Source: Halorussus caseinilyticus
GTDB taxonomy: Archaea; Halobacteriota; Halobacteria; Halobacteriales; Haladaptataceae
Length of the DNA: 64,000 bases
Direction of reading: 5' to 3'
NCBI RefSeq assembly: GCF_029338395.1
Contig: NZ_CP119809.1
Coordinates: forward strand, 806,001 to 870,000
Position 1 is the first letter of the stretch, and every line of letters starts with the position of its first letter. The translations under genes were made by a program, and so were the position numbers. Shown piece by piece: positions 1-64,000 of the stretch. The notes below the pieces were generated by a model that was given only the letters and a program-made list of their open reading frames with translations, did not search any database and was not told the DNA's origin.

Positions 1-3000
1 AGAGGTCGAGAGTCCGGGCCTTCGGGTGGTCGGTCTCGCGCTGTTCGAGACACTCGACTTGACCGACCATCTCTTCGACCGTCTCGAAGCCGAGGTCGGC
101 CATGATTTCCCGGAGTTCTTGGGCGATGAACGTCATGTAGTTGACCACGTGGTCGGGTTCGCCGGGGAACCGCTTGCGCAGGTCCTCGCGCTGGGTGGCG
201 ACCCCGACAGGACAGGTGTTCTCGTGGCACTGGCGGGCCATCACGCACCCGGAGGTGACGAGACTCGCCGTGCCGAAGACGTACTCCTCGGCCCCGAGGA
301 GGGCCGCGACTGCAACGTCGCGGCCCGTCTTCAGACCCCCGTCCACGCTCACGCGAATCCGCGAGCGCAGGCCGGTCTCCCGGAGCATCTGGTTGGCCTC
401 CGCGAGACCCAACTCCCACGGCAGGCCCGCGTGCTTGATTGAGGTTCGGGGACTCGCTCCCGTGCCCCCGGAGTGACCCGAGACGTGAACCACGTCGGCG
501 TTGGCCTTCGCCACGCCCGCGGCGATGGTCCCGATGCCGTCCTCCGAGACCAGTTTGACGTTCACGTCGGCGTCGGAGTTGGCCGACTTCAGGTCGTAGA
601 CCAGCTGTTTGAGGTCCTCGATGGAGTAGATGTCGTGTTGGGGCGGCGGCGAGATGAGACCGACGCCGGGCGTGGCGTACCGGACGTGGGCAATCATCTC
701 GTTGACCTTGCTCCCCGGCAGGTGGCCGCCCTCGCCGGGTTTAGACCCTTGGGCCATCTTGATTTGAATCTCCTCGGCGTTGGCGAGGTAGGCGCTGGTG
801 ACGCCGAACCGCCCGGAGGCGACCTGCTTGACGTTGCACTCGCGTTCGGTGCCGAAGCGTTCGGGCGGTTCGCCGCCCTCTCCCGTGTTCGATTTCGCGC
901 CGAGGCGGTTCATCGCAATCGCGTTGTTCTCGTGGGCCTCGGGCGACAGCGACCCGAGACTCATCGCGGCCGTCGAGAATCGCTCTACGATGTCCGAAAT
1001 CGGTTCGACTTCCTCGACCGGAATCGACTCGCGGCCCTCGCCGTCGAACGCCAGCAGGCCCCGGAGGGTCTGGGGACCGCCGTTCTGGTCGTCGGCGGCC
1101 TCGGCGAACTCGGCGTAGGCGTCCGAATCGTTCTCTCGGACCGCGCGCTGGAGGGTGCCGACCGTCTCGGGGTTCCACTGGTGGCGGCGGCCGTTCGAGC
1201 GATGCTCGAACTCGCCTTGGCGCTCGGGTTCGCTTCCCTCGCCGAACGCCGCGGCGTGGCGTTCGCGCAGGTCGGATTCGACGCCATCCGCGCCGACGCC
1301 CTCGGTCCGGGCGGGGGTGCCCTCGAAGTACTCCTCTACGAAGTCCGAGTCGAGTCCGACGGCCTCGAAGATTTGGGCACCGCGGTAGCTCTCGACCGTC
1401 GAGATGCCCATCTTCGCCATCGTCTTCTGGAGTCCGTCTTCGAGCGCACCGACGTAGGCGTCGATTGCGTCTGACTCGTCTGCACCCTCGGGTCCGGCCA
1501 CGATGTCCGCGATGGACTCGAACGCCAGCGTGGGGTTGACCGCGCCCGCGCCGTAGCCCACGAGACACGCGAGGTGGTGGACCGTCCGGGGGTCGCCCGA
1601 CTCCACGACGAGACCGGTGCGATTCCGGAGGCCGTTCCGGACGAGGTGGTGGTGGACCGCACCGGTCGCCAGCAGACTCGGAACCGCGAGTCTGTCAGGT
1701 CCCACGTCGCGGTCCGAGAGGACCAGAATCTCGGTGCCCGACTCGACCGCTTCGCTGGCCTCCCGGCGGACACGCTCGACCGCTGTTTCGAGGTCGGTGT
1801 CGGGGTCGTAGGTCAGGTCAACCGTCTCGGTCGGGAGGCCGCAGTCGCGGACCCCGGTCATCTCGGCGTCGGTCAGGACGGGCGAGTCCAGCACCAACTG
1901 GCGGGCGTGGTCGGGCGACTCCCCCAGCAGGTTGCGCTGGTTGCCCAACCGACTTTCGAGGCTGGTCACGCAGTCCTCGCGGATGTAGTCGATTGGCGGG
2001 TTCGACACCTGCGCGAACAGTTGCTTGAAGTACGAGAACAGCGGCCGGTCGAACGAAGAGAGGACCGACAGCGGCGTGTCGTCGCCCATCGACCCCACGG
2101 GGTCGTTGCCCTCGGCGGCCATCGGTTCGAGGAGTTCGTCCAACTCGTCTCGGGTGTAGCCGAACGCGGTCTGGCGCTCGCGGAGACTGGCGTCGATGCG
2201 CGCGTCGGCGCTCGCCGACGCGCGCGGGTCGTCGTCGGCGTCGAGTTCGACCTGCTCGTCTTCGACCCACTGGCCGTACTTCTCGTCGGTCAGGTCCTCG
2301 AACACCTCGGCGTCGGGGACGACCCGGCCCTCCTCGGGGTCGGCCAGAAAGAGTTGGCCGGGTTCGAGTCGGCCGCGCTCCCGAATCTCGCTCTCGTCGG
2401 TGTCGAGCGCACCGGCCTCGCTCGCCATCACGAGGCGGTCGTCGGTCGTCACGTCGTACCGGCAGGGACGCAGGCCGTTGCGGTCCAGCACCGCGCCCAC
2501 ACGGTCGCCGTCGGTGGCGGCCACGAGCGCGGGACCGTCCCACGGTTCGAGCAGGGAGGCGTGGAAGTCGTAGAACTCCCGGCGGGCCTCGGCCATGTGG
2601 TCGTCGTCGCGCCACGCCTCGGGGACCATCATCCGGAGCGCGTGGGGGAGTTCGCGGCCGTCCTGCAACAGGAGTTCGAGGGCGTTGTCAACTGCGGCGG
2701 TGTCGCTCCCCTCGGGGTCGGCGACGACCGGCGTCACGCTGTCGGGGTCGAAGGCGTCGGATTCGAGGTCGTTCTCCCGTGCGCGCATCCAGTTGACGTT
2801 GCCCCGGATGGTGTTGAACTCGCCGTTGTGGACGACGTTTCGGTAGGGGTGAGCGAGGTGCCACGCGCCGAGGGTGTTGGTCGAGAATCGGGCGTGAACC
2901 ATGGCGAAGGTCGTTTCGAGGCGGTCGTTTCGGAGGTCCGGGAAGTAGCCCGGCAGTTGCTCGCCCTTGAGCAGGCCCTTGTAGACGAGGGTCTGGCGGT

Positions 3001-3616
3001 CGAGAGAGCAGACGTAGAAGCGGTCGGCCCCCGCGAGGTCCACTTCGCCGACCGACCCTTCGAGGGCGCGCCGGGCGACGTAGAGCTTTCTGTCGAACGC
3101 CTCGGCGTCGAGTTCGGCCCCGTCTTCGGCGCGGACGAAGCACTGCCAGACCGCGGGTTCGGCGTCGAGCGCGGTCCGGCCGAGGTCCGAGTTGTCGGTC
3201 GGTACCTCCCGCCAGTGAAAGAGGTCCAACCCCTCGTCTGCGAGGAGCGATTCGGCGAGCGTCTGCAATCGCTCGCGGGTCGAGTCCTTCTGCGGGAGGA
3301 ACACCGACCCGACGGCGTACTCGTCGGGGGCGGGCAGGTCCGGCACCTCGTCGGCGAAGAAGCCGTGGGGCTTCTCCAGCAGGACGCCCGCGCCGTCGCC
3401 GGTGTTCTCCTCCGCGCCGGTCGTCCCGCGGTGTTCGAGGTTGGCCAGCAGGTCGAGACCGTCGGCCAGAATCTCGTGGTCGGTCGCCCCGTCGAGGTTC
3501 ATCACGACGCCGACGCCGCAGTTCGCTCGATAGTCCTCGGGGTCCGCGAGGAGTCGCTGGGTTCGGCCACCTTGCTCGTGGTGGTCTCCCGAATCTGATG
3601 GTGGGTACTCGGTCAT
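1..3616 (-). CDS. gltB: Glutamate synthase large subunit, partial (C-terminus beyond window)
   Basis: Glutamine-dependent glutamate synthase makes glutamate from 2-oxoglutarate and glutamine-derived ammonia in the cytoplasm. About 1205 residues are visible, reading leftward off the window, of an expected ~1500. The N-terminal class II amidotransferase domain has its probable nucleophile in NCGVG (Cys33, after a short propeptide), and [16 protein letters not shown] follows. The FMN-binding synthase domain shows [28 protein letters not shown] and HSGGTGASP, and the iron-sulphur region reads [13 protein letters not shown]. The missing part should be the GXGXG domain. The start ATG at 3616 has a TATA-like box about 50 bases upstream. 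No small subunit is seen here, so the electron donor (ferredoxin or NADPH) cannot be told. Confidence 0.97.
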
Positions 3617-3667
3617 GGATGAACCATCCGCGAAGCCATACAAGAGGCTACCCCTGAATGGCTAAGG

Positions 3668-3678
3668 ATATTTTAATA
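3668..3678 (-). promoter_or_regulatory. TATA box of gltB
   Basis: On the minus strand the AT-rich tract ATTAAAATATC lies about 55 bases before the gltB start, predicting a short leader of roughly 30 bases. The surrounding 100 bases are AT-rich and hold no gene. Confidence 0.5.
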
Positions 3679-3720
3679 CCAAATAAGGGGGTTAATACGA
3701 TTTGGTGATGATTTAACGCG

Positions 3721-4554
3721 CTACCCGAAGAGCTTCTGAATCCCCATCGCTCCCGCGGCACCTAGCGCGAACAGCGCGGCACCTCCCACCGCGGCGACGG
3801 CCGGACTGTCGGGGAACGTCGTGGCGTCGCCGGTCGCCTCGCCAGTCGTCGCGTCAGTGGTCGTGCCGACGGTCGTCGTCGCGTCCGGCGTCTCGCTGGC
3901 GGTGGTCGCGTCGGGTGCCGGGTCGGTCGTCGCCGTGCGGTTCGTCGCGGGGCCTTCGGTTCCGGTCGCCGAAACCGTGCCGTCGGGCGTCGAGTCGTCG
4001 CCCGGCGTCGAGCGGTCCGGGTCGGTCGCGTCGTTCTCCGACCCGGCCGGACTGCCGCCGTTCGACCCGCCCGGATTCCCGCCGCCGTTCGACCCTCCGT
4101 TCGTCGTGGTCGTCGTAGAGGTGGTCGTCGCGGCGGTAGTCGTCGGCGTGGTGGTCGGATTGTACGTGCCGTTCGACGCGGTGCCGGTCAGGTCGCGTCG
4201 CTCGGAGGCGGCCGACTCCCACGTCGTGGTCGCGCCGGTCGAGTTACCGTTCACGTAGAGCGCGAGCGTCTCGCCGGACTTGTCCACGTCGGGGTCTTCG
4301 ACCGACACGTCGTAGAATCCGCTCGCGTTCGCCGTCGCGGTGGCAACCGTCTGGCCGCCGTAGACGACTTCCACCGTCGCACCCGCGAGGGCGGTGCCGT
4401 TCTGGTCGGTGACTGTCCCGTAGAGTCGGTGGGGCGGGCCGGGGACGCCGCCGCCGAGACCGACGCCGACGACTGCGGCGACGACCGCGACTGCGAACAG
4501 GAGTCCGATTCGGCGCGGCCACCGTCGGTCGAGGTCGGAGTTTCGGGGAAGCAT
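3721..4554 (-). CDS. Anchored surface protein with carboxypeptidase-regulatory-like domain and Thr/Ser stalk
   Basis: The 277-residue protein has an N-terminal membrane segment (about residues 15-37), then a beta-sandwich domain of carboxypeptidase-regulatory type (about 42-130; pattern GTVTDQNGTALAGATVEVVY). A long Thr/Ser/Gly/Asp-rich stalk follows (about 130-245), typical of glycosylated haloarchaeal surface proteins, and a C-terminal hydrophobic segment ends in a short basic tail (IQKLFG). The C-terminus is not a recognisable PGF-CTERM signal. The start ATG lies one base after the stop of the upstream 1437-residue protein, so the two are co-transcribed and probably translationally coupled. 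By inference it may hold or display the larger partner, which has no anchor of its own. The exact function is unknown. Confidence 0.8.
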   Translation of the reverse strand: MLPRNSDLDRRWPRRIGLLFAVAVVAAVVGVGLGGGVPGPPHRLYGTVTDQNGTALAGATVEVVYGGQTVATATANASGFYDVSVEDPDVDKSGETLALYVNGNSTGATTTWESAASERRDLTGTASNGTYNPTTTPTTTAATTTSTTTTTNGGSNGGGNPGGSNGGSPAGSENDATDPDRSTPGDDSTPDGTVSATGTEGPATNRTATTDPAPDATTASETPDATTTVGTTTDATTGEATGDATTFPDSPAVAAVGGAALFALGAAGAMGIQKLFG

Positions 4555-4555
4555 A

Positions 4556-7500
4556 TCAGTAGGAAGTCGTGTTGTACGTCGCGTTCTCCGAGACGAGGAC
4601 CCAGTAGGCCTCGCCCGACTCGAACGTCCCGGTCTGGAGGTCCACGAGTCGGTAGTCGAGCGTCGAGTCGGTCCGCTGGGCGAACACCGTCACGTCGCTG
4701 GCCTGCACCGTGCCGAGGGCGTCCCCGGCCGGTCGGTCGCCCTCCTCCCAGTGGCCCACGAGGTTCCACCCGTCTTCGAGTCGCTCGGAGCGAGTCGGCC
4801 CGTCGGCGACGTTCTGGACAGTCACGTCGATTGCCGTCTCGCGGTTCGCCACGAAGACGTACCCCTTGCCGCCGACGAGCGACGAGAAGTCGTTAGCTGG
4901 CGCGTCGGGGTCGTAGCTCTGCCACCGGTTGTCGTCGTAGGTCCACACCGTCTCGACGCCCGTGAGGTCGAGTGCGGCCAGCGAGACGTTGCCCTCGACC
5001 GCCGGGACCGAGACGAAGTTCTCGCCCGCCGACAGCGACATCCGGAGCGTGTGGACGTTCGTCGGCGACCCGGTGCCCCCGCTCCCGTCGCCGACCGCCT
5101 CGGCGTAGCTTCCGGCGTCGAACGAGAGCGCGGGCGCGTCGTCGGTCGGGACGTGGCCCGAGACGGTGACGTTGACGCTCGTGGTCTCGCTCGCGGTGCC
5201 CGAGACGCTCGTGACGGTCGCGTTCTGGACGCTCACGTCGCCCGCGGCGAGCGAACTCGTGTCCACGGGTTCGCTGAACTCGACGGTCAACGTCGTGGAG
5301 GAGGCGTCGGCGTCGCGTATCCACGCGCCGGTGGGTTCGGGGTCGGCCCGGTCCACGACCGCCGTCGCGGTCTGGCCGGTCGCGCCGTCGCCCTGCGGGT
5401 CGGTCGCCGCGTCGAGTCGGAAGTCGTACTCGCCGTCGGGTCCGGGATCGAACGACGCGGCGTACTCGTAACCGCCCGCTCCGTTCGCCGACCGGCCGAA
5501 CGCGGGAGTCGCCAGCGTGTCGGTCCCGTTCGGTCCCGACACGCCGACCGACACGTTCGTCAACTGGTCGGTGGAGTCGAAGCTGACGGTCACGTTGCCC
5601 CCGGACGCCGCGGCGTCGAACCCACTGATGTCCGGCGGGGTGTCCACCCGGAACGAGAACGTGGTCGTCCGCCGGTTGTCCAGCGTGTCGTTGGCGGCCA
5701 CGGTCACGGTCACGTCGCCGTCGGCGAGCGAGACGCCCGCGGCGGCCGGGTCGAACGCGAGTCGTCCGCCCGAGAAGGTCACGCCGGGCGCGGCGGTTCC
5801 CGCGGCGTCCAGTTTCGTCCCCGCCGAGTCCGTCACGGTCACGGCGAGCGACGACGACGCGACTCCGGTCGCGTCGTCGATGGAGACGTTGACAGCGGGC
5901 CGGGAGTCTTCGACCGTCGCGTTCGGCGACCCGTCGCCGAACGTCGGGGCCGTCGTATCGACCCGGAACGAGAAGGTGGCGTTCGCGCGGTTGCCCACCG
6001 AGTCGTTTGCGGCCGCGGTCACGGTCACGTCGCCGTCGGCGAACGAGACGCCCGCGGCGGCCGGGTCGAACGCGAGTCGTCCGCCAGAGAACGTCACGCC
6101 CGCCGCGCCAGTTCCGGCCGCGTCCAGTTTCGTCCCCTCGGCGTCGGTCACGGTGAGTTCGATACTACTCGCGTTCACCGCGTTGGTCGCGTCCGAAATA
6201 TCGACGCCGACGTTCGTCCGGTTGTCGGCCACGGTGGTCCCGGCGGGTGACGCCGCCGCGAAGGTCGGGCCGGTCACGTCTACGGTCGTGGCGTCGGTCC
6301 CACCGGCCGCGCCGTCGTTGCCCATGTCGTCGGCCGCCCGGTCGAGGGCCGCCTCGTAGGTACCGTCGGCGCTCCCGCCGTGGGTCGCCTCGTAGCTGTA
6401 CGGGCCGGTTCCGGTCTCGGCGAAGTCCGAGCGGTCGAGCGTCACGGTGCCGGTCGGGGTGTCGAGCGTCACCCCGACCGCCGAGAGTTGTTGGTCGCTC
6501 TCGAACGACACCGCGACCTGCCGGTCGGCCGGGTTGGTGACGGTCAGGTTCGACACCGACGGCGTGTCGGTGTCGACCCGGAACTCGTGGGCGTTTGCCC
6601 CAATCGGGTTGCCCACGCCGTCGGCGGCGTCGGCGACGGTCAGCGTGGCGTTGGTCGTCTCCTCGTCGTCGGCGACGGTGAGGGTGCCGGTCCACGTCGT
6701 CGCGTCGGGGTAGCTTCCGCCGGTGACGGCGTAGGACCGATTCAGGCCCGAGACGGTGACGGTCGGCGCGCGCGAGGTGTTGAGTTGTTCGCTGAACGAG
6801 ACCGTGACCTGCTGGACGGTCCCGGCAGTGGAGTCGTTGACACCCCCGCCCTCGATTGCGACCCCCGAGACGCTCGGCGCGACCGTATCCTTCTCGACGG
6901 TCGTCTCCTCCACGAACCCCTCGATGTTGGGGTAGCCGTCGTCCAGCGTCATCGACTCGACAGTCACCGACCCGTCGGCGAGCGACGAGGCGTCGATGCC
7001 CGAGACGGTGACGTTGGTCTGAGTCGCGCCGACGCTGGCGTTGGCGACGACGACGTTCGTCCCGTCGCCGACCCGGACCCGCACCTCGTCGGCGTCGGTC
7101 CCCGAGACGAGTTCGACCGTCGCGGCGTAGTCGCTCGCGTTGCTCGCGTCGATGTCGCTGGCCCTCGTCGCCTCGGGTTTGGCCGGGCCGGTGGTGTTGA
7201 CCCGGAAGGTGTTCGACGCGTCGGGAGCGAGCGAGTTGCCCTCGGCGTCGGTGGCGTCGGCGACCCTGATGGCCGCTTGGGTGTCCTCGTCGTCGTCGGC
7301 GATGCTCACCGTGCCGGTCCACGTGGTCGCGTCGGCGAAGCCTCCGCCGGTCACGTCGTAGGACCGATTCAGGCCCGAGATGGTGACGTTCGGTTGGTCG
7401 GTCGTCGCCATCGTCTCGTCGAACTCGACTGTGACGGTCTGCTGAGTCCCCACGTCGTAGGTGCCGATTGGTGCGTTGCTGATGGACGCGTCGGCGACGG

Positions 7501-8869
7501 TCGGCACGGTGGTGTCCTTCGTCGGGGTCGCTACCGTCGCGCCCGCGGCGTTCCCGCCGTAGTCGGTCAGGTTCGCCTCGACCGAGAGTTGGCCGTCGGC
7601 CAGCGTCGAGAGGTTCAGGCCCGTAAACGACACCGTGTGGGGGTCGGCGTCGCCGTCGGTCCGGTTGGCGACGGTCGCGCTCGCGCGGACCGTCGCGCTC
7701 CCGTCGGAAACCGCCACGTCGAGGGTGCCCGCCTCGTGGTCGTCGGCCAGCGTGACCGCGAGGTCGTAGCTCTCGTGGTTGCTGGCGTTGACCGGGCGAC
7801 TCGACGCCGACAGGGGCGCGGCGGGCGACTCGGTGTCGGCGAGTTCGGTCGTCGCGTTCCCCGCGGGGTTGTCGTAGGCGTCGAAAATCGCGTCGGTCCT
7901 CGGCCCAATCGTGTCGTTGCCGAGGTCGGTCGGCCCGACGGCGGCGTCGAGGACGAGGGTTGCGGCGTCGGTCCCCGCGGTGTGGGAGACGCCGGAAATC
8001 GTCGCCGCGCCCGCCGCGTTCGCGTCGTCGTAGGTGAAGTCCGCGGCGGTGAGCGCGCCGCCGGTCGCGTCGGTCACTCCCTCACTGAAGACGACCCGAA
8101 CTCGCTGCGCGCCGACCGCCGTCTCGACGCTCTCGACGGTCGGCGGGGTGGTGTCCACCGTCACGGCGTCCGAGAGGGTCTGGTTGGTCGTGACCTCGTT
8201 GTCGAAGTCGTCGGTCGCGGTCCGGAGACTCGCGGTGTAGTCACCGTCGGTGCTGACGTTGTACGTCGCGGTGTAGGTGTACGTCCCGGTCCCGTTCGTC
8301 TCGGCGAAGGTCGTCAGGGTCGCGCTCTCGGGACCGGAGAGGTCGGCCTCGTGGGTCTGGAGTCGCTCGTCGGCGACCATCGTCAGTTTCAGTTGCTGAC
8401 CCGCCGGGTTGGTCAGGTTGAACTCGCTAATCCACGGCGGAGACCCGTCGATGGTTATGGTCGCGGACCCGGCGGTGGTCAGGTCGGTACCGGTCGAGAG
8501 CGAGTCGGGTCCCTCGTAGACGTAGACCGAGTAGGTGCCGTCGAGACCGTCGGTGTCGGAGAACGTCGTGGAAGTCGCCAAACTGTCGTCGTCGGAGGGC
8601 GCGGTGGTCTTCGGGTCGCCAGCGTCGTAGGTCCCGTCGCCGTCGGTGTCCAAGACGACGTGCATCGTACTCCCGTCGTCCGCCGAGTCGTCCACGTAAC
8701 TGACCGTAAAGGAGTTCCCGGCCTTAATTTCGGACGCGCTGATGCCGACGTTCTCGGCGCGCGACTGGGCGGTGTCGGTCAACACGACGGTTCCGGACGC
8801 GACGACGGAAACGACGAGTACGACCGAGAGCAAGACCGACAGCGATTCGCGTAGCCGCGAACGACCCAT
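4556..8869 (-). CDS. Giant secreted Ig-like repeat surface protein
   Basis: The 1437-residue protein starts with a Sec-type signal (hydrophobic residues about 9-30). Many Ig/cadherin-like beta domains follow, with recurring FSEGVT/FDETM/FSEQL/FSEPVD motifs where bacterial-Ig-like strands begin, plus GLNRSY and ATTWTGT units. Two nearly identical cassettes (FSGGRLAFDPAAAGVS and SFRVDT) occupy the middle at both protein and DNA level (about 5690-5830 and 5990-6140). The C-terminal ~150 residues form a different domain (ENFVSVPA, GWNLVGHWEEGD, EAYWVLV) like those found in haloarchaeal and archaeal surface proteins. There is no C-terminal membrane helix, so it is secreted or held by its downstream partner. 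It is acidic, Asn-X-Thr-rich and likely N-glycosylated. The transcript is probably leaderless: a TATA box sits ~27 bases before ATG. Confidence 0.85.
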   Translation of the reverse strand: MGRSRLRESLSVLLSVVLVVSVVASGTVVLTDTAQSRAENVGISASEIKAGNSFTVSYVDDSADDGSTMHVVLDTDGDGTYDAGDPKTTAPSDDDSLATSTTFSDTDGLDGTYSVYVYEGPDSLSTGTDLTTAGSATITIDGSPPWISEFNLTNPAGQQLKLTMVADERLQTHEADLSGPESATLTTFAETNGTGTYTYTATYNVSTDGDYTASLRTATDDFDNEVTTNQTLSDAVTVDTTPPTVESVETAVGAQRVRVVFSEGVTDATGGALTAADFTYDDANAAGAATISGVSHTAGTDAATLVLDAAVGPTDLGNDTIGPRTDAIFDAYDNPAGNATTELADTESPAAPLSASSRPVNASNHESYDLAVTLADDHEAGTLDVAVSDGSATVRASATVANRTDGDADPHTVSFTGLNLSTLADGQLSVEANLTDYGGNAAGATVATPTKDTTVPTVADASISNAPIGTYDVGTQQTVTVEFDETMATTDQPNVTISGLNRSYDVTGGGFADATTWTGTVSIADDDEDTQAAIRVADATDAEGNSLAPDASNTFRVNTTGPAKPEATRASDIDASNASDYAATVELVSGTDADEVRVRVGDGTNVVVANASVGATQTNVTVSGIDASSLADGSVTVESMTLDDGYPNIEGFVEETTVEKDTVAPSVSGVAIEGGGVNDSTAGTVQQVTVSFSEQLNTSRAPTVTVSGLNRSYAVTGGSYPDATTWTGTLTVADDEETTNATLTVADAADGVGNPIGANAHEFRVDTDTPSVSNLTVTNPADRQVAVSFESDQQLSAVGVTLDTPTGTVTLDRSDFAETGTGPYSYEATHGGSADGTYEAALDRAADDMGNDGAAGGTDATTVDVTGPTFAAASPAGTTVADNRTNVGVDISDATNAVNASSIELTVTDAEGTKLDAAGTGAAGVTFSGGRLAFDPAAAGVSFADGDVTVTAAANDSVGNRANATFSFRVDTTAPTFGDGSPNATVEDSRPAVNVSIDDATGVASSSLAVTVTDSAGTKLDAAGTAAPGVTFSGGRLAFDPAAAGVSLADGDVTVTVAANDTLDNRRTTTFSFRVDTPPDISGFDAAASGGNVTVSFDSTDQLTNVSVGVSGPNGTDTLATPAFGRSANGAGGYEYAASFDPGPDGEYDFRLDAATDPQGDGATGQTATAVVDRADPEPTGAWIRDADASSTTLTVEFSEPVDTSSLAAGDVSVQNATVTSVSGTASETTSVNVTVSGHVPTDDAPALSFDAGSYAEAVGDGSGGTGSPTNVHTLRMSLSAGENFVSVPAVEGNVSLAALDLTGVETVWTYDDNRWQSYDPDAPANDFSSLVGGKGYVFVANRETAIDVTVQNVADGPTRSERLEDGWNLVGHWEEGDRPAGDALGTVQASDVTVFAQRTDSTLDYRLVDLQTGTFESGEAYWVLVSENATYNTTSY

Positions 8870-8891
8870 TTTTAGCTACTTGATAATTACT

Positions 8892-8902
8892 ATTTATATA
8901 CC
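8892..8902 (-). promoter_or_regulatory. TATA box of the giant surface protein gene
   Basis: The minus-strand tract GGTATATAAATAG is centred about 28 bases before the ATG at 8869, which predicts a leaderless or near-leaderless mRNA. Confidence 0.7.
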
Positions 8903-8970
8903 TATCGGTCGCCGGGAAGGAGCGCCGGACGACGACAGCGCGTCGGGGTGTCCCGCGACTGCGAACCTCC

Positions 8971-9003
8971 GGCCCGTGGTCGTCTCAGCGACCGGATGCT
9001 TTC
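8971..9003 (+). repeat. Partial copy of the structured intergenic element
   Basis: The stretch contains GTGGTCGTCTCAGCGACC, identical to the left internal hairpin of the full element at 10556, followed directly by GGATGCTTTC, its right edge. The central palindrome is absent, as if deleted. It lies in the otherwise featureless 8905-9101 gap. Confidence 0.55.
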
Positions 9004-9101
9004 TGCACCCCCATGCTGGCCGACACCCGCGATGCCGTCGCCGACTCCGACGACTCCGGAACGACAGAGGCGACGAAGACCGGCGACGAATTCCGACCGG
9101 G

Positions 9102-10373
9102 CTACCACTCCGTCAGCGCCCGCGTCCCGTAATTACGGGAGAGGACCCCCAAGAACGTCAGGACGCCGCTGAACGCGGCGGCCGCGCCGACGAAGAACAC
9201 CCAATCGATGTTCGTCGTCATCAGCGCACCGCCGAGCATCGGGGCGAGGACGCTCCCCGGCCGCCAGACGAGTTCTCGGATGCCGAAACTGGACGCGACG
9301 CTCCCGTCGTCGGTTCCCTCGTCGGCGAACAGCGCCATACTCGCGGGTTCGCGGATGCTGTCGGCCACGCCGAGCAGAGCGTTGCAGGCCAGAAGCGGGA
9401 GGAAAGCGGCCGAGAGGTCGCCGACGACCGGGAACGTAGCGGGCAGGTCGAGCGCCGTCCCGATGTCGGGCGTGAAGGGGACGACCAGCGCGACCAGTCC
9501 GTAGCACCCGCCGCCGACGAAGACGAACAGCGAGCGCCCGGCGCGGTCCGAGAGGCGGCCGGTGAACGGTTGACAGAGCATGTTCGTCACCTTCTCGGCC
9601 GTGAGGACGACGCCGACGGCGAGCGGCGCGGTGTAGCCCAGTCCGCCCTGCGCGGCACTGACGCCCGCGTAGATGGGGACCCACGTCCGGACGAGCGTCA
9701 CCGCGACGGCGTACTGGGCGCGGAAACTGGTCAGCGTCAGGAGTCGGCGGTTGAACGCGAGTCCGGCGAAGGGGTTGCCCCGGATGCGGGTCTCGTCGGC
9801 GTCCAGCAGGTACCAGACGCCGGCCATCGCGGGGACCAACAGCGCGACCAGCACGGCGTACACGGCGTCGAACCCGCCCCAGCGGTAGAGTGCGCCCGCG
9901 GCGAGGCTTCCGAGGATGCCCGCCGCGAGTCGCCACGAGTTGGCCTTCCCGATGTGGTTGGCGCGCTGGTCGGGCGGCGAGAGTTCGCCGACGAGCGCCA
10001 GCGACATCAGGCCCGACCCGGTGACGGCCGCGCCCTGTAGCCCCCGGACGAGGATGAAGTGCCACGACTCGGCGGCGGGCGTCGAGACGAGCGCGAACCC
10101 GACGTAACTCAGCACGCTCGCGCCGAGGACGCCCACGAGGACGAGTCGCTTGTCGCCCCGGTCGCCCGCCCACGCCAGCGGGACGGTAGCGAGCGTCTGC
10201 GCGCCGGTGAACGCCGTGGTGAACAACCCGACGACGAGACCGGAGGCCCCGAACAGCGCGATGTACTTCGGCAGGAGCGTCAACAGCGTGACGAACCCGA
10301 ACCCGGACGCGAACCGGGTGAGATAGAGCGCGTAGAACTGGAGTCTGTCGTCGTTCACACCGGCATCGCTCAC
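9102..10373 (-). CDS. MFS transporter
   Basis: A 423-residue integral membrane protein of the major facilitator superfamily with about 12 hydrophobic segments and the loop-2/3 signature WAGDRGDKR; a similar GRLSDRAGRS motif sits between helices 8 and 9. The substrate cannot be read from sequence; efflux of a small solute is plausible. The open frame extends further upstream, but the first ~47 residues are arginine-rich and unlike a transporter, so the GTG at 10373 (VSDAGVNDDRLQFYALYLTR) is taken as start; the GTG at 10358 is an alternative. It is transcribed away from the acyl-CoA synthetase and stands alone. Confidence 0.85.
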   Translation of the reverse strand: MSDAGVNDDRLQFYALYLTRFASGFGFVTLLTLLPKYIALFGASGLVVGLFTTAFTGAQTLATVPLAWAGDRGDKRLVLVGVLGASVLSYVGFALVSTPAAESWHFILVRGLQGAAVTGSGLMSLALVGELSPPDQRANHIGKANSWRLAAGILGSLAAGALYRWGGFDAVYAVLVALLVPAMAGVWYLLDADETRIRGNPFAGLAFNRRLLTLTSFRAQYAVAVTLVRTWVPIYAGVSAAQGGLGYTAPLAVGVVLTAEKVTNMLCQPFTGRLSDRAGRSLFVFVGGGCYGLVALVVPFTPDIGTALDLPATFPVVGDLSAAFLPLLACNALLGVADSIREPASMALFADEGTDDGSVASSFGIRELVWRPGSVLAPMLGGALMTTNIDWVFFVGAAAAFSGVLTFLGVLSRNYGTRALTEW

Positions 10374-10555
10374 GGCGGCGGAAAAGCCGTTTCGGAACGC
10401 CGACGCTTCGGGGGACTCACGGCAGACGGGTCGGCTTTCACCGGACGCGCCCGGCGCGACGGACCACGAGACGCGCCCGGTCCACCAACCGCCAGAAGCG
10501 CGACAGCCAGCCAACCGCCAGCACGCGCTCGGCCGACCAACCGACGGGGTGGGAT

Positions 10556-10682
10556 AAAGGGGCCGCCCGCTCGCGGCCGAAGGCCGTGGTCGTCTCAGCG
10601 ACCCCTATCCGAGACGAATCGAGCGAAGCGAAGATGAGTCGAGGATATGTCGCTGAACGACCGCGAGCGGGCGGGGGCTTTC
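10556..10682 (+). repeat. Structured intergenic element, copy 1
   Basis: The 127-base element begins AAAGGGGCCGCCCGCTCGCG and ends GAGCGGGCGGGGGCTTTC; these ends are imperfect inverted repeats. Inside are GTGGTCGTCTCAGCGACC (a small hairpin), a central imperfect palindrome, and GATATGTCGCTGA. The same layout recurs at 20966-21083, 24387-24504 and 57964-58074. Any open frame over it is an artefact of its GC-rich inverted arms. Confidence 0.75.
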
Positions 10683-11028
10683 TGGACGTTTATTACCCCG
10701 ATTCCGGAAGTCGTGGTTCGTAGCAAGCGGGCGGGGGCTTTCGAGAACTTCTTCGTCGTGGTTCTGGCGATTGTGGTCGCTGTCGTGGTTGGGACTACTC
10801 GAACCACTCGGCACTCGAAACTGCGACAGCAACCACAACAGCACCCGCAACCGCGGCAACAACAGCGACCGCCGACGAGACAGCATCCGCGACCCCCGAC
10901 GACCCCAACAACGACAGCAACCACGACAGCGACAGCAACCACGACAGCGACAGCAACCACGACAGCGACAGCAACCACGACAGCGACAGCAACCACGACA
11001 GCGACAGCAACCCATAATCGAGCGACGG
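10683..11028. other. Intergenic region with element fragment and GAC/AAC-rich simple repeats
   Basis: Apart from a second partial element end (GCGGGCGGGGGCTTTC, 10727-10742), this stretch is low-complexity DNA. A pyrimidine-poor strand switch near 10790 gives inverted sequence classes (GTGGTCGCTGTCGTGG on one side, CGACAGCAACCAC on the other). It ends in an 18-base tandem array. No coding region is supported: all frames over it are simple-repeat peptides. Confidence 0.6.
10921..11010. repeat. Five perfect 18-base tandem repeats
   Basis: The unit CCACGACAGCGACAGCAA is repeated five times without a mismatch, ending 18 bases before the TATA box of the acyl-CoA synthetase gene. Being a multiple of three it opens frames in all phases, but they encode only short periodic peptides. 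Confidence 0.9.
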
Positions 11029-11038
11029 CAATATATTA
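11029..11038 (+). promoter_or_regulatory. TATA box of acyl-CoA synthetase gene
   Basis: CAATATATTAACG lies about 45 bases before the ATG at 11078. Transcription starting ~26 bases downstream would begin after the in-frame GTG at 11054, which supports the ATG as the start. Confidence 0.6.
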
Positions 11039-11077
11039 ACGTCCGGTTAGAAGGTGGCACGAGACCCATATTTTGCC

Positions 11078-12769
11078 ATGGCTTGGCATCTCACGCTCGA
11101 CGACGAGAGCTACGAGCAGGCCCGGCAGAACTTCGAGTGGGATATTCCGGACGACTACAACATCGCCCGCGACGCCCTCCGGAAACACGACGACCCGGCC
11201 GGGAGCGTGGCGCTGTTTCAGGCGTACCCCGACGGGCGGCGCGAGACCTACACCTTCCGGGACTTGGACCGCGCGTCGAACCGGATGGCGAACGCGCTGG
11301 CCGACGCGGGCGTCGAGTTCGGCGACCGGGTGGCCGTCGTGATTCCACAGAAGCCACAGAACCCAATCACGCACCTCGCCTGTTGGAAACTCGGGGCGAT
11401 TTCGGTCCCGCTGTCCGTGCTGTTCGGCGAGGAGGGACTGGGCTACCGACTCCGGCACAGCGGCGCGAAAGCGGTGGTCGCCGACGCCAGCGTCCGCGAG
11501 ACGCTGGAGGAGGTCCGGGCGGACTGTCCGGACCTCGAAACCGTCGTGGAGGTGGACGGCGAGGGCGAGAACCGGGCGGGGGAGAACGGCGAGGGCGACC
11601 GACCGGCCGACTGGGGCGACGCGATAGCGTTCTCGGAGTTCGTCGCGGGTTGCTCCGCCGAGCGCGAACTCGCCGACACCGACGCCGACACGCCCGCCAT
11701 CATCATCTACACCAGCGGTTCGACCGGCCCGCCGAAGGGCGCGCTCCACACTCACAAGGTGTGGCTCGGCCACTGCCCGGCGTTCTACATGTACTTCGAG
11801 CGCGACGTGGTGGACGAGACCGTGGCGTGGACGCCCGCGGACTGGGCGTGGATAGGCGCGCTCGGCGATTTGGTCTTCCCGGCGTGGCACTACGGCCGCC
11901 CGGTCGTGGGCTATCCGATGGGGAAGTTCGACGCCGAGCAAGCTTTCGAAATCATGGAGGAGTTCGGCGTGACCGACGCCTTCCTCCCGCCGACCGCGAT
12001 TCGGATGATGATGGACGTAGCGGACCCGACCGACCGGTACGACCTCGCGGTGGACGCCATCTGCTCGGGCGGCGAACCGCTCACGCCCGAGATTCTGGAC
12101 TGGGCCGACGAGGAGTTGTCGGGCGTCGTCGTCAACGAAATCTACGGCCAGACCGAGTCGAACCTCCCGGTGGTCAACTGTCAGGACTGGTTCGAGGCCC
12201 GACCGGGGAGCATGGGCAAGCCGGTTCCCGGCCACGACGTGGCAATCGTGGACGACGAGACGGGGGAAGTCCTCCCACGGGGCGAACCCGGCCAAATCGC
12301 AATCCGGGCGGACGGCAACCCCGCGCAGTTCGAGGGCTACTGGAACGAACCCGACAAGACCGAGAGCGTCCGCGTGGGCGACTGGCACCTGACCGGCGAC
12401 ATCGCAGTGCAGGACGAGGAGGGCTACGTCTGGTTCAAGTCCCGCGACGACGACCTCATCATCACCTCGGGCTACCGGGTGGGTCCCGGCGAAGTCGAGA
12501 AGGCCGTCCTCGAACACCCGAGCGTCGAACAGGTCGGCGTCGTCGGCGTCCCGGACGAGACCCGCGGCGAGATTATCAAGGCGTTCGTCCAGCCGATTTC
12601 CGGCGTCTCGGGCGACGACGGCCTGCGCGAGGAGATTCGGGACCTCGTGCGCGACCGACTGGCGAAGTACGAGTACCCCCGAGAAATCGAGTTCGTGGAG
12701 TCGCTCCCCCAGACCACGACGGGGAAGATTCAACGCCGAGAGCTACGGGCGCGAGAGAAAGCGGAGTGA
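11078..12769 (+). CDS. AMP-forming acyl-CoA synthetase
   Basis: The 563-residue adenylate-forming enzyme activates a carboxylic acid to its acyl-CoA through an acyl-AMP. The P-loop IIYTSGSTGPPKGALHTHK lies near residue 205, the A5 motif EIYGQTES near 365, the A7/A8 region WHLTGDIAVQDEEGYVWFKSRDDD near 440, and the catalytic lysine in TTTGKIQRREL near the end. It resembles acetyl/propionyl- or medium-chain acyl-CoA synthetases of haloarchaea; the chain length is not decidable. The ATG at 11078 is chosen because the TATA box rules out the GTG at 11054. It stands head-to-head with the MFS gene and just before the Liv transporters, consistent with acid import followed by CoA activation. Confidence 0.93.
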   Translation: MAWHLTLDDESYEQARQNFEWDIPDDYNIARDALRKHDDPAGSVALFQAYPDGRRETYTFRDLDRASNRMANALADAGVEFGDRVAVVIPQKPQNPITHLACWKLGAISVPLSVLFGEEGLGYRLRHSGAKAVVADASVRETLEEVRADCPDLETVVEVDGEGENRAGENGEGDRPADWGDAIAFSEFVAGCSAERELADTDADTPAIIIYTSGSTGPPKGALHTHKVWLGHCPAFYMYFERDVVDETVAWTPADWAWIGALGDLVFPAWHYGRPVVGYPMGKFDAEQAFEIMEEFGVTDAFLPPTAIRMMMDVADPTDRYDLAVDAICSGGEPLTPEILDWADEELSGVVVNEIYGQTESNLPVVNCQDWFEARPGSMGKPVPGHDVAIVDDETGEVLPRGEPGQIAIRADGNPAQFEGYWNEPDKTESVRVGDWHLTGDIAVQDEEGYVWFKSRDDDLIITSGYRVGPGEVEKAVLEHPSVEQVGVVGVPDETRGEIIKAFVQPISGVSGDDGLREEIRDLVRDRLAKYEYPREIEFVESLPQTTTGKIQRRELRAREKAE

Positions 12770-12850
12770 CGGCGGCAGTGGACCGCGGTCGGTGACACCT
12801 GTTGACGACCCTGCCACAGTGTTTTGTCGGCCGGGCCTGAACCCCGTTCC

Positions 12851-13405
12851 ATGCCCGGACCCGTCTTTCTGGAGGGCGAGGACGTGACCCTCCGCCCGGT
12901 CGAACGAGAGGACATGGAGTTCGTCCAGCGGTGGATGAACGACCCGCGAATCTGGCGGCCAGCCCTCGACATCGACCCGATGAACCGCGAGCAAGGCGAG
13001 GAGTTCTTCGAGAACGTGCTGTCGAACGCCGACGACGTGAAGTGTCTGGTCTGCGCCGACGGCGAGCCAGTCGGCCGGGTCTCGCTGACGGGGAGTCAGT
13101 ACGGCCCGGACGAGACTTCCCGGTCGCGCTCGGCCGAACTCTCCTACTGGGTCGCGCCCGACGAGCAGGGACGGGGGTACGGGTCAGACGCCGCCGCCCG
13201 GATGGTCCGGTACGCCTTCGAGGACCGGAACCTCCGGCGGGTGGGCGCGTGCGTCGGGAGTTTCAACGAGGCGTCCGCGGCCCTGCTGGAGTCGCTGGGC
13301 TTCGAACGCGAGGGCACCCGGCGCGAGGCGGCGTGGTACCGCGGCGAGTACCACGACATGTACTGTTACGGCCTGCTCCGCGACGAGTGGGAAGCCGAGT
13401 CGTAG
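12851..13405 (+). CDS. GNAT family N-acetyltransferase (RimJ/RimL type)
   Basis: The 184-residue protein transfers an acetyl group from acetyl-CoA to an amine, often a ribosomal-protein or other N-terminus. It starts with the typical RimJ/L edge LEGEDVTLRPVEREDMEF and carries the acetyl-CoA loop DEQGRGYGSDAAARM near residue 110, followed by FNEASAALLESLGFEREGTRRE. The ATG at 12851 is preferred to an in-frame GTG 27 bases upstream because homologues begin just before the LxxxDVTLRP strand. It lies 81 bases downstream of the acyl-CoA synthetase on the same strand and may be co-transcribed. The true acceptor is unknown. Confidence 0.9.
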   Translation: MPGPVFLEGEDVTLRPVEREDMEFVQRWMNDPRIWRPALDIDPMNREQGEEFFENVLSNADDVKCLVCADGEPVGRVSLTGSQYGPDETSRSRSAELSYWVAPDEQGRGYGSDAAARMVRYAFEDRNLRRVGACVGSFNEASAALLESLGFEREGTRREAAWYRGEYHDMYCYGLLRDEWEAES

Positions 13406-13509
13406 CCTCGTCCGCGACGGAGAACGAAGTAGCTGTCTCTGACAATCCTTTTTATTTTTCAGGAGATTATATTTAATGCTCTGGCGACGAGCGAAGCGGC
13501 CGCGACGAC

Positions 13510-13541
13510 GAGTAGGCCGGTTCGTCAGAACCGGCCTACTC
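13510..13541. terminator. Perfect 14-bp hairpin at the end of the first liv operon
   Basis: Arms GAGTAGGCCGGTTC and GAACCGGCCTACTC with a GTCA loop overlap the TAG stop codon of livF. It is placed to form a 3' hairpin on the liv mRNA; no long T-run follows directly. Confidence 0.6.
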
Positions 13542-14264
13542 GTTGCCGCTCCCCTGCATCAGTTCCTGAATCTCCTCGTCCTCGGCCAGCACTTCGGGGT
13601 CGCCGCTGTCCACGATTTCGCCGCGTTCGACCACGAAGATGCGGTCCACGATGTCCGGGACGTGGGTGACGTTCGACTCGGCGACCAGCACCGCGATGCC
13701 CCGGTCGTTGATGGCCCGGATGTGTTCCTTGAGGTTCGAGACCACCACGGGGGCCAGTCCCTCCAGCGGTTCGTCAAGCAGGAGCAGGTCGGGTTGGAGC
13801 GCCAGCGCCCGGCCGATGGAGACCATCTTGGCCTGCCCGCCGCTCAGGTTCTCGACCTTCGCGTCCCGCCGGTCGTCGAGTTCCGAGAACACGTCGTACA
13901 CGTCCTCGACCACGGCGTCCTCGTCGTCGATTCCCCGGTCGCTTCCGACCGTCCAGATGGGTAGGCGGAAGTTCTCGTCCACGCTCATGCCGGTGAACAG
14001 CTTCCGGTCCTCGGGTTGGTAGCCCAGTCCGAGTTCGGGAATCCGGTCGGGGTCCATCTCCGTGAGTTCCCGGCCGTCGTAGCGAATCGACCCGCTCAGG
14101 ACCTCCGTCAGGCCCATGATGGAACGGAACGTCGTGGTCTTGCCCGCGCCGTTGCGCCCGACGAGTCCGACCGCCTCGCCCTCCTTCACGTCGAGGCTCA
14201 GGTCGTGGGTCACGTCGAACCCCTCGACGGCGGCGTCCACGTCCGAGAGTTCGAGCAGACTCAT
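13536..14264 (-). CDS. livF: Branched-chain amino-acid type ABC transporter ATPase LivF (system 1)
   Basis: The 242-residue ATPase energises import together with LivG, LivH and LivM. Walker A is GRNGAGKTTTFRS, the signature is NLSGGQAKMVSIGRAL, Walker B is LLLLDEPLEGLAP and the H-loop region is VLVAESNVTHV, where the usual His/Gln pattern of LivF is modified (AESN instead of AEQN). It overlaps livG by four bases (ATGA), so translation is coupled. It is the last gene of a five-gene operon (K-H-M-G-F in transcription order) reading toward the acyl-CoA synthetase. Confidence 0.95.
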   Translation of the reverse strand: MSLLELSDVDAAVEGFDVTHDLSLDVKEGEAVGLVGRNGAGKTTTFRSIMGLTEVLSGSIRYDGRELTEMDPDRIPELGLGYQPEDRKLFTGMSVDENFRLPIWTVGSDRGIDDEDAVVEDVYDVFSELDDRRDAKVENLSGGQAKMVSIGRALALQPDLLLLDEPLEGLAPVVVSNLKEHIRAINDRGIAVLVAESNVTHVPDIVDRIFVVERGEIVDSGDPEVLAEDEEIQELMQGSGNE

Positions 14265-15010
14265 TCTTCGACCCCCAACAGGAGGCGGCGGAGTTCGTCG
14301 TCTGTCTCTATCATCGTCGGCGGTCCCTCGCCGTGGACCTGCCCCTGATGGAGCGCGATAACCCGGTCTGCGTACTCGGTCACGATGTCCATGTCGTGTT
14401 CGATGGTCACGGTGGTCACTCCCTGCTCTTTGCTCACGTCCGCGATGGTGTCGATGACGTACTCCTTCTCGCTGGTCGAGACGCCCGCGGTGGGTTCGTC
14501 CAGCAGGAGGTAGTTCGGGTCGAGACCGAACGACATCGCCACGTCCAGCAACTTCCGGGTGCCGTGGGGCAACTCCTCGGCCACCGCGTCGGCCTCGTCG
14601 GTCAGGCCGAACCGCGCCAGCAGGTCCTCGACCCGCGACTCGACTTCGGCGTGTTCGTCGCGCAGGCTGAACATGCTCGACGTGAGTCCGCGCTCGGACA
14701 GCACCGCGGTCCGGAGGTTCTCGCGGACCGTCATCTCCTCGAACAGCTTGACGACCTGAAAGCTCCGGACGAGTCCCTCGTGGACCCGCCGCTGGGAGGC
14801 CATCCCGGTCACGTCGTCGCCGTCGAGCAACACCCTCCCCTCGTCGGGGTCGAGACGCCCCGTGAGCAGGTTGACGAGCGTCGTCTTGCCCGCTCCGTTC
14901 GGACCGACGATGAAGACCATCTCGCCCGCCTCGCGGCCGAACTCGACGGTCACGTCGTCGGTCGCCAGTACCTTGCCGAACGACTTCCGGAGACCTTTCG
15001 CTTCCAACAT
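14261..15010 (-). CDS. livG: Branched-chain amino-acid type ABC transporter ATPase LivG (system 1)
   Basis: The 249-residue ATPase has Walker A GPNGAGKTTLVNLLTG, signature LPHGTRKLLDVAMSF in the usual LivG form, Walker B YLLLDEPTAGVS and switch histidine TIEHDMDIV. It pairs with LivF as the nucleotide-binding heterodimer. Start ATG at 15010 lies one base after the stop of livM. Confidence 0.95.
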   Translation of the reverse strand: MLEAKGLRKSFGKVLATDDVTVEFGREAGEMVFIVGPNGAGKTTLVNLLTGRLDPDEGRVLLDGDDVTGMASQRRVHEGLVRSFQVVKLFEEMTVRENLRTAVLSERGLTSSMFSLRDEHAEVESRVEDLLARFGLTDEADAVAEELPHGTRKLLDVAMSFGLDPNYLLLDEPTAGVSTSEKEYVIDTIADVSKEQGVTTVTIEHDMDIVTEYADRVIALHQGQVHGEGPPTMIETDDELRRLLLGVEE

Positions 15011-15011
15011 C

Positions 15012-16220
15012 TTATCGCACCCCTAGCATCGACCGCACGCTGTTCACCCAGTCGCCGAAGGCCGACCTGAGCGCGCTCGCCGCGCCCGCGGCCCACGACC
15101 CGACGACGCTGGGGTCCTCTGCGAACTCTCGGGCCCGCTGGCGGACGTTGCCGCCGCGTTCGAGCGACCCGACGATTCCCTGCGGGAAGCCGAACACGAT
15201 GACGAGCAGGACGATGCCCGTCAGCGCGTCGAAGTAGTTGGTGAAGTCCTTCCCGGCGTCCTGTAGGAACACCAGCACGACGCCGCCGACGAGCGGGCCG
15301 AGCAGGGTCTGGAAGCCGCCCAGAATCGCCATGTAGAGGATGTCGCCCGACTGGAGGAAGTACAACACCGGGCCGGGCCGGACGTGCTGTTGGACCATCG
15401 CGTAGATGGCACCCGCGAGTCCGCCGTAGAGACCCGAGATGACGAACGCCAGCCAGACGTATCGCTGGACCGGGATGCCGATGAACTCCGCGCGGGTCCG
15501 GTCCTGTCCGATGGCGTCGAGCGCCGCCCCGAACGGCGACTTCACGAGTCGGTACATCACCAGCAGGGAGACGACCGCGAACACCACCGTCAGATAGTAC
15601 AGCAGGACGGCGTAGGCGTCGGCGTCGAGCGCCAACCCGAAGATGAGCGGCTGGTTCGCCTCGCCCGGCCGGACCGGAAGCCCGTCGCTGGAACCGAGGT
15701 AGCTCTGGCCCTGCACCAGCGCGTACAGCAGTTGGCCGAACGCCAGCGTCAACAGCGAGAAGTACAGTCCGGTGTGGCGAAGCGACAGGTAGCCGATGAC
15801 CGCGGCCATCAGCCCCGCCGCCAGAACCGCGGCGAGCAACAGCACCGACATCATCGCCACGTCGAGTTTCGAGGCCAACAGTGCCGTGGCGTACGCCCCC
15901 GTCCCGAAGAATGCCGCGTGTCCGAACGACACCAGCTTGGTGTGTCGAAGCAGGAGGTTCAGACCGACCGCGGCCAGACCGAACGCGAGTCCCTGATGGA
16001 CGACGCTCAACTGCACGCTGGCGGTGAGTCGCGCGAGGTCCGGCACCGCGAACGCCAACAGGAGACCCACCACGGTCAACACGGCCTGCTTGCGCGTGAG
16101 TTCGAGACCCTTCATCACCCGAACGTGGGTCTCGCCGCCGCGGGTGACGAGACCCGGCCGCGAGCGTCCGGCGTCGGTCGTCCCCCCGCCGTCGGTGGCT
16201 GGTTTCTCGGCGTCGCTCAT
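15012..16220 (-). CDS. livM: Branched-chain amino-acid type ABC permease LivM (system 1)
   Basis: A 402-residue permease with a ~55-residue polar N-terminus, about ten membrane helices and the family motif LRHTKLVSFGHAAFFGTGAY, then the EAA-like cytoplasmic loop around SPFGAALDAIGQDRTRAEFIGI. It has an unusually long soluble tail after the last helix (about residues 340-402: RGGNVRQRAREFAEDPS and onward) that most LivM proteins lack. The start overlaps the livH stop by four bases. Confidence 0.93.
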   Translation of the reverse strand: MSDAEKPATDGGGTTDAGRSRPGLVTRGGETHVRVMKGLELTRKQAVLTVVGLLLAFAVPDLARLTASVQLSVVHQGLAFGLAAVGLNLLLRHTKLVSFGHAAFFGTGAYATALLASKLDVAMMSVLLLAAVLAAGLMAAVIGYLSLRHTGLYFSLLTLAFGQLLYALVQGQSYLGSSDGLPVRPGEANQPLIFGLALDADAYAVLLYYLTVVFAVVSLLVMYRLVKSPFGAALDAIGQDRTRAEFIGIPVQRYVWLAFVISGLYGGLAGAIYAMVQQHVRPGPVLYFLQSGDILYMAILGGFQTLLGPLVGGVVLVFLQDAGKDFTNYFDALTGIVLLVIVFGFPQGIVGSLERGGNVRQRAREFAEDPSVVGSWAAGAASALRSAFGDWVNSVRSMLGVR

Positions 16221-17155
16221 TCGGTCTCACCCCACGTTCCGAAGAGACCTTCGGGCTTGACCAGCAGGACCAGCGCCATGATAGCGAACGGCGCGGCAAG
16301 TTCGAGCGCGGGCACCTGCCACGTCGCCCACTTGCTCAGCAGGCCGACGAGCAGGGCCGCGACGAACGCACCCTGAAGGCTCCCCAGACCGCCGATGACG
16401 ATGACGACGAACGAGAGGACGAGGGGGTTCGCGCCCATCTCCAGACTGGCGAACGACTGGGGGAGCGCCATCGCGCCAGCGAACCCGGCGAAGAACGCGC
16501 CGAGCGCGAACACGAGGGTAAACGTCCGCTCGGTGTTGACGCCGATTGCGGTCGCCATCTCGCGGTCGATTGCGGTCGCTCGGATGATGCGCCCGGTCTT
16601 CGTGCGGTCGAAGAACCAGAACAGACCGACGACCACCACCGCGCCGACGGCGATGACGACGACGTTGTAGGTCGGATAGGTGAGTCCGACGAACTTCGCC
16701 ACCGGAATGGAGTTGATGCCACTGTAGACGCCCTGTATTCGTCGCGGCGAGGGACCCCACACCAACTTGTTGAAGTCCTTGATGATGAGGAGCAGGCCGA
16801 ACGTCAACACGAGTTGGTACACCTCGTCGCGTTCGTAGATTGGTCTAAACAGCGTCGATTCGAGTAGTACCCCGACCGGGACCAGTACCAGCGCGGCGAT
16901 TACCGCACCGGCCAACACCAGCACGAGGAATATCGCCTGTGACGCGGGGTCGGTCGGCGACCCGACCAGTCCGGTCAGGTAGCCGAGGACGCTGAACGAG
17001 ACGTACGCGCCGAGCGCGAACAACTCGCCGTGCGCGAGGTTCAGCACGTCCAAGATGCCGAGGATAATCGTCAGTCCCGAGGCGATGAGAAACAGGATGA
17101 ACCCGTACTGCACCCCGTGGAGCGTGTGCGTGATGAAGTTCTGTAGTGCAACCAT
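16217..17155 (-). CDS. livH: Branched-chain amino-acid type ABC permease LivH (system 1)
   Basis: A 312-residue permease starting at its first amphipathic helix (MVALQNFITHTLHGVQYGFIL). It has LTIILGILDVLNLAHGELFALGAY, the typical LivH signature near residue 30, and the cytoplasmic coupling loop GRIIRATAIDREMATAIGVN near 190. It is embedded in the membrane as a heterodimer with LivM. There are 36 bases between it and the binding-protein gene upstream. Confidence 0.95.
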   Translation of the reverse strand: MVALQNFITHTLHGVQYGFILFLIASGLTIILGILDVLNLAHGELFALGAYVSFSVLGYLTGLVGSPTDPASQAIFLVLVLAGAVIAALVLVPVGVLLESTLFRPIYERDEVYQLVLTFGLLLIIKDFNKLVWGPSPRRIQGVYSGINSIPVAKFVGLTYPTYNVVVIAVGAVVVVGLFWFFDRTKTGRIIRATAIDREMATAIGVNTERTFTLVFALGAFFAGFAGAMALPQSFASLEMGANPLVLSFVVIVIGGLGSLQGAFVAALLVGLLSKWATWQVPALELAAPFAIMALVLLVKPEGLFGTWGETE

Positions 17156-17191
17156 GATGGAAATCGTCGTGTTCTCGAAGTCCGGGCGACG

Positions 17192-18523
17192 TTACGACCA
17201 GCTACCAATCCACTTCGCGGACTTGGTTCCCGGTGGCGGCGACACCTCCCGCGGGTCGTACATGTTCACGTCTTCGAGGACGGGCGCGCCCACGTCCGAG
17301 GACCACGACATCTTCCCGTAGTAACTGTTGGACATGCCCTGATGGTCCTCGGACATGACGTGGTAGCCCGCGGGGGTGTAGAAGCCGTGGCCCTCCAACG
17401 ATTTCGCAATCTGCTCTTGGGACGGCCACCCGCCGACTATATCGACGGCTTTCTGGGTCGCGGTGGCCCACGCCGCGACCGCGCCGTATCCGCTCATGAA
17501 GTGGGCGCTCGGCACGATGTCCCACTTCGACTTGGCGTCCTCGCGGAGTTTCTTGCCGGGTTGCCACCGGTTCGTCGTGGGTTCGCCCCAGTAGAAGTTC
17601 CGGGACCCGGAGATGGCGCTGGCCTGTTCAACCACGTCTTGGCTCAGGTCGTTGACCGCGCTGTAGAGGACCGACCCGACGAGTTGGGTGTTCTCGAACA
17701 TGTTGTTCGCGGCGGCCTGACTCATCAGCGTCGTCACGTCGCCGCCCCAGCAACTGGAGAAGGTCACGTCGGGTTGTTCGTTGTTGACCTCCGTGATGTG
17801 GGTGGACATGTCGTCGGCCATCAGGTCGGGGTAGCCCTCGTAGACGACTTCCACGTCGCCCGCGAGTTTCTTGATTGCGCGCTTGAACACGCTGAACTCG
17901 TCTTTCCCGAACGCGTAGTTGGGGTTGATGCCCGCGATGGTGTTTACGTTGTCCGCGCCGAGGCGTTCGACCGCTTCGCGCGCCGCCGAGACGCACTCCA
18001 TCACGTCGTAGTTCTGGAACCGGAACGAGTAGGTCGGGTCCGTCACCGTCTCCTCGTAGAGGGTGGTCACGGTACCGTCGGTGCCGACGTTGACGACTTC
18101 CTGCGATTCGACTTCGGGTGCCATCGCCGCGTGACCGCCCGACGAGATGGGACCGAAGGTCACGTCCTTGCCCTCCTCGACGAACTGGTTGTAGTTCTCG
18201 ACGTGGGAGTCGCCCTCGTGAACCACGTCGAGTTTCATCTCGCGCCCCGCGACACCGCCCGCGCCGTTGATGCGCTCGACTGCGAGTTGCGCGCCGTACT
18301 GGGCCTGTAGTCCGAGGACCGCCGCCGCGCCCTCCGTGAACGTCTGGAGTCCCGCCTCGATGGGTTCGTCCGGCACGTCGCTACTCGACTGGCTATCGTC
18401 TTCCTCTCCGCTGCCGAGGAGCGAACTGCACCCCGCGAGCGCCGCCGCGAGCGCGGTTCCACCCGCCGCCTTCAACATGCTCCGTCGCTCTATGCCACCA
18501 GAAGCTTGCTCGTCCTGAGTCAT
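17192..18523 (-). CDS. Liv-type substrate-binding lipoprotein (system 1)
   Basis: The 443-residue extracellular binding protein belongs to the periplasmic binding protein type I (Peripla_BP_6) family. The N-terminus has twin arginines (GIERRSMLK) and a lipobox LAGC, so it is exported by Tat and lipid-anchored. The mature part begins with a Ser/Glu/Asp linker. The binding domain shows GGVAGREMKLDVVHEGD and FGPISSGGHAAMAPEVES. The ATG at 18523 is chosen; the longer frame adds an arginine-rich extension before the signal. It heads the K-H-M-G-F operon. The ligand is unknown; haloarchaeal Liv systems serve branched amino acids, amides, urea or organic acids. Confidence 0.92.
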   Translation of the reverse strand: MTQDEQASGGIERRSMLKAAGGTALAAALAGCSSLLGSGEEDDSQSSSDVPDEPIEAGLQTFTEGAAAVLGLQAQYGAQLAVERINGAGGVAGREMKLDVVHEGDSHVENYNQFVEEGKDVTFGPISSGGHAAMAPEVESQEVVNVGTDGTVTTLYEETVTDPTYSFRFQNYDVMECVSAAREAVERLGADNVNTIAGINPNYAFGKDEFSVFKRAIKKLAGDVEVVYEGYPDLMADDMSTHITEVNNEQPDVTFSSCWGGDVTTLMSQAAANNMFENTQLVGSVLYSAVNDLSQDVVEQASAISGSRNFYWGEPTTNRWQPGKKLREDAKSKWDIVPSAHFMSGYGAVAAWATATQKAVDIVGGWPSQEQIAKSLEGHGFYTPAGYHVMSEDHQGMSNSYYGKMSWSSDVGAPVLEDVNMYDPREVSPPPGTKSAKWIGSWS

Positions 18524-18739
18524 GAAATCACCTAGTATCTCTCTGCGCGACGGTCGGCGCGGTACCGCGGACGGTCGCTCACGCGCGCGTCTACCGTGCG
18601 CATCAATACCATATATCAATACGCCGCGTTCTCGTTGCTAATAACCCGTGGTTAATCACTTAACGTCGGGTCCCGGTGAAGGGAAAGTCCTATGTGGGTG
18701 AGTCACAATCCTTCCGCCAGACGAGACCCTTCGGGAACT

Positions 18740-19441
18740 ATGATAACAATTTCTATGGACATGGAGCAGTACGACTGTCCATTCATCGCCACCAGCGACG
18801 ACCACGACGTGACGTTCACGACGCTCCACTGGGACTTCAACCCGAGCGTAGACCAGTTAGAGACCAGAATCGTGGTGGACGGCGAGGACCGCGGGGCGCT
18901 CTCGAACGGTCTGTCCGCTCTGCGGGACCACGACAACATGCGCGACTACGAACTCCTCTCGAAACGGGGCGGTGCCGCCCACGTCCGGACGGTCATCGGC
19001 GAGACGGACGCGATGGCGACGATTCGGGACCACGACGGCTACATCACCGGCCCGTTCCACATCGAAGACGGGAGCGAGACGTGGAACGTCGGGTTCGACA
19101 GTCCGGAAGTCACCGACCGGGCGCTCGGGGGTCTGGAAGTCAACAACGAGTTCGACATCCTCTCGCGCGAACGCCTCCGCCTCGACACCCTCCAACGGTT
19201 CGCCCGCAACGCCGACGCCGCGGCCACGCTAGTCGAGGGCTGTTCGGACCTCTCGGAGGTCGAACGCGAGACGCTGACGGCCGCCGTCGAACACGGCTAC
19301 TTCGACACGCCACGGAACGGGACGCTCGAAACCATCGCCGACGAGTTCGGCGTCTCGGCCCCGGCGGTGTCCAAGAACCTCCGACGCGCCCAGCGAAAAG
19401 TCAACCAGCGCGTGGTGGACGCTCTCGACAGTCTGCGGTGA
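18740..19441 (+). CDS. Bat-type HTH transcriptional regulator (paralogue 1)
   Basis: A 233-residue haloarchaeal regulator. An N-terminal sensor-like domain of about 165 residues (MDMEQYDCPFI, NMRDYELL, HVRTVIGETDAM, GYITGPFHIEDGSE) is followed by the C-terminal HTH_10 (bacterio-opsin activator) domain with LSEVERETLTAAVEHGYFDTPR and the recognition region TLETIADEFGVSAPAVSKNLRRA. It aligns without gaps, with more than half of residues identical, to the 233-residue protein at 28861-29562, which also supports this start; the ATG at 18692 would add 16 residues. It is divergent from the first liv operon and faces the second, so it may control one or both. The TGA stop lies inside a 20-base tandem array. 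Confidence 0.88.
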   Translation: MITISMDMEQYDCPFIATSDDHDVTFTTLHWDFNPSVDQLETRIVVDGEDRGALSNGLSALRDHDNMRDYELLSKRGGAAHVRTVIGETDAMATIRDHDGYITGPFHIEDGSETWNVGFDSPEVTDRALGGLEVNNEFDILSRERLRLDTLQRFARNADAAATLVEGCSDLSEVERETLTAAVEHGYFDTPRNGTLETIADEFGVSAPAVSKNLRRAQRKVNQRVVDALDSLR

Positions 19442-19538
19442 GTCTCGGCAGTCTGCGGTGAGTCTCGGCAGTCTGCGGTGAGTCTCGGCAGTCTGCGGTG
19501 AGTCTCGGCAGTCTGCGGTGAGTCTCGGCAGTCGCCGG
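19427..19538. repeat. 20-base tandem repeat spanning a stop codon
   Basis: The unit AGTCTCGGCAGTCTGCGGTG occurs four times perfectly at 19441-19520, preceded by its last 14 bases (19427-19440, within the regulator's final codons and stop) and followed by a broken copy. The first stop is therefore duplicated several times downstream. It looks like slippage amplification of a gene end. Confidence 0.9.
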
Positions 19539-19866
19539 TCGCCGGTCGAGCGGTGCGGTGTCGTTGACGGATTGGTTCCGCGTCGATAAAGCAATCTATA
19601 GTCGTGTTAGAGATGTATTTTACATTCTCTAAGCAATATTTTCCACCTCAAAAGGGCGGTCGGCGCGCGCTGGCGGACCCTCGTGGTCCGCCATCTCCGC
19701 GCGAGGGATGAGGAACGCAGGCCATCGGCCGAGGACCGCAATCGGTTGGGGAGGCGTGTGGTTCGCGGTAGCGGTGCTGTGCGGTTTCATTGGCTCAAGT
19801 CTGTAGCTATTTCTCCATCTATCCGAGTTCGCGGTCACGACCGCGCAAAAAACGAAATCCCGGAGT
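19539..19866. other. Intergenic region between regulator and fabH-like gene, no gene seen
   Basis: It contains an AT-rich tract at 19580-19650, a hairpin with arms GGCGGACC/GGTCCGCC near 19672-19692, and a CGCGGT/ACCGCG hairpin near 19832-19847. On the minus strand a T6 run directly follows the fabH-like gene's stop, a plausible archaeal terminator. No frame here looks coding. Confidence 0.5.
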
Positions 19867-20895
19867 TCAGCCCTGCCACTCAAGTACCGTCGCGGCCCAC
19901 GTGTAGCCGGTTCCGGCCGCGAGGAAGCAAACCACGTCGCCGGACTCGACCAGTCCGTGCTCCAAGCCCTCGTCCAGCGCGAGAATCTGGTCCACGCTCT
20001 GGACGTGGCCGTACTCGTCTAAGTAGTAGTTCTCGGCGTCTAAGCGGTCGGTCAGCAGGTCGTGGAACGACCGCTTCATGTGGGTCAGCGCCACGAAGTC
20101 GAGGTCCGCGCGGTCGTAGTCCGACCGCGCCAGCGCGTCCTCCGCGACTTCCTCGAAGTTCGAGAGGCTCACGTCCGCCAGACGCTCTTTCATCCCGTCG
20201 GGGTCGGGCACGTCGAGGGCGTGGAGACCCTGTTCGACCGTGGCCTGACTCGCCGGGTTTCGGGACCCGCCCGCGGGCATCACCACGTCCTCCGAGAAAC
20301 TGCCGTCGGTGAGCGCGGCGCTCTCCCGGACGGTGGCGCGGGTGCGCGACTCGTCGGGGTCGGCTTCCAAGACCATCGCGCACGCGCCGCTCCCGAAGTT
20401 GAACATGAACGACGAGTCCTCGTTCTCGTAGTCCACGAGGTCCTCCTCCCGACTCGCCGAGACCAGCAGTGCCGTCTCTGGCGCGTCGGCGAGCAGTTGG
20501 GACTTGGCCTGTCGAATCGCCAGCGGCGCGCCCGCACAGAGCGCGTAGCTTTCGACCGCGAAGGCCCCGTCCGCGCCGATGCGCTCGGCGACGTTCGCCG
20601 CGGCGCTCCACACCACGAAGTCCTTGAACTCCGACCCGTGGTAGAGGACCATATCGACATCCTCGACCGCAACGTCGGCGTCCGCAAGCGCGTCCTCGGC
20701 GGCCGCCACGCACATGTCGGTCGCGTGGTCGGCGTCGGGCGGGCAGACTCGCTTCTCGCGGATGCCCATCTTCTCGACCACGACTTCCTCGGGAATCCCG
20801 CTCTGTGCCGCGATTGTTTCGCCCGTGACGGTCTCGTCGGGCACGTAGACGCCGTAGCCCGTGAGTCCGACCGTGGATTCGTCTCGATTGGTCAT
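19867..20895 (-). CDS. FabH-like 3-oxoacyl-ACP/CoA synthase III family protein
   Basis: The 342-residue thiolase-fold condensing enzyme resembles ketoacyl synthase III. The active cysteine is Cys120 in ESYALCAGAP, and the catalytic histidine is His272 in ALTHMKRS. The third position, usually Asn in a GNTS motif, reads YGHVQSVD (His297), giving a Cys-His-His set. Haloarchaea make isoprenoid lipids, so a classical fatty-acid role is unlikely; condensation or thiolysis of acyl-CoA in a catabolic pathway fits better. It is the last gene after livK-G-F-H-M, separated from livM by a structured intergenic element. The start at 20895 has no obvious TATA box, so it probably depends on upstream transcription. 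Confidence 0.85.
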   Translation of the reverse strand: MTNRDESTVGLTGYGVYVPDETVTGETIAAQSGIPEEVVVEKMGIREKRVCPPDADHATDMCVAAAEDALADADVAVEDVDMVLYHGSEFKDFVVWSAAANVAERIGADGAFAVESYALCAGAPLAIRQAKSQLLADAPETALLVSASREEDLVDYENEDSSFMFNFGSGACAMVLEADPDESRTRATVRESAALTDGSFSEDVVMPAGGSRNPASQATVEQGLHALDVPDPDGMKERLADVSLSNFEEVAEDALARSDYDRADLDFVALTHMKRSFHDLLTDRLDAENYYLDEYGHVQSVDQILALDEGLEHGLVESGDVVCFLAAGTGYTWAATVLEWQG

Positions 20896-20965
20896 GCTGT
20901 GGCCTCCTTTCGGTCGTCGTGATAGTCGTCACCAGCTCGAGAAGGGCCGCGGCGACGGAGGCTCG

Positions 20966-21083
20966 GAAAGCCCGCGCGCGCTCGCGGTCGCTCACCGACA
21001 TATCGGCGCGCGCAGGACTGCGCGCGCCGATAGGGGTCGCTGAGACGACCACGGCCTGCGGCCGCGAGCGCGCGGCCCCTTTC
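20966..21083 (-). repeat. Structured intergenic element, copy 3
   Basis: Read on the minus strand it begins GAAAGGGGCCGCGCGCTCGC and ends CGCGCGCGGGCTTTC. The central hairpin has 14-base perfect arms (ATCGGCGCGCGCAG) around a TC loop. It starts 66 bases after the livM stop, in the sense orientation. A GTCC-CGGTGGA flank on its left edge is also shared with the copy at 24387. Confidence 0.8.
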
Positions 21084-21148
21084 ATCCACCCGAATCGTGG
21101 ATTGGATGGTCAGGCGCGTCCCGGTGGACTGCCTCACATTCCGGTTCA

Positions 21149-22444
21149 TCACTCGTCACCTCGCAGTCGCGCGGCGACCTGCTTGCCGACCGGACCGCCG
21201 AGGCGGTCCCGGACGGTTCCGAGCAGGCCGTTGGGCACGAACAGGACGAACAGAACGAAGATGACGCCGACGTAGAGTTCGGCGTGGCCGTTCAGGAACG
21301 TGTCGATGGCCTGTCCGACCGTCAACCCGTTGTAGAGTTCGGTCGTCATCGTCGCCTCGCCGAGGTGGTCCCGGAGGTACGGGAGCAGGCCGCCGCCCTC
21401 ACCGGCCTTCGAGAGGAACTCGGTGACGGTCTCGTCGAACAGCCACCCGTACAGCGGTCCGGCGAGCGTGCCGAACCCGCCGATGATAGAGGCTAGCAGT
21501 GCGTCGCCCGTCACGAGGAAGTAGAAACTGCTCTCGGGGGAGACCGACCGCTGGAACCCGGCGAACAGGCCGCCAGCGACTGCCGCGAAGAAGGCGGAGA
21601 TGGCGAACGCGCCGAGTTTGTACCAGAAGGTGTTGTAACCCACTGCCTCGGCGCGTTCCTCGTTCTCGCGGATGGCGACCAACACCTTGCCGAACGGCGA
21701 GTGGATGATGCGTTGCATGGCGAAGTAACACACCAGCACTACGAGACCTATCATGTAGTAGGACACCTCGGTCGTCCCGAACGAGAGGAAGCCGAGGAAG
21801 CCCTCGATGCTGTCGCCCGCGAGTTGGCCGATGGCGAGGTCCAGCGAGTCCACGCCGGGCACGCCGACGCTGAACGGTTCGGTCCGCTCCAGTACCGCGG
21901 GACCGTCGCGGGGATTCGAACCCACGTAGTCCCAGTCGCGGACGAACACGTACAGCACCTGCGAGAATCCGAGCGTAATCATGGCGAAGTAGACGCCCGA
22001 CAGTCGGAACGACACCGCGCCGATGAGGACCGCCAGCACCGCGGCGGCGAGCCCGGCCAGAATCAGCAGGTAGACGAACGGCGTGCCCGTGCCGAGGACC
22101 GGTATCTTCCCGTTGGACGCGAGGACGACGAAGTACGCCCCGGTGCCGTAGAAGGCCGCGTGGCCAAAGGAGAGATAGCCGGTGTAGCCGCTGATGAAGT
22201 CGAACGACATGGCGAACAACCCGAAGTAGAGGACGGTTATCATCGTCTCCACGTCGGGCAGAACCGTCACCATCTCCGCGCCGACCGGCGAGTTGACCAG
22301 CGCCGAGTGGAGCATGGGGTAGGCCGCGAAGAACAGGATGACCGCGACGTGGACCGACTGCTCGCGGGCGTACCGGACCGGCCACGACGCCGCCGACTCC
22401 GACTCCGCGTCGGTCGCCGCGGCGTCCGCGGTTTCGGTGCTAAT
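21149..22444 (-). CDS. livM: Branched-chain amino-acid type ABC permease LivM (system 2), apparent ATT start
   Basis: The permease has motif SGYTGYLSFGHAAFYGTGAY, about ten helices and cytoplasmic loop SPFGKVLVAIRENEERAEAVGYN. The first ATG in frame (22315) would cut the first membrane helix (VHVAVILFFAAYPMLHSAL). Upstream the frame is open into livH but contains no ATG, GTG or TTG. An ATT at 22444 overlaps the livH stop (ATTAG) and follows GGAGGTG by seven bases, as an ATG would in this operon, so I start there, giving 431 residues. The ATG at 22315 (388 residues) is the conservative alternative; an assembly error is also possible. Confidence 0.8.
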   Translation of the reverse strand: MSTETADAAATDAESESAASWPVRYAREQSVHVAVILFFAAYPMLHSALVNSPVGAEMVTVLPDVETMITVLYFGLFAMSFDFISGYTGYLSFGHAAFYGTGAYFVVLASNGKIPVLGTGTPFVYLLILAGLAAAVLAVLIGAVSFRLSGVYFAMITLGFSQVLYVFVRDWDYVGSNPRDGPAVLERTEPFSVGVPGVDSLDLAIGQLAGDSIEGFLGFLSFGTTEVSYYMIGLVVLVCYFAMQRIIHSPFGKVLVAIRENEERAEAVGYNTFWYKLGAFAISAFFAAVAGGLFAGFQRSVSPESSFYFLVTGDALLASIIGGFGTLAGPLYGWLFDETVTEFLSKAGEGGGLLPYLRDHLGEATMTTELYNGLTVGQAIDTFLNGHAELYVGVIFVLFVLFVPNGLLGTVRDRLGGPVGKQVAARLRGDE

Positions 22445-23471
22445 GGCCGCCCACCTCCTCGACGCCGAACAGACCCTGCGGACGCAGGATGAGCATCACC
22501 ACGAGGATGAGGAAGATTGTCATCTCGGGGAGGCTAGCGAAGTCGATTTCGTTGACGAACCACCACGTCGTCGTGGCGTCGGCCATCCCGACGATGACCG
22601 CCGCGACGACGGTGCCTCGGAAGGTGCCCAGACCGCCGATGATGACGACAACGAACGCCGGGAGCAGGGTGTCGGCGGCGAGGGGGACGCTGGCACCCCA
22701 CGCGGGGTCCCACATCAACAGCGTCCCGGCCACGCCCGCCACGCCCGCTCCGAGCGCGAAGACGACGGTGAACACGCGGCGCACGTCGATACCGAGTGCC
22801 TCGGTCATCTCGGCGTCCTCGCTCCCGGCGCGGATGATGAGTCCGTAGCGCGTCCGGGTGAGGAACGCCCAGAGTCCCGCGACGGTGGCCGCGCCGACGA
22901 CGATTTCGAACAGCGAGAGACCGCTGACCGAGATGAGTCCGAGGTCCACCGACTCGGCGAGGAACGACGGCTTGGTGCCGAGTGCGGCCTGCCAGTCGCT
23001 GGTGGGTTGCATCCCGTAGAACAGGACCGCGATGCGGACCAACTCGTCGAGGATGAGCGTCACCCCGAACGTCAGCAGAATCTGGTAGACCGGCGGTCGG
23101 TCGTAGAGGCGTCTGATGAGTCCGACCTCGACCACGCCGCCGAGACCCGCCAGTAGCGCGAACGTCGCGGCCAGCGCGAGGAAGAACGTCAGCAGGCGCA
23201 CGCCCGGTCCGGTCGAACCGCCGATGGCGAACACCATCAGCAGGCCGCCCAGATACGCGCCAATCATCGTCATCGACCCGTGAGCGAAGTTCAACACGCC
23301 CATCAGCCCGAAGATGAGGGTGAGACCGCCCGCAATCATGACGTAGATGGCGGCCTTCGCCAGTCCGTCCACGAAGACCGAGGCGAGGTTTTCGGGACGC
23401 AGGAACTGGCCGAGTGCGTCCACGAACCCCGCCAGCACGACGACGTTGACGAGCGTCGATGCGAGCGTCAT
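22440..23471 (-). CDS. livH: Branched-chain amino-acid type ABC permease LivH (system 2)
   Basis: A 343-residue permease with the signature LTLIFGLMGVLNFAHGSMTMIGAYLGG near residue 50 and coupling loop GLIIRAGSEDAEMTEALGID near 215. An N-terminal ~35-residue extension precedes the first LivH helix. It overlaps livF by four bases (ATGA). Confidence 0.95.
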   Translation of the reverse strand: MTLASTLVNVVVLAGFVDALGQFLRPENLASVFVDGLAKAAIYVMIAGGLTLIFGLMGVLNFAHGSMTMIGAYLGGLLMVFAIGGSTGPGVRLLTFFLALAATFALLAGLGGVVEVGLIRRLYDRPPVYQILLTFGVTLILDELVRIAVLFYGMQPTSDWQAALGTKPSFLAESVDLGLISVSGLSLFEIVVGAATVAGLWAFLTRTRYGLIIRAGSEDAEMTEALGIDVRRVFTVVFALGAGVAGVAGTLLMWDPAWGASVPLAADTLLPAFVVVIIGGLGTFRGTVVAAVIVGMADATTTWWFVNEIDFASLPEMTIFLILVVMLILRPQGLFGVEEVGGH

Positions 23472-24166
23472 GCCGAGAGATACCTCCTGAGTCGCTCGTC
23501 GTCCGCGGAAGTCTCGTCGGCGTTACCCTCCTCGACTACTTGCCCGTTGTCCAGCACGTAGAAGCGGTCGGCGAGGTCCAGCGCCAGCGGCAGGTTCTGC
23601 TCGACCAGCAACAGCGTGGTGTCCTCGGCGGCGTCGGCCAGCGCCTCGGCGACGCGCTCCACGATGAGCGGCGCGAGACCCTCGCTGGGTTCGTCTACGA
23701 GCAACAGGTCGTTGTCGCCGACCAACCCTCGGGCCAGCGCGAGCATCTGCTGTTGGCCGCCCGAGAGGTTTCCGGCGTCCCGGTCGGCGAACTCCCGGAG
23801 GTCCGGGAACGTCTCGAACGCGAGGTCCAGCGCCTCGTCCACGTCGTTGCCCGACGGGACCGCGACCCGGACGTTCTCCTCGACGGAGAGTTGCGTGAAG
23901 ATTCGCCGCTCCTCGGGAATCCACCCGACGCCTTCGTCGGCGACTTCGTGCGTCTCGCGCCCGGTTAGGTCCTCGCCGCGGTAGCGGACCGTCCCCTCGC
24001 GCGGCGGCGTCAACTGGAGGATGGTCCGGAGCGTGGTGGTCTTGCCGACCCCGTTGCGGCCGACCAGCGCGACCACCTCGCCCGCTTGGACCTCCAGCGA
24101 GACGCCTTCGAGGATGTGGCTCTCGCCGTAGTAGGTGTGGGCGTTCTCGACTTCGAGTAGCGTCAT
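23468..24166 (-). CDS. livF: Branched-chain amino-acid type ABC transporter ATPase LivF (system 2)
   Basis: A 232-residue ATPase: Walker A GRNGVGKTTTLRT, signature NLSGGQQQMLALARGL, Walker B LLLVDEPSEGLAP, and LLVEQNLPLALDLADR with the usual LivF Gln-Asn. It is preceded by an AT-rich leader (24167-24260) and a structured intergenic element rather than directly by livG, so F-H-M may form their own transcript. Confidence 0.95.
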   Translation of the reverse strand: MTLLEVENAHTYYGESHILEGVSLEVQAGEVVALVGRNGVGKTTTLRTILQLTPPREGTVRYRGEDLTGRETHEVADEGVGWIPEERRIFTQLSVEENVRVAVPSGNDVDEALDLAFETFPDLREFADRDAGNLSGGQQQMLALARGLVGDNDLLLVDEPSEGLAPLIVERVAEALADAAEDTTLLLVEQNLPLALDLADRFYVLDNGQVVEEGNADETSADDERLRRYLSA

Positions 24167-24593
24167 GTTCGTTCCTCCGTTAAACCCTTCTCCGTGTTTC
24201 TCTCGAAGGTATTTTTGTTTTCTTTAGCAATGTTTAGATTTGTTTTGAAATTGTATTCGTTGCTTTCGTGTGCGACGCGCGCCGTTCGCTCTCCGTCGCG
24301 GTCGGCGTCCGAATCGGCGTGAGCGACTTCTCTGCCGTCGTGACGCCGACGGCAGAGACCGCGATTCGACCGGCTGAGAAGGCTCGGAAAGCCCCCGCGC
24401 GCTCGCTGTGCGGGATATTCAGCGCGCGCAGGACTGCGCGCGCTGAATAGTGGCCGCGCACAGGCGACCACGGGCCTGCGGCCCGCGAGCGCGCGGCCCT
24501 TTTCAGCCACACAGACCGTGGACTGTCGCACCGAGCGCGTCCCGGTGGAAAGATTCACCGAGCGCGTTCCGGCGGAGGGTCGGCGAGTCGTCC
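24167..24593. other. livG-livF gap: AT-rich leader plus structured element
   Basis: Between the livG stop and the livF start lie, in transcription order, a GC-rich stretch with two copies of GAGCGCGT(C/T)CCGG, the full element 24387-24504, a second GC-rich segment with CTCTGCCGTC/GACGGCAGAG as an inverted repeat (about 24330-24356), and an AT-rich tract with several TTTGTTTT runs that may hold a livF promoter. No reading frame here is credible. Confidence 0.55.
24387..24504 (-). repeat. Structured intergenic element, copy 4
   Basis: On the minus strand it opens GAAAAGGGCCGCGCGCTCGC and closes GAGCGCGCGGGGGCTTTC. The central hairpin has 15-base perfect arms (ATTCAGCGCGCGCAG) and a TC loop. 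Compared with copy 3 the outer arm bases differ, but both arms changed together so pairing is kept. It starts 90 bases after the livG stop in the sense orientation. Confidence 0.8.
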
Positions 24594-25406
24594 TCACGCC
24601 GCACCCTCCTCCGGGTCCGTCCCGGACTCGGCGTCCGACTCGGCGTCGAGGCTTCCGGCCTCGTAGCCGCCGAGGTACGCCTCTTGGACGGTGGGGTCGT
24701 TGCGGACCGCTTCCGGTTCGCCCTCCGCGATGACCGCCCCCTGATTCAACACGACCACGCGGTCCGAGACGTTCATCACGATGTCCATGTTGTGTTCGAC
24801 CAACAGGACGGCGTGGTCGGTCGCTACGTCCTCGATGAGGTCGATGATTCGGCCGACGCTCTCGGAGGAGACGCCCGCGTTGGGTTCGTCCATCAACAGC
24901 ACGTCGGGGTCGCCCGCCAGCGCGATGGCGACCTCCAGTTGGCGCTTCGCGCCGTGGCTCAGACTCTCGGCGGTGGTCTCCGCCTCGTGTGCGAGTCCAA
25001 CCCGGTCGAGGATGCTGTACGCTTCTTCGACGTGTCGCTCGAACGCCCCGGCGTTGCGCCAGAACTTCGCGGCGTCACCGCTTGCGGCCTGTGCCGCGAC
25101 TCGGACGTTCTCCAGCACCGTGCTGGTCGGAAAGACGTTGGTAATCTGGTAGGACCGATGCAGGCCGATGCTCGCCGTCTCGTAGGGCGTGGCGTCGGTC
25201 ACCTCGCGCCATCCGCCGCCGTCGCGCACCTCGATGGTGCCCTCGGTGGGGGTCAGCACGCCGGTCAGCAGGTTGAAGAACGTCGTCTTGCCCGCGCCGT
25301 TCGGCCCGATGAGCGAACACAGTTCGCCCTCGTCGAGCGCGAAGTCTACGTCGTCGACGGCCGTGAGCCCGCCGAACTCCTTCGTCAGTCCCGTGGTTCG
25401 CAACAT
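24594..25406 (-). CDS. livG: Branched-chain amino-acid type ABC transporter ATPase LivG (system 2)
   Basis: A 270-residue ATPase with Walker A GPNGAGKTTFFNLLTG, signature LSHGAKRQLEVAIAL, Walker B VLLMDEPNAGVSSE and switch LVEHNMDIVMNVS. A 20-residue acidic tail (ESDAESGTDPEEGAA) extends past the usual end. It starts three bases after the binding-protein stop. Confidence 0.95.
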   Translation of the reverse strand: MLRTTGLTKEFGGLTAVDDVDFALDEGELCSLIGPNGAGKTTFFNLLTGVLTPTEGTIEVRDGGGWREVTDATPYETASIGLHRSYQITNVFPTSTVLENVRVAAQAASGDAAKFWRNAGAFERHVEEAYSILDRVGLAHEAETTAESLSHGAKRQLEVAIALAGDPDVLLMDEPNAGVSSESVGRIIDLIEDVATDHAVLLVEHNMDIVMNVSDRVVVLNQGAVIAEGEPEAVRNDPTVQEAYLGGYEAGSLDAESDAESGTDPEEGAA

Positions 25407-25409
25407 GGC

Positions 25410-26840
25410 CTACAGCGAGCAGTCCACGCCGCTCTTGGGGATGGTCGCCTCTTTCGCGTCGATGGTGGCGAGCGGTTCGCTCGGCATGATGGCCGCCTTC
25501 CAGTTGTCCGCCCACTCGTCGGTGGTCGGCACCGGGTTCGCCACGGTCATCGCGGACCGGGCCTGATTGTTGTACTTCTGGAAGGTGTAGCCGTTCTCGC
25601 CCTTCGGCGTGTCCGTGACGGTCATCCCGCGGAGGGCCTCGGCGATGTCCGCGCCCTCCGTGGAACCACTCTCGTTGACTCCCTGTGCGATGGCCGACGC
25701 CGCCGTGAACGTGCCGGACGTGAACAGGTCGGGCACGGCACCGTAGGTGCTGGTGTAGGTGTCCACGAACGAGTTGTTGATTTCGTTGTCGTACTGGTTC
25801 CAGTGGTAGCGCGTCGTGAACGGCCCGAGGTTGGCACCCTGAAGCTTCTCCTTCGTCAGGGGCTTGCCGAGCGCCTTCTGGAGGGTCTGGCCCACGATGC
25901 CGTTGGTGATGCGCGTGGCGAACCCGCCGAACACGCGGTAGTCGTAGTCGCCGTTGAGGAACGACGTGAACAGTTTCGGGAGGGTAGAGACGGTGAATCC
26001 GCCGACGATGCCCTGAGCGCCCGCGCTCTTGGCGTTGTCGAGCAGGCCCTTCCACTCGGAGTGGCCCTGCGGGACGAACTTCTTGCCGACGATTTCGACG
26101 CCCTCGTCTTTCAGCACTTGCTCGTAGTTGTTCACGACCGCCTTCCCGAAGGAGTAGTCGGCACCGAACAGGTAGACCTTGCTCACGTCGGTCTGGTTAG
26201 CGACGTACTTCCCGCCCGAACGGGCGTCCATCGCGGTGTTCTCGCTCGCGCGGAACACGAGGTTGCCGCACGTCTCGGAACTCGAAGTCACGTCGGCCGA
26301 CGCCGCGGGACCCGCCACGTACGGGACTTGGGCCTGCTTGACCACCGTCTTGATGACGCGGTTGGCCGCACCCGAGGAGGCACACCCGAACAGCAGGTCT
26401 ACCTCTTCGTCCTTCACGAGGTTGGTCGCCAGCGACTGGGCCTTCTTCGCGCTGAACTGGGTGTCCCGGACGACGAGTTCGTAGTCCACGTCGCCGACCG
26501 AGATGGTGTGTTTGCCCGTACTCGACCCCTTTATCGGGTCGGTGTCTCCCTTGTATGCCAGTCCGGAGTAGAAGCCCCACAGCGCCTGCTGGCCGTAGTA
26601 CTTGAGGTCCCCCGAGGTCGGCTGGAGAACGCCGATTTTCACTTTCCCCGAGACGCTCGACTGCTCCGTCGTCTTCGCCGTAGTTTCGGTCATACCACTC
26701 TCTGTCGTGTCGCCCGCCGTAGTCGATTCGGTCGTCTCGTCCTGTCCACCGTCACCGCCGGTACATCCAGCGAGACCCGCCGCTCCGGTCGCCCCGAGCG
26801 CAGTGAGCCATCGCCGTCGTGAAACGCTGTCATCCGCCAT
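25410..26840 (-). CDS. Liv-type substrate-binding lipoprotein (system 2)
   Basis: The 476-residue binding protein of the periplasmic binding protein type I family captures the substrate outside the cell and delivers it to LivH/M. The N-terminus has SRRRWLTALG and lipobox LAGC (Tat-lipoprotein), then a ~40-residue Thr/Glu/Ser linker. The binding domain begins KVKIGVLQPTSGDLKYYGQQA and includes LFGCASSGAANRVIKT and YVAGPAASADV. The family includes amide- and urea-binding members; the ligand is not predictable here. The ATG at 26840 is chosen because it directly precedes the Tat signal; the longer frame adds a non-signal extension. It heads the second liv cluster and is divergent from the SDR gene. 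Confidence 0.92.
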   Translation of the reverse strand: MADDSVSRRRWLTALGATGAAGLAGCTGGDGGQDETTESTTAGDTTESGMTETTAKTTEQSSVSGKVKIGVLQPTSGDLKYYGQQALWGFYSGLAYKGDTDPIKGSSTGKHTISVGDVDYELVVRDTQFSAKKAQSLATNLVKDEEVDLLFGCASSGAANRVIKTVVKQAQVPYVAGPAASADVTSSSETCGNLVFRASENTAMDARSGGKYVANQTDVSKVYLFGADYSFGKAVVNNYEQVLKDEGVEIVGKKFVPQGHSEWKGLLDNAKSAGAQGIVGGFTVSTLPKLFTSFLNGDYDYRVFGGFATRITNGIVGQTLQKALGKPLTKEKLQGANLGPFTTRYHWNQYDNEINNSFVDTYTSTYGAVPDLFTSGTFTAASAIAQGVNESGSTEGADIAEALRGMTVTDTPKGENGYTFQKYNNQARSAMTVANPVPTTDEWADNWKAAIMPSEPLATIDAKEATIPKSGVDCSL

Positions 26841-26992
26841 AACAGATTGGAATGATAACTTCCCCCCGGCAAATACTGCGGGGTTAACATGTGAACAGGA
26901 CCGCAAGACGGACCGGGGATTGCCACGGGAAGTGCCGATTCGTTCACGTATTAACCGTCGGTTTTTCACTGATTCGGTGAGTGCGTTCGGGC

Positions 26993-27835
26993 ATGCCAGA
27001 AGAAGTTACTGCTCCGGAACTCTCGACAGAGGACGCACTCGTCCTCGAAGACGACCGATTCGCCGCCGAAAACGTCGCGCTCGTGACAGGCGGAGCCTCC
27101 GGTATCGGCCGCGCGACTGCCCTCGTGTTGGCCGCGAACGGCCTGACCGTGGTCGGCACCGACGTAGACGAGGAGGGACTGGCCGAGACCCGCGAGAAAG
27201 CCGACGAACTCGGCACCGACGGAACCGTCGAAACCGTCGCGGGCGACCTGCGCGAGGACGTGCCCGAAATCGTCGAGTCCGCCGCCGACTACGGCGACAT
27301 CGCCTTCCTCGCCAACGTCGCGGGGATGCAACACATCGACCCCATCGAGGAGTTCCCGATGGAGGCCTACGACCGGATGCAGGACGTGATGGTCCGCGCG
27401 CCGGTCGAACTCGCCAAGGAGTGTCTGCCCCACATGCGCGAGACGGGATTCGGGTGCGTCGGCAACATGGCGTCGGTCCACGGCCACTACGTCACCAGCG
27501 ACAAGATGGCCTACAACGTGGCGAAGTTCGGTCTCCGCGGACTCACCCAGTCCATCGCCGCGGAGGGCGACGGCGACATCCGGTCGTTCTCGGTCAGCAC
27601 CGGGTACGTCAAGACCCCGCTCGTGACCGACCAGATTCCCGACACGGCCGAACAGCGCGGCATCTCGGTCCAAGAAGTCGTCGAGGACGTGATGCTCGGC
27701 CAGTCGCGCACCAAGGAGATGATGACGCCCGCCGAAGTCGCCAACCTGTTCGCCTTCGGGTTCTCCTCGCACGCGAGTCACCTCAACGGCGGGGACCTGC
27801 GCTTCGACGGCGGGATGACGCTGACCTACGAGTAG
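26993..27835 (+). CDS. Short-chain dehydrogenase/reductase (3-hydroxybutyrate dehydrogenase-like)
   Basis: The 280-residue SDR has the cofactor motif TGGASGIG (residues 32-38), ANVAG near 108-111, and catalytic Ser161, Tyr174 and Lys178 (YNVAK). After the Rossmann strand there is an acidic DVDE, pointing to NAD rather than NADP. It resembles D-3-hydroxybutyrate dehydrogenases and other hydroxyacyl reductases. It is divergent from the second liv operon with a shared 150-base promoter region and may take part in the same pathway with the FabH-like enzyme and the acyl-CoA synthetase. A 20-residue acidic N-terminal extension precedes the fold. Confidence 0.9.
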   Translation: MPEEVTAPELSTEDALVLEDDRFAAENVALVTGGASGIGRATALVLAANGLTVVGTDVDEEGLAETREKADELGTDGTVETVAGDLREDVPEIVESAADYGDIAFLANVAGMQHIDPIEEFPMEAYDRMQDVMVRAPVELAKECLPHMRETGFGCVGNMASVHGHYVTSDKMAYNVAKFGLRGLTQSIAAEGDGDIRSFSVSTGYVKTPLVTDQIPDTAEQRGISVQEVVEDVMLGQSRTKEMMTPAEVANLFAFGFSSHASHLNGGDLRFDGGMTLTYE

Positions 27836-27912
27836 GTCGCAAAACCACGCCCCACCGACACGTTTCTGTCCGAATCAATAGGTAATTGTAGATGTGGTTT
27901 CGACAGGGAGTC

Positions 27913-28572
27913 ATGACTGAATCGGACGGGACCGGTCGGCGCGGGCAGGTCGGAATCGGGACGCTCGTGGTGTTCATCGCCATGGTCCTCGTGGCGGCCA
28001 TCGCCGCCGGAGTCCTGCTCAACACTGCGGGACTCCTCCAGTCGAAGGGCGAACGGACGGGCAGTGAGAGCGTCTCGTCGGTTTCCGACGGTATCCGGGT
28101 CGTCTCGACGCTCGGCACCGACATCCGAATCGACCACACCGGCGGCCGGGACCGCGTGACCGTCACGCGACTCCGACTGCTGATTCGGCCTACGGCGGGC
28201 GCGGACCCCATCGACACCGAGAACGTCACCGTCGGCTACACCAGCACCGCGTTGCGACCACAGTACCGGACGACGACGCTCGTCTCGGGCAACCCGTTGG
28301 GTCCCGACGAGGGGACGACGCCCTCGTTCCACACCTACACCACCTCGGGCGCGGACGCCACGGTCCTCGGCGGGACTCACGACATGCTCAACCTGACCAT
28401 CCCGCTCCAGTACCACGACGGCGGCACCCTCAGAAACACGTTCCAACCCGGCGCGCTGGCGGGGGGAGACGAGGCGACCCTCCACGTCGTGACCGCCGCC
28501 GGGAGCAAGCGAACCGTCCGAATTCGGATTCCGCGGACGCTCGGGCGCGACGACACCGCGGTCACGCTCTGA
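27913..28572 (+). CDS. Archaellin-type (flagellin) protein
   Basis: The 219-residue protein has an N-terminal class III signal: a short basic segment ending GRRGQ, then GIGTLVVFIAMVLVAAIAAGVLLNTAG, the hydrophobic helix that packs in archaellum filaments. The prepilin peptidase would cut before QVGIGT. The rest is beta-rich with YTSTALRP and PFHTYTT-like strands typical of archaellins. It stands alone: no fla/arl motor genes are seen nearby. It may be a secondary archaellin or an adhesive filament subunit. The ATG at 27913 is chosen over one seven codons upstream because the signal then has normal length. Confidence 0.85.
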   Translation: MTESDGTGRRGQVGIGTLVVFIAMVLVAAIAAGVLLNTAGLLQSKGERTGSESVSSVSDGIRVVSTLGTDIRIDHTGGRDRVTVTRLRLLIRPTAGADPIDTENVTVGYTSTALRPQYRTTTLVSGNPLGPDEGTTPSFHTYTTSGADATVLGGTHDMLNLTIPLQYHDGGTLRNTFQPGALAGGDEATLHVVTAAGSKRTVRIRIPRTLGRDDTAVTL

Positions 28573-28620
28573 GCGCGATTTGGGTCTCGAAACCGGACCG
28601 ACCATCGGACGCCGACCATC

Positions 28621-28655
28621 GGACGCCGACCGTCGGAATCCGACGGTCGGCGTCC
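28621..28655. terminator. 16-bp perfect hairpin between convergent genes
   Basis: Arms GGACGCCGACCGTCGG and CCGACGGTCGGCGTCC with a 3-base loop sit exactly between the archaellin stop and the stop of the small protein on the other strand, so it could end both transcripts. Two direct GACCATCGGACGCC copies precede it. Confidence 0.65.
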
Positions 28656-28657
28656 GA

Positions 28658-28810
28658 CTACCCGCTCTCCGGAAGCACGCGTTCGACCTTCTCGAACGGA
28701 AGCCACCCGACGTTGCGGCCGTGACTGTCCTTCAGAATCAGTCCCTCGCGTCCCTCCTCGAAGGCGTCGCACGAGATGCTCGGCCCGTCAGTTCGTTCGA
28801 CTCGTGGCAT
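28658..28810 (-). CDS. Small conserved-type hypothetical protein (50 aa)
   Basis: A 50-residue acidic open frame from ATG 28810 to TAG 28658: it begins MPRVERTDGPSISCDAFEEG, continues REGLILKDSHGRNVGWLPFE and ends KVERVLPESG. The compact beta-type pattern (EGLILKDSxGRxVGWLPF) and strong third-position GC fit a real haloarchaeal mini-protein. It is convergent with the archaellin gene across a perfect hairpin and lies 50 bases downstream of the second Bat-type regulator's stop... in fact just ahead of it on the same strand in gene order. Function unknown. Confidence 0.7.
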   Translation of the reverse strand: MPRVERTDGPSISCDAFEEGREGLILKDSHGRNVGWLPFEKVERVLPESG

Positions 28811-28860
28811 GGTTTCGTGGTCCCAGTCGAGTCACAAAAACGTACCGCGCCCGTGGCCGA

Positions 28861-29562
28861 CTACTCCAACTCTTCGAGGGCCTCCACGACGCGCTGAATC
28901 ATCTTCTGCTGGCCGCGCCGGAGGTTCTTCGACACCGCGGGCTTGGACACGTCGAACTCGTCGGCGAGGTGGCCGAGGGTCGCGCCGCGGGGACTCTCGA
29001 AGTAACCGTCGTTGACCGCGGTTTCGAGGGTCTCGCGCTCTACGTCCGAGAGGTCCCGACACCCCTCGATGAGGGTCATCGCCGCGCCCGCGTTCTGGAC
29101 GAACCCCTGCAAGTCGGGGAGTTCGGTGTTGTTGCGTTCCAGAACCTCGAACTCGTTGTCCCGGTCGAGTTCCGCCAGCGTCGTGTCCTCGCACTCGATG
29201 TCGTCAAACCCGACGTGCCAGATTTCGCTCCCGTCCTCGATGTGGAAGGGGCCGGTGATGTAGCCGCCGTTCCCGCGGATGGCCGCCATCGCGTCCGTCT
29301 CGCCGATGACCGTTCGGATGTGCGCAACGTTGTCCCTGCGGGTGAGTAGGTCGTAGTCGCGCATGTTATCCTGTTCGCGTAACGTTCCGAGACCGGCGGT
29401 GAGTGCCGCGCGGTCCGCTCCTTCGACCATCAACCGGGTTTCGAGTTGGCGGTTCACCCGGTCGAAGTCCCACTGGATTGCCGAGAAGCCGACTTCGTGG
29501 TCGTCGGTCGTGTCGATAAATGGGCAGTCGTACTGCTCCATGTCCATCGTGATGTCTATCAT
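28861..29562 (-). CDS. Bat-type HTH transcriptional regulator (paralogue 2)
   Basis: The 233-residue paralogue of the protein at 18740-19441 aligns to it end to end without gaps. The sensor-like part has MDMEQYDCPFI, NMRDYDLLTRR, HIRTVIGETDAM and GYITGPFHIEDGSE. The HTH_10 part has LSDVERETLETAVNDGYFESPR and HLADEFDVSKPAVSKNLRRG. A TATA box (TTTTATCC, about 29600-29608) predicts transcription starting near 29580, which excludes the upstream ATG at 29589 and supports 29562. It is divergent from the aldo/keto reductase. The strict sequence conservation of the N-terminal half suggests both paralogues sense the same kind of ligand. Confidence 0.88.
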   Translation of the reverse strand: MIDITMDMEQYDCPFIDTTDDHEVGFSAIQWDFDRVNRQLETRLMVEGADRAALTAGLGTLREQDNMRDYDLLTRRDNVAHIRTVIGETDAMAAIRGNGGYITGPFHIEDGSEIWHVGFDDIECEDTTLAELDRDNEFEVLERNNTELPDLQGFVQNAGAAMTLIEGCRDLSDVERETLETAVNDGYFESPRGATLGHLADEFDVSKPAVSKNLRRGQQKMIQRVVEALEELE

Positions 29563-29721
29563 GGGCCTGCCCTTGCTATCGTACCCCATACGGTAGATAG
29601 GATAAAAGAGTTTTCTTCGGCCGCGGAAATCGCTCTCGAAACCCGGTCCCGTGGCGTCGAATCGTCGTAGATTTCCGACGCCGTAACCACTTTCCTCGCT
29701 CTCGTCCAACGATAGCGTGCT

Positions 29722-30555
29722 ATGGCTCAACGCGAAGAACTCGACGACGAGCGTCTACTCGACGGAATGCCGCGACTCGGACTCGGGACGTGGGAGAACA
29801 CCGACGCCGGGACGTGCGCCGAGAGCGTCCGGCAGGCGCTGGAGATGGGGTATCGCCACATCGACACCGCCCAAGCCTACGACAACGAAGAACACGTCGG
29901 CGACGGCATCGCCGACGCCGACGTTGACCGCGAGGACGTGTTCCTCGCCACGAAGATTTGGACGAGCAACCTCGCTCACGAGGACGTGATTCACACCGCG
30001 AAAGAGAGTCTGGACCGGCTCGGCGTCGAGTACGTGGACCTGCTGTACGTCCACTGGCCCGCCGACGAGTACGACCCCGAGGACACGCTCCCGGCGTTCG
30101 ACCAACTCTACGACGACGGTCTCATCGAGAACGTCGGCGTCTCGAACTTCGAGCCTCGCCATTTGGACGAAGCGCAGGACGTTCTCGACGCGCCCCTGTT
30201 CGCCAATCAGGTCGAGATGCACCCGATGCTCCCCCAAGACGAACTGGTCGAGTACGGGCGGGACAACGACGTGAACATCGTCGCCTACTCGCCGCTTGCC
30301 CGCGGGGAGGTGTTCGACGTGCCCGAGATTCAGGAAGTCGCCGAGAAACACGACGCCTCCGCCGCGCAGGTGAGTCTGGCGTGGCTTCTCCAGAAAGACG
30401 GCGTGGCCGCGATTCCGAAGGCCTCCAGCGAGGACCACATCCGGGACAACTGGGGTGCGCTGGACCTCGAACTCGACGACGAGGACGTGGCGAAGATAGA
30501 CGGCATCGACCGGCGCGAGCGAGAGGTAGACCCCGGTTTCGCCCCGTGGAACTGA
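29722..30555 (+). CDS. Aldo/keto reductase
   Basis: The 277-residue NADP(H)-dependent oxidoreductase of the (beta/alpha)8 AKR family has the catalytic tetrad Asp48, Tyr53, Lys78 and His111 (DTAQAYDNE, ATKIW, YVHWP). The C-terminal cofactor-binding motif is AIPKASSEDHIRDN. It resembles 2,5-diketo-gluconate reductase type AKR5 enzymes of haloarchaea, which reduce small carbonyl compounds; the physiological substrate is unknown. It is divergent from the second Bat-type regulator with a ~160-base shared promoter region. Confidence 0.94.
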   Translation: MAQREELDDERLLDGMPRLGLGTWENTDAGTCAESVRQALEMGYRHIDTAQAYDNEEHVGDGIADADVDREDVFLATKIWTSNLAHEDVIHTAKESLDRLGVEYVDLLYVHWPADEYDPEDTLPAFDQLYDDGLIENVGVSNFEPRHLDEAQDVLDAPLFANQVEMHPMLPQDELVEYGRDNDVNIVAYSPLARGEVFDVPEIQEVAEKHDASAAQVSLAWLLQKDGVAAIPKASSEDHIRDNWGALDLELDDEDVAKIDGIDRREREVDPGFAPWN

Positions 30556-30641
30556 CGGGATAGCCGGTTTCGGTTCGCCGGAGTTTCGTTACAGCGGGCG
30601 GAACACAATTTTTTACCGAGAGGTCCCCGACTACCGGAACG

Positions 30642-31154
30642 ATGAACGACTCCGGCGACATCTCCACCTTCCGCGCCCTCCACCGACTGGTCGAACACTA
30701 CACGCCCGACGAGAGTCTCGGGCGGACCCTGCTCGGCGGGACCGCCCTCGCGTTCGCGCCGTTCCTGTTTCTCGGCGGGGCGACGATTCTGTACGGTGGT
30801 GCCGTCTTCCCGATTCTGGTGTTCGGTCTGTTCTCGTTTCTGGTCAGCATCCCCGCGTTCGTCGTCGGCGTGATGACGCTCTGGCCGGTCTACCTCTCGC
30901 TCATCGGCAACGTCGAGTCCGCCGGGGCGTACCCCGAGGGCGCGACCGGACCGGGGGAAGACCCCGAGAGCGCGGAGGCCGTCCTGAAACGGCGCTACGC
31001 GGCGGGGGAACTCACCCGCGAGGAGTTCGAGCGCCGACTGAGCGACGTTATGGGTCCGTCGGGACCAACCGGTGGCCGGTCGGAAACCGACAGCGAGTCG
31101 AGACGCGAGGAGGGACGCGACGGCCGCCGAGAACGCTCTCGCAGTCGGTCGTAG
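30642..31154 (+). CDS. Two-helix membrane protein with SHOCT domain
   Basis: A 170-residue protein with membrane segments at about 31-52 and 55-83, then a SHOCT (short C-terminal) motif at about 111-136 (AVLKRRYAAGELTREEFERRLSDV) and a charged tail ending in repeated Arg-Ser. SHOCT modules usually mediate oligomerisation. Function unknown. It stands alone, with TTTTTTACCG-like AT-rich DNA about 30 bases before the start. Confidence 0.85.
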   Translation: MNDSGDISTFRALHRLVEHYTPDESLGRTLLGGTALAFAPFLFLGGATILYGGAVFPILVFGLFSFLVSIPAFVVGVMTLWPVYLSLIGNVESAGAYPEGATGPGEDPESAEAVLKRRYAAGELTREEFERRLSDVMGPSGPTGGRSETDSESRREEGRDGRRERSRSRS

Positions 31155-31250
31155 TCGGTCCCTACTCCCGACGGACGCCGTACCTATCCGAAATCCGGCA
31201 GAAAAACGACCCCGAAGCTTCATAGTGACCGTAACGTAGTAAAAACGCAG

Positions 31251-31994
31251 ATGCATGGCGGAACAAGCAGTACCGGTCTCGTCGGAGCGGTCCGATACGA
31301 CTTGCAACGACTGCACGAGAGTTGGATGGCGCTGTTCTTCCCGCGCCAGCGAGGTACCCAGAGCGGCGTCCTCGGCAAGTGGGAACCGTCCTCGAAGTCG
31401 GGGAAAGTAGCGTACCGGGCGTGGAGCGCGGTCGGAACGCCGGTCGTAGGCGTACTCTACCCCCTCGCGCTCGCCGGGTTCGCGGCCCGGTACTACACCC
31501 GGAAGATAGACGGGACCGCGACCCGACTCGGCGTCGTGGGCGTGGTCCTCCTGTCGCTTCTGGTCTGGGGCGGCCTGACGGCGCTGGCCCGACTCCGGTT
31601 CTCGACCGACGGCTTTCTCGCGGTGGGTGCCGCGGGCGGGGTCGCCACCGTCGCGGCGGCGCTGGCGTACCTCTCGGGGACGCGCGGTGGACGCCTCAGT
31701 ACAGTCTTCTTCGCCTATCCGTTTGCGATGACGGCCATCTTCCTGCCGCCGGTCGTCGCGGCGCTCTACTCGCCGACGCTCTCGGAGGTCGTCTTCCCGA
31801 AGAGTTACACGCTGGCGGTGTGGTTGCTCGACAACCCGCTGGACCTGTGGGGTCTCAACACGTTCCTGCGCGAGCAGTTCACCCTCGAAGGCGCGAACTA
31901 CGCGGCGATGTGGTTCGGCCTGTCGGTACCGACCGGGTGGGTCCTCGGCTCTCTGGTGACGCTGGCGGACGTGGTGCGACCGAAAGGAGAGTGA
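31251..31994 (+). CDS. Multi-pass membrane protein of unknown function
   Basis: A 247-residue protein. A cytoplasmic N-terminus (about 1-60, with DLQRLHESWMALFFPRQR) is followed by about five or six hydrophobic segments (near 63-85, 92-110, 120-140, 150-172, 178-195, 215-240). No enzymatic motif is seen. The N-terminal LHESWMxLxFPRQ pattern is the most distinctive feature. It is followed by a GGCGGTCGGG/CCCGACCGCC hairpin and a T-run. Confidence 0.75.
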   Translation: MHGGTSSTGLVGAVRYDLQRLHESWMALFFPRQRGTQSGVLGKWEPSSKSGKVAYRAWSAVGTPVVGVLYPLALAGFAARYYTRKIDGTATRLGVVGVVLLSLLVWGGLTALARLRFSTDGFLAVGAAGGVATVAAALAYLSGTRGGRLSTVFFAYPFAMTAIFLPPVVAALYSPTLSEVVFPKSYTLAVWLLDNPLDLWGLNTFLREQFTLEGANYAAMWFGLSVPTGWVLGSLVTLADVVRPKGE

Positions 31995-31995
31995 G

Positions 31996-32045
31996 GCGGT
32001 CGGGTCCCGACCGCCGGTGTCGTCTCGTCTATAGAATCTTTTTCA
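31996..32045 (+). terminator. Hairpin and T-run after the membrane protein gene
   Basis: A near-perfect palindrome GGCGGTCGGG-T-CCCGACCGCC starts two bases after the TGA and is followed within 30 bases by TCTTTTTC; an AT-rich tract continues to 32090. Confidence 0.55.
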
Positions 32046-32157
32046 CGTGCTAGAGAAATATTTTTATTTCTTTTAGAAACAAATAGGTTGTCTTCGGCGG
32101 CGAGGAGCGCGACGAGACAGGGCAACGCTTTTGCTCGCCTCGTCCTCACGTTCGGAC

Positions 32158-32349
32158 ATGGAGTTTACTTTCCCCGCGACCGCCGCGATACTGCTCGGAA
32201 TCGTCGCGCTCGGTACGGCCGCGCTCATCGGGATGGGATTCATGGCCACAACGACCGTGCTGATGATGGTGACGCCCTCGATGCTGGTGTTCGGCGCGAT
32301 AGCGCTCTTCGTCGGCGTCAAGCACGGCGAGTACCGGGCGACGCGATAG
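32158..32349 (+). CDS. Small two-helix membrane protein
   Basis: 63 residues: two hydrophobic segments (about 6-28 and 32-52) with the pattern GMGFMATTTVLMMVTPSMLVFG, then GVKHGEYRA at the end. This matches a widespread small haloarchaeal membrane family of unknown function as I recall it. The ATG at 32158 is preferred to one nine codons upstream, because the hydrophobic protein then begins with the usual MEFxxP. Confidence 0.75.
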   Translation: MEFTFPATAAILLGIVALGTAALIGMGFMATTTVLMMVTPSMLVFGAIALFVGVKHGEYRATR

Positions 32350-32400
32350 GTCGGGCGCTTCCGACGCGTATTTTCCCGACCATCGGCACGTCTCGTAGTG

Positions 32401-33075
32401 ATGGAGCGTCCTGACCGCCGCGAACTGCTCCGGTCGTGCGTCGGCGCTTCTGTCGCCTTCTTCGCCGGTTGTACTCGGTCGAACCCAGACGAGACGCCCT
32501 CCGCGATGTCACGGACCACGACGCACCGGACTACGGCCCCGACCACCGACCGGACAGAGACGAAAGCCACGGAGATGACCACCGACACGACGACCATCGA
32601 CATCGGAAGTCCGCCCGAAACACGATTGCCGTTCACGGTGTATCCCGACGAGGTGGGTCGAATCGTCACGGCCGACCTCTCCTCGACTGCAGACTGCACC
32701 CACGCCGCCGCACTAGCGACTGACAGGAGCGAAGCCGAGCAGTTCGACTGGACGACCACCGACGAGGGCGTCCGGGAGTTCGTCCGAGCGACCGACTTCG
32801 AGATGGCGTGCCTGCTGGCGGGTCGAACGACGAATCCGGGACCAGTTGAGTACGAGGTGGACCACATCGTCCGTGAGACCGAGACGACTCTCCGAGTCCA
32901 CACCATCGCCGAGGGCGTTCCCGGACCGAGCACCAGCGACATCGAAACCCGACTCGTTCGCGTCAGTCTCGACCGCGGACCGTCCCCCTCGCGAACGGTC
33001 GTCGTTCGAACGACCGACTACGACGATTCTCGGCTAACGTTCGCCACCGACGACCGGACCTGTCCGGACGAGTGA
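32401..33075 (+). CDS. Secreted lipoprotein of unknown function
   Basis: A 224-residue protein with a twin-arginine-like start (RPDRRELLRS) and lipobox FAGC at Cys22, hence probably Tat-exported and lipid-anchored. A Thr-rich linker (about 30-65) precedes a soluble domain with three cysteines (DCTHAA, MACLLA and the terminal RTCPDE). No family is recognised. It starts 51 bases after the small membrane protein on the same strand. Confidence 0.75.
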   Translation: MERPDRRELLRSCVGASVAFFAGCTRSNPDETPSAMSRTTTHRTTAPTTDRTETKATEMTTDTTTIDIGSPPETRLPFTVYPDEVGRIVTADLSSTADCTHAAALATDRSEAEQFDWTTTDEGVREFVRATDFEMACLLAGRTTNPGPVEYEVDHIVRETETTLRVHTIAEGVPGPSTSDIETRLVRVSLDRGPSPSRTVVVRTTDYDDSRLTFATDDRTCPDE

Positions 33076-33129
33076 AGCCAGAAAAACGGTAGGAGTGGTG
33101 TTGCTCGATTCACTACCCGCGGTCAGGTA

Positions 33130-33300
33130 TTAGCAGACGACCGCGAGCGAACGCAGTGAGCGAGCGGACCGAGGAATCCCTCGACGGAGCGCCGGAGGTG
33201 CGCTCCGCGCACCTCCGGGCGATGGAGGGGGTGACGACGGATTTTGGTCGAGCTTTTACCAGCGAGAAATCGCGGTTTCGCCGCGATTTCGAGCGCAGTA
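33130..33300. repeat. Cluster of three near-perfect hairpins
   Basis: Between the lipoprotein and CysD-like genes: GAGCGAACGCAGTGAGCGAGC, a motif also present in element copy 2 (57964); CGGAGGTGCGC/GCGCACCTCCG with a TCC loop (near 33196-33220); and GAAATCGCGG/CCGCGATTTC (near 33265-33290), flanked by CTTTTAC and GTAAAAG. The last is itself an inverted pair (GCTTTTAC ... GTAAAAGG). It may end both convergent transcripts. Confidence 0.6.
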
Positions 33301-33311
33301 AAAGGTCGTTC

Positions 33312-34283
33312 CTACATGTAGCCGAGGTCGCGCAGGCGCTCCATCAGGTCCTCTTTGTCTTGGGCGCGGCCCGCGCGCTCGGTCGTGTCTTCGAGGTCCT
33401 GCAACCACGCGGGTTCCTCGTCGGACTTCTCGGTGCTGACTTCGCTACCGAGCGAGCGGAATCCGGCGAAGTACTTGGGGCTGACCGGGATGTCGTCCTG
33501 CGTGAGGTCGCCCGGCAGGTCGTCGTCGGCCTCGGGGACGTAGCCGTCGTCGGGGTATTCGTCTACCGTGTCCGGGACGACGTAGTGCCAGAAGGTGTCC
33601 CAGACCGCGCGCTCGTCGAACTGGAGAATCGGCTGAACGCGGTCGTGGGGCGGGTAGATGTCGGGGTCGTGGCGCGGCGAGAAGAACGTCTCGTCCGCGC
33701 GGGCCTCCTGTTCGTCCCAGCGGACGCCGGAGATGATGCCGTCGATGTCGAGTTCTTCGATGGTGTCGTTGAGCGCCACCGTCTTCAGCAGGTGGTTGCC
33801 GACGTAGGTGTCGAGCAGGAAGGGGAAGGTGTCCTCCTCGTACTCCAGAATCTCGCGGACGTGGTGCTGGTTGTGTTCGTTGAGCGCGTCGATGGGGATG
33901 TCGTCGCCGGGTTCGAGGTCGTTCTCCTCGGCGTAGTCGCCAACGTCGTCGTTGCTGGCGTAGACGACATCGAGGCCCCACTCGTCTTCCCACTTGGCAA
34001 CGAAGTCGTGAATCTCGTCGAAGTGCTGGAAGTGGTCGATGAACACCGCGGTCGGGGTCGGAAGGTCGTACTTCTCGGCGACCTCTTTGATGAAGTAGAG
34101 GGTGAGCGTCGAGTCCTTGCCGCCGGTCCACATCACGGCCGGGTTCTCGTACTCTTCGAGGCCCTGCCGAGTCACGTCGATGGCCTTCTCTATCTTGTGT
34201 TCCATCGAGGCGTAGTCCTCGGGGTCTTCGCCTTCGCCGTCCGTGTAGTCTACGTCTACGTAGTTCGGGAAGTCTTCGGGCAT
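33312..34283 (-). CDS. CysD-like PP-loop protein (PAPS reductase/sulfate adenylyltransferase subunit 2 family)
   Basis: The 323-residue adenine nucleotide alpha-hydrolase fold has a PP-loop MWTGGKDSTLTLYF (residues 51-64). The C-terminal pattern RSLGSEVSTEK...TTERAGRAQDKEDLMERLRDLGYM follows sulfate adenylyltransferase subunit 2 (CysD), where TSERxGRxxD is typical. FIDHFQHFDEIHDF follows the first strand as in PAPS reductases. No CysN GTPase, APS kinase or sulfite reductase is adjacent, so classical sulfate activation is not proven; another sulphur or nucleotide activation role is possible. It is flanked by unusual hairpin clusters on both sides. Confidence 0.85.
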   Translation of the reverse strand: MPEDFPNYVDVDYTDGEGEDPEDYASMEHKIEKAIDVTRQGLEEYENPAVMWTGGKDSTLTLYFIKEVAEKYDLPTPTAVFIDHFQHFDEIHDFVAKWEDEWGLDVVYASNDDVGDYAEENDLEPGDDIPIDALNEHNQHHVREILEYEEDTFPFLLDTYVGNHLLKTVALNDTIEELDIDGIISGVRWDEQEARADETFFSPRHDPDIYPPHDRVQPILQFDERAVWDTFWHYVVPDTVDEYPDDGYVPEADDDLPGDLTQDDIPVSPKYFAGFRSLGSEVSTEKSDEEPAWLQDLEDTTERAGRAQDKEDLMERLRDLGYM

Positions 34284-34641
34284 CGTTCGTAATTACATCT
34301 AATTACCACCCTAAAGTGTCTTTCGGCTCTCCACGCTTACAGGACGCGACCACCGACCCGAACGAGCCGTCTACCGCGTTTTCAGGCCGTCGTTGGTGAC
34401 AACCTGTAACGTGGGAGAAACACCCACGACGGTACGCGACCCTCTCCTTTCCACCCACAGCGAGCCGAAGGCTCGCGCACTGGCAGTTGTACCGCGGGCG
34501 AGCGAGCGCCGGAGGACCGAAGGTCTCCGGCGCTCGCTCGCCCGCGGCCCTTTTTGGTCCAGATTTTTCGAGGAGGGTGCCACAGGGCGAGCGACGCGGT
34601 GCGTCGCTCGCCCGAGGACACCCGACGAAGAAAAAAGGTGG
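34284..34641. other. Intergenic region dominated by two very strong hairpins
   Basis: No gene is seen. 34495-34550 holds CCGCGGGCGAGCGAGCGCCG with a complementary arm ending in GCCCGCGG, more than 20 paired bases, followed by CCCTTTTT. At 34587-34615 lies GGGCGAGCGACGC-GGT-GCGTCGCTCGCCC, a 13-base perfect stem. Together they could insulate the two minus-strand genes on each side. Shared sub-motifs (GGCGAGCGA...) link the two hairpins. Confidence 0.6.
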
Positions 34642-35223
34642 TTAGATGAACTCGTTGTCCCGCCAATCGACCCCGCTGGACCCCGAGTCCGAGGAGGTCG
34701 GCCCTTCGACCACTTCGATGGACGCGGGTCGGTCCTCGCCGTCCACGATGCGGGTCGCCTGCAGTTCGCCGTCCCGTTCGGTGATTGCGGTGAGCGTTCC
34801 TTTCTCTGCCAAGCGAGCGATGTCGCAGAGGACGAGAAACATCGGATACTGGAGCGCCGTGTTCTGGAGAACCGTCTCGCGGTCACCTTTGAACGCGGCG
34901 ACTTCGATGAGTTCGCCCATGGGTTCTTCGTCTTCCTCTTCTTCCTCGACCTCGTCGCCCCATCGGGGACCTTCGCGCCGTTTTTGCTCCTCTTCGGTGT
35001 AGACGCGGGTCTCCGAGATGCTGGCTTTCAACTGCGCGGTCGGCGTGTACTTGCTGATGCTGTCGTCGTCGGCCACCGCGCTGATGATGAGCGTGTTCTT
35101 GCGCCGGGTAATATCGACGCTAGCAATCTTGGGCGGAAGGTCGGGGTCGCCTTCGAAGTGGTCGTAAACGTTCTCTAACGGCAGTTCGAGCGTCGAATGA
35201 AGTCGATATACTTGCCCCGTCAT
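34642..35223 (-). CDS. Conserved haloarchaeal protein of unknown function (DUF7110-like)
   Basis: A 193-residue soluble acidic protein. The N-terminal half starts TGQVYRLHSTLELPLENVYDHF and contains SVDITRRKNTLIISAVADDDS and KYTPTAQLKASI, a pattern I associate with a widely conserved haloarchaeal family (DUF7110, from memory). A poly-Glu stretch (EVEEEEEDEE) follows, then a helical C-terminal part (LQNTALQYPMFLVLCDIARLAEKGTLTAI). The ATG at 35223 is chosen because the family begins at MTGxVYRLHS. Function unknown. Confidence 0.75.
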   Translation of the reverse strand: MTGQVYRLHSTLELPLENVYDHFEGDPDLPPKIASVDITRRKNTLIISAVADDDSISKYTPTAQLKASISETRVYTEEEQKRREGPRWGDEVEEEEEDEEPMGELIEVAAFKGDRETVLQNTALQYPMFLVLCDIARLAEKGTLTAITERDGELQATRIVDGEDRPASIEVVEGPTSSDSGSSGVDWRDNEFI

Positions 35224-35335
35224 TTGTGATTTACATACAGGTTCCCGGCTGACGACACGGTACACGGGAGTGTAGGTGTTCCGAACATATATGACCTACT
35301 CTTTTGGTTCTCGTTTCTGTCCACGTAACGAGTAC

Positions 35336-35677
35336 TTACGCCGACAGCTTCTCACCCAGTTCGTCGCGCTCGTCCAGTTCGGCGAGAACGTCGCTCCCGC
35401 CGATAAACTCGCCGTCCACGAACGTCTGTGGGATGGTCTCCCACCCGCTGTGGTCCTCCAAGGCGGCCCGGAACTCGGGAAGCGCGTCCAGCACGTCCAC
35501 CGTCTCGTACTCGTCGCGGTGTCGCTGGACGAGTTCCAGCGCCTTCTGGGAGTAACCGCACTGGGGCATCAGTTCGTTGCCCTTCATGAACAGCACGACC
35601 CGATTGTCCTCGATGGCCGAGTCCACGCGCTCGCGGACTTCTTCCTCGGTCAGGTCGCTTTTCGGTTGAAAGGTCAT
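35336..35677 (-). CDS. Monothiol glutaredoxin-family protein
   Basis: A 113-residue thioredoxin-fold protein with active site CGYS (Cys40), the monothiol CGFS-type arrangement, within VVLFMKGNELMPQCGYSQKAL. It has the cis-proline region TIPQTFVDGEFIGGSDVLAEL. CGFS-type proteins carry or deliver iron-sulphur clusters with a low-molecular-weight thiol (glutathione in bacteria; haloarchaea use gamma-glutamylcysteine). The ATG at 35677 is chosen because the longer frame adds only basic residues. A 12-base sequence 30 bases before its start is repeated at 36748, beyond the gene upstream. Confidence 0.92.
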   Translation of the reverse strand: MTFQPKSDLTEEEVRERVDSAIEDNRVVLFMKGNELMPQCGYSQKALELVQRHRDEYETVDVLDALPEFRAALEDHSGWETIPQTFVDGEFIGGSDVLAELDERDELGEKLSA

Positions 35678-35706
35678 ACGCTTCGATACGACCCCCGAGC
35701 GCAAAG

Positions 35707-35718
35707 AAGTTGCGACGT
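35707..35718. repeat. Left copy of a 12-base direct repeat bounding an AT-rich insert
   Basis: AAGTTGCGACGT recurs exactly at 36748-36759, next to the gfcR stop. The ~1.03 kb between them is far more AT-rich than its neighbours and contains one hypothetical gene. Confidence 0.6.
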
Positions 35719-35746
35719 AGTGTTGGAGTGGAAGACTGACTTGTGA

Positions 35747-36358
35747 CTACGCTTCAGCGAGTTCAACCGCCCATTCGGTCAATTCGTAACGATATGGGTT
35801 TCGGATTACTCGTATCGGTGCGTAGTCACCACCTTTCTCAACAGTCTCTTCGTCTTCTATCGCCTCGATAGCTGTCTCAAGATTTTCTCGCCAGTCCCAG
35901 AGTTCCTCGTCGTCAACGAGTTGTTCTTCTATTTCATCAAGTCCGACTCCCAACGCTTCAGCGACGACTTCTCGCCGTGTGATTTCGTCACCCCCGCCAT
36001 CTGCGAGAGCGAGAGGCTCTAAATCATCAACTAATCTCTCTGTTTCGTCTCTTAAGAGAACTTCTAAATCTTCATCGTTTACGATTTCGTCACGACGCTC
36101 GTTGATTATCAACCAATCACCACCGTTGACCCACTCATCAACTATATTGATGTTGACGAGGTGGTCAAGGCAAGTGTCGATTGTTACATCTACGACATCA
36201 CCGTAAACTCGGTCAAGATGCTTCTTTTTGAGACTGTTGTCCTCGCTGGGAACCATCGCATCACGGTACATAGCCAAAGCGAGGGCTACGAGGCTGTCAA
36301 GACTCGGAATTCCTTCCCGGTCGTTCCGAATTTGGCTTTCTAGGTCCTGTAGTGTCAT
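35747..36358 (-). CDS. Hypothetical protein in AT-rich insert
   Basis: A 203-residue soluble, acidic, mostly helical protein (TLQDLESQIRNDREGIPSLD; C-terminal YAPIRVIRNPYRYELTEWAVELAEA). No family is recognised. Codon use is markedly richer in A and T at third positions than in flanking genes (many ATT, GAT, GAA, TCA codons), a sign of acquisition from outside. The ATG at 36358 is preferred over one nine codons earlier. It lies between two 12-base direct repeats. Confidence 0.7.
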   Translation of the reverse strand: MTLQDLESQIRNDREGIPSLDSLVALALAMYRDAMVPSEDNSLKKKHLDRVYGDVVDVTIDTCLDHLVNINIVDEWVNGGDWLIINERRDEIVNDEDLEVLLRDETERLVDDLEPLALADGGGDEITRREVVAEALGVGLDEIEEQLVDDEELWDWRENLETAIEAIEDEETVEKGGDYAPIRVIRNPYRYELTEWAVELAEA

Positions 36359-36747
36359 TGTGAACCTCCAGATTTGACATTTCACCCCGGTATCGGTGGC
36401 TTTAATACAACAGAGTAGAGCGTAGCGAATGTACGCGTACTCTGCCGTGTAAGCTAGCTTACCGAGGGATGGTGATAGACCGCCCTAACGGTCTCTCACC
36501 CAATACGTCCTGTTCGCGTGCCAGTTGTACTTATAGCGTACGTTTGCTCAAAATGAGTGTTGCTGGTCACTTATTCATTTTGGTGACTAGAGTTATATTC
36601 CTAACTAAAACTAACTCTTTAGAATGATGTTATTTCCTTTCCCGAAGTGTGAAACGAATATGGTTTCCAAACCAAAGTATAAACTTCAATTCTATAACAA
36701 CAAACTACCGCTTTGATAAGTAGCTCTCTTCAGCAACCTGTTACAGA
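36359..36747. other. AT-rich non-coding stretch with hairpins
   Basis: 36409-36443 forms a compound stem: CAGAGTA...TACTCTG outside GCGTA...TACGC. 36478-36500 has AGACCG-CCCTAA-CGGTCT. AGTGTTGCTGGTCACTTATT and following sequence hold a partial GTCAC/GTGAC inverted repeat. GCAAC...GTTGC (36733-36754) overlaps the right direct repeat. No gene is seen; the promoter of the hypothetical gene should be here. Confidence 0.5.
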
Positions 36748-36759
36748 AAGTTGCGACGT
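36748..36759. repeat. Right copy of the 12-base direct repeat, at the gfcR stop
   Basis: AAGTTGCGACGT is identical to 35707-35718 and ends on the first base of the gfcR stop codon (minus strand). Confidence 0.6.
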
Positions 36760-37397
36760 TACTCGTCGTTGCCGACCCGCACCACGTTGATGAGCGAGTG
36801 GACCGGGACGCCTTCGACTTCCTCGACGCCCTGCTTGTCCACGAGGACGACGCAGGCGACGGGCGTGCCGCCCTCTTCGCGGATGGCCTTGACGGTTTCC
36901 GCCATCGTGGTTCCGCTGGTGATGGTGTCGTCCACGACGTAGCACTCCCGGTCGCGGATTTGGGCGAAGTTCCGCGAGAAGGTGCCGCCGAGTTCCTCGA
37001 TGTCCCCCTCCTCCCACTGGTGTTTGCTCGGCGCGTAGGTCCCGAGGTCGGTGTCGAGTTCGCGCGCGACGGCGGTGGCGAGAGGTGCGCCCGCCTTCTC
37101 GATGCCGATGGTCAGGTCCACTTCCTCTCCCTGCTTTTTCAGGAGGTCGGCCATCGAGGCCCCGGCGTGGTGGAGTCGGTTGCTGTCCCGGCCGAGCGCC
37201 GACCAATCGACGTGGATGTCGTGGGGTCCGCCCGCGGGTTCGGTCCGCGAGGTGGTCGGGGTGCCCGCGCCGCTTCGCTCGACTAGCCAACTCGCCGTCT
37301 CGCGCGAGACGTTGAGTTCGTCTGCGATTTCGCCCTTCGATAGCCCCTGCTCGGCGAGGTGGGCCGCGCTCTCGATGAGGTCGTCTACGTTCTTCAT
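36759..37397 (-). CDS. gfcR: Sugar-metabolism regulator GfcR (HTH plus phosphoribosyltransferase-like domain)
   Basis: The 212-residue regulator has an N-terminal HTH (residues ~3-40: AEQGLSKGEIADELNVSRETASWLVE) fused to an orotate-phosphoribosyltransferase-like domain with the PRPP loop CYVVDDTITSGTTMAETVKAI (about 152-172). In Haloferax GfcR activates semi-phosphorylative Entner-Doudoroff and glycolytic genes in response to sugar. Here it overlaps the glucose dehydrogenase gene by four bases (ATGA), so regulator and first pathway enzyme are one operon. It is probably controlled by the motif in front of gdh. A 12-base repeat sits right at its stop. Confidence 0.92.
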   Translation of the reverse strand: MKNVDDLIESAAHLAEQGLSKGEIADELNVSRETASWLVERSGAGTPTTSRTEPAGGPHDIHVDWSALGRDSNRLHHAGASMADLLKKQGEEVDLTIGIEKAGAPLATAVARELDTDLGTYAPSKHQWEEGDIEELGGTFSRNFAQIRDRECYVVDDTITSGTTMAETVKAIREEGGTPVACVVLVDKQGVEEVEGVPVHSLINVVRVGNDE

Positions 37398-38461
37398 ATC
37401 TGGCTAAATTGGAGCGCGGTCTTTATTGTCGTTTCGTCATCCGCAAATGCGGCCTCGTAGTCGTCCAACTCGTAGACGGCGGTCACGAGGTCGTCCAAGA
37501 ACCACGCCGGGAGGTCCCCGAGCGTCCGGACCGCCGCCTCGAAGTGGGTGACGTTGGAGTTGACGCTCCCGACCAGCGCCTTGTTGTTCATCACGAACTC
37601 CTTGTGGAGTCGCCCGCCGTCGATTTCGAACTCCCACGGTTCGGGCACGCCGAGCAGGGCACCGACTCCGGCGGGCGCGAGCGCTTCGATGCACTCGAAG
37701 GCGTGTCGCGCGTAGCCAGTCGCCTCGTACACGAAGTCCATCGGTTCGTGGGCGTCGGCAATCTCGGAGACGGGTGTCTCGCGCGAATCGACGTAGGTCG
37801 CACCGAGGTCCTCGATAACGTCGATGGTCGGGTCGGGTCGGTCGCGCCGTCCCAGACAGTAGGTGCGGTCGTATCCGCGCTGGTCGAGCATAGCGAGCGT
37901 CAACAGGCCGAGGCTTCCGTTGCCCAGCACGAGACCCGCGTCTGGATTCCAGTCGAAGGCCGAGCGCGCGGCGTAGGCGTGTTCGATGGCCTTCTCGGAG
38001 ATGCTGATTGGTTCGACCAGAAAGCCCCACTCCGCTATCTCCTCGGGCACGGGCACGAGGTTCTCGGCGGGACTGGTGAAGTACTCGGCCATGAACCCGT
38101 GCGCGCCGTCGATTCCTCGCTCGACGCACGCCTCGGGCGGGGCCATGTCGGGTTCGCCGCGTTCGAAGTACTCGTTGGGTCCCTCGGCGGGCGGTCTGCG
38201 CACCGTCGGGACCACCACGTCGCCTTCCTCGAAGGCTGTCCCGTTAGCTTCGGCGACGACGCCGACTGCCTCGTGGCCCAACACGAGGAAGTCCTCGCCC
38301 TCGGGGTATCCGCCGTGGCTTCCCGCGATGACCTCGCGGTCGGTTCCGTCCACGCCGACCCGGAGCGTCCGAACCAGCACTTCGCCGGGTCCGGGGTCCG
38401 GACGCGAGAGTTCGGCGACTGTCGGCGAGTTCTCGCCCCGCCGGATGACAACTGCTTCCAT
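37394..38461 (-). CDS. gdh: Glucose 1-dehydrogenase
   Basis: The 355-residue zinc-dependent medium-chain dehydrogenase oxidises D-glucose to gluconolactone with NAD(P), the first step of the haloarchaeal Entner-Doudoroff pathway. With the ATG at 38461 the zinc ligands known from Haloferax mediterranei glucose dehydrogenase fall at the same positions: Asp38, His63 and Glu150. The nucleotide motif is GNGSLG (about 180-185), followed by LGRRDRPDPT. An ATG nine codons upstream is less likely. Downstream gfcR overlaps by four bases. The promoter holds TTTACTC-N6-GAATAAATC, shared with kdgA and gad. Confidence 0.95.
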   Translation of the reverse strand: MEAVVIRRGENSPTVAELSRPDPGPGEVLVRTLRVGVDGTDREVIAGSHGGYPEGEDFLVLGHEAVGVVAEANGTAFEEGDVVVPTVRRPPAEGPNEYFERGEPDMAPPEACVERGIDGAHGFMAEYFTSPAENLVPVPEEIAEWGFLVEPISISEKAIEHAYAARSAFDWNPDAGLVLGNGSLGLLTLAMLDQRGYDRTYCLGRRDRPDPTIDVIEDLGATYVDSRETPVSEIADAHEPMDFVYEATGYARHAFECIEALAPAGVGALLGVPEPWEFEIDGGRLHKEFVMNNKALVGSVNSNVTHFEAAVRTLGDLPAWFLDDLVTAVYELDDYEAAFADDETTIKTALQFSQI

Positions 38462-38490
38462 GGCGGGGGGTTGGACCGGGAGGGACAAAA

Positions 38491-38512
38491 GATTTATTCT
38501 ATCCCGAGTAAA
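38491..38512 (-). promoter_or_regulatory. Candidate GfcR operator in front of gdh
   Basis: On the minus strand, TTTACTC, a 6-base spacer (GGGATA), then GAATAAATC, ending 30 bases before the ATG. The right half probably doubles as the TATA box. The same two-part motif is at 42195 and 43220. Confidence 0.6.
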
Positions 38513-38716
38513 CCTCTGGACCGGGTGGGCCAGTCGAACCTAAACGCCTGTCACCGCTCGCCCACCGCGCTTCTTCGGCCGCGTCCGGGATTTTACCGGT
38601 AGATTCGGTCCCACGCCGACCGGTCGGACCATCCGAACGCGCTCGTCCCCACAAACCACAGTTGTCGCCACGATTCCGGCGGCTTTCGTCACGTCTCTAC
38701 CGGGTCGTACGCTGTG

Positions 38717-39688
38717 CTACTCCCAGAGGTCGTACAGGTCGTCCCGAATCGCGTCCCGGACGAGTTCGCCGTCGATGTCCACGCCCGCCTCGTCCGCCCC
38801 GTCCACGTCGGCGACGACGCCGATTTCGCTCGCCCGGATGCCTTCCGCGTCGAGCGCCGCGAGCGCGTCGGCGCTGGTCTCCGGGGGAACCGTCGCCAGC
38901 AGTGCGCCGGACCCGAAGATGCGGAGGGGGTCCACGCCCATCGCCGCACAGATTTCGGCCGTCTCCTCGCGGACCGGGACCGCGCTCCGGTCGATTTCGA
39001 GGCGGACGCCCGAGGCGATCGCCATCTCGACCATCCCGTTGAGGAGACCGCCCTCGGTCGGGTCGTGCATCGCGGTGGCCGACTCGCGGAGGACGCGGGA
39101 CTCGGGCAGGACGCTGATTTCGCCGAAGAACGACTCGGCGCGTGCGAGCAGGTCGGCCGACAGGTCGAGTTCGTCCCGGAAGTCGGTCGCCAGCACCGCG
39201 GTTCCTTCGATGCCGACGCCCTTCGTGAGAAGCACGCGGTCGCCCGGCCGCGCGCCGCCGGTCGGGACGTACTCGTCGGCGAGTCCCATCGCGGTCATCG
39301 AGACCATCGGGCGCTCCAGCGCGGGGGTGTACTCGGAGTGGCCGCCGACGATGGCGACCCCCGACTCGCGGGCCTCCTCGTCCATCTGGGTCGTCAGGGC
39401 GTCTAGCGTCTCGGGGTCATCGTCGGGCAGGAAGACGACGTTCGTCAGCCATCGGGGGTCGGCCCCGCACGCCGCCACGTCGTTGCACGCGACGTGGACC
39501 GCGAGCGTTCCGAGTCGCTCTTTCGCCAGCGAGAGGGGGTCGGAGTTGACCACGAGGACACTCCCGTCGTCGAGTCGCACCGCCGCGGCGTCCTCGCCGT
39601 ACTGGGGTCCCATCTCTACCGAGTCGTCGCGTGCGCCCGTGCGATCGAGGACGCGCGCGAGGTCGTCAGGGTCGAGTTTCCCAATCAT
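38717..39688 (-). CDS. AIR synthase/HypE-family protein
   Basis: The 323-residue protein of the PurM/HypE/ThiL/SelD-like ATP-binding superfamily has the N-terminal part VNSDPLSLAKERLGTLAVHVACNDVAACGADPRW and the middle IVGGHSEYTPALERPMVSMTAMG. The C-terminal half begins LLTKGVGIEGTAVLATDF and holds MHDPTEGGLLNGMVEMA, a HypE-like feature. The terminal Cys of true HypE (PxIC) is missing (it ends DLYDLWE), so it is not a hydrogenase maturation factor in the usual sense. The substrate is unknown. It stands alone on the minus strand. Confidence 0.85.
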   Translation of the reverse strand: MIGKLDPDDLARVLDRTGARDDSVEMGPQYGEDAAAVRLDDGSVLVVNSDPLSLAKERLGTLAVHVACNDVAACGADPRWLTNVVFLPDDDPETLDALTTQMDEEARESGVAIVGGHSEYTPALERPMVSMTAMGLADEYVPTGGARPGDRVLLTKGVGIEGTAVLATDFRDELDLSADLLARAESFFGEISVLPESRVLRESATAMHDPTEGGLLNGMVEMAIASGVRLEIDRSAVPVREETAEICAAMGVDPLRIFGSGALLATVPPETSADALAALDAEGIRASEIGVVADVDGADEAGVDIDGELVRDAIRDDLYDLWE

Positions 39689-39776
39689 ACCCGTTGCTCG
39701 GTGGGCCGGGACCTAAGGTTCGGCGGATAATCGGCGGCACGGAGTAGCTTACACAGTAACGCTTATGCAGATGACA

Positions 39777-39796
39777 GCCATACAGTTTTGTATGGC
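39777..39796. promoter_or_regulatory. Palindrome over the antitoxin start: probable autoregulatory operator
   Basis: GCCATACA-GTTT-TGTATGGC is a perfect 8-base inverted repeat that includes the antitoxin's ATG (39792). Such palindromes are the usual binding site of the toxin-antitoxin complex. Confidence 0.55.
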
Positions 39797-39950
39797 AACT
39801 GACGGAAAACCGGCTCGACAGCCGTCTGACGACGACATGCTTCCCGATGAACGGGAAGTAATCGCCGAGCGCATTGAGTCGCTGGACGACGATTCGAGCC
39901 ATCTTTCTGTCGAGGAAGTCGCCGAGGAGTTAGACATCGAGTTAGAGTAG
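39792..39950 (+). CDS. RelB-like antitoxin
   Basis: A 52-residue acidic protein (ATDGKPARQPSDDDMLPDER start; SVEEVAEELDIELE end) directly upstream of a RelE-family toxin, with a three-base gap. Size, charge and position fit an antitoxin that wraps the toxin. The ATG inside the palindrome is chosen; in-frame ATGs at 39765 and 39771 are alternatives. The cassette is more AT-rich than its surroundings. Confidence 0.78.
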   Translation: MATDGKPARQPSDDDMLPDEREVIAERIESLDDDSSHLSVEEVAEELDIELE

Positions 39951-39953
39951 GGG

Positions 39954-40286
39954 ATGCCGCGCGCACCTTCTACACTCCGGTTTCTCCCCGAAGCACGCGA
40001 CGATTTGGCCGATATTCAGGGGCACAATCCCGACCACGCCAAACGGATTTTACGGAAAATCGACGATTGGCAGGACAAAATAGAGTGGGACCGCGTTCCA
40101 CAGGACCATCTCACCTACCTTACTGGAACAGGAGCATACAATTTCTATCGGGAACGAGTCGGCAACAGTGGTTATCGTGTCGTCTACGAAATTAGCAACG
40201 ACGAGATGGTCGTTGTCGGTATTCTCCCGAAGGGAGACGATACCTACGACTTAGATGAGTTTCGGCGTCGGATGGACCGAGAGTAA
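39954..40286 (+). CDS. RelE/ParE-family toxin
   Basis: A 110-residue RelE-fold protein, likely a ribosome-dependent mRNA interferase. The N-terminal strand STLRFLPEARDDLADI leads to a helical hairpin (HAKRILRKIDDWQDKIEWDR), then GTGAYNFYRERVGNSGYRVVYEISNDEMVVVGILPKGDDTYDL, the classical RelE core with conserved Arg/Tyr (YRVVYEI) and basic/Lys residues. It forms a two-gene type II toxin-antitoxin module with the upstream gene. Confidence 0.88.
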   Translation: MPRAPSTLRFLPEARDDLADIQGHNPDHAKRILRKIDDWQDKIEWDRVPQDHLTYLTGTGAYNFYRERVGNSGYRVVYEISNDEMVVVGILPKGDDTYDLDEFRRRMDRE

Positions 40287-40438
40287 CAGGGACAACGAAG
40301 CTACAAAGTAAGAGAGCGGAGGTTCGACTCCATTTTCGTAGGTCCCGCACTTGCGCGGCCCGCGCAACGAACCACCACAATCCCCCGACATTTCGCGCCG
40401 ACCCCGAACTTTATCCCGGATTGCGACCCACTTCCGGC

Positions 40439-41686
40439 ATGGAGCGGTACGACCAACTCTATCAACTCTACGACGAGTTCGACGCCGGAACCCTCCGAGC
40501 GTTGCAGAACTTCGTGGACCTGTTTCCCCCGGTGGACTCCCGCATCGCCCTCGAACACTGGCGGGAGGTCGGCGAGGAACTGGACGAATGCAAGGCCGAG
40601 GTGCGCGAGGCGTTCCCCGCGACGGGCGAGACGTTCTGCGAACTCGCGGCGCGGGCCTCTCGGGACCAAGCGTTCACCGCCTTGGACCTCTACGCCAAGT
40701 ACGACCGCGGGGTGAACGTCCTCGTCCTCGACGTGGACGAGACCCTGCGCTCGGCGGGCGGCACCGACAACGAGATTCCCCGCGAGACCCTCCACCTCCT
40801 GACCGAGTTCCACGAGGGCGGGATGCCCATCGTGGTCTGCACGGGCCAAACGCTCGAAAACGTCAAGGGGTTCCTGATTCAGGGTCTCGGCAACGAAATC
40901 GTCCACTCGGGCGACCTCTCGGTGGTCTACGAGGCCGGAACCGGCGTGTTCACGCCCGGCCACGGCGCGGATACCAAGCGACTGCTCTACGAGGACTTGG
41001 ACGACGACATCCAGTCGGTGTTCGACGCCGTGCGCTCGCGGGTCCTCTCGGAAGCGCCCGAGGACCTGCGCCGCGGGTGTCACCTGCAGGGCAACGAGTT
41101 CAACGTCACGCTCAAGCCAAACTTCGAGACCGGAAGCCAGCAGGCCCGCGAGGTCATCGACCACGCGCTGGTCTACGAACTCGACTTGCTCGGCGAAGCA
41201 GTCGCCGAGCAAGTCGGCGAGAGTTCCGAGGGCGCGAGCGACTGGGCGCGGGCCTACTACGCCGAACAGGACCCCGAAATCCGCGGCGTCCTCGAAGGCG
41301 AGGGCGAGATGCCCGACGCCGACCCCGAAGACGTTCCGGCGGGCGTCCGCGAGACGTTCGAGCGCATCGACGTTGCCTACTACGAGGCCGACGCCGCCGA
41401 AATCGGAAGCCTCGAACTCAACAAGGTCGTGGGCGTCGAAGCCGCGTTCGACGTGCTGGGAATCGACGACCCCTTCGCGGCGGTCATGGGCGACAGCAAG
41501 AGCGACCTCCGGGTGATGGAGTGGGTCGCCGAGAACGACGCGGGCATCGCCGCCGCGCCCGAACACTCCTCGCGGGACGTGCTGGACCACGTGGTCAAGA
41601 CCGACGAGTTGGTCTTCGACCGGGGGAAGGCCGGGGACGTACTCCGGACGATTTACGCGATGAACCGGCTTGCGAATCTGGGGTGA
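40439..41686 (+). CDS. HAD-superfamily hydrolase
   Basis: The 415-residue protein has a ~90-residue N-terminal helical region, then a HAD phosphatase core with motif I VLVLDVDETLR (nucleophile Asp98, acid Asp100), motif II VVCTGQ and motif IV AAVMGDSKSDLRVMEWV, with a large cap between. MGDSxxD resembles Cof-type and phosphoglycolate-type phosphatases. The substrate is unknown. The ATG at 40439 follows the usual spacing; an upstream in-frame ATG at 40421 adds six residues. It lies between the toxin-antitoxin pair and the kdgA/gad genes and may be unrelated to either. Confidence 0.88.
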   Translation: MERYDQLYQLYDEFDAGTLRALQNFVDLFPPVDSRIALEHWREVGEELDECKAEVREAFPATGETFCELAARASRDQAFTALDLYAKYDRGVNVLVLDVDETLRSAGGTDNEIPRETLHLLTEFHEGGMPIVVCTGQTLENVKGFLIQGLGNEIVHSGDLSVVYEAGTGVFTPGHGADTKRLLYEDLDDDIQSVFDAVRSRVLSEAPEDLRRGCHLQGNEFNVTLKPNFETGSQQAREVIDHALVYELDLLGEAVAEQVGESSEGASDWARAYYAEQDPEIRGVLEGEGEMPDADPEDVPAGVRETFERIDVAYYEADAAEIGSLELNKVVGVEAAFDVLGIDDPFAAVMGDSKSDLRVMEWVAENDAGIAAAPEHSSRDVLDHVVKTDELVFDRGKAGDVLRTIYAMNRLANLG

Positions 41687-41890
41687 GCGGTTTCGGACCG
41701 GGTTCGGTCGGGACTTCGCTGTAGACTGCGAGGGGTGACAGTAGACGGCGGCGAGAAGCTAACTATTGTCGACACCAATCAGACCGCGCCCGCACGCGCC
41801 GGAAAGAGGGAGAGTAGTCCCTCGCGGTTCGCGTCCGGAAATCAGCGGGAAGAACGCCAGAAAGACGAGAAGAACCCGGAAGACGCCCGC

Positions 41891-42163
41891 TCAGACGTTC
41901 AGGCTGAACCGAACCGTGTCGCCGTTCTCCAGCGAACTGCCCGTCGAGAGCGTCTCGGTCGAGTCGAACGACTCGCGGACGACCACGGTGTCCGACCGGA
42001 GTCGCTGGCCGTCTAGGACGCCCGCGCGGACCTGCGGGCCGTACTTGTCTGCGAGCGTCTCCACCACGTCGGCGACCGTCGCGTCCTCGGGCACGGCGAC
42101 GCGGGCCTTGCGCGTGCCGGTGCGGGCGACGAGGGTTCCGGTGAGTTCGACTGTGACGTTCAT
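41891..42163 (-). CDS. Ubiquitin-fold (MoaD/ThiS/SAMP-like) protein without C-terminal diglycine
   Basis: A 90-residue beta-grasp protein: MNVTVELTGTLVARTGTRKA start, ATVADVVETLADKYGP helix, and NGDTVRFSLNV end. MoaD/SAMP proteins end in Gly-Gly for thiocarboxylate or isopeptide formation; here the end is FSLNV, so it cannot act in that way and may be a binding module. It is divergent from the kdgA gene, with 100 bases between that include the shared TTTACTC motif. Confidence 0.75.
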   Translation of the reverse strand: MNVTVELTGTLVARTGTRKARVAVPEDATVADVVETLADKYGPQVRAGVLDGQRLRSDTVVVRESFDSTETLSTGSSLENGDTVRFSLNV

Positions 42164-42194
42164 ACACACGCATCGAACCGCCACTTACAAAAAG

Positions 42195-42216
42195 TTTACT
42201 CACACGCGAAAAAGTC
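42195..42216 (+). promoter_or_regulatory. Candidate GfcR operator in front of kdgA
   Basis: TTTACTC-(ACACGC)-GAAAAAGTC, 48 bases upstream of the ATG. A separate TATA-like CCCTTAAGG (42232-42240) is about 28 bases before the start, so the motif sits upstream of the core promoter, an activator position. Confidence 0.6.
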
Positions 42217-42263
42217 CTGCCGGGACGAAATCCCTTAAGGAGGCGGCTCCCGACGACTCTCGT

Positions 42264-43184
42264 ATGGTGGACCACGCACCCGCCCCCGGACGCGACGACT
42301 CGCTGGGCGTACACGGAGTCGTCCCGCCGACGATAACCGCATTCGACGACGACGAATCGGTCGATTACGACGCGACTGCCGCACACGCGCGGTTTGTCGT
42401 GGACCGCGGCGCTCACGGCGTCTTCCCGCTCGGGACCAACGGCGAGTTCCCGCTGTTGACGCCCGACGAGCGAGACGGCGTGGTGGAAGCCGTGGTCGAG
42501 GAAATCGGCGACGACGCGCCGGTCATCGCGGGCGTCGGCGCACCGAGTACCCGCCAGACGGTCGCACACGCCGAACACGCCGAGAGCGTCGGCGCAGACG
42601 GCGTGGTCGTCGTCACGCCCTACTACTACCCGGTGGACCACGACGCCGCGGTGAGCCACTACCGGCGGGTCGCCGAGGCCGTCGATTTGCCGGTCTACGT
42701 CTACCACATCCCGAGCAAGACCGGCAACTCGCTGTCGCTCGACACCTTGGACGCGCTCGCAGACATCGAGAATCTGGTCGGCCTGAAAGACTCCAGCAAG
42801 GACGTGCCGTGGCTCGGACAGGCCATCGACGCCCATCCCGAGATGACGTTCCTCGCGGGGTCGGACTCGCTTCTGTTCCCCGGCTTGGAAGTCGGATGCG
42901 CGGGCATGGTCAGCGCCGTCGCCAACGTTTTCCCGGAACTCGTCGCGGACCTCTACGAGGCCTACGACGAGGGCGACGAGGAGCGCGCCCGCGAACTGCA
43001 GAGCGAGGTGTACGACGTGCGGTCGGCGCTCAAGCGCGGCCCGTACATGGCTGGCGTCAAGACGACACTGAGCCTTCGAGACACCGATTTCGACCCCGGT
43101 CCGCTCCGGAGTCCGCTCCGGACGATGGACGAGTCCGACCGCGAGGCGCTCCGCGCGGACCTCTCGGAACTCGGCCTGCTCTGA
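42264..43184 (+). CDS. kdgA: 2-keto-3-deoxy-(6-phospho)gluconate aldolase, DHDPS family
   Basis: The 306-residue (beta/alpha)8 Schiff-base aldolase of the DapA/NAL family carries the motif GTNGEFPLL (57-65), catalytic Tyr147 (VYHIPS) and Schiff-base Lys175 (GLKDSS). In haloarchaea the KDPG aldolase of the semi-phosphorylative Entner-Doudoroff pathway belongs to this family and yields pyruvate plus glyceraldehyde 3-phosphate. The neighbouring gluconate dehydratase and the shared promoter motif support the assignment, but a pentonate-type aldolase or N-acetylneuraminate-lyase-like role cannot be excluded from sequence. It is followed after 63 bases by gad with its own promoter. Confidence 0.85.
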   Translation: MVDHAPAPGRDDSLGVHGVVPPTITAFDDDESVDYDATAAHARFVVDRGAHGVFPLGTNGEFPLLTPDERDGVVEAVVEEIGDDAPVIAGVGAPSTRQTVAHAEHAESVGADGVVVVTPYYYPVDHDAAVSHYRRVAEAVDLPVYVYHIPSKTGNSLSLDTLDALADIENLVGLKDSSKDVPWLGQAIDAHPEMTFLAGSDSLLFPGLEVGCAGMVSAVANVFPELVADLYEAYDEGDEERARELQSEVYDVRSALKRGPYMAGVKTTLSLRDTDFDPGPLRSPLRTMDESDREALRADLSELGLL

Positions 43185-43219
43185 GTCGCACCGAGCCGGA
43201 GCGCCGGAACCTCCAAATT

Positions 43220-43241
43220 TTTACTCTATGGGGAGTAAGTC
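43220..43241 (+). promoter_or_regulatory. Candidate GfcR operator in front of gad
   Basis: TTTACTC-(TATGGG)-GAGTAAGTC; its halves TTACTC and GAGTAA are perfectly inverted with a 6-base spacer. It ends seven bases before the ATG and overlaps the probable TATA tract AATTTTTACT, so here the position differs from that in kdgA. Confidence 0.6.
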
Positions 43242-43247
43242 CTTTTC

Positions 43248-44486
43248 ATGGTTCGTAACTACGAGTCGCTCCACGACCCGAACGCCGAGTACACCATGCG
43301 GGACCTCTCGGCGGAGACGATGGGTTGTAGCGGGGAGCGCGGCGGCACCCGCGACGTAGAGATTACCGACGTGCAGACGACGATGATTGACGGCAACTTC
43401 CCGTGGACGTTGGTCCGGGTCTACACCGACGCGGGCGTCGTCGGGACCGGCGAGGCCTACTGGGGCGCGGGCGTGCCCGAACTCATCGAGCGGATGAAGC
43501 CGTTCGTCGTGGGCGAGAACCCGCTCGACATCGACCGCCTCTACGAACACCTGATTCAGAAGATGTCGGGAGAGGGGTCCATCGAGGGCGTCACCGTGAC
43601 CGCCATCTCGGGCATCGAAGTGGCGCTTCACGACCTCGCGGGCAAGATTCTGGACGTGCCCGCCTACCAGCTTCTGGGCGGGAAGTACCGCGACGAGGTT
43701 CGGGTCTACTGCGACTGTCACGCTGGCGAGGAGGCCGACCCCGAGTCGAACGCGGACGAGGCCGAGCGCGTGGTCGAGGAACTGGGCTACGACGCCCTGA
43801 AGTTCGACTTAGACGTGCCCTCGGGCCACGAGAAGGACCGCGCGAACCGTCACCTCCGCAATCCCGAGATTCAGCACAAGGTGGACATCGTGGAGGCCGT
43901 CACCGAACGCGTGGGCGACCGGGCGGACGTTGCCTTCGACTGCCACTGGACGTTCTCGGCCGGGAGCGCCAAGCGACTCGCCAGCGCGCTCGAAGCGTAC
44001 GACGTGTGGTGGCTCGAAGACCCCGTGCCGCCGGAGAACCACGACGTGCAGAAGAACGTCACCCACTCCACGACGACGCCCATCGCGGCGGGCGAGAACG
44101 TCTACCGCAAGCACGGCCAGCGCCGCCTCGTGGAAGAGCAGGCCGTGGACATCATCGCGCCCGACATGCCCAAGACCGGCGGGATGCGCGAGACCCGGAA
44201 GATAGCGGACATGGCCGACACCTACTACCTGCCGGTCGCCATGCACAACGTCTCCTCGCCGGTGGCGACGATGGCCTCCGCGCACGTCGGCGCGGCCATC
44301 CCGAACTCGCTGGCGGTCGAGTACCACAGCTATCAACTCGGCTGGTGGGAGGACCTCGTGGAAGAGGACGTGATTCAGGACGGCTACATCACGATTCCCG
44401 AGAAACCGGGTCTCGGCGTGACGCTGGACATGGACGTAGTGGAGGAGAAGATGGTCGAAGGCGAGGAGTTGTTTGACGAGGCGTAG
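43248..44486 (+). CDS. gad: D-gluconate dehydratase (enolase superfamily)
   Basis: The 412-residue enolase-superfamily dehydratase converts gluconate to 2-keto-3-deoxygluconate, step two of the semi-phosphorylative Entner-Doudoroff pathway. Metal ligands are expected in AFDCHWTFS, WLEDPVPPEN and AAGENVYRK; the base/acid residues are in ALKFDLD and VAMHNVSSP. The N-terminal DPNAEYTMRDLSAETMG is shared with haloarchaeal gluconate dehydratases as I recall them, supporting the ATG at 43248. Related enzymes act on xylonate, but the presence of gdh and gfcR nearby favours gluconate. The promoter carries the perfect-inverted version of the shared motif. Confidence 0.88.
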   Translation: MVRNYESLHDPNAEYTMRDLSAETMGCSGERGGTRDVEITDVQTTMIDGNFPWTLVRVYTDAGVVGTGEAYWGAGVPELIERMKPFVVGENPLDIDRLYEHLIQKMSGEGSIEGVTVTAISGIEVALHDLAGKILDVPAYQLLGGKYRDEVRVYCDCHAGEEADPESNADEAERVVEELGYDALKFDLDVPSGHEKDRANRHLRNPEIQHKVDIVEAVTERVGDRADVAFDCHWTFSAGSAKRLASALEAYDVWWLEDPVPPENHDVQKNVTHSTTTPIAAGENVYRKHGQRRLVEEQAVDIIAPDMPKTGGMRETRKIADMADTYYLPVAMHNVSSPVATMASAHVGAAIPNSLAVEYHSYQLGWWEDLVEEDVIQDGYITIPEKPGLGVTLDMDVVEEKMVEGEELFDEA

Positions 44487-45059
44487 CGCGGACTTCTTCC
44501 ACCTCGACCGACACACGTTCTTTCCGCGGCGCTCCCGGCCCGAGTGATGGTAATCGTCGCCTTCCTCTCCCCGCGCTCCGCGACGACTGGTCTCGGACCA
44601 GAGCAATCTCTACCTTCCTCTACCAATTCCAAACCTTTCTTTACAGCGTTAAAATACGTCTTTTGTCCGTCAGTACGTGGTCGCGTCCCGACCGGACCAC
44701 CGGGCGGGGGCTTTCCGGGACTCCTTCGTCACGACTTCTGCGGTTGCTGTGGCGGTGCGGAGCGTTCGGGACGAGCGAGTTCTGTCGTCCCGGTTGACGA
44801 GTATCGTCGGGCCGAGAGTGGCCGCTTCTACCGTCGAACCAATCACAACCGCAACCGCGACCGCCGCGACTACGACCGCGACCGCCTCTATCGTTGAACC
44901 AATCAGACCACACGGCACCGCAACCGCGACCGCAACCACCGCACCGCGACCGCCTCTATCGTTGAACCAATCAGACCACACGGCACCGCAACCGCGACCG
45001 TAGCTTTACGGCCGAGCGCGTCGCAACTCCTTCGACTCGCTCGCCGACCGCGATTCACC
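44487..45059. other. Intergenic region with element fragment and CCGCAACCG repeats
   Basis: 44676-44715 (GTGGTCGCGTCCCGACC ... GGGCGGGGGCTTTC) is a degenerate end of the structured element. From 44820 on comes low-complexity CCGCAACCGCGACC DNA with a perfect 58-base duplication. The layout (GGCGGGGGCTTTC, then ACT-CTTCGTC, then a strand-switching simple repeat) copies that at 10683-11010. No coding frame is supported. Confidence 0.6.
44875..45000. repeat. Perfect 58-base direct repeat with 68-base period
   Basis: The block starting ACCGCGACCGCCTCTATCG and ending CGCAACCGCGACCG occurs at 44875-44932 and 44943-45000; a third, weaker copy begins near 44822. Each contains GAACCAATCAGACCACACGG. 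The array ends 60 bases before the MFS start. Confidence 0.85.
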
Positions 45060-46241
45060 ATGACCACCGCCCGCGAACCCACCGCCGTCCCGTGGCGCTC
45101 GCCCACCGTCAGGGTCGTGTTCGCGGCCACCGCGCTCGCGCCGCTGGGCGTGCCGCTGGTGAGTCCCGCGCTCCCGGTCGTCAGGGACGCCTTCGGCCTG
45201 ACCGACGCGGCGGCCAGCCTGCTGGTCTCGGTCTACTTCCTGACGGGCATCGTCCTCTCGCCGTTCATCGGCCTGCTGGCCGACCGGGTGGGCCGCAAGC
45301 GCGTCCTCGTCCCCTCGCTGGTCGTCTTCAGCGTCGTCGGCGGCGCGATTGCGCTCGCGCCCGACTACCGGGTCGTCCTCGCGGCCCGACTCGTGCAGGG
45401 GACCGCCGCCGCGGGCATCTTCGTGACGACGGTGACGCTCATCGGCGACGCCTTCGAGGGCGTCCAGCGAAACGCCGTCCTCGGGGTCAACACGGCGGTC
45501 CTCGCCACGGGCGCGGCGATTTATCCACTGCTCGGGGGCGTTCTCGCCACCGTCTCGTGGAACGCGCCGTTCCTCGCGTACCTCGGCGGTCTGCCCGTCG
45601 CGGCGTTCGGGTGGGTCGTCCTCGAAGAGACCGCGAGCGAGACCGGCGCGGCGGGTCGGGGGACCGCCTACCTCCGCGCGGCGGTCCGGACGCTCGCGCG
45701 CCGGACCGCGGTCGTCCCCTACGCCACTGCCTTCCTGACCGAGGTCCTACTGTTCGGAGTCGTCATCACCGCGCTCCCGTTCCTGCTGACCGAGAGCTAC
45801 GGCGTCTCGCCGGTGTTCGTCGGCGGCGTCCTCACCGCCGCGGAAGTCGTCTCGGCGGTGGTCGCGGCCGCGAACGGGTGGCTGGCGGGTCGGCTCTCCG
45901 ACGAGCGAATCATCGCGGTCGGCTACGTCTGCTACGCGGTCGGTCCGCTGGTGAGTTGGGCCGGGGTCTCGCTCCCGGCCGTCGTCGCGGGCGCGGTCGT
46001 TCTCGGCGCTGGCGTCGGCCTGACGATGCCCTCGGTGGACGCGCTCCTGAGCGACTTCGTGACGACGGAGTACCGCGCGGGTGCCCTGAGCATCCGCAAC
46101 AGCGTCACCTTCCTCGGCCGCGCGGTCGGCCCGATTCTGTTCGCCGGAGTTGCGGCGACGACCGGCTATCGGCCCCTCCTGCTCGCGGCCGGAGTCGTCG
46201 GCGTCTTCGGGGCGCTCTCGGTGCTGGCGCTGACTCGCTAA
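45060..46241 (+). CDS. MFS transporter (multidrug-type)
   Basis: A 393-residue 12-helix transporter with the loop-2/3 motif GLLADRVGRKRVLVPSL and the motif-C-like GAAIYPLLGGVLATVSWNAPF in helix 5, which marks drug/H+ antiporters of the DHA family. A second GRLSDERIIAVGY lies between helices 8 and 9. The substrate is unknown. Its stop overlaps the convergent membrane-protein gene by four bases. Confidence 0.92.
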   Translation: MTTAREPTAVPWRSPTVRVVFAATALAPLGVPLVSPALPVVRDAFGLTDAAASLLVSVYFLTGIVLSPFIGLLADRVGRKRVLVPSLVVFSVVGGAIALAPDYRVVLAARLVQGTAAAGIFVTTVTLIGDAFEGVQRNAVLGVNTAVLATGAAIYPLLGGVLATVSWNAPFLAYLGGLPVAAFGWVVLEETASETGAAGRGTAYLRAAVRTLARRTAVVPYATAFLTEVLLFGVVITALPFLLTESYGVSPVFVGGVLTAAEVVSAVVAAANGWLAGRLSDERIIAVGYVCYAVGPLVSWAGVSLPAVVAGAVVLGAGVGLTMPSVDALLSDFVTTEYRAGALSIRNSVTFLGRAVGPILFAGVAATTGYRPLLLAAGVVGVFGALSVLALTR

Positions 46242-46843
46242 ACTGCGGCGGGGTCCACCGACCGGGCGACCCAGAGCAGACTCCCGACCAACAGGACGAC
46301 TGCGACCGGAATCAGCCACTGGAACGCGGTCAACAGTGCGCCGGAGGCCTGAATCCCGAGGACGACGAGAACGACGGGACCACAGCAGGCCGCGCCCGAG
46401 AGCAGGGCCGGAATCCCCGCGAGCAGACCCGTCGAGGCCTCCGACGCGCCGACTCCGCAGGCTTTCGGCCGTCTCCACGCCAGATACGTCACCGCGAGGT
46501 TGACCCCGACCAGCGCGGCGATGGCGAGACCGAGCAGGGTGTTCAGCGAGAACAGGTAGGTACCCACGCCGAACTCCACGAGCGCGACCGGTTCGAACGA
46601 CAGGTGGCCGAGCGACCGCTGAAAGAGTCGTGAGAGCGGGTCGGCGACCACCAGCACGCCCACCTCGCCGTCGCCGCCGAACGCGAGGTGGCCGACCCCG
46701 TAGAGGTACGCCAGCAGGTAGCCCACCGTCGTCGCCGCGAACGCCGCGAACCCGTCGCGCCGACCGAGCGCCGCCCGGACCGCGAACCCCGTGCGTGAGA
46801 CGGTCCGGCGGACAGGTCCGCCGGACCGCGTTTCTGTCGCCAC
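46238..46843 (-). CDS. Membrane protein of unknown function with paired cysteines
   Basis: A 201-residue protein with about five hydrophobic segments. Between two of them is KACGVGASEASTGLLAGIPALLSGAACCGPVV, giving a C...CC set in the membrane that could bind a metal or sulphur compound. The helix after it is LVVLGIQASGALLTAF. The family is not recognised with certainty. It is separated by only seven bases from the DUF3179 lipoprotein gene upstream, so the two form an operon. Confidence 0.75.
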   Translation of the reverse strand: MATETRSGGPVRRTVSRTGFAVRAALGRRDGFAAFAATTVGYLLAYLYGVGHLAFGGDGEVGVLVVADPLSRLFQRSLGHLSFEPVALVEFGVGTYLFSLNTLLGLAIAALVGVNLAVTYLAWRRPKACGVGASEASTGLLAGIPALLSGAACCGPVVLVVLGIQASGALLTAFQWLIPVAVVLLVGSLLWVARSVDPAAV

Positions 46844-46850
46844 TACCGAC

Positions 46851-47993
46851 TCACCCCGACTCCCCCTCTCCCGTCACGAGTCCCGTACTCGGGTAGAACC
46901 CCGCCCACGCGAACCACATCGCGTCGAAGGCGTACACGCCCAAGAGCGGCAGGTCCGCGGGGTCGTGGCGCGTCCCGTCGCCCGCGACGGCCCGCCCGTC
47001 CTCGTAGTCGAACGACGCGCCGTCGGGGTTCCGGTAGACGTAGGCCGCGTCGAGTTCGGCGTCGTAGACGGCCAGATGCGGCGTGTCCCCGACCGACCCC
47101 GACAGGAGACCCGCCTCCCGAAGGGCCGACTTGTCGAAGGCGATTCGGCCCGCGCCGGTCCGGGCACCCGCGACGACGCGCTTGTTCGGCAGTCGGCCGT
47201 CGCTCCGGAGCGGCGGGAACAGCGTCGAGTCCCGGACGTAGTAGCCGCTGGGGTTCGGGACGTAGGAGCCGTAGGGGTCTTGGCCGTAGTTGCGGACGTA
47301 GCCCGTCTCCTCCGAGAGAACGCGGGTCTCGGGATGGGCCTGCTTCCACCGTTTCCACGTCGTCCACACCAGTCGGAACTCCCGGAGCGACTCGCCCTCG
47401 AACGCCCCGGAAATCGCGGTCCCGAGAACTTGGGGCCACCGACTGTCGGTCTCGCGGTCGTACATCACGAGGTTGTTGTTCAGCAACTTGCCCGACACGC
47501 CGAAGGTGGTCTCGCCGCGCCGGAACCCCATCGCGGTGCCGGTCAGCGGACAGTAGGTCACGGCGACGGGTTCGCCGCCCACCGCGTCGTTGGTAATCTC
47601 GTGGTGGACCAGAATCTTCTGCGGGTAGGCCTTTGCCTCGCCGTTCCGGACGAGTCCGAACACCACGTCTGCGTCCCGCAAGTCCTCGTCGGCGTTCTCG
47701 GCACTCCGGAACTTCGGGTCGTCGATGGAGGGGATGCCGTCCTTCGGCGGGCCGCCCGACAGGACTTCCTCCCGGAGGGTCGAGAACTCGTACTCGACCG
47801 GCAGTGGCGACGACCGAATCGGCACGCCCTGCTTCCGCGGGCCGCGGGCGGTCGATTGGGCGTCGTCGCCCGTTCCTCGCCCCTCGTGCCCGTCGGCCCC
47901 CTGTGAGGTCACGCCGCCGATGCATCCCGCGAGTCCCGCGAGCGCCACCCCCGCCGCCGTCGCTACGAATCCTCGCCTCGAAGTCAGTTCCAT
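46851..47993 (-). CDS. DUF3179-family lipoprotein
   Basis: A 380-residue exported protein: TSRRGFVATAAG twin-arginine signal with lipobox LAGC (Cys24), Gly/Asp linker, then a DUF3179 domain whose hallmarks are VFGLVRNGEAKAYPQKILVHHEITND, VAVTYCPLTGTAMGFRR, FGVSGKLLNNNLVMYDRETDSRWPQV and the KRWKQAHPETRVLSEETGY tail. The conserved Cys in TYCPLTG and the His in VHHEI look like metal ligands. The family's function is unknown, although it resembles proteins near thiol and copper handling genes. It is co-transcribed with the cysteine-containing membrane protein. Confidence 0.88.
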   Translation of the reverse strand: MELTSRRGFVATAAGVALAGLAGCIGGVTSQGADGHEGRGTGDDAQSTARGPRKQGVPIRSSPLPVEYEFSTLREEVLSGGPPKDGIPSIDDPKFRSAENADEDLRDADVVFGLVRNGEAKAYPQKILVHHEITNDAVGGEPVAVTYCPLTGTAMGFRRGETTFGVSGKLLNNNLVMYDRETDSRWPQVLGTAISGAFEGESLREFRLVWTTWKRWKQAHPETRVLSEETGYVRNYGQDPYGSYVPNPSGYYVRDSTLFPPLRSDGRLPNKRVVAGARTGAGRIAFDKSALREAGLLSGSVGDTPHLAVYDAELDAAYVYRNPDGASFDYEDGRAVAGDGTRHDPADLPLLGVYAFDAMWFAWAGFYPSTGLVTGEGESG

Positions 47994-48103
47994 GTCGGCC
48001 GGTAGTTCTTGGGAAAAGTTAACACTTCTACGGCTGTGTCCGGAGACTGCACACCCGATTTCCGACGATTTCGAGACCCTTCTGCGAAGCCCTCAGTCGG
48101 TCG

Positions 48104-48472
48104 TCACTCTCGTCCGCCCGAGACGATGGCAGGTTCGAGTTCCGCGACTGCGGCGACGACTTCCTCTCTATCGGCCGCCGGAGCGTCGAACTCCGCGAGG
48201 GCCGCGTCTAAGTGGTCGGCGACGATTCCGAAGTCCCGGCGGTCGATGTCGAGGTGGGCGTGGGCCGACGAGAGGTCCGCGCCGTCGTACCCGTCCGACC
48301 CGCCGGTCGCGGCGGCGAGAAACTGCGTCTGGTGGGACCGGAGCGCGGACACGTCGGCGTCCTCAAAAAAGTGACTAACCCGGTCGTCGCCGAGAACGCG
48401 GTCGTAGAAATCCCCGACGACGGCCGAAATCTCGTCTCGACCGCCGAGACGCTCGTAAAGACTCTCGGACAC
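48104..48472 (-). CDS. glbN: Truncated haemoglobin (group I)
   Basis: A 122-residue 2-on-2 globin: SLYERLGGRDEISAVVGDFYDRVLGDDRVSHFF opening, proximal His71 (AHAHLDI, with Ile five residues on) and the terminal helix VAAVAELEPAIV. These bind O2 or NO and often detoxify NO. It is convergent-free and divergent from the chemotaxis cluster, 180 bases from cheY, next to which an H-NOX sensor is also found. Confidence 0.92.
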   Translation of the reverse strand: MSESLYERLGGRDEISAVVGDFYDRVLGDDRVSHFFEDADVSALRSHQTQFLAAATGGSDGYDGADLSSAHAHLDIDRRDFGIVADHLDAALAEFDAPAADREEVVAAVAELEPAIVSGGRE

Positions 48473-48605
48473 GTGTATCTAGCCGCAAATAACCAGCATA
48501 ATTAAATCTATTGGCCGATAGCTGGTAATACGCTGGGGTAGATTGTCGGAAGTCAGTTGAAACCGACGAAGTATCGGATTTTTTGGTGTTATTTCGGGGA
48601 ATAGT

Positions 48606-48614
48606 ATTTTATAC
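48606..48614 (+). promoter_or_regulatory. TATA box of the cheY-cheA-cheC operon
   Basis: ATTTTATACTT lies about 40 bases before the cheY ATG, leaving a leader of roughly 15-18 bases. Confidence 0.6.
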
Positions 48615-48651
48615 TTCGCACGGAAGCGGACTAAATGATGAGTAACACGCC

Positions 48652-49023
48652 ATGAAGACCGGGATTCTCATCGTGGACGACTCGGAGTTCATGCGACAGC
48701 GAGTGAAGAGCGCCTTGGCCGACGACGAGTACCGAATCGTCGCCGAAGCGCCCAACGGCGCGTGGGCTATCCAGAAGTACAAGGAGAACGCAGACGACAT
48801 CGACCTCATCCTGATGGACATCGTGATGCGGAAGGCGAACGGACTGAAGGCCACCGCCGCCATCAAGAAACTGGACGACGACGTACGGGTCATCATGTGT
48901 ACCAGCGTCGGTCAGCGACAGAAGATTCAGTTGGCGGCCCGCGCCGGGGCCGACGCCTACATCACCAAACCGTTCGAGGACGACGAACTCACCGACGCCA
49001 TCGACGGGGTGGTCACGGGATGA
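48652..49023 (+). CDS. cheY: Chemotaxis response regulator CheY
   Basis: A 123-residue single receiver domain. Acidic pocket Asp9/Asp10, phosphorylated Asp56 (LILMDIVM), Thr84 in the MCTS motif and Lys106 in TKPFED complete the active site. Phospho-CheY binds the archaellum switch adaptors in archaea. It is first in the operon; cheA follows after 57 bases with its own GGAGGTG ribosome-binding site. Confidence 0.96.
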   Translation: MKTGILIVDDSEFMRQRVKSALADDEYRIVAEAPNGAWAIQKYKENADDIDLILMDIVMRKANGLKATAAIKKLDDDVRVIMCTSVGQRQKIQLAARAGADAYITKPFEDDELTDAIDGVVTG

Positions 49024-49080
49024 CCGCGGACGCCGACGCCCGCCAGCGCCTTCGACGCGGACCCTCGCGGAGGTGCAGGG

Positions 49081-51966
49081 ATGGTCCCGACTGACGACGC
49101 CTTCTATCGGGAGACCAAATCACAGATTCGGGCGCTGAACGACGGTCTGCTCGCCGTCGAGGACGACGCCGAGAACGTGGCAGTCGCCGAACTGTTCCGC
49201 GTGGCCCACTCGCTCAAGGGGTCGTGTCGGACTCACGGACTGGACGAGGCGGGTGCGCTCGCTCACGCCGTCGAGGACGCCCTCGACGCGCTTCGCGGCG
49301 GCGAAGTGCGACCGACCCCGACCCTGATAGACGAGACGTTGGATGCCGTGGACCTCCTCGAAGCGACGGTCCGGGCCGACGCAACCGGCGGCGAGGTGGA
49401 GACCGACCCCGAAGCGATTCGGGCGTCGCTCCGGGCCACCCTCGACGCGGAACGCGACCGAGTGCAGACCGATTCGGACGCCCTCCCCGATTCCGCGGCG
49501 GCCGACTTCGGCGAGTCCGGCGGCGACTGGGACCCTGCGGACGACGGCCTGAGCGACGACGTGGTTGCGGCCCTCGAAGACACCGCCGAGTTCGACGACA
49601 TCGACTCGCTCCTCGACGGGATGGACGCGCCCGAGGACGACGCGGAACTCGACGGGTGGGGGATGTTGGGCGACGGGGACGACTCGCCCGGCGCTTCGGC
49701 GGACGACTCCCCGGCAGGCGACCCCGCGGACGACTCCGGGTCCGCCGAGACTCCCGACCGACCGTCGGCCTTTTTCGAGGAGACGAAAGCCGAAATCGAC
49801 GAGTCGGGCGACATCCACGACTTGCAGGAGGACATCGACGCGGTGGAGTTCGGCGAGTTCGACGACGAGGACAACTACACCATCGAGGAGTTGATGGACC
49901 TCGAACCCGGCGAGAGTCCGGACGAGACACCGGAGGACGGACCCCCGTCGTCCGCGACGGACACCGAGTCGCCCTCGGACGGCGACCCACTGGACCTGTC
50001 GGCAGACCTGCTCGGGTCGGCCGACGCCGACGATGGAGTGGCCGACGCGGGCGACGAGGTGTCCGAGGAAGCGACCGAGACCGGCACGTTCGTCTTCGGC
50101 GAGACGGAAGACGAGGGAACCGAGTCGGAGCAGACGCCGGGTACCGAGTCGGAGCAGACGCCGGGTACCGAGTCGGAACCGGGTTCGCTCGCGGACGCGA
50201 GCGAACCCGCGGACGTGGAGGTGCCCGACCACGCGGACATGGCCGCGGACTCGGACGCGGGCGCGTCCGAGTCCGCGAGCGTGGGCGACGCGGGGAGCGA
50301 GACCGATTCGGTGCCGGACCGGGATTCGGTCCCCGAGACCGATTCGGTGCCCGACGACGTTCCGGAACTCGACGCGCTCTCGGAGGAGGGAAACGACTCG
50401 GTTTCGGACGCCGAGGACGAACCGGACTCGGTGCCGGATGACGGTGGGGTTCCCGACCCCGACTCGATGCCCGAGACCGACCTCGGGATGGACCTGTCCG
50501 GGGAGTTCGACGCGGGTCTCGGTCCCGGTGGCGAGAGCGAGGCGGGCATCGCGGGCGACACCGGACTCGCCGCCGACACCGGCATGGACGTGTCCGTGGA
50601 CGAGGAGATGGCCGAGTTCGAATCGCGGTTCGGCGACTTGCTCGGCACCGGGCCGGGAGGCGACGACGACGGCGAGGAGGGGGCCGTCTTCCGGTCGGCG
50701 GTGGCGACCATCGAGGAGAGCAGTCTCGACGCCGAGGGGTTCCCGACCGGCGGGGCCGACCGGTCGGCCGAGACCGGGGAGTTCGACCGCCTCCAGTCGA
50801 TGAGCGTGGACGTGGACACCGCCGACCGACTCCTGAACGTCGCCGAGGAGTTGTCGCTGACCCACCTCCGACTGGACGAGGCCGTCGGTCCCGAGACCGA
50901 CGAGGACATCCGCGAGGAAGTCTCGAACCTCCTGCGGGTCGTCACCGAGTACCGACGGACGGTCGTTGACGTGCGCCTGACGCCACTCGAAACCGCCATC
51001 GACGCGATTCCCCGGACCGTCCGGGACGTGGCGCGCTCGCAGGGCAAGGAGGTCGAACTCGTCGTGAACGACGCCGACGTGGAACTCGACCGCTCCATCG
51101 TGGACCGTCTGCGCGACCCGCTGGTCCACCTCGCGCGCAACGCCGTGGACCACGGCATCGAGTCGCCCGACGAGCGAGAGGCGCTCGGCAAGGCACCCGA
51201 GGGAACCGTCGCCGTCGCCGCCGAACGCGTCGGCGACGAGGTGGTCGTCGAACTCTCGGACGACGGCCGGGGCGTGGACCCCGAGGCGGTCCGCGAGCGA
51301 GCGGTCGAGCGCGCGGTAGTCGAACCCGGGGAGGCCGAGCAGTTGAGCGACTCCGAGACCTACGACCTGCTCTTCGAACCCGGATTCACGACCAGCGAGG
51401 AAGTGACCGACGTGAGCGGCCGCGGCGTCGGCATGGACGTGGTGAACCGGACGATAGCCGACCTCAACGGCACCGTGACCGTCGAGAGCGAACCGAACGT
51501 CGGGACCACGGTCCGACTCACGGTCCCGGTGTCTATCGCGCTGACCGAAGTGCTGTTCGTGGAGGCCGCCGGGCAGACCTTCGGCGTCCCGATGACCGCC
51601 GTCGAGCAGATTACCCCCGCGCCGCCAGTCGAGTCCGACGGCGACCGCGAGGTGGTTCGGCGGTCGAACCTCGACCTCGTGGGCGGCCTGCCCGAGGGCG
51701 TCGAGGCCGACGACGCCTACCCGTTCGTGCGACTGGCGTCGGCGCTGGACATCGCCGAATCCGGGCGCGAATCCGACGACGGCCAAATCGTCTGGATTCG
51801 GACCCAGACCGGGCGACTCGCTGTCCGGTGTGACCGCGTGGTCGCGTCCCAAGAGGTCGTGGTCCGGCCCTACGGCGACCTGCTCCGGGACGTGCCGGGC
51901 GTCAGCGGCGCGACGACGCTCGGCGACGGACGGGCCGTGAACGTGCTGGACGTGGCAACGCTATGA
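49081..51966 (+). CDS. cheA: Chemotaxis histidine kinase CheA with giant acidic linker
   Basis: A 961-residue kinase. The P1 Hpt domain (1-110) has phosphorylated His43 in VAHSLKGSC. An unusually long acidic Asp/Glu/Ser linker (about 130-560) includes two exact copies of a 24-base unit (TESEQTPG) and SVPDRDSVPETDSVPDDVP repeats, and replaces the usual CheY-binding P2 domain or hides it. P3 dimerisation (about 570-640), P4 ATPase with LARNAVDHGIE, DDGRGVD and GRGVGMDVV, and P5 CheW-like follow. The start is fixed by GGAGGTG eight bases upstream. It overlaps cheC by four bases. Confidence 0.95.
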   Translation: MVPTDDAFYRETKSQIRALNDGLLAVEDDAENVAVAELFRVAHSLKGSCRTHGLDEAGALAHAVEDALDALRGGEVRPTPTLIDETLDAVDLLEATVRADATGGEVETDPEAIRASLRATLDAERDRVQTDSDALPDSAAADFGESGGDWDPADDGLSDDVVAALEDTAEFDDIDSLLDGMDAPEDDAELDGWGMLGDGDDSPGASADDSPAGDPADDSGSAETPDRPSAFFEETKAEIDESGDIHDLQEDIDAVEFGEFDDEDNYTIEELMDLEPGESPDETPEDGPPSSATDTESPSDGDPLDLSADLLGSADADDGVADAGDEVSEEATETGTFVFGETEDEGTESEQTPGTESEQTPGTESEPGSLADASEPADVEVPDHADMAADSDAGASESASVGDAGSETDSVPDRDSVPETDSVPDDVPELDALSEEGNDSVSDAEDEPDSVPDDGGVPDPDSMPETDLGMDLSGEFDAGLGPGGESEAGIAGDTGLAADTGMDVSVDEEMAEFESRFGDLLGTGPGGDDDGEEGAVFRSAVATIEESSLDAEGFPTGGADRSAETGEFDRLQSMSVDVDTADRLLNVAEELSLTHLRLDEAVGPETDEDIREEVSNLLRVVTEYRRTVVDVRLTPLETAIDAIPRTVRDVARSQGKEVELVVNDADVELDRSIVDRLRDPLVHLARNAVDHGIESPDEREALGKAPEGTVAVAAERVGDEVVVELSDDGRGVDPEAVRERAVERAVVEPGEAEQLSDSETYDLLFEPGFTTSEEVTDVSGRGVGMDVVNRTIADLNGTVTVESEPNVGTTVRLTVPVSIALTEVLFVEAAGQTFGVPMTAVEQITPAPPVESDGDREVVRRSNLDLVGGLPEGVEADDAYPFVRLASALDIAESGRESDDGQIVWIRTQTGRLAVRCDRVVASQEVVVRPYGDLLRDVPGVSGATTLGDGRAVNVLDVATL

Positions 51967-53291
51967 AACTCGACGTGGACACCCTCGGGACGTTCTACGA
52001 GATGGCCCGCGAGGGGGCCGGACTCGCCGCGAATCGGCTGAGTTCGATGACCGACATCCCGGCGCGGGTCAACGTCACCCACCTCAACTTCACGCGGGAC
52101 GCCTCCATCGCCCGCGAGTTGCCCGACACCGAGTGGGTCGGCGTCCGGGTCGGTCTCTCCGACGGGTTCGGCGGGACCTCGATTCTGCTGTTCGACGCCG
52201 AGAGCGCCGCCACCATCGCGTCGGCGGTCATCGACGGCATCCCGACCGTAGAGGACGGGACGCTCCACGACAGCGCCGTGACCGAAATCGCCCAAATCAT
52301 GAACAACGGGTTCGTTGACGGGTGGGCGAACGTGCTGGACACCAACATCGACGTGTCGGCCCCGACCTACGTCGCGGCCGACACTCCCGACGAGTTCCTC
52401 GCAGAGTCGGCGCTGGCGGTCGGGGACGGTGCGCCCGGAGACGGTCCCTCCGAGGACGGCGCGTCCGGCGTCGCCGGAGGTGACGCCGGACGCGCCAGCG
52501 ACGAACTCGCGGTCCTGTTCCGGAACAACCTCGAAGCGGTCGGCGAGGAACTCGCGTTCCGCCACTACCTCGTCCCCGACGGCGAGACGGTCCGGCGACT
52601 CTTCCGGGCGCGGTCGGAGGACCGCGCCATCGAGTTCGAGAAGTTGGTCGGGTTCGACCGCATCGCCCAACGCGGCGCGACGCAGGTGGCGGCCAACCTC
52701 ACGCAGATGACCGGCATCGAGATGGACGTGGACATCCGGCGCATCAACTTCATCTCGCTCGACGCGATTCCGAGCGAGGTCTCGACCGAGCGCAAAATCG
52801 GCGTAGCGTTCAGTTTCGCGGGGATGCCCAGCGGCTATCTCCTGTTCCTGTTCGGCGAGGGGTCGGCCGAGCGACTCGTCGCTCGGAGCGTCGAGACCCG
52901 GACCGCCGCCGGACTCGGGGAGTTCGAACGCGACGCGATTCAGGAACTCTCGAACGTGATGGCCAGCGGGATGTTGGACGGGTGGGCCAACCTGCTGGAC
53001 ACCACCATCGACCACTCGACGCCCGCCTACGCCCACGACATGGGCGCGGCGGTGGTGGACCCCCTCGTGGTCGGACTCGGCGGGTCTCAGGAGTTCGCGT
53101 TCGTCTTCGACACCCGCATCGAAGCGGTCGAGACCGAGGTGGACCTCGACATCTACGTCATCCCCGACGAGGAGGACCTGCGACAGGCCCTCGGCGCGTT
53201 CGACGTGGACCGCGTGGCCGAGACCCGACCCGAGGCCGACACGGACCTCTCGGACGAGGACGTGGATTTGGACTACTGGGAATCACTTTGA
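51963..53291 (+). CDS. cheC: CheC-family phosphatase, two-domain
   Basis: A 442-residue protein with two CheC/FliY-like domains. The first has HDSAVTEIAQIMNNGFVDGWANVL and the second FERDAIQELSNVMASGMLDGWANLLD; each carries the E-x3-N phosphatase pattern (EIAQIMNN and ELSNVMAS, the second with Ser where Asn is typical). CheC dephosphorylates CheY-P and is stimulated by CheD, which is encoded downstream. It overlaps cheA by four bases. It ends in a T-rich terminator-like tract and a large hairpin at 53387. Confidence 0.93.
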   Translation: MKLDVDTLGTFYEMAREGAGLAANRLSSMTDIPARVNVTHLNFTRDASIARELPDTEWVGVRVGLSDGFGGTSILLFDAESAATIASAVIDGIPTVEDGTLHDSAVTEIAQIMNNGFVDGWANVLDTNIDVSAPTYVAADTPDEFLAESALAVGDGAPGDGPSEDGASGVAGGDAGRASDELAVLFRNNLEAVGEELAFRHYLVPDGETVRRLFRARSEDRAIEFEKLVGFDRIAQRGATQVAANLTQMTGIEMDVDIRRINFISLDAIPSEVSTERKIGVAFSFAGMPSGYLLFLFGEGSAERLVARSVETRTAAGLGEFERDAIQELSNVMASGMLDGWANLLDTTIDHSTPAYAHDMGAAVVDPLVVGLGGSQEFAFVFDTRIEAVETEVDLDIYVIPDEEDLRQALGAFDVDRVAETRPEADTDLSDEDVDLDYWESL

Positions 53292-53294
53292 GCA

Positions 53295-53415
53295 ATGTTT
53301 TGATTGCTTTGAGATTTGTTTTTATTTTTCTAGTGTTGAAAGACGTTTGTCTCGAACAGCTAAAAGATTTTCTCCGGCGCACGCTGGCGTCGTCGGCGCG
53401 GCGCGCCGACGACGC
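53295..53415 (+). terminator. T-rich tract and 12-bp hairpin after cheC
   Basis: TTTGTTTTTATTTTTC follows the cheC stop within 40 bases, an archaeal terminator type. At 53387-53415 lies GCGTCGTCGGCG-CGGCG-CGCCGACGACGC, a perfect 12-base stem. The remaining gap to 53576 has no gene. Confidence 0.6.
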
Positions 53416-53546
53416 GACTGCTCGGCGGACGCGGGTCGTCGCCCGGTCGCAGTGCCGTGTGGTGTCGCTCTCGCCGGTCCGGAATCCTATATCGTATCTC
53501 ACACCCTCACGAATTCGACAATCCTTCGACTCAACGGCCAGAACAG

Positions 53547-53555
53547 TTATAATAT
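53547..53555 (+). promoter_or_regulatory. TATA box upstream of the H-NOX leader
   Basis: TTATAATAT is centred 26 bases before the ATG at 53577, predicting transcription to begin exactly at that ATG. Confidence 0.65.
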
Positions 53556-53576
53556 CCGTCCGAATGCACTTCAACC

Positions 53577-53717
53577 ATGTATCAGCGTCGGAGGGTTCGG
53601 CCGCCCGTCGCGGAACCCCGGCCCGGCCGCGGCGTCCCCGTAGCCGAACTCCCGGAACCACGCCCCGACCGACCTGTCGCCGAAGGGTGGTGGTCGCCGT
53701 GCATGGCATCGTGCTGA
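53577..53717 (+). CDS. Possible leaderless upstream ORF (46 aa) overlapping H-NOX start
   Basis: MYQRRRVRPPVAEPRPGRGV begins at the predicted transcription start and the frame ends at TGA 53717, 19 bases inside the H-NOX gene. The 46-residue peptide is Arg/Pro-rich, with repeated (R)PVAE units, and has no family. It could be a regulatory leader peptide, coupling initiation at the GTG start of H-NOX, or simply untranslated leader. The TATA geometry is the only positive evidence. Confidence 0.4.
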   Translation: MYQRRRVRPPVAEPRPGRGVPVAELPEPRPDRPVAEGWWSPCMASC

Positions 53718-54238
53718 AGGGTCTGAAGGACTTCGTGACCGCCGAGTACGACCGCGAGGCGTGGCGGGCGATACAGGACGCCGCCGGTCTCGGCGGAGAA
53801 GTCTACGTCCCCATCACCGAGTACGACGACGCCGACGCCCTCGCGCTGGTCGAGGCCGCCTCGGACGTTACCGGTGAGGACGTGTCGGACCTCCTCGACG
53901 CGTTCGGTCGGTTCCTCGTGCCGCCGCTGGTCGAAACTTACGGCGTCCACGTCGAGGAGGACTGGACCGGTCTCGAACTCGTCGCCAACGTCGAGGCGTA
54001 CATCCACGAGGCCCTGCGCGCCAAGCAGTTGTCCACCTACACGCCGCCCGCCCTCGCCTCCGAGTGGGTCGGCGACGACCGGGTGAGAGTGACCTACGCC
54101 TCCGACCGGGAACTCTGTTCGCTGGCGGTGGGTCTGCTCCGCGGCGTCGAATCGTACTACGACGCGGCGTTCGAAATCGAGGAACGGACGTGCATGCACG
54201 ACGGCGACGACCGGTGTGAACTCGTCGTCCGGCAGTGA
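53699..54238 (+). CDS. H-NOX haem nitric-oxide/oxygen-binding sensor
   Basis: A 179-residue haem sensor. It starts MHGIVLKGLKDFV (GTG), the canonical H-NOX opening. The proximal ligand is His103 (EAYIHEAL), Pro116/117 (TPPAL) follows, and the haem-carboxylate motif YxSxR is Tyr133-Ala-Ser135-Asp-Arg137. The terminal CMHDGDDRCELVVR also fits. No distal Tyr is evident where O2-binding members have one, so NO is the likelier ligand. Stand-alone H-NOX proteins signal to a partner coded nearby; here the next gene is a transducer. Confidence 0.93.
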   Translation: MHGIVLKGLKDFVTAEYDREAWRAIQDAAGLGGEVYVPITEYDDADALALVEAASDVTGEDVSDLLDAFGRFLVPPLVETYGVHVEEDWTGLELVANVEAYIHEALRAKQLSTYTPPALASEWVGDDRVRVTYASDRELCSLAVGLLRGVESYYDAAFEIEERTCMHDGDDRCELVVRQ

Positions 54239-54336
54239 GTCTCGCGCCCCGCCTCGGGAGCGTCGGCACGCCGACGCTCCCGCGCTCCGCGAAGTCTCTG
54301 AAGCGATTAACTATCAGTTTGATTTTTATTCTGCCC

Positions 54337-54348
54337 TATATTTTATAA
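54337..54348 (+). promoter_or_regulatory. AT-rich promoter of the transducer operon
   Basis: GATTTTTATT (54321) and CCTATATTTTATAAC (54335) precede the transducer ATG by 20-35 bases. If the second is the TATA box, transcription would start just past 54359 and translation might begin at the ATG at 54404. Confidence 0.5.
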
Positions 54349-54358
54349 CTAAACGGTC

Positions 54359-56080
54359 ATGTTGCGTGAAGATTTATTACGCTATGCCGATTGGGTTCGC
54401 TCAATGTCTAACTTTGCGCGCGCAGTCGTCCCCGCCTTCCTCGGGCGGCGCTACGCCCTGAAGTTCGGTCTGACGATGGTGGCGGTCGGCGCAGTCGCGG
54501 CGGGAGGCGTGTACGCGACCGGGCAGTTCGACCGACGTGTCGTCGGCGCGACCCTCGGCGGCGCACTCCTCGCGGGTCTCGTCGGAACGACCGTCTCGTG
54601 GCGGACCAGTCGGTCGCTCGACCGACTGGTGGCGAGCGCCGACCGGCGGGCCGAGGGCGAGGACCCCGAGTTCGACACGCCTCGCGTCGATTGCGTCGGC
54701 CGAGTGGCCGACTCGATGGCCGACACCCACGAGACGCTTCTCGACCAGCACCGGGCCAGACTCGCCGCCGAGGACCGCAACGCCCGCGTCGAACAGACCG
54801 CCGAGCAGTACGGCGAGGTCATGCGCCGGTGCGCCGACGGCGAGTTGGACCGGCGTATGGACCCGAGTTCCGACAGCGAGGCGATGAACCGGGTCGCCAC
54901 GGAGTTCAACGAGATGATAGCGGAGTTCGAGGAGACCGTCGAGAACCTGACCCGGTTCGCCAACGAGGTGGCGACCTACAGCCAAGAGGTCACGCTCAGC
55001 ACCGAGGAGGTCAGCGACGGGAGTTTGCGCGTCGTGGACTCGCTCCGGGACATCTCGGTGGACGCCGAGACCCAGACCGACGACCTACAGGCCGCCACAG
55101 ACCAGATGAACCGACTCTCGACGGCGGTGCAGGAAGTCGCGGCCTCGACCGACGACGTGGCGTCCATCGCCGAGCGAACCGCCGAGACCGGCCGCGAGGG
55201 TCGGGCGGCCGCGACCGACGCGGTGGAGGGGATGAACGACATCGAAAACGAGTCCGAGGAGACGGTCGAGGCCATCGAGAGCCTCGAATCCGAGGTCCAG
55301 CAGGTGGACGAACTCATCGACTTCATCTCGGAAATCGCCGAGCAGACCAACATGCTCGCGCTCAACGCCCACATCGAGGCCTCGCGCGCTGGCGAACAGG
55401 GCGCTGGCTTCGCGGCGGTCGCCAACGAAATCAAGGAGTTGGCCGAGCGCACCAAGGAGGCCGCCGCCGACATCGAACAGCGCCTCAAGCAGATTCAGCG
55501 CCACACCGACCGGACCGTAGACGAGGTTCGGGACACCAGCGCCCGCATCTCCCAGCAGACCGATTCGGTCGAGAACGCGGCCGAGGCGCTCGCGGACATC
55601 GCGGGCTACGCCCAAGAGACCAACGCGGGCGTCCAAGAAATCTCGGACGCGACCCGAGAGCAAGCCGACTCCACCGAGGAAGCCCTCGAAATGGTCGAAG
55701 ACGCCGCGGCAGTCAGCGAGGGCATCACCAACGAGGCCGAGACGGTGGCCGCCTCCGCCGAGTCCCAGACGACGGCGCTCTCGCAGGTTTCGAACAGCGC
55801 GAGCGACCTCGCCGAGCAAGCGACCCGACTCAGCACCGCGTTGGACGACTTCGACACAGACGACGCGGTACTGGGCGACGACGAGACCGAAGCGGACGCC
55901 GACGGCGAAATCGACCCGGACGAAATCGACCCGGACGAAATCGACCCGGACGAAATCGCCCAGACGACGGCCGAAAGCATCGACCCACTGGCCGACGCCG
56001 CTGACGCCGAACCACCTGCCGAGACGCCCGAACCCGACGGCGGTGAACCGGCCGAACTCGTCGGCGACGAGGAGGCCTGA
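54359..56080 (+). CDS. Methyl-accepting chemotaxis transducer
   Basis: A 573-residue transducer with two hydrophobic segments close together (about 37-60 and 63-80), so it has almost no external sensor. A HAMP-like stretch follows, then the long coiled-coil signalling domain with the hairpin tip [41 protein letters not shown] (binds CheA/CheW; it is about 340). Glu-rich helices around provide methylation sites. The C-terminal tail has four EIDPD repeats from a 15-base DNA repeat. As the sensor input is missing, the H-NOX upstream is a natural candidate partner. The start could be the ATG at 54404. Confidence 0.93.
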
Positions 56081-56083
56081 CGG

Positions 56084-56587
56084 ATGAGCGGCGAACTGTC
56101 GAGCGCGCCGACTCCCGACACCGGCGACGACAGGCGCGAGTGGGTCGAGTTCGTGCGCTTCGGTCTCGGTGGCGGCGACTACGGTCTCGAACTCGGCCGC
56201 GTCGAGCAGATACTCGACGGCCCGGCGGTGACGCCGGTACCTCAGACCGGTCCCGCCATCGCGGGCGTGGCGAACCTCGGCGGCGAGATTCCGGTCGTCG
56301 TGGACGGTCGAGCGCTGTTGGAACTTCCCGCCCGCGCGCCCGACGCCGAGACGACCCTCCTGCTTCTGGACCGCGGCGAGGGTCGGCCGACCGGTCTGCT
56401 CGTGGACGAGGTGGTCGGCATCGACGCCCACCACGTCGGGCGCATCGACGCCCCGGACGCCAGCGACTGGGAACCCCCCGTCAGGCGGCGGTGGTTCCGC
56501 GCCGTGGTGGACGACGACCGGAGCGGCCGGTCGCTCGGGGTGTTCGACCTCGACGTACTCGTCGCCAAAGTGAGGTCTCAAGCATGA
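56084..56587 (+). CDS. cheW: Chemotaxis coupling protein CheW
   Basis: A 167-residue SH3-like adaptor linking transducers to CheA. It has RFGLGGGDYGLELGRVEQILDG, then PQTGPAIAGVANLGGEIPVVVDGRALL and DRGEGRPTGLLVDEVVGIDAHH, all standard CheW positions. It starts three bases after the transducer stop. Confidence 0.95.
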   Translation: MSGELSSAPTPDTGDDRREWVEFVRFGLGGGDYGLELGRVEQILDGPAVTPVPQTGPAIAGVANLGGEIPVVVDGRALLELPARAPDAETTLLLLDRGEGRPTGLLVDEVVGIDAHHVGRIDAPDASDWEPPVRRRWFRAVVDDDRSGRSLGVFDLDVLVAKVRSQA

Positions 56588-56596
56588 CTTATAGAG

Positions 56597-57388
56597 ATGG
56601 TACGTCCGGGCGCACGCGGGACGCGGACGGACGCTCGCGGGACGCGGACGGACGCTCGCGAGACGCGGACGGACGCACCCGCACCCGCGACGGGGGCGCG
56701 CTCGGCGGAGTCCGCGCCGTCTGGCGCGGACTCCGCCGAGCAATCCGGGTCCGACCCTGCCGCCGGAGAGTCGTCCGGGTCGGACCCCGCGATACCGCTG
56801 AAGACGCTCGCGGTGCTGAACTGGCTCGGCGACAGGGGCGTCACCGGCGTCGAGGACCGACTCAACGACGTGCTGGACGACGACCTGACGGTGACGACCG
56901 AGCAGGTCAAAATCGGCTACGCCGAGAAAGAGACCGTCGCCGCGCAGTTCCGGGCGAACGAGCGCGCCGGGGCGCGGGTCCTGCTGAGCAAGCCCCTCGT
57001 CGGGAACGTGCTGGTCGTCTTCCCGATGGGGGGCGCGAACAAGGCCGCGGCGCTGATGCTCCAGCGAGCGGTCGAGGACCTCTCGTCGGTCTCGACGGAG
57101 ATGGGCCGGGACGCGCTGACCGAACTCTGCAACATGATGGCCAACGGGTTCGTGGACGAGTGGGCCGCGCTGTTCGACACGACCATCGACACGGGGTCGC
57201 CCGTTCCCGTGCAGGACCCCGAGCGAACGCTGGTCGCGCGCATCCTCAAGCAGTACGGCGTCGGCCTGTTCATCCGGTCTCGCCTCCGCATCCCCCGCCA
57301 CGACGTGAACGCCGCCATCTACGTGTTCCCCGGCAAGGCGGAGTTCCTCGACAAGCTATCGGGGGTCGGACTGGAGGTCATCGACTGA
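56597..57388 (+). CDS. CheC-family protein, single domain, with repeat-derived N-terminus
   Basis: A 263-residue protein. The first ~65 residues are low complexity (RGTRTDARGTRTDARETRTDA), encoded by three 21-base repeats (56611-56675). The CheC core follows from about 68: LKTLAVLNWLGDRGVTGVEDRLN, LSKPLVGNVLVVFPMGG and MGRDALTELCNMMANGFVDEWAALFDT, with ELCNMMAN as the phosphatase motif. The ATG at 56584 overlaps the CheW stop (ATGA) but is in another frame; a frameshift between it and the CheC core cannot be ruled out. It overlaps cheD by one base. Confidence 0.88.
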   Translation: MVRPGARGTRTDARGTRTDARETRTDAPAPATGARSAESAPSGADSAEQSGSDPAAGESSGSDPAIPLKTLAVLNWLGDRGVTGVEDRLNDVLDDDLTVTTEQVKIGYAEKETVAAQFRANERAGARVLLSKPLVGNVLVVFPMGGANKAAALMLQRAVEDLSSVSTEMGRDALTELCNMMANGFVDEWAALFDTTIDTGSPVPVQDPERTLVARILKQYGVGLFIRSRLRIPRHDVNAAIYVFPGKAEFLDKLSGVGLEVID

Positions 57389-57921
57389 TGGAGACCTACG
57401 AGAGCGACCCCGAGCGACCCGACCGCGAGCGCCGGATGGTCGGCGTCTCGGAGTACGAGGTTGTCGCGGACGGCGAGACGCTGGTCGCCTACGGTCTCGG
57501 CGCGTGCGTCGGTCTGGCAGTCTACGACCCCGAGAGCGCGGTCGGCGGACTGGCCCACGCGATGCTCCCCCGGCGGTCGGAGGGCGACGGCACCGGCGAC
57601 GGCAAGTACGTGGACGCCGCGGTCGAGACCATGCTCCGCGAGGCGGTGTCGGCGGGCGCGAGTTACACCGCGCTGGAGGGGTACGTCGTCGGCGGGAGCG
57701 ACCTGCTGGACCTCCGGGAACTCCCCCGCGAGGTCAGCGACGACAACGTTGCGACCGCCCGCCGCGCCTTCGCGGAACTCGACGTGCCGGTAGAGGGCGA
57801 GGACGTGGGCGGGAGCAGGGGCCGGACCGTGGAGTTCGACACCGAAACCGGCCGCATCGCGGTCGTAACCGTCTACGACCCGGAGCCGATTCTGCTTCGA
57901 GAGGGCGACGGCGGGGACTGA
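57388..57921 (+). CDS. cheD: Chemoreceptor glutamine deamidase CheD
   Basis: A 177-residue enzyme that converts specific receptor glutamines to glutamates and also activates CheC. The catalytic Cys40 is in AYGLGACVGLAVYD, His57 in LAHAMLP, and the C-terminal TGRIAVVTVY closes the fold. It is the last gene of the transducer operon; a structured element follows 43 bases past its stop. No cheB or cheR is within the window. Confidence 0.94.
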   Translation: METYESDPERPDRERRMVGVSEYEVVADGETLVAYGLGACVGLAVYDPESAVGGLAHAMLPRRSEGDGTGDGKYVDAAVETMLREAVSAGASYTALEGYVVGGSDLLDLRELPREVSDDNVATARRAFAELDVPVEGEDVGGSRGRTVEFDTETGRIAVVTVYDPEPILLREGDGGD

Positions 57922-57963
57922 CGCCACCGGCGAACGCTCGTCCGACCAACCGATGGGGCGGAT

Positions 57964-58074
57964 AAAGGGACCGCCCGGTCGCGTTTACGTGGTCGTCTCA
58001 GTGACCCCTCTCCGAGCGAGCGAACGCAGTGAGCGAGCGAGGATATGTCGCTGAGCGACCGCGCGGGTGCTTTC
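57964..58074 (+). repeat. Structured intergenic element, copy 2
   Basis: It starts AAAGGGACCGCCCGGTCGCG, contains GTGGTCGTCTCAGTGACCCC and GAGGATATGTCGCTGAGCGACC, and ends GCGCGGGTGCTTTC. The central arms are built of GAGCGAGCGAACGCAGTGAG. It is the shortest full copy (111 bases), 43 bases after the cheD stop in the sense direction. Confidence 0.75.
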
Positions 58075-58102
58075 GAGGACCTTGCCTAACAGTTCCTACG
58101 GT

Positions 58103-58179
58103 CCCCTGAACTTCTTGCGGACCTTCTGAACCTTCAGTTCGGCTTAGATGGGGCAGTATTGGTCGTTCAGATTTTCTAC
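58103..58179 (-). pseudogene. Remnant of an msrA 3' end
   Basis: Read on the minus strand, codons give (V)ENLNDQYCPI-stop-AELKVQKVRKKFRG, which lines up without gaps with the intact MsrA C-terminus KNPNDRYCSIQAEPKVQKVREKFGE, about 18 of 26 positions identical; one stop has replaced the glutamine codon. The match ends abruptly on both sides. Intact msrA lies 300 bases away in the same orientation, with a low-GC zinc-ribbon gene between. Confidence 0.75.
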
Positions 58180-58245
58180 AGCCATTCGATTCCCTATGCT
58201 GTCCAAACGCGCGGAAAATTTAAAAACGGAATATGCAATTCCATT

Positions 58246-58476
58246 GTGGTATACGTTATTGAAGATAGCCACGGAAACCCGGTAAAGGCATACAAGGGTG
58301 ATGACCTAATTTACCGCAAACACTATCATTGCGGAGCATGCGGATGGACGGTAGATTACGACTTTGCTGATTTCGACCCGCAAAGTTGCCCAAAATGTAA
58401 CGAAGGTCGCCATTTCGGTGGGTTCCAAGAAGACGAGTACGTAACCCCGGCTTGGCGGAGTTACCGGACTCGATAA
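58246..58476 (+). CDS. Small zinc-ribbon protein, AT-rich insert
   Basis: A 76-residue protein with one zinc ribbon: HCGACGW and CPKCNEG supply the four cysteines (about residues 32-61), in a chain with DLIYRKHYHCGACGW and a terminal PAWRSYRTR. Function unknown; such ribbons bind nucleic acid or protein. Codon use is clearly more AT-rich than the region. The GTG at 58246 is chosen because TTTAAAAA (58219-58226) is 24 bases upstream, giving a leaderless mRNA, and because the longer frame from TTG 58159 runs into the decayed msrA fragment. It is convergent with msrA, three bases apart. Confidence 0.65.
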   Translation: MVYVIEDSHGNPVKAYKGDDLIYRKHYHCGACGWTVDYDFADFDPQSCPKCNEGRHFGGFQEDEYVTPAWRSYRTR

Positions 58477-58479
58477 ATT

Positions 58480-59034
58480 TCAGCGGTTCTTTACTTTCTC
58501 CCCGAACTTCTCCCGAACCTTCTGGACCTTGGGTTCGGCCTGAATCGAGCAGTACCGGTCGTTGGGGTTCTTCTCGTAGTAGTCCTGATGGTACTCCTCG
58601 GCCTCGTAGAACGCCTCCAGCGGTTCGACCTCGGTCACGATTTCGTCGCCGTCGTAGGCACCTTCGGCGTCCAACTCGCGGACGAACCGCTGGACGGTCT
58701 CTTTCTGGTCGTCGTCGTGGTAGAAGACGGCCGACCGGTACTGGGTGCCCACGTCGGGACCCTGCCGGTTCAACTGGGTCGGGTCGTGGACCGTGAAAAA
58801 CACCTTCAGCACGTCCTCGTAACTCAGCACCTCGGGGTCGTACTCGACCTGTACGACTTCGGCGTGGCCGGTGTCGCCCGAGCAGACCGCCTCGTAGGTC
58901 GGGTCCTCGACGTGGCCGCCCGCGTACCCCGACGTGACCTCGCGCACGCCGTCGAGTTCCTTGAACGCCGCTTCCACGCACCAGAAGCACCCGCCGCCGA
59001 GGGTGGCCGTCTCGGTGTTCGCGTCTGGAGTCAT
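58480..59034 (-). CDS. msrA: Peptide methionine sulfoxide reductase A
   Basis: A 184-residue enzyme that reduces S-methionine sulfoxide in oxidised proteins. The active site GGCFWC contains Cys16 and Cys19; YAGGHVEDPTYEAVCSGDTGHAE follows, then QYRSAVFYH and EEYHQDYYEKNPN. Length and motifs match the full family. Its last ~26 codons have a decayed second copy at 58103-58179, so the 3' end was probably rebuilt by an insertion. Confidence 0.96.
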   Translation of the reverse strand: MTPDANTETATLGGGCFWCVEAAFKELDGVREVTSGYAGGHVEDPTYEAVCSGDTGHAEVVQVEYDPEVLSYEDVLKVFFTVHDPTQLNRQGPDVGTQYRSAVFYHDDDQKETVQRFVRELDAEGAYDGDEIVTEVEPLEAFYEAEEYHQDYYEKNPNDRYCSIQAEPKVQKVREKFGEKVKNR

Positions 59035-59342
59035 CGGGAGTGAGTTAGCGGCGCAGACGGTTAGGCTTGCGGGAAGCGGTGGCGGGGGACTCGCTTCGGA
59101 CGACCCGAGTCGTCGGTCCCTCGTAGACGGGAGACGCCGTTAGTGGCCTCAGGACATGAATTACACGCTTTAAAGAATGCCAAAGCGGTCCTAAAGCAAG
59201 AAAGATAATTCTCTAAGCAACTAGATGCTGTCCACAGTAGCTCTGACCAGAGCAGTCGAGACGGACGCGAAGCGCCGGAACGAACGCGCGAAAAACGAGC
59301 GCACACCGAAAACCGCAGTACCGCGAGAGAGAACCGCGTCGT
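59035..59342. other. Intergenic region, no gene seen
   Basis: The centre (59150-59225) is AT-rich with repeated TTTAAAGAA/CTAAAGCAAG/CTAAGCAACTA short motifs. The rest is GC-rich and has no coding-type frame. Confidence 0.4.
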
Positions 59343-59573
59343 TCAGTCCGCCGGTTCGAAGGTCGGCGAGGACGAATCGACAGTCTCCGTCGGGGACTGG
59401 GTATCATCGACGGGACTGTTGACGAAGAGGGCGTGACCGATGAGCGCGACGGGAATGCTGGCCGCCAGTGGCACGGCAGACGTTATCGAAAACCCGACGA
59501 CGCTTAGCGCGGCGGTTACACCAATCAGCGAAAGCGGAATCAGTCCGAGGATGAGGTCGTAGTACCCAGTCAT
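59343..59573 (-). CDS. Small two-helix membrane protein
   Basis: 76 residues: hydrophobic segments at about 5-30 and 32-52 (VPLAASIPVALIGHALFV), then an acidic Ser/Thr-rich tail. The family is unknown. A minus-strand TATA (TTATATACC, near 59605-59613) lies ~35 bases before the ATG, giving a leader of about 9 bases. Confidence 0.7.
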   Translation of the reverse strand: MTGYYDLILGLIPLSLIGVTAALSVVGFSITSAVPLAASIPVALIGHALFVNSPVDDTQSPTETVDSSSPTFEPAD

Positions 59574-60141
59574 AATCCATTACAGAATATGCGGTATAGG
59601 TATATAACTCTTTCCCGTAGTTGAGCGAGGCATTTCTGATAGGCGAATCTTATGCACATCGTTGGATTCTCATAACTTATAGATACGCTATGAATCTATT
59701 TCCACCCGTAGAATCCTCAAAAGCTACCGTACAGCGGTTCTCAGAGCGTTCTGAAAATTCCTGTCAGTAATTTCGCCGCCGGGGGAAGACTCCACGGTTT
59801 CGCTCTCGGAAGTTCCCGCCCGGAGGTGCCACCGGGCGCGTGCCACGGGGGACGTTTCGCCGAGCGTCCGTGGCGGTCCGTCGTCGGCGTTCCGGTCTCG
59901 GGTCGGAAGGCCGATTCGCCGGACAGGGACCGACTGTCGCCTCGTGTACCGCGATTGACCGCTCGATTGGGAGCGTCTACCGGACCGACGGCCGACCCTG
60001 TTTTCGGGTCGGTCGGTCGCCGAAGGTCGGCAGACGGCGTATAACGAAATGTCGAACGGCCGGAACTGAACTACGGGCTGGCCGGGGCGTGCGGTTCCCC
60101 CGCGTCGATTCGGCCAGCGACTTCCAGCGAGACACCGAACA
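59574..60141. other. Intergenic region upstream of the glycosyltransferase, no gene seen
   Basis: 59620-59740 is AT-rich, with TCATAACTTATAGATACGCT (59670-59690) holding a CATAACTTATAG core and partial inverted repeats. From 59770 it becomes GC-rich; frames over it (both strands) are Arg/Pro/Ser-rich and look like shadows. CGTATAACGAAATG (near 60039) may be the glycosyltransferase promoter. Confidence 0.45.
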
Positions 60142-61134
60142 ATGTACAACGGAAACACAGTCGGCGTCGTCGTACCGGCGTACAACGAACAGGGGTTCGT
60201 CGGCGAGGTCATCGACTCCGTACCCGACTTCGTAGACCGAATCTACGTCGTAGACGACTGCTCGACCGACGGAACGTGGCGGGAGATACGGCGACACGCC
60301 GAGAAGGTCAATCACTCCGCGACCCGCCTCGAGGTTTCGCCGACGCTCGCGGACGGGGGTCTCGACTTCTCCGAGCGAGTCGTGCCGATTCGCCACGAGA
60401 CGAACCGCGGCGTCGGCGGCGCAATCAAGACCGGCTATCGTCGGGCCTACGACGACGGGATGGACGTGACCGCCGTCGTCGCGGGCGACGGCCAGATGGA
60501 CCCCGACCTGCTGGATAGACTCGTAGACCCCATCGTGGAACGGAAAGCCGACTACGCGAAGGGCACCCGCCTCCTCGACCCGGAATTCCGCGAGGGGATG
60601 CCCGCGTTTCGGCTGTTCGGCAACCGACTCCTCTCGGGTCTCACGAAAATCGCCAGCGGCTACTGGCGCACCACCGACCCGCAGAACGGCTACACCGCCA
60701 TCTCCCACCGGGCGCTGGAGGAACTCGACGTAGAGAGCCTCTACGACGACTACGGCTTCGCCAACGAACTGCTCGTGCGACTCAACTGCCACGGGATGAC
60801 CGTCGCGGACGTGGCGATTCCGGCCATCTACGGCGACGAGGAGAGTACCATCCGGTACCGTAGCTTCGTCCCGAAACTCTCGTGGCTCCTGTTGACCAAC
60901 TTCCTCCACCGACAGCGGACCCAACTCGTCGAGTCCGGCGGGTGGGTCACGTCGCTCGGGTACGCGCTCGGTGCGGTCGGACTGCTCGCGGCAGTCGTCG
61001 CTGGTCTGCTCGCCGGTCTCGGCGCGTTCGCGGCCCTCGTCGTCGCGGGTCTCGTGTCGCTCGCGGTGGGCGCGTACTCCGACAGGACGAGCGGAGACGC
61101 CCTAGAACTCCGAGTGACCGACGCCGACGAGTAG
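60142..61134 (+). CDS. Family 2 glycosyltransferase with C-terminal membrane anchor
   Basis: A 330-residue GT-A glycosyltransferase of the dolichyl-phosphate sugar synthase type: VVVPAYNEQGFVGEVIDS, YVVDDCSTDGT (nucleotide-binding Asp), then VVAGDGQMDPDLLDRLV with the metal-binding DGQMD near 118 and DPQNGYTAISHRAL. Two C-terminal hydrophobic segments (about 275-320) anchor it in the membrane. It likely transfers a sugar to dolichyl phosphate for surface glycoprotein N-glycosylation, as Agl proteins do. It is convergent with the DUF354 gene. Confidence 0.9.
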   Translation: MYNGNTVGVVVPAYNEQGFVGEVIDSVPDFVDRIYVVDDCSTDGTWREIRRHAEKVNHSATRLEVSPTLADGGLDFSERVVPIRHETNRGVGGAIKTGYRRAYDDGMDVTAVVAGDGQMDPDLLDRLVDPIVERKADYAKGTRLLDPEFREGMPAFRLFGNRLLSGLTKIASGYWRTTDPQNGYTAISHRALEELDVESLYDDYGFANELLVRLNCHGMTVADVAIPAIYGDEESTIRYRSFVPKLSWLLLTNFLHRQRTQLVESGGWVTSLGYALGAVGLLAAVVAGLLAGLGAFAALVVAGLVSLAVGAYSDRTSGDALELRVTDADE

Positions 61135-61152
61135 GAGAAACAGATTTTTCGG

Positions 61153-62247
61153 TCAGACCGACGCGCCGGTCGGCATCCGGTCGTGGGTCCGCTTGGTCGG
61201 GAGCGACGCGAGTCTCGTCGGGTCGGTCGCAACCTCGACCACGAGGTCGGTGAGGTTCACCTTGTCCGCGAGGAACGTCTCGCGCTTGCGCGCCCACTCG
61301 CGGGCGACCCCCGACCGTCCGAGGAGGTCGGTCGCCGTCTCCATCACGGCGTCGAACTCCCGGCGGTTGAAGATGAGACCCTCGCGTTCGAGTTCGGCGA
61401 AGTTGCCCATGTCGCCGTCGCCGACGAAGGAGTTCGACCGAATCGCGGGCGTCCCCAACAGCGCCGCCTCGGTCACCATCGTCTGGGTGTCGGCGACCAG
61501 CAACGACGCCTCCGCGAGCGCGTCGTGGAGGAGCGCGGGATGCAGGTCGAACTCGCGGGCGGGCGTCTCCGAGAAGTCCATCTCCTCGCCCTCGTCGGAG
61601 ACGAAGACGGTCGCGTCTTCGGCCAACTCCGCCACGAGTCGGCGGCGCTTCTCGGGCGTGAATCCGGCCTGTCCCACGTCGTGGTGCGAGCCGAAGGCGT
61701 TGAGCCGGACGACGACGAACTCCTCGTCCGGGCCGACGCCCAACTCCTCGCGCACGTCGCTCTGAGGTTCGTACTCGTCTGGATGGAGGTACGCACACTC
61801 CTTGAACCCGCGGAAGACGTGGTGTTTCTCGCCGAGGTCCTTGTCGAAGGTGTGGGGCGTGAGGTAGGCGTCGGCGAAGGGCCGCGAGATGGCGTGGTCG
61901 AGGTGGGTGTTCTCCGAGTCGGTGATGAGGACCACCGGCGCGTCGATGGCGGCCCCCGCGTGGGCGGCGTACGCGCCGACGCCAAAAATCTTGTCCGGGT
62001 CGTACGCTCGGGCCTCCCGGAGGATGGTGACGTAGTGGCTCGGAAGCTGTCGGGCCAGCGAGTACTTGCTGGTCGCCAGTTCGCCGTAGACGACGTGCGG
62101 GATGTCGTAGTAGTCGAGCAGGTCGAGCGTGCATCCGTAGTCGCGCGCCAGCACCAGCGTCTCGTGGCCACGCGCCTCTAACTCCGCGATGGCGTTGCGA
62201 TAGAGGTGGACGTGGGCCGGGGTGTTCGTGAAGAACAGGTAGTTCAT
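61153..62247 (-). CDS. DUF354 family glycosyltransferase-like protein
   Basis: A 364-residue GT-B-fold protein. The N-terminal half starts MNYLFFTNTPAHVHLYRNAI and contains VLARDYGCTLDLLDYYDIPH and FGVGAYAAHAGAA. The C-terminal half has FVVVRLNAFGSHHDVGQAGFT and LLVADTQTMVTEAALLGTPAIRSNSFVGDGDMGNF. DUF354 proteins resemble UDP-GlcNAc epimerases and glycosyltransferases and are common in archaeal surface-glycan clusters. It sits tail-to-tail with the family 2 glycosyltransferase. Confidence 0.9.
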   Translation of the reverse strand: MNYLFFTNTPAHVHLYRNAIAELEARGHETLVLARDYGCTLDLLDYYDIPHVVYGELATSKYSLARQLPSHYVTILREARAYDPDKIFGVGAYAAHAGAAIDAPVVLITDSENTHLDHAISRPFADAYLTPHTFDKDLGEKHHVFRGFKECAYLHPDEYEPQSDVREELGVGPDEEFVVVRLNAFGSHHDVGQAGFTPEKRRRLVAELAEDATVFVSDEGEEMDFSETPAREFDLHPALLHDALAEASLLVADTQTMVTEAALLGTPAIRSNSFVGDGDMGNFAELEREGLIFNRREFDAVMETATDLLGRSGVAREWARKRETFLADKVNLTDLVVEVATDPTRLASLPTKRTHDRMPTGASV

Positions 62248-62425
62248 GTCTCGGATACGTATCGCCCCGACGAGGGTATTGTTCTACGGCGCGTTCCGTT
62301 TATTCAGATTCCGACAACCGATTTTTCCGGACCGCGTACGGCCGGTTCATCCTGTCGGTAATCGCGCCCTGTCGGGACGAAGGCGGCCGACGACGAGAAG
62401 AAGTGCTACCTCGAACCGCGCGGAG

Positions 62426-63925
62426 TCAGGAGCCGTCTTCGACCTGTACGGTCGCCGGGCCGTCGAGTTCGAAGGCCGTGATTTCGCCCGAGAAGCGGAA
62501 CCCGTCCTTCCCGCCGATGACCCGACCGGAAATCTGGCCATCCGAGATGGTGTCGTGGTCGTTGACCGACCCGAGCGCCGCGCTCTTGCGGGCCGTGCCG
62601 CTGACCTCGAAGGTGTAGTCGCTGGCGAGTCGCGGCGCGTTGCTCCCGTCGATGACGAGTTTGTTCGGGAGCGAGAGGTCGGAGACGCCGACTTCCTCGC
62701 CGCCGTACCGGATGGTCCACTTGCTCTCGTCGAGGTCCATCGAAATCACGTCGCCGTCAACGAAGTACGAATCGCCGTAGCCGTTACCCGCGACGCCGGA
62801 GACGGTCACCGTGCCGTCGCCGTTGTCCGTCACGCTGTCGTTGCCCTCCGAGGCAACGTCGTCGGGCGACATGCGCTTTTGGACGCTTCCCTCGACGGTG
62901 AACTGGTAGGAGACACTCGACGTGTTCGAACCGGCGACGAGTTCGAGAACCGTGCCGGGGGCGTCCGAGTCGTCGGGTTCGCTGGTCGTGGAGTCGGACC
63001 CGGAACCGCCGTCGGCGCTCGACGTGCCGCTTGCGGCTTCCTCGGCGGTCATCGGGACGCCCGCGGGGACTCTGCTCGTGTCGGCGTCCGAACCCCACCG
63101 GGTGTTCTGCGAGAGGATTTCGGGGTCCCCGGCTCTGTTGTCCTGTTCGCGGCGGGCGGGCGACGTGCCGATGTCGGAGTCTCGGACCTCGACTGGACCC
63201 CACCACGCCCAGACGCCGCGGCTACTGATACTACCGGGACTCGAACAGCCAGCACCGCAGGGACGCGCGGTGCCGCCTTCCACCACGCAGTTCTCGACGT
63301 GGCAGGTCCGGCCGTCGCGCGACCCGACGCGGATGTTGGCGATGTTGTTGCTGTTGAAGTAGCTATCGTAGACGTTGACGACGCCGCCGTGACCCTGCGC
63401 GCCCGGACCGGTGCCGTACAGTCCGTTGTCGATGAAGTGGGCGATGTGGACGTTCCGGAAGTTCAGCGTGCCGTAGTGGGCGTTCGCGTTGACCCAGATA
63501 CCGCCCTTGGCGGTCTGTGCGGTCTGGCCGTCGCCCATGTAGAGGTTCTCGACGGTGGCGGTGCCGCCCTTCGAGACCGCGGGCGTGAACAGGTAGTGGC
63601 CGCCGGGGTGGTTGCCCTTGAAGGCGACGTTCCTGACCGTCCACCCGTCACCCTTCGCGTAAATCTTCGCCGACGCGCCGTCGGCGGTCATGTCGATGAG
63701 GAGGTTCTCCAGCGTCTCGCCGCTTCCGACGCTGAACGTCTTCGTCCCACCGGCGGGAACCGTGACCGTCCGGTAGTCCGCCGCGTTCGCCACGTCGCTC
63801 GCGTTCGCCAGCGTCCCGACGCCGAGTGCGGCGGCGACGCCGGTTCCGGCGGCCCCCAAGAAGGAGCGCCGATTTACCGTCGTGTCGCACTGTTCGCGTT
63901 CGCGTGCTGTCTTGTCGCGTGCCAT
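62426..63925 (-). CDS. Secreted right-handed beta-helix protein
   Basis: A 499-residue protein exported by Tat (TTVNRRSFLGAAGTGVAAALG). The middle (about 60-260) is a parallel beta-helix with rung residues (IYAKGDGWTVRNVAFKGNHPGG, ENLYMGDG, FRNVHIAHFIDNGLYGTGPG) and GGVVNVYDSYFNSNNIANIRVGSR, as in pectate-lyase-like proteins. A Ser/Asp/Gly linker (about 295-330) joins a C-terminal beta-sandwich domain (about 330-499; VLELVAGSNTSSVSYQFTVEG). The role may be carbohydrate binding or cleavage; no catalytic triad is certain. It lies next to two glycosyltransferases. Confidence 0.85.
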   Translation of the reverse strand: MARDKTAREREQCDTTVNRRSFLGAAGTGVAAALGVGTLANASDVANAADYRTVTVPAGGTKTFSVGSGETLENLLIDMTADGASAKIYAKGDGWTVRNVAFKGNHPGGHYLFTPAVSKGGTATVENLYMGDGQTAQTAKGGIWVNANAHYGTLNFRNVHIAHFIDNGLYGTGPGAQGHGGVVNVYDSYFNSNNIANIRVGSRDGRTCHVENCVVEGGTARPCGAGCSSPGSISSRGVWAWWGPVEVRDSDIGTSPARREQDNRAGDPEILSQNTRWGSDADTSRVPAGVPMTAEEAASGTSSADGGSGSDSTTSEPDDSDAPGTVLELVAGSNTSSVSYQFTVEGSVQKRMSPDDVASEGNDSVTDNGDGTVTVSGVAGNGYGDSYFVDGDVISMDLDESKWTIRYGGEEVGVSDLSLPNKLVIDGSNAPRLASDYTFEVSGTARKSAALGSVNDHDTISDGQISGRVIGGKDGFRFSGEITAFELDGPATVQVEDGS

Positions 63926-64000
63926 GCCACTTTCAAGGCTATCTTACTATATTACAAGCTTTGCGGTTTCGCTTCAATGGTAAATTAACGATTTATGTGC
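63926..64000. other. AT-rich upstream region of the beta-helix gene
   Basis: The last 75 bases are AT-rich (CTTACTATATTACAAGC, AAATTAACGATTTATG) and include TATA-like tracts for the minus-strand gene. Nothing else can be seen before the window ends. Confidence 0.5.

Follow-up and report, generated by a model that had tools for sequence, protein, structure and literature searches.

Paired arm changes in a dispersed, branched-hairpin repeat of halophilic archaea suggest concerted change at the DNA level

The window, that is, the whole 64-kb stretch of Halorussus caseinilyticus DNA that was analysed, carries four copies of a hairpin-forming element. Copy 3 (c21; model match G000:C1:826967-827082, 95.2 bits) has its core, running from AAAG to CTTT, at 20967–21082 on the + strand. 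Its outermost helix, P1, is formed by CGCGCGCTCGC (20975–20985) and GCGAGCGCGCG (21064–21074), and P2 by CTCACCGAC (20991–20999) opposite GTCGCTGAG (21036–21044), with one C-C mismatch. The left arm of P3, which is the arm described in the earlier note, is ATCGGCGCGCGCAG (21002–21015), lying opposite CTGCGCGCGCCGAT (21018–21031), and a side hairpin, P4, is found at 21053–21063 (GGCCTGCGGCC; all + strand), where the opposite strand also folds as a hairpin. Copy 4 (c24; model match G000:C1:830388-830503, 63.1 bits) has its core at 24388–24503 on the + strand and carries a one-base bulge. Its P3 arms are ATTCAGCGCGCGCAG (24417–24431) and CTGCGCGCGCTGAAT (24434–24448; both + strand), and its outer helix P2, TGTGCG/CGCACA, differs from that of copy 3. 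The earlier note had claimed compensating changes between the arms of these two copies, and both P3 arm pairs were indeed found to be perfect. The remaining two copies lie on the − strand: c10 (core 10556–10681, 106.3 bits), with tail-like 26-nt repeats beside it at 10444–10543, and c58 (core 57964–58073, 67.8 bits), with one C-A mismatch. A left-foot remnant without the hairpin gave a weak nhmmer match (E 0.55) at 44701–44732, also on the − strand.

Copies 3 and 4 are members of a dispersed, intergenic, non-coding and mobile-looking repeat family of halophilic archaea. The core, a single branched hairpin with several helices, is ~110 nt long (mostly 105–126 nt) and is built in the order AAAG, P1, P2, a conserved AT/AGNG internal loop, P3, P4 (a side stretch that is often a hairpin), CTTT, followed by a repeat tail. 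Nested two-hairpin modules also occur. The genome of H. caseinilyticus (G000) gave 103–105 model matches at 104 places; matches were obtained in 24 of the 28 genomes of the family Haladaptataceae, with 0 to at least 134 copies per genome, and in 80 of 243 sampled genomes of its order. Only 3 of 180 copies overlapped a predicted coding stretch. Copy 3 matched five haloarchaeal plasmid records. Occurrence of the element in viruses received no support, as no viral contig with the exact repeat pattern was found and blastn with copy c10 returned no phage record among its matches. Our literature search, to which subscription journals were mostly closed, found no paper on this family.

At matching sites in relatives, different paired hairpins were mostly observed, as at the livF/livG site, where most species have hairpins that differ yet remain paired. 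Both filled and empty sites were seen (element boundaries being approximate), and three of the four window copies are absent from the matching site in some close relatives.

The search found at least 120 stretches; 17 came from other bacteria, 9 of which were left out by name while 8 had no row. The anchors caught 188 places, and exclusion of the five with an alignment score below 1 left 183 copies: 58 from G000, 19 from G001, 15 from G012, 13 from G011, 4 from the copy-3 site set, 10 from the copy-4 site set and 64 from named records. This set does not include c24 and c58, in which the anchors are missing. For the central helix, 18 copies with a gap or with a left arm not of 9 nt were removed, giving 165. 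P1 was counted wherever 6 or more of its 11 pairs were formed, and P3 wherever 5 or more of 7 were, which held for 153 of the 183 copies; the 110 P3 cells classed as 'other' come mostly from one mismatch that recurs among copies of the TCGCTC apex type.

In the central helix of these 165 copies, both arms had changed and remained paired in 297 cells, compared with 35 cells in which one arm had changed. The earlier note had held that one-arm changes as frequent as two-arm changes would speak against its claim; this was not seen. The excess persisted among the 49 distinct arm pairs (115 vs 24 cells) and in 57 copies of G000 (86 vs 6). When whole arms were shuffled 1000 times, one-arm cells averaged 427 and never fell below 377, and in 38 aligned copies the 99 both-side changes were reached in 0 of 500 shuffles (mean 29.1), although such shuffles and p-values overstate the case because arm cells are not independent and copies inherit arms from each other. 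In the same alignment 98.4% of 1248 cells were paired, and sliding the partner by 1–3 columns lowered this to 34–47%. Folding of the cores of copies 3 and 4 surpassed 200 of 200 dinucleotide shuffles each, with z-scores of −5.7 to −7.0 for RNA of either strand and of −6.6 and −7.9 for DNA. Chance palindromes are ruled out by the 297 vs 35 cells, the 0 of 500 shuffles and the fold z-scores. Upkeep of the shape despite sequence drift within the family is strongly supported by the counts of both-arm and one-arm cells.

Copies 3 and 4 themselves are a different matter. In G000, P2 ending in GAC occurs with ATC in 30 copies, with ATT in 3 and with CTC in 4, while P2 ending in GGG occurs with ATT in 20 and with ATC in none. 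Since P2 and P3 types are linked in this way, the ATC/ATTC difference between copies 3 and 4 marks two recurrent subtypes, and we reject the reading of the two as successive steps of drift. The earlier proposal that selection or hairpin-templated copying maintains the structure thus holds as regards upkeep of the shape, but not for this pair of copies as its example; a DNA-level process is favoured, with selection on shape as a possible contributor.

Compensatory changes are usually taken as proof of a functional RNA. The 297 double changes comprised 163 flips, 102 transitions and 32 other transversions. Over 4470 cells of P1, P2 and P3, only 24 G-T pairs on the + strand, or 48 G-U pairs on the opposite strand, were counted. 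With 30 of 45 tRNA matches of G000 as a control, 34 G-U pairs were obtained among 639 cells, so that G-U pairs are ~5-fold rarer in the repeat (p 3e-11 for its 48). The P2-P3 arm of copy L091 is the reverse complement of that of L058 plus one added base, and chimeric arm pairs were found in L141, L124 and L308. Taken together, the rare G-U pairs, the many flips, the chimeric arms and the inversions favour concerted change at the DNA level (template switching, exchange between copies) over stepwise RNA covariation, probably with selection on shape.

Our preferred reading, to which we assign a probability of roughly 0.55, is that the arms change together mainly through DNA-level processes in a mobile-looking repeat, and that selection on shape then keeps the paired versions. 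Template switching inside the hairpin would copy one arm onto its partner and may occasionally invert an arm or a loop; exchange between copies would swap whole arms; and selection on the shape, presumably read as a DNA hairpin or as RNA, would retain what pairs. Movement would depend on a mobilising enzyme; none was found, the Y1 profile giving no match in G000, and no clear target duplication was noted. The rarity of inversions is a point against template switching: one arm in 167 copies (L091), and loops in 2 of 44, 1 of 9 and 0 of 58 copies of three loop types, further inverted loops being those of L092 and L179. It may be noted that purifying selection with two mutations in quick succession would give identical final pairs.

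Another possibility, which we regard as rather unlikely, is that the repeat acts in cis as an RNA in passing transcripts (a terminator, attenuator or leader), its pairing kept by selection and stepwise compensatory mutation. In tandem settings the orientation of the repeat relative to flanking genes is strongly biased (63 vs 16, p 9e-8), which suggests that something reads it in cis, and which mutational homogenisation alone leaves unexplained. The gene-sense strand folds strongly (z ~ −6), and the internal-loop and foot columns are nearly invariant in the alignment. Gene-sense G-U mismatches outnumber the reverse by 48 to 24 in P1, P2 and P3 (p 0.006), but this asymmetry reverses when the GGTCG/CGACY helix is counted: in 47 of the 183 copies that helix begins with a G-T pair on the + strand. 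Against such an RNA stand also the scarcity of G-U pairs, the flips as the largest class of double change and the inverted arm of L091. Moreover, 24 of 116 copies with both genes called sit between divergent genes, Rfam 15 gave no match at gathering score within the window, and the repeat is dispensable, as 4 of the 28 family genomes have no copy.

More speculatively, and in our opinion doubtfully, the heritable trait might be the shape itself. Arms would be recopied and swapped between copies and sequence would turn over at each site between species, while the branched shape, the asymmetric internal loop and the orientation to genes persist, the mover being of a non-Y1 kind.

Turnover of subfamilies, in which master copies with different hairpins spread and replace one another and arms are inherited as packages with no compensation within a copy, appears improbable. 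It fits the linkage of P2 and P3 types, the presence or absence of copies at matching sites and the recurrence of a few arm types across loci and species, the five commonest making up 95 of the 129 perfect P2 helices (among 183 copies). However, it does not explain how the 25 different left arms of these perfect helices arose, nor the single-pair steps between arms, the mismatched intermediates and the arm inversion.

Transposition through single-stranded DNA by an IS200/IS605-type system (PATE or REP/RAYT), with the hairpin as transposase site and covariation reflecting selection for hairpin binding, is very improbable: the repeat is likewise non-coding, palindromic and intergenic, and the copy-rich G011 (134), G012 (103) and G015 (99) have 7, 2 and 1 Y1 matches, but Y1 genes do not track copy number, with none in G000 despite its many elements, none in G001, G003, G004, G007 and G010 (29–84 element matches), and three each in G021 and G022, which have no elements.

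Known systems offer partial likenesses. PATEs have neither terminal inverted repeats nor target duplication. MITEs share terminal inverted repeats with a transposon and often show target duplication; in our repeat the two strands of P1 form an inverted repeat close to the core ends, and comparison of the copy-3 site revealed no clear duplication. The available text of PMC3119063 describes PATEs of the haloarchaeon Haloquadratum walsbyi as short non-coding palindromic repeats tied to IS605-type transposons, with SMR-A elements nested inside their palindromes. Our repeat resembles these, as there described, in being a short non-coding haloarchaeal repeat with palindromes and nested (two-hairpin) modules, but its core is one branched hairpin, and the IS200-type transposase profile, which has matches in G011, G012 and G015, gave none in G000, G001, G003, G004, G007 and G010. 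REP elements, according to the portion of PMC3733652 at hand, are 20–40 bp palindromes with a GTAG or CGTC tag, forming GTAG and CGTC families, and their subfamilies differ by complementary stem residues, GT pairing being often seen in stems. By that description the repeat is similar in its dispersed intergenic palindromes with such subfamilies, and differs in its ~110-nt length with several helices, in its AAAG/CTTT feet with neither tag and in the rarity of GT pairs outside one junction pair; the PF01797 profile for the Y1 (REP-associated) transposase gave no match in G000. Template switching, in the sections of PMC8794818 and PMC8604942 available to us, yields double changes, homogenises arms and inverts spacers in hairpins of RNA genes and yeast coding DNA. 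The repeat shares these features, including multi-base double changes, and would extend them, relative to those sections, to an archaeal repeat family. Its hundreds of natural copies allow a test of whether template switching in DNA can produce a covariation signal. The family, an unexplained mobile or cis-acting element of many haloarchaea, also offers several openings for experiment, namely sites with and without the element, a copy whose arm is inverted, and nested hairpin modules.

The strand of the elements along the chromosome was also noted. Among the matches listed (of 143), 18 lie on the + strand and 1 on the − strand between 2.10 and 3.15 Mb of C1. Outside this interval the element strand switches along with the local genes, and gene orientation is therefore probably a simpler correlate than replication strand.

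The hairpin arms of copy 3 (21002-21015 / 21018-21031) and copy 4 (24417-24431 / 24434-24448), which the earlier note had described as differing in sequence with the pairing kept, were found to pair without a mismatch in both copies. The cores (20967-21082 and 24388-24503) folded better than 200 of 200 dinucleotide shuffles, with z values of -5.7 to -7.0 as RNA (both strands) and of -6.6 and -7.9 as DNA. In the orientation of these copies, the element runs as follows: a 5' flank of ~35 nt (in some copies with a partial tandem copy), AAAG, CCCC, helix P1 (CGCCCGCTCGC pairing with GCGAGCGGGCG, plus variants), GGTCG/CGACC, the 9-bp helix P2, an asymmetric loop (AT facing AGNG), helix P3 with several apex types, P4 (a hairpin in many copies), CTTT, and a tail of short repeats. 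Copies 3 and 4 are two subtypes of the element. Within this genome, a P2 ending in GAC goes with ATC in 30 copies, ATT in 3 and CTC in 4, and a P2 ending in GGG goes with ATT in 20 and with ATC in none (p 9e-12 with the CTC rows excluded, the copies being non-independent); copy 3 is of the GAC/ATC kind, and copy 4 shares ATT and GGG with the other. Individual copies (L004, L008, L037, L057, L063, L087, and L151) contain extra two-hairpin modules, either where P1 meets P2 or within the loop of P3. The inserted modules have the form [CGGAAGAC..CTTCCG]AGGTC[..]GAC or similar, with further nesting in L008 and L052.

The left-foot pattern GAAAGCCCNCGCNCGCTCGC (up to 2 mismatches) matched 143 times in the genome, and its reversed control 3 times. 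A covariance model, R1 (114 positions, 33 pairs), built from 38 aligned copies (alignment A2), gave 105 matches at E <= 0.001, or 104 places, one being matched on both strands. At E <= 1e-4, 24 of 28 family genomes had matches; the number per genome ranged from 0 (G008, G018, G021, G022) to at least 134, a lower bound equal to the number of candidates scored. Across the order, under stricter filters and with at most 15 per genome scored, 80 of the 243 genomes sampled had matches, as did 28 of 77 genera. At least 120 pattern stretches lay in genomes of named species, 103 haloarchaeal and 17 of other bacteria among the matches listed; the 103 came from Halorussus, Haladaptatus sp. DYF46, halophilic archaeon LT46, and one Halobacteriales MAG. 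Five haloarchaeal plasmid records contained an element match, phage records contained none, and the exact pattern occurred in none of the viral contigs. Rfam gave no match within the window.

P2 arms were delimited by flanking sequence anchors, independently of pairing, and 183 of 188 places were scored. The cells comprised 1591 Watson-Crick, 21 A-C, 10 G-T, 20 other, and 19 gaps; P2 was perfect in 129 of the 183 copies, which had 25 different left arms. When change was counted against the commonest pair at each position, the 165 ungapped copies showed 297 cells changed on both sides and paired, 35 changed on one side, and 7 changed on both sides and unpaired. The corresponding counts were 115, 24, and 6 for the 49 distinct arm pairs, and 86, 6, and 0 for the 57 copies from this genome. 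Over 1000 shuffles of whole right arms, one-sided cells averaged 427 and never fell below 377 for all copies; for distinct arm pairs, the average was 158.5 and the lowest value 126. In A2, 98.4% of 1248 cells paired (shuffled mean, 89.6%), with double change at 13 of 33 pairs (shuffled mean, 7.8); partners slid out of register were 34-47% paired. The covariation proposed from two copies is thus borne out over many, change in one arm being far less common than change in both.

The 297 double changes consisted of 163 flips, 102 transitions, and 32 other transversions (60, 35, and 20 for distinct arm pairs). A flip needs two transversions and has no G-U step. P1, P2, and P3 together had 24 G-T on the plus strand and 48 A-C (G-U on the other strand) among 4470 cells, only Watson-Crick, G-T, and A-C cells being included. 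In tRNA stems of this genome, 34 of 639 pairs (30 tRNAs) were G-U; ARAGORN permits G-U but hardly A-C, and only the G-U rate is comparable. Even the larger wobble count, 48, was about five times below the tRNA rate (p 3e-11, too small a value as the cells are non-independent). The 48:24 asymmetry (p 0.006, GGTCG/CGACY helix excluded from the sum), taken alone, would favour RNA from the strand reading along the flanking genes. It is not decisive, because that helix, with its first pair G-T on the plus strand in 47 of 183 copies and its other pairs adding 1 G-T and 5 A-C cells, brings the totals to 72 G-T and 53 A-C once counted, both rates being below that of tRNA.

The P2-P3 arm of L091 (G000:C1:2735900-2736650, G000 being this genome) is inverted relative to L058: its GGTCG-CGACC segment is the reverse complement of that of L058, plus one A. 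L091 was alone in this among 167 anchored elements, 152 being forward and 14 deleted, expanded, or otherwise unreadable. Loop inversion was seen in 2 of 44, 1 of 9, and 0 of 58 copies of three apex types, and additionally in L092 and L179; the apex of L175 is partly duplicated. L141 is chimeric, with a left arm of type CTCTGCGGC and a right arm of type CTGACCGGC, and chimeric arms also occur in L124 and L308. These inversions and chimeras are consistent with template switching and exchange between copies. Two published accounts (PMC8794818, PMC8604942) describe template switching as a source of double changes, of homogenised arms, and of inverted spacers. The shape is kept while the sequence changes, as had been suggested, and between the two causes then put forward, selection on the structure and hairpin-templated copying, the evidence leans to concerted change at the DNA level with some selection on shape.

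Matching sites were compared among relatives, the genes being named via Pfam (a 3-oxoacyl-ACP synthase III-like gene, two branched-chain permeases, and two ABC ATPases; liv names are by analogy). At the copy-3 site, compared without G006 and G015, full elements were present in G000, G004, and G001, each with a different hairpin, short remnants in G007 and G012, and a gap of 12-57 nt in eleven genomes (G013, G016, G002, G011, G010, G003, G014, G009, G017, G008, G005). R1 found the element at this site of relatives only in L104 (G004) and L105 (G001). The copy-4 site, with flanks 83-95% identical, held mostly well-paired hairpins in G000, G013, G016, G002, G011, G014, G004, G001, G007, G009, and G012. 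These differed by species, except for near-identical ones in G002 and G016 and a common P3 in G004 and G007. The arms were ill-matched in G017, the hairpin had collapsed in G003 and G010, another hairpin stood in G005 and none in G008; no matching site was obtained from G006 or G015. The c10 stretch measured 615 nt, compared to 109 nt without the element in G013, and the c58 stretch 577 nt, compared to 55 nt (G016) and 111 nt (G002), both without a model match. The varying copy number, the empty sites, and the copies on plasmids point to frequent movement or loss of the element. We give about one chance in five to the full reading, in which the shape would be the heritable trait, the arms of a hairpin would be recopied one from the other and also swapped between copies, and the element would be moved by a non-Y1 enzyme.

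A Y1 transposase match was found in 15 of the 28 family genomes, but not in this genome, nor in G001, G003, G004, G007, or G010 (29-84 element matches); G011, G012, and G015 had both Y1 and the element, and G021 and G022 had Y1 without it. Given this distribution, and with no Y1 match in the present genome, the element was not placed in REP/RAYT or among active PATEs.

A codon model, with the window as its training sequence, was used to call the genes next to 180 copies. The two neighbours were leftward for 63 copies and rightward for 16 (p 9e-8 for this bias in the tandem setting), divergent for 24, and convergent for 13, and a side was uncalled for 64. Three copies overlapped a predicted coding stretch by >60 nt; the median distance to a called gene was 130 nt on the left and 148 nt on the right. 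The A+T content is 36-45% in the left flank and lower, 30-38%, on the tail side, as would be expected if a promoter separated the left gene from the element. In one annotated record, both genes flanking a copy are rightward, the less common orientation. Among the matches listed for G000:C1:2100000-3150000, 18 were on the plus strand and 1 on the minus strand, unlike the rest of the chromosome.

The window also contains an 18-bp tandem repeat (10.7 copies, 10823-11012) on the 5'-flank side of c10 and a 68-bp tandem repeat (44848-45000) close to a remnant of the element's left foot. Two HVO_2525_N / HTH_10 paralogues (Pfam; 18692-19441 and 28861-29730), which are 73-79% alike over three stretches and lie on opposite strands, flank a branched-chain amino-acid transport gene cluster. 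A 20-bp tandem repeat at 19423-19533 (5.6 copies, 98% matches) runs across the 3' terminus of an HTH_10 regulator gene, stop included.
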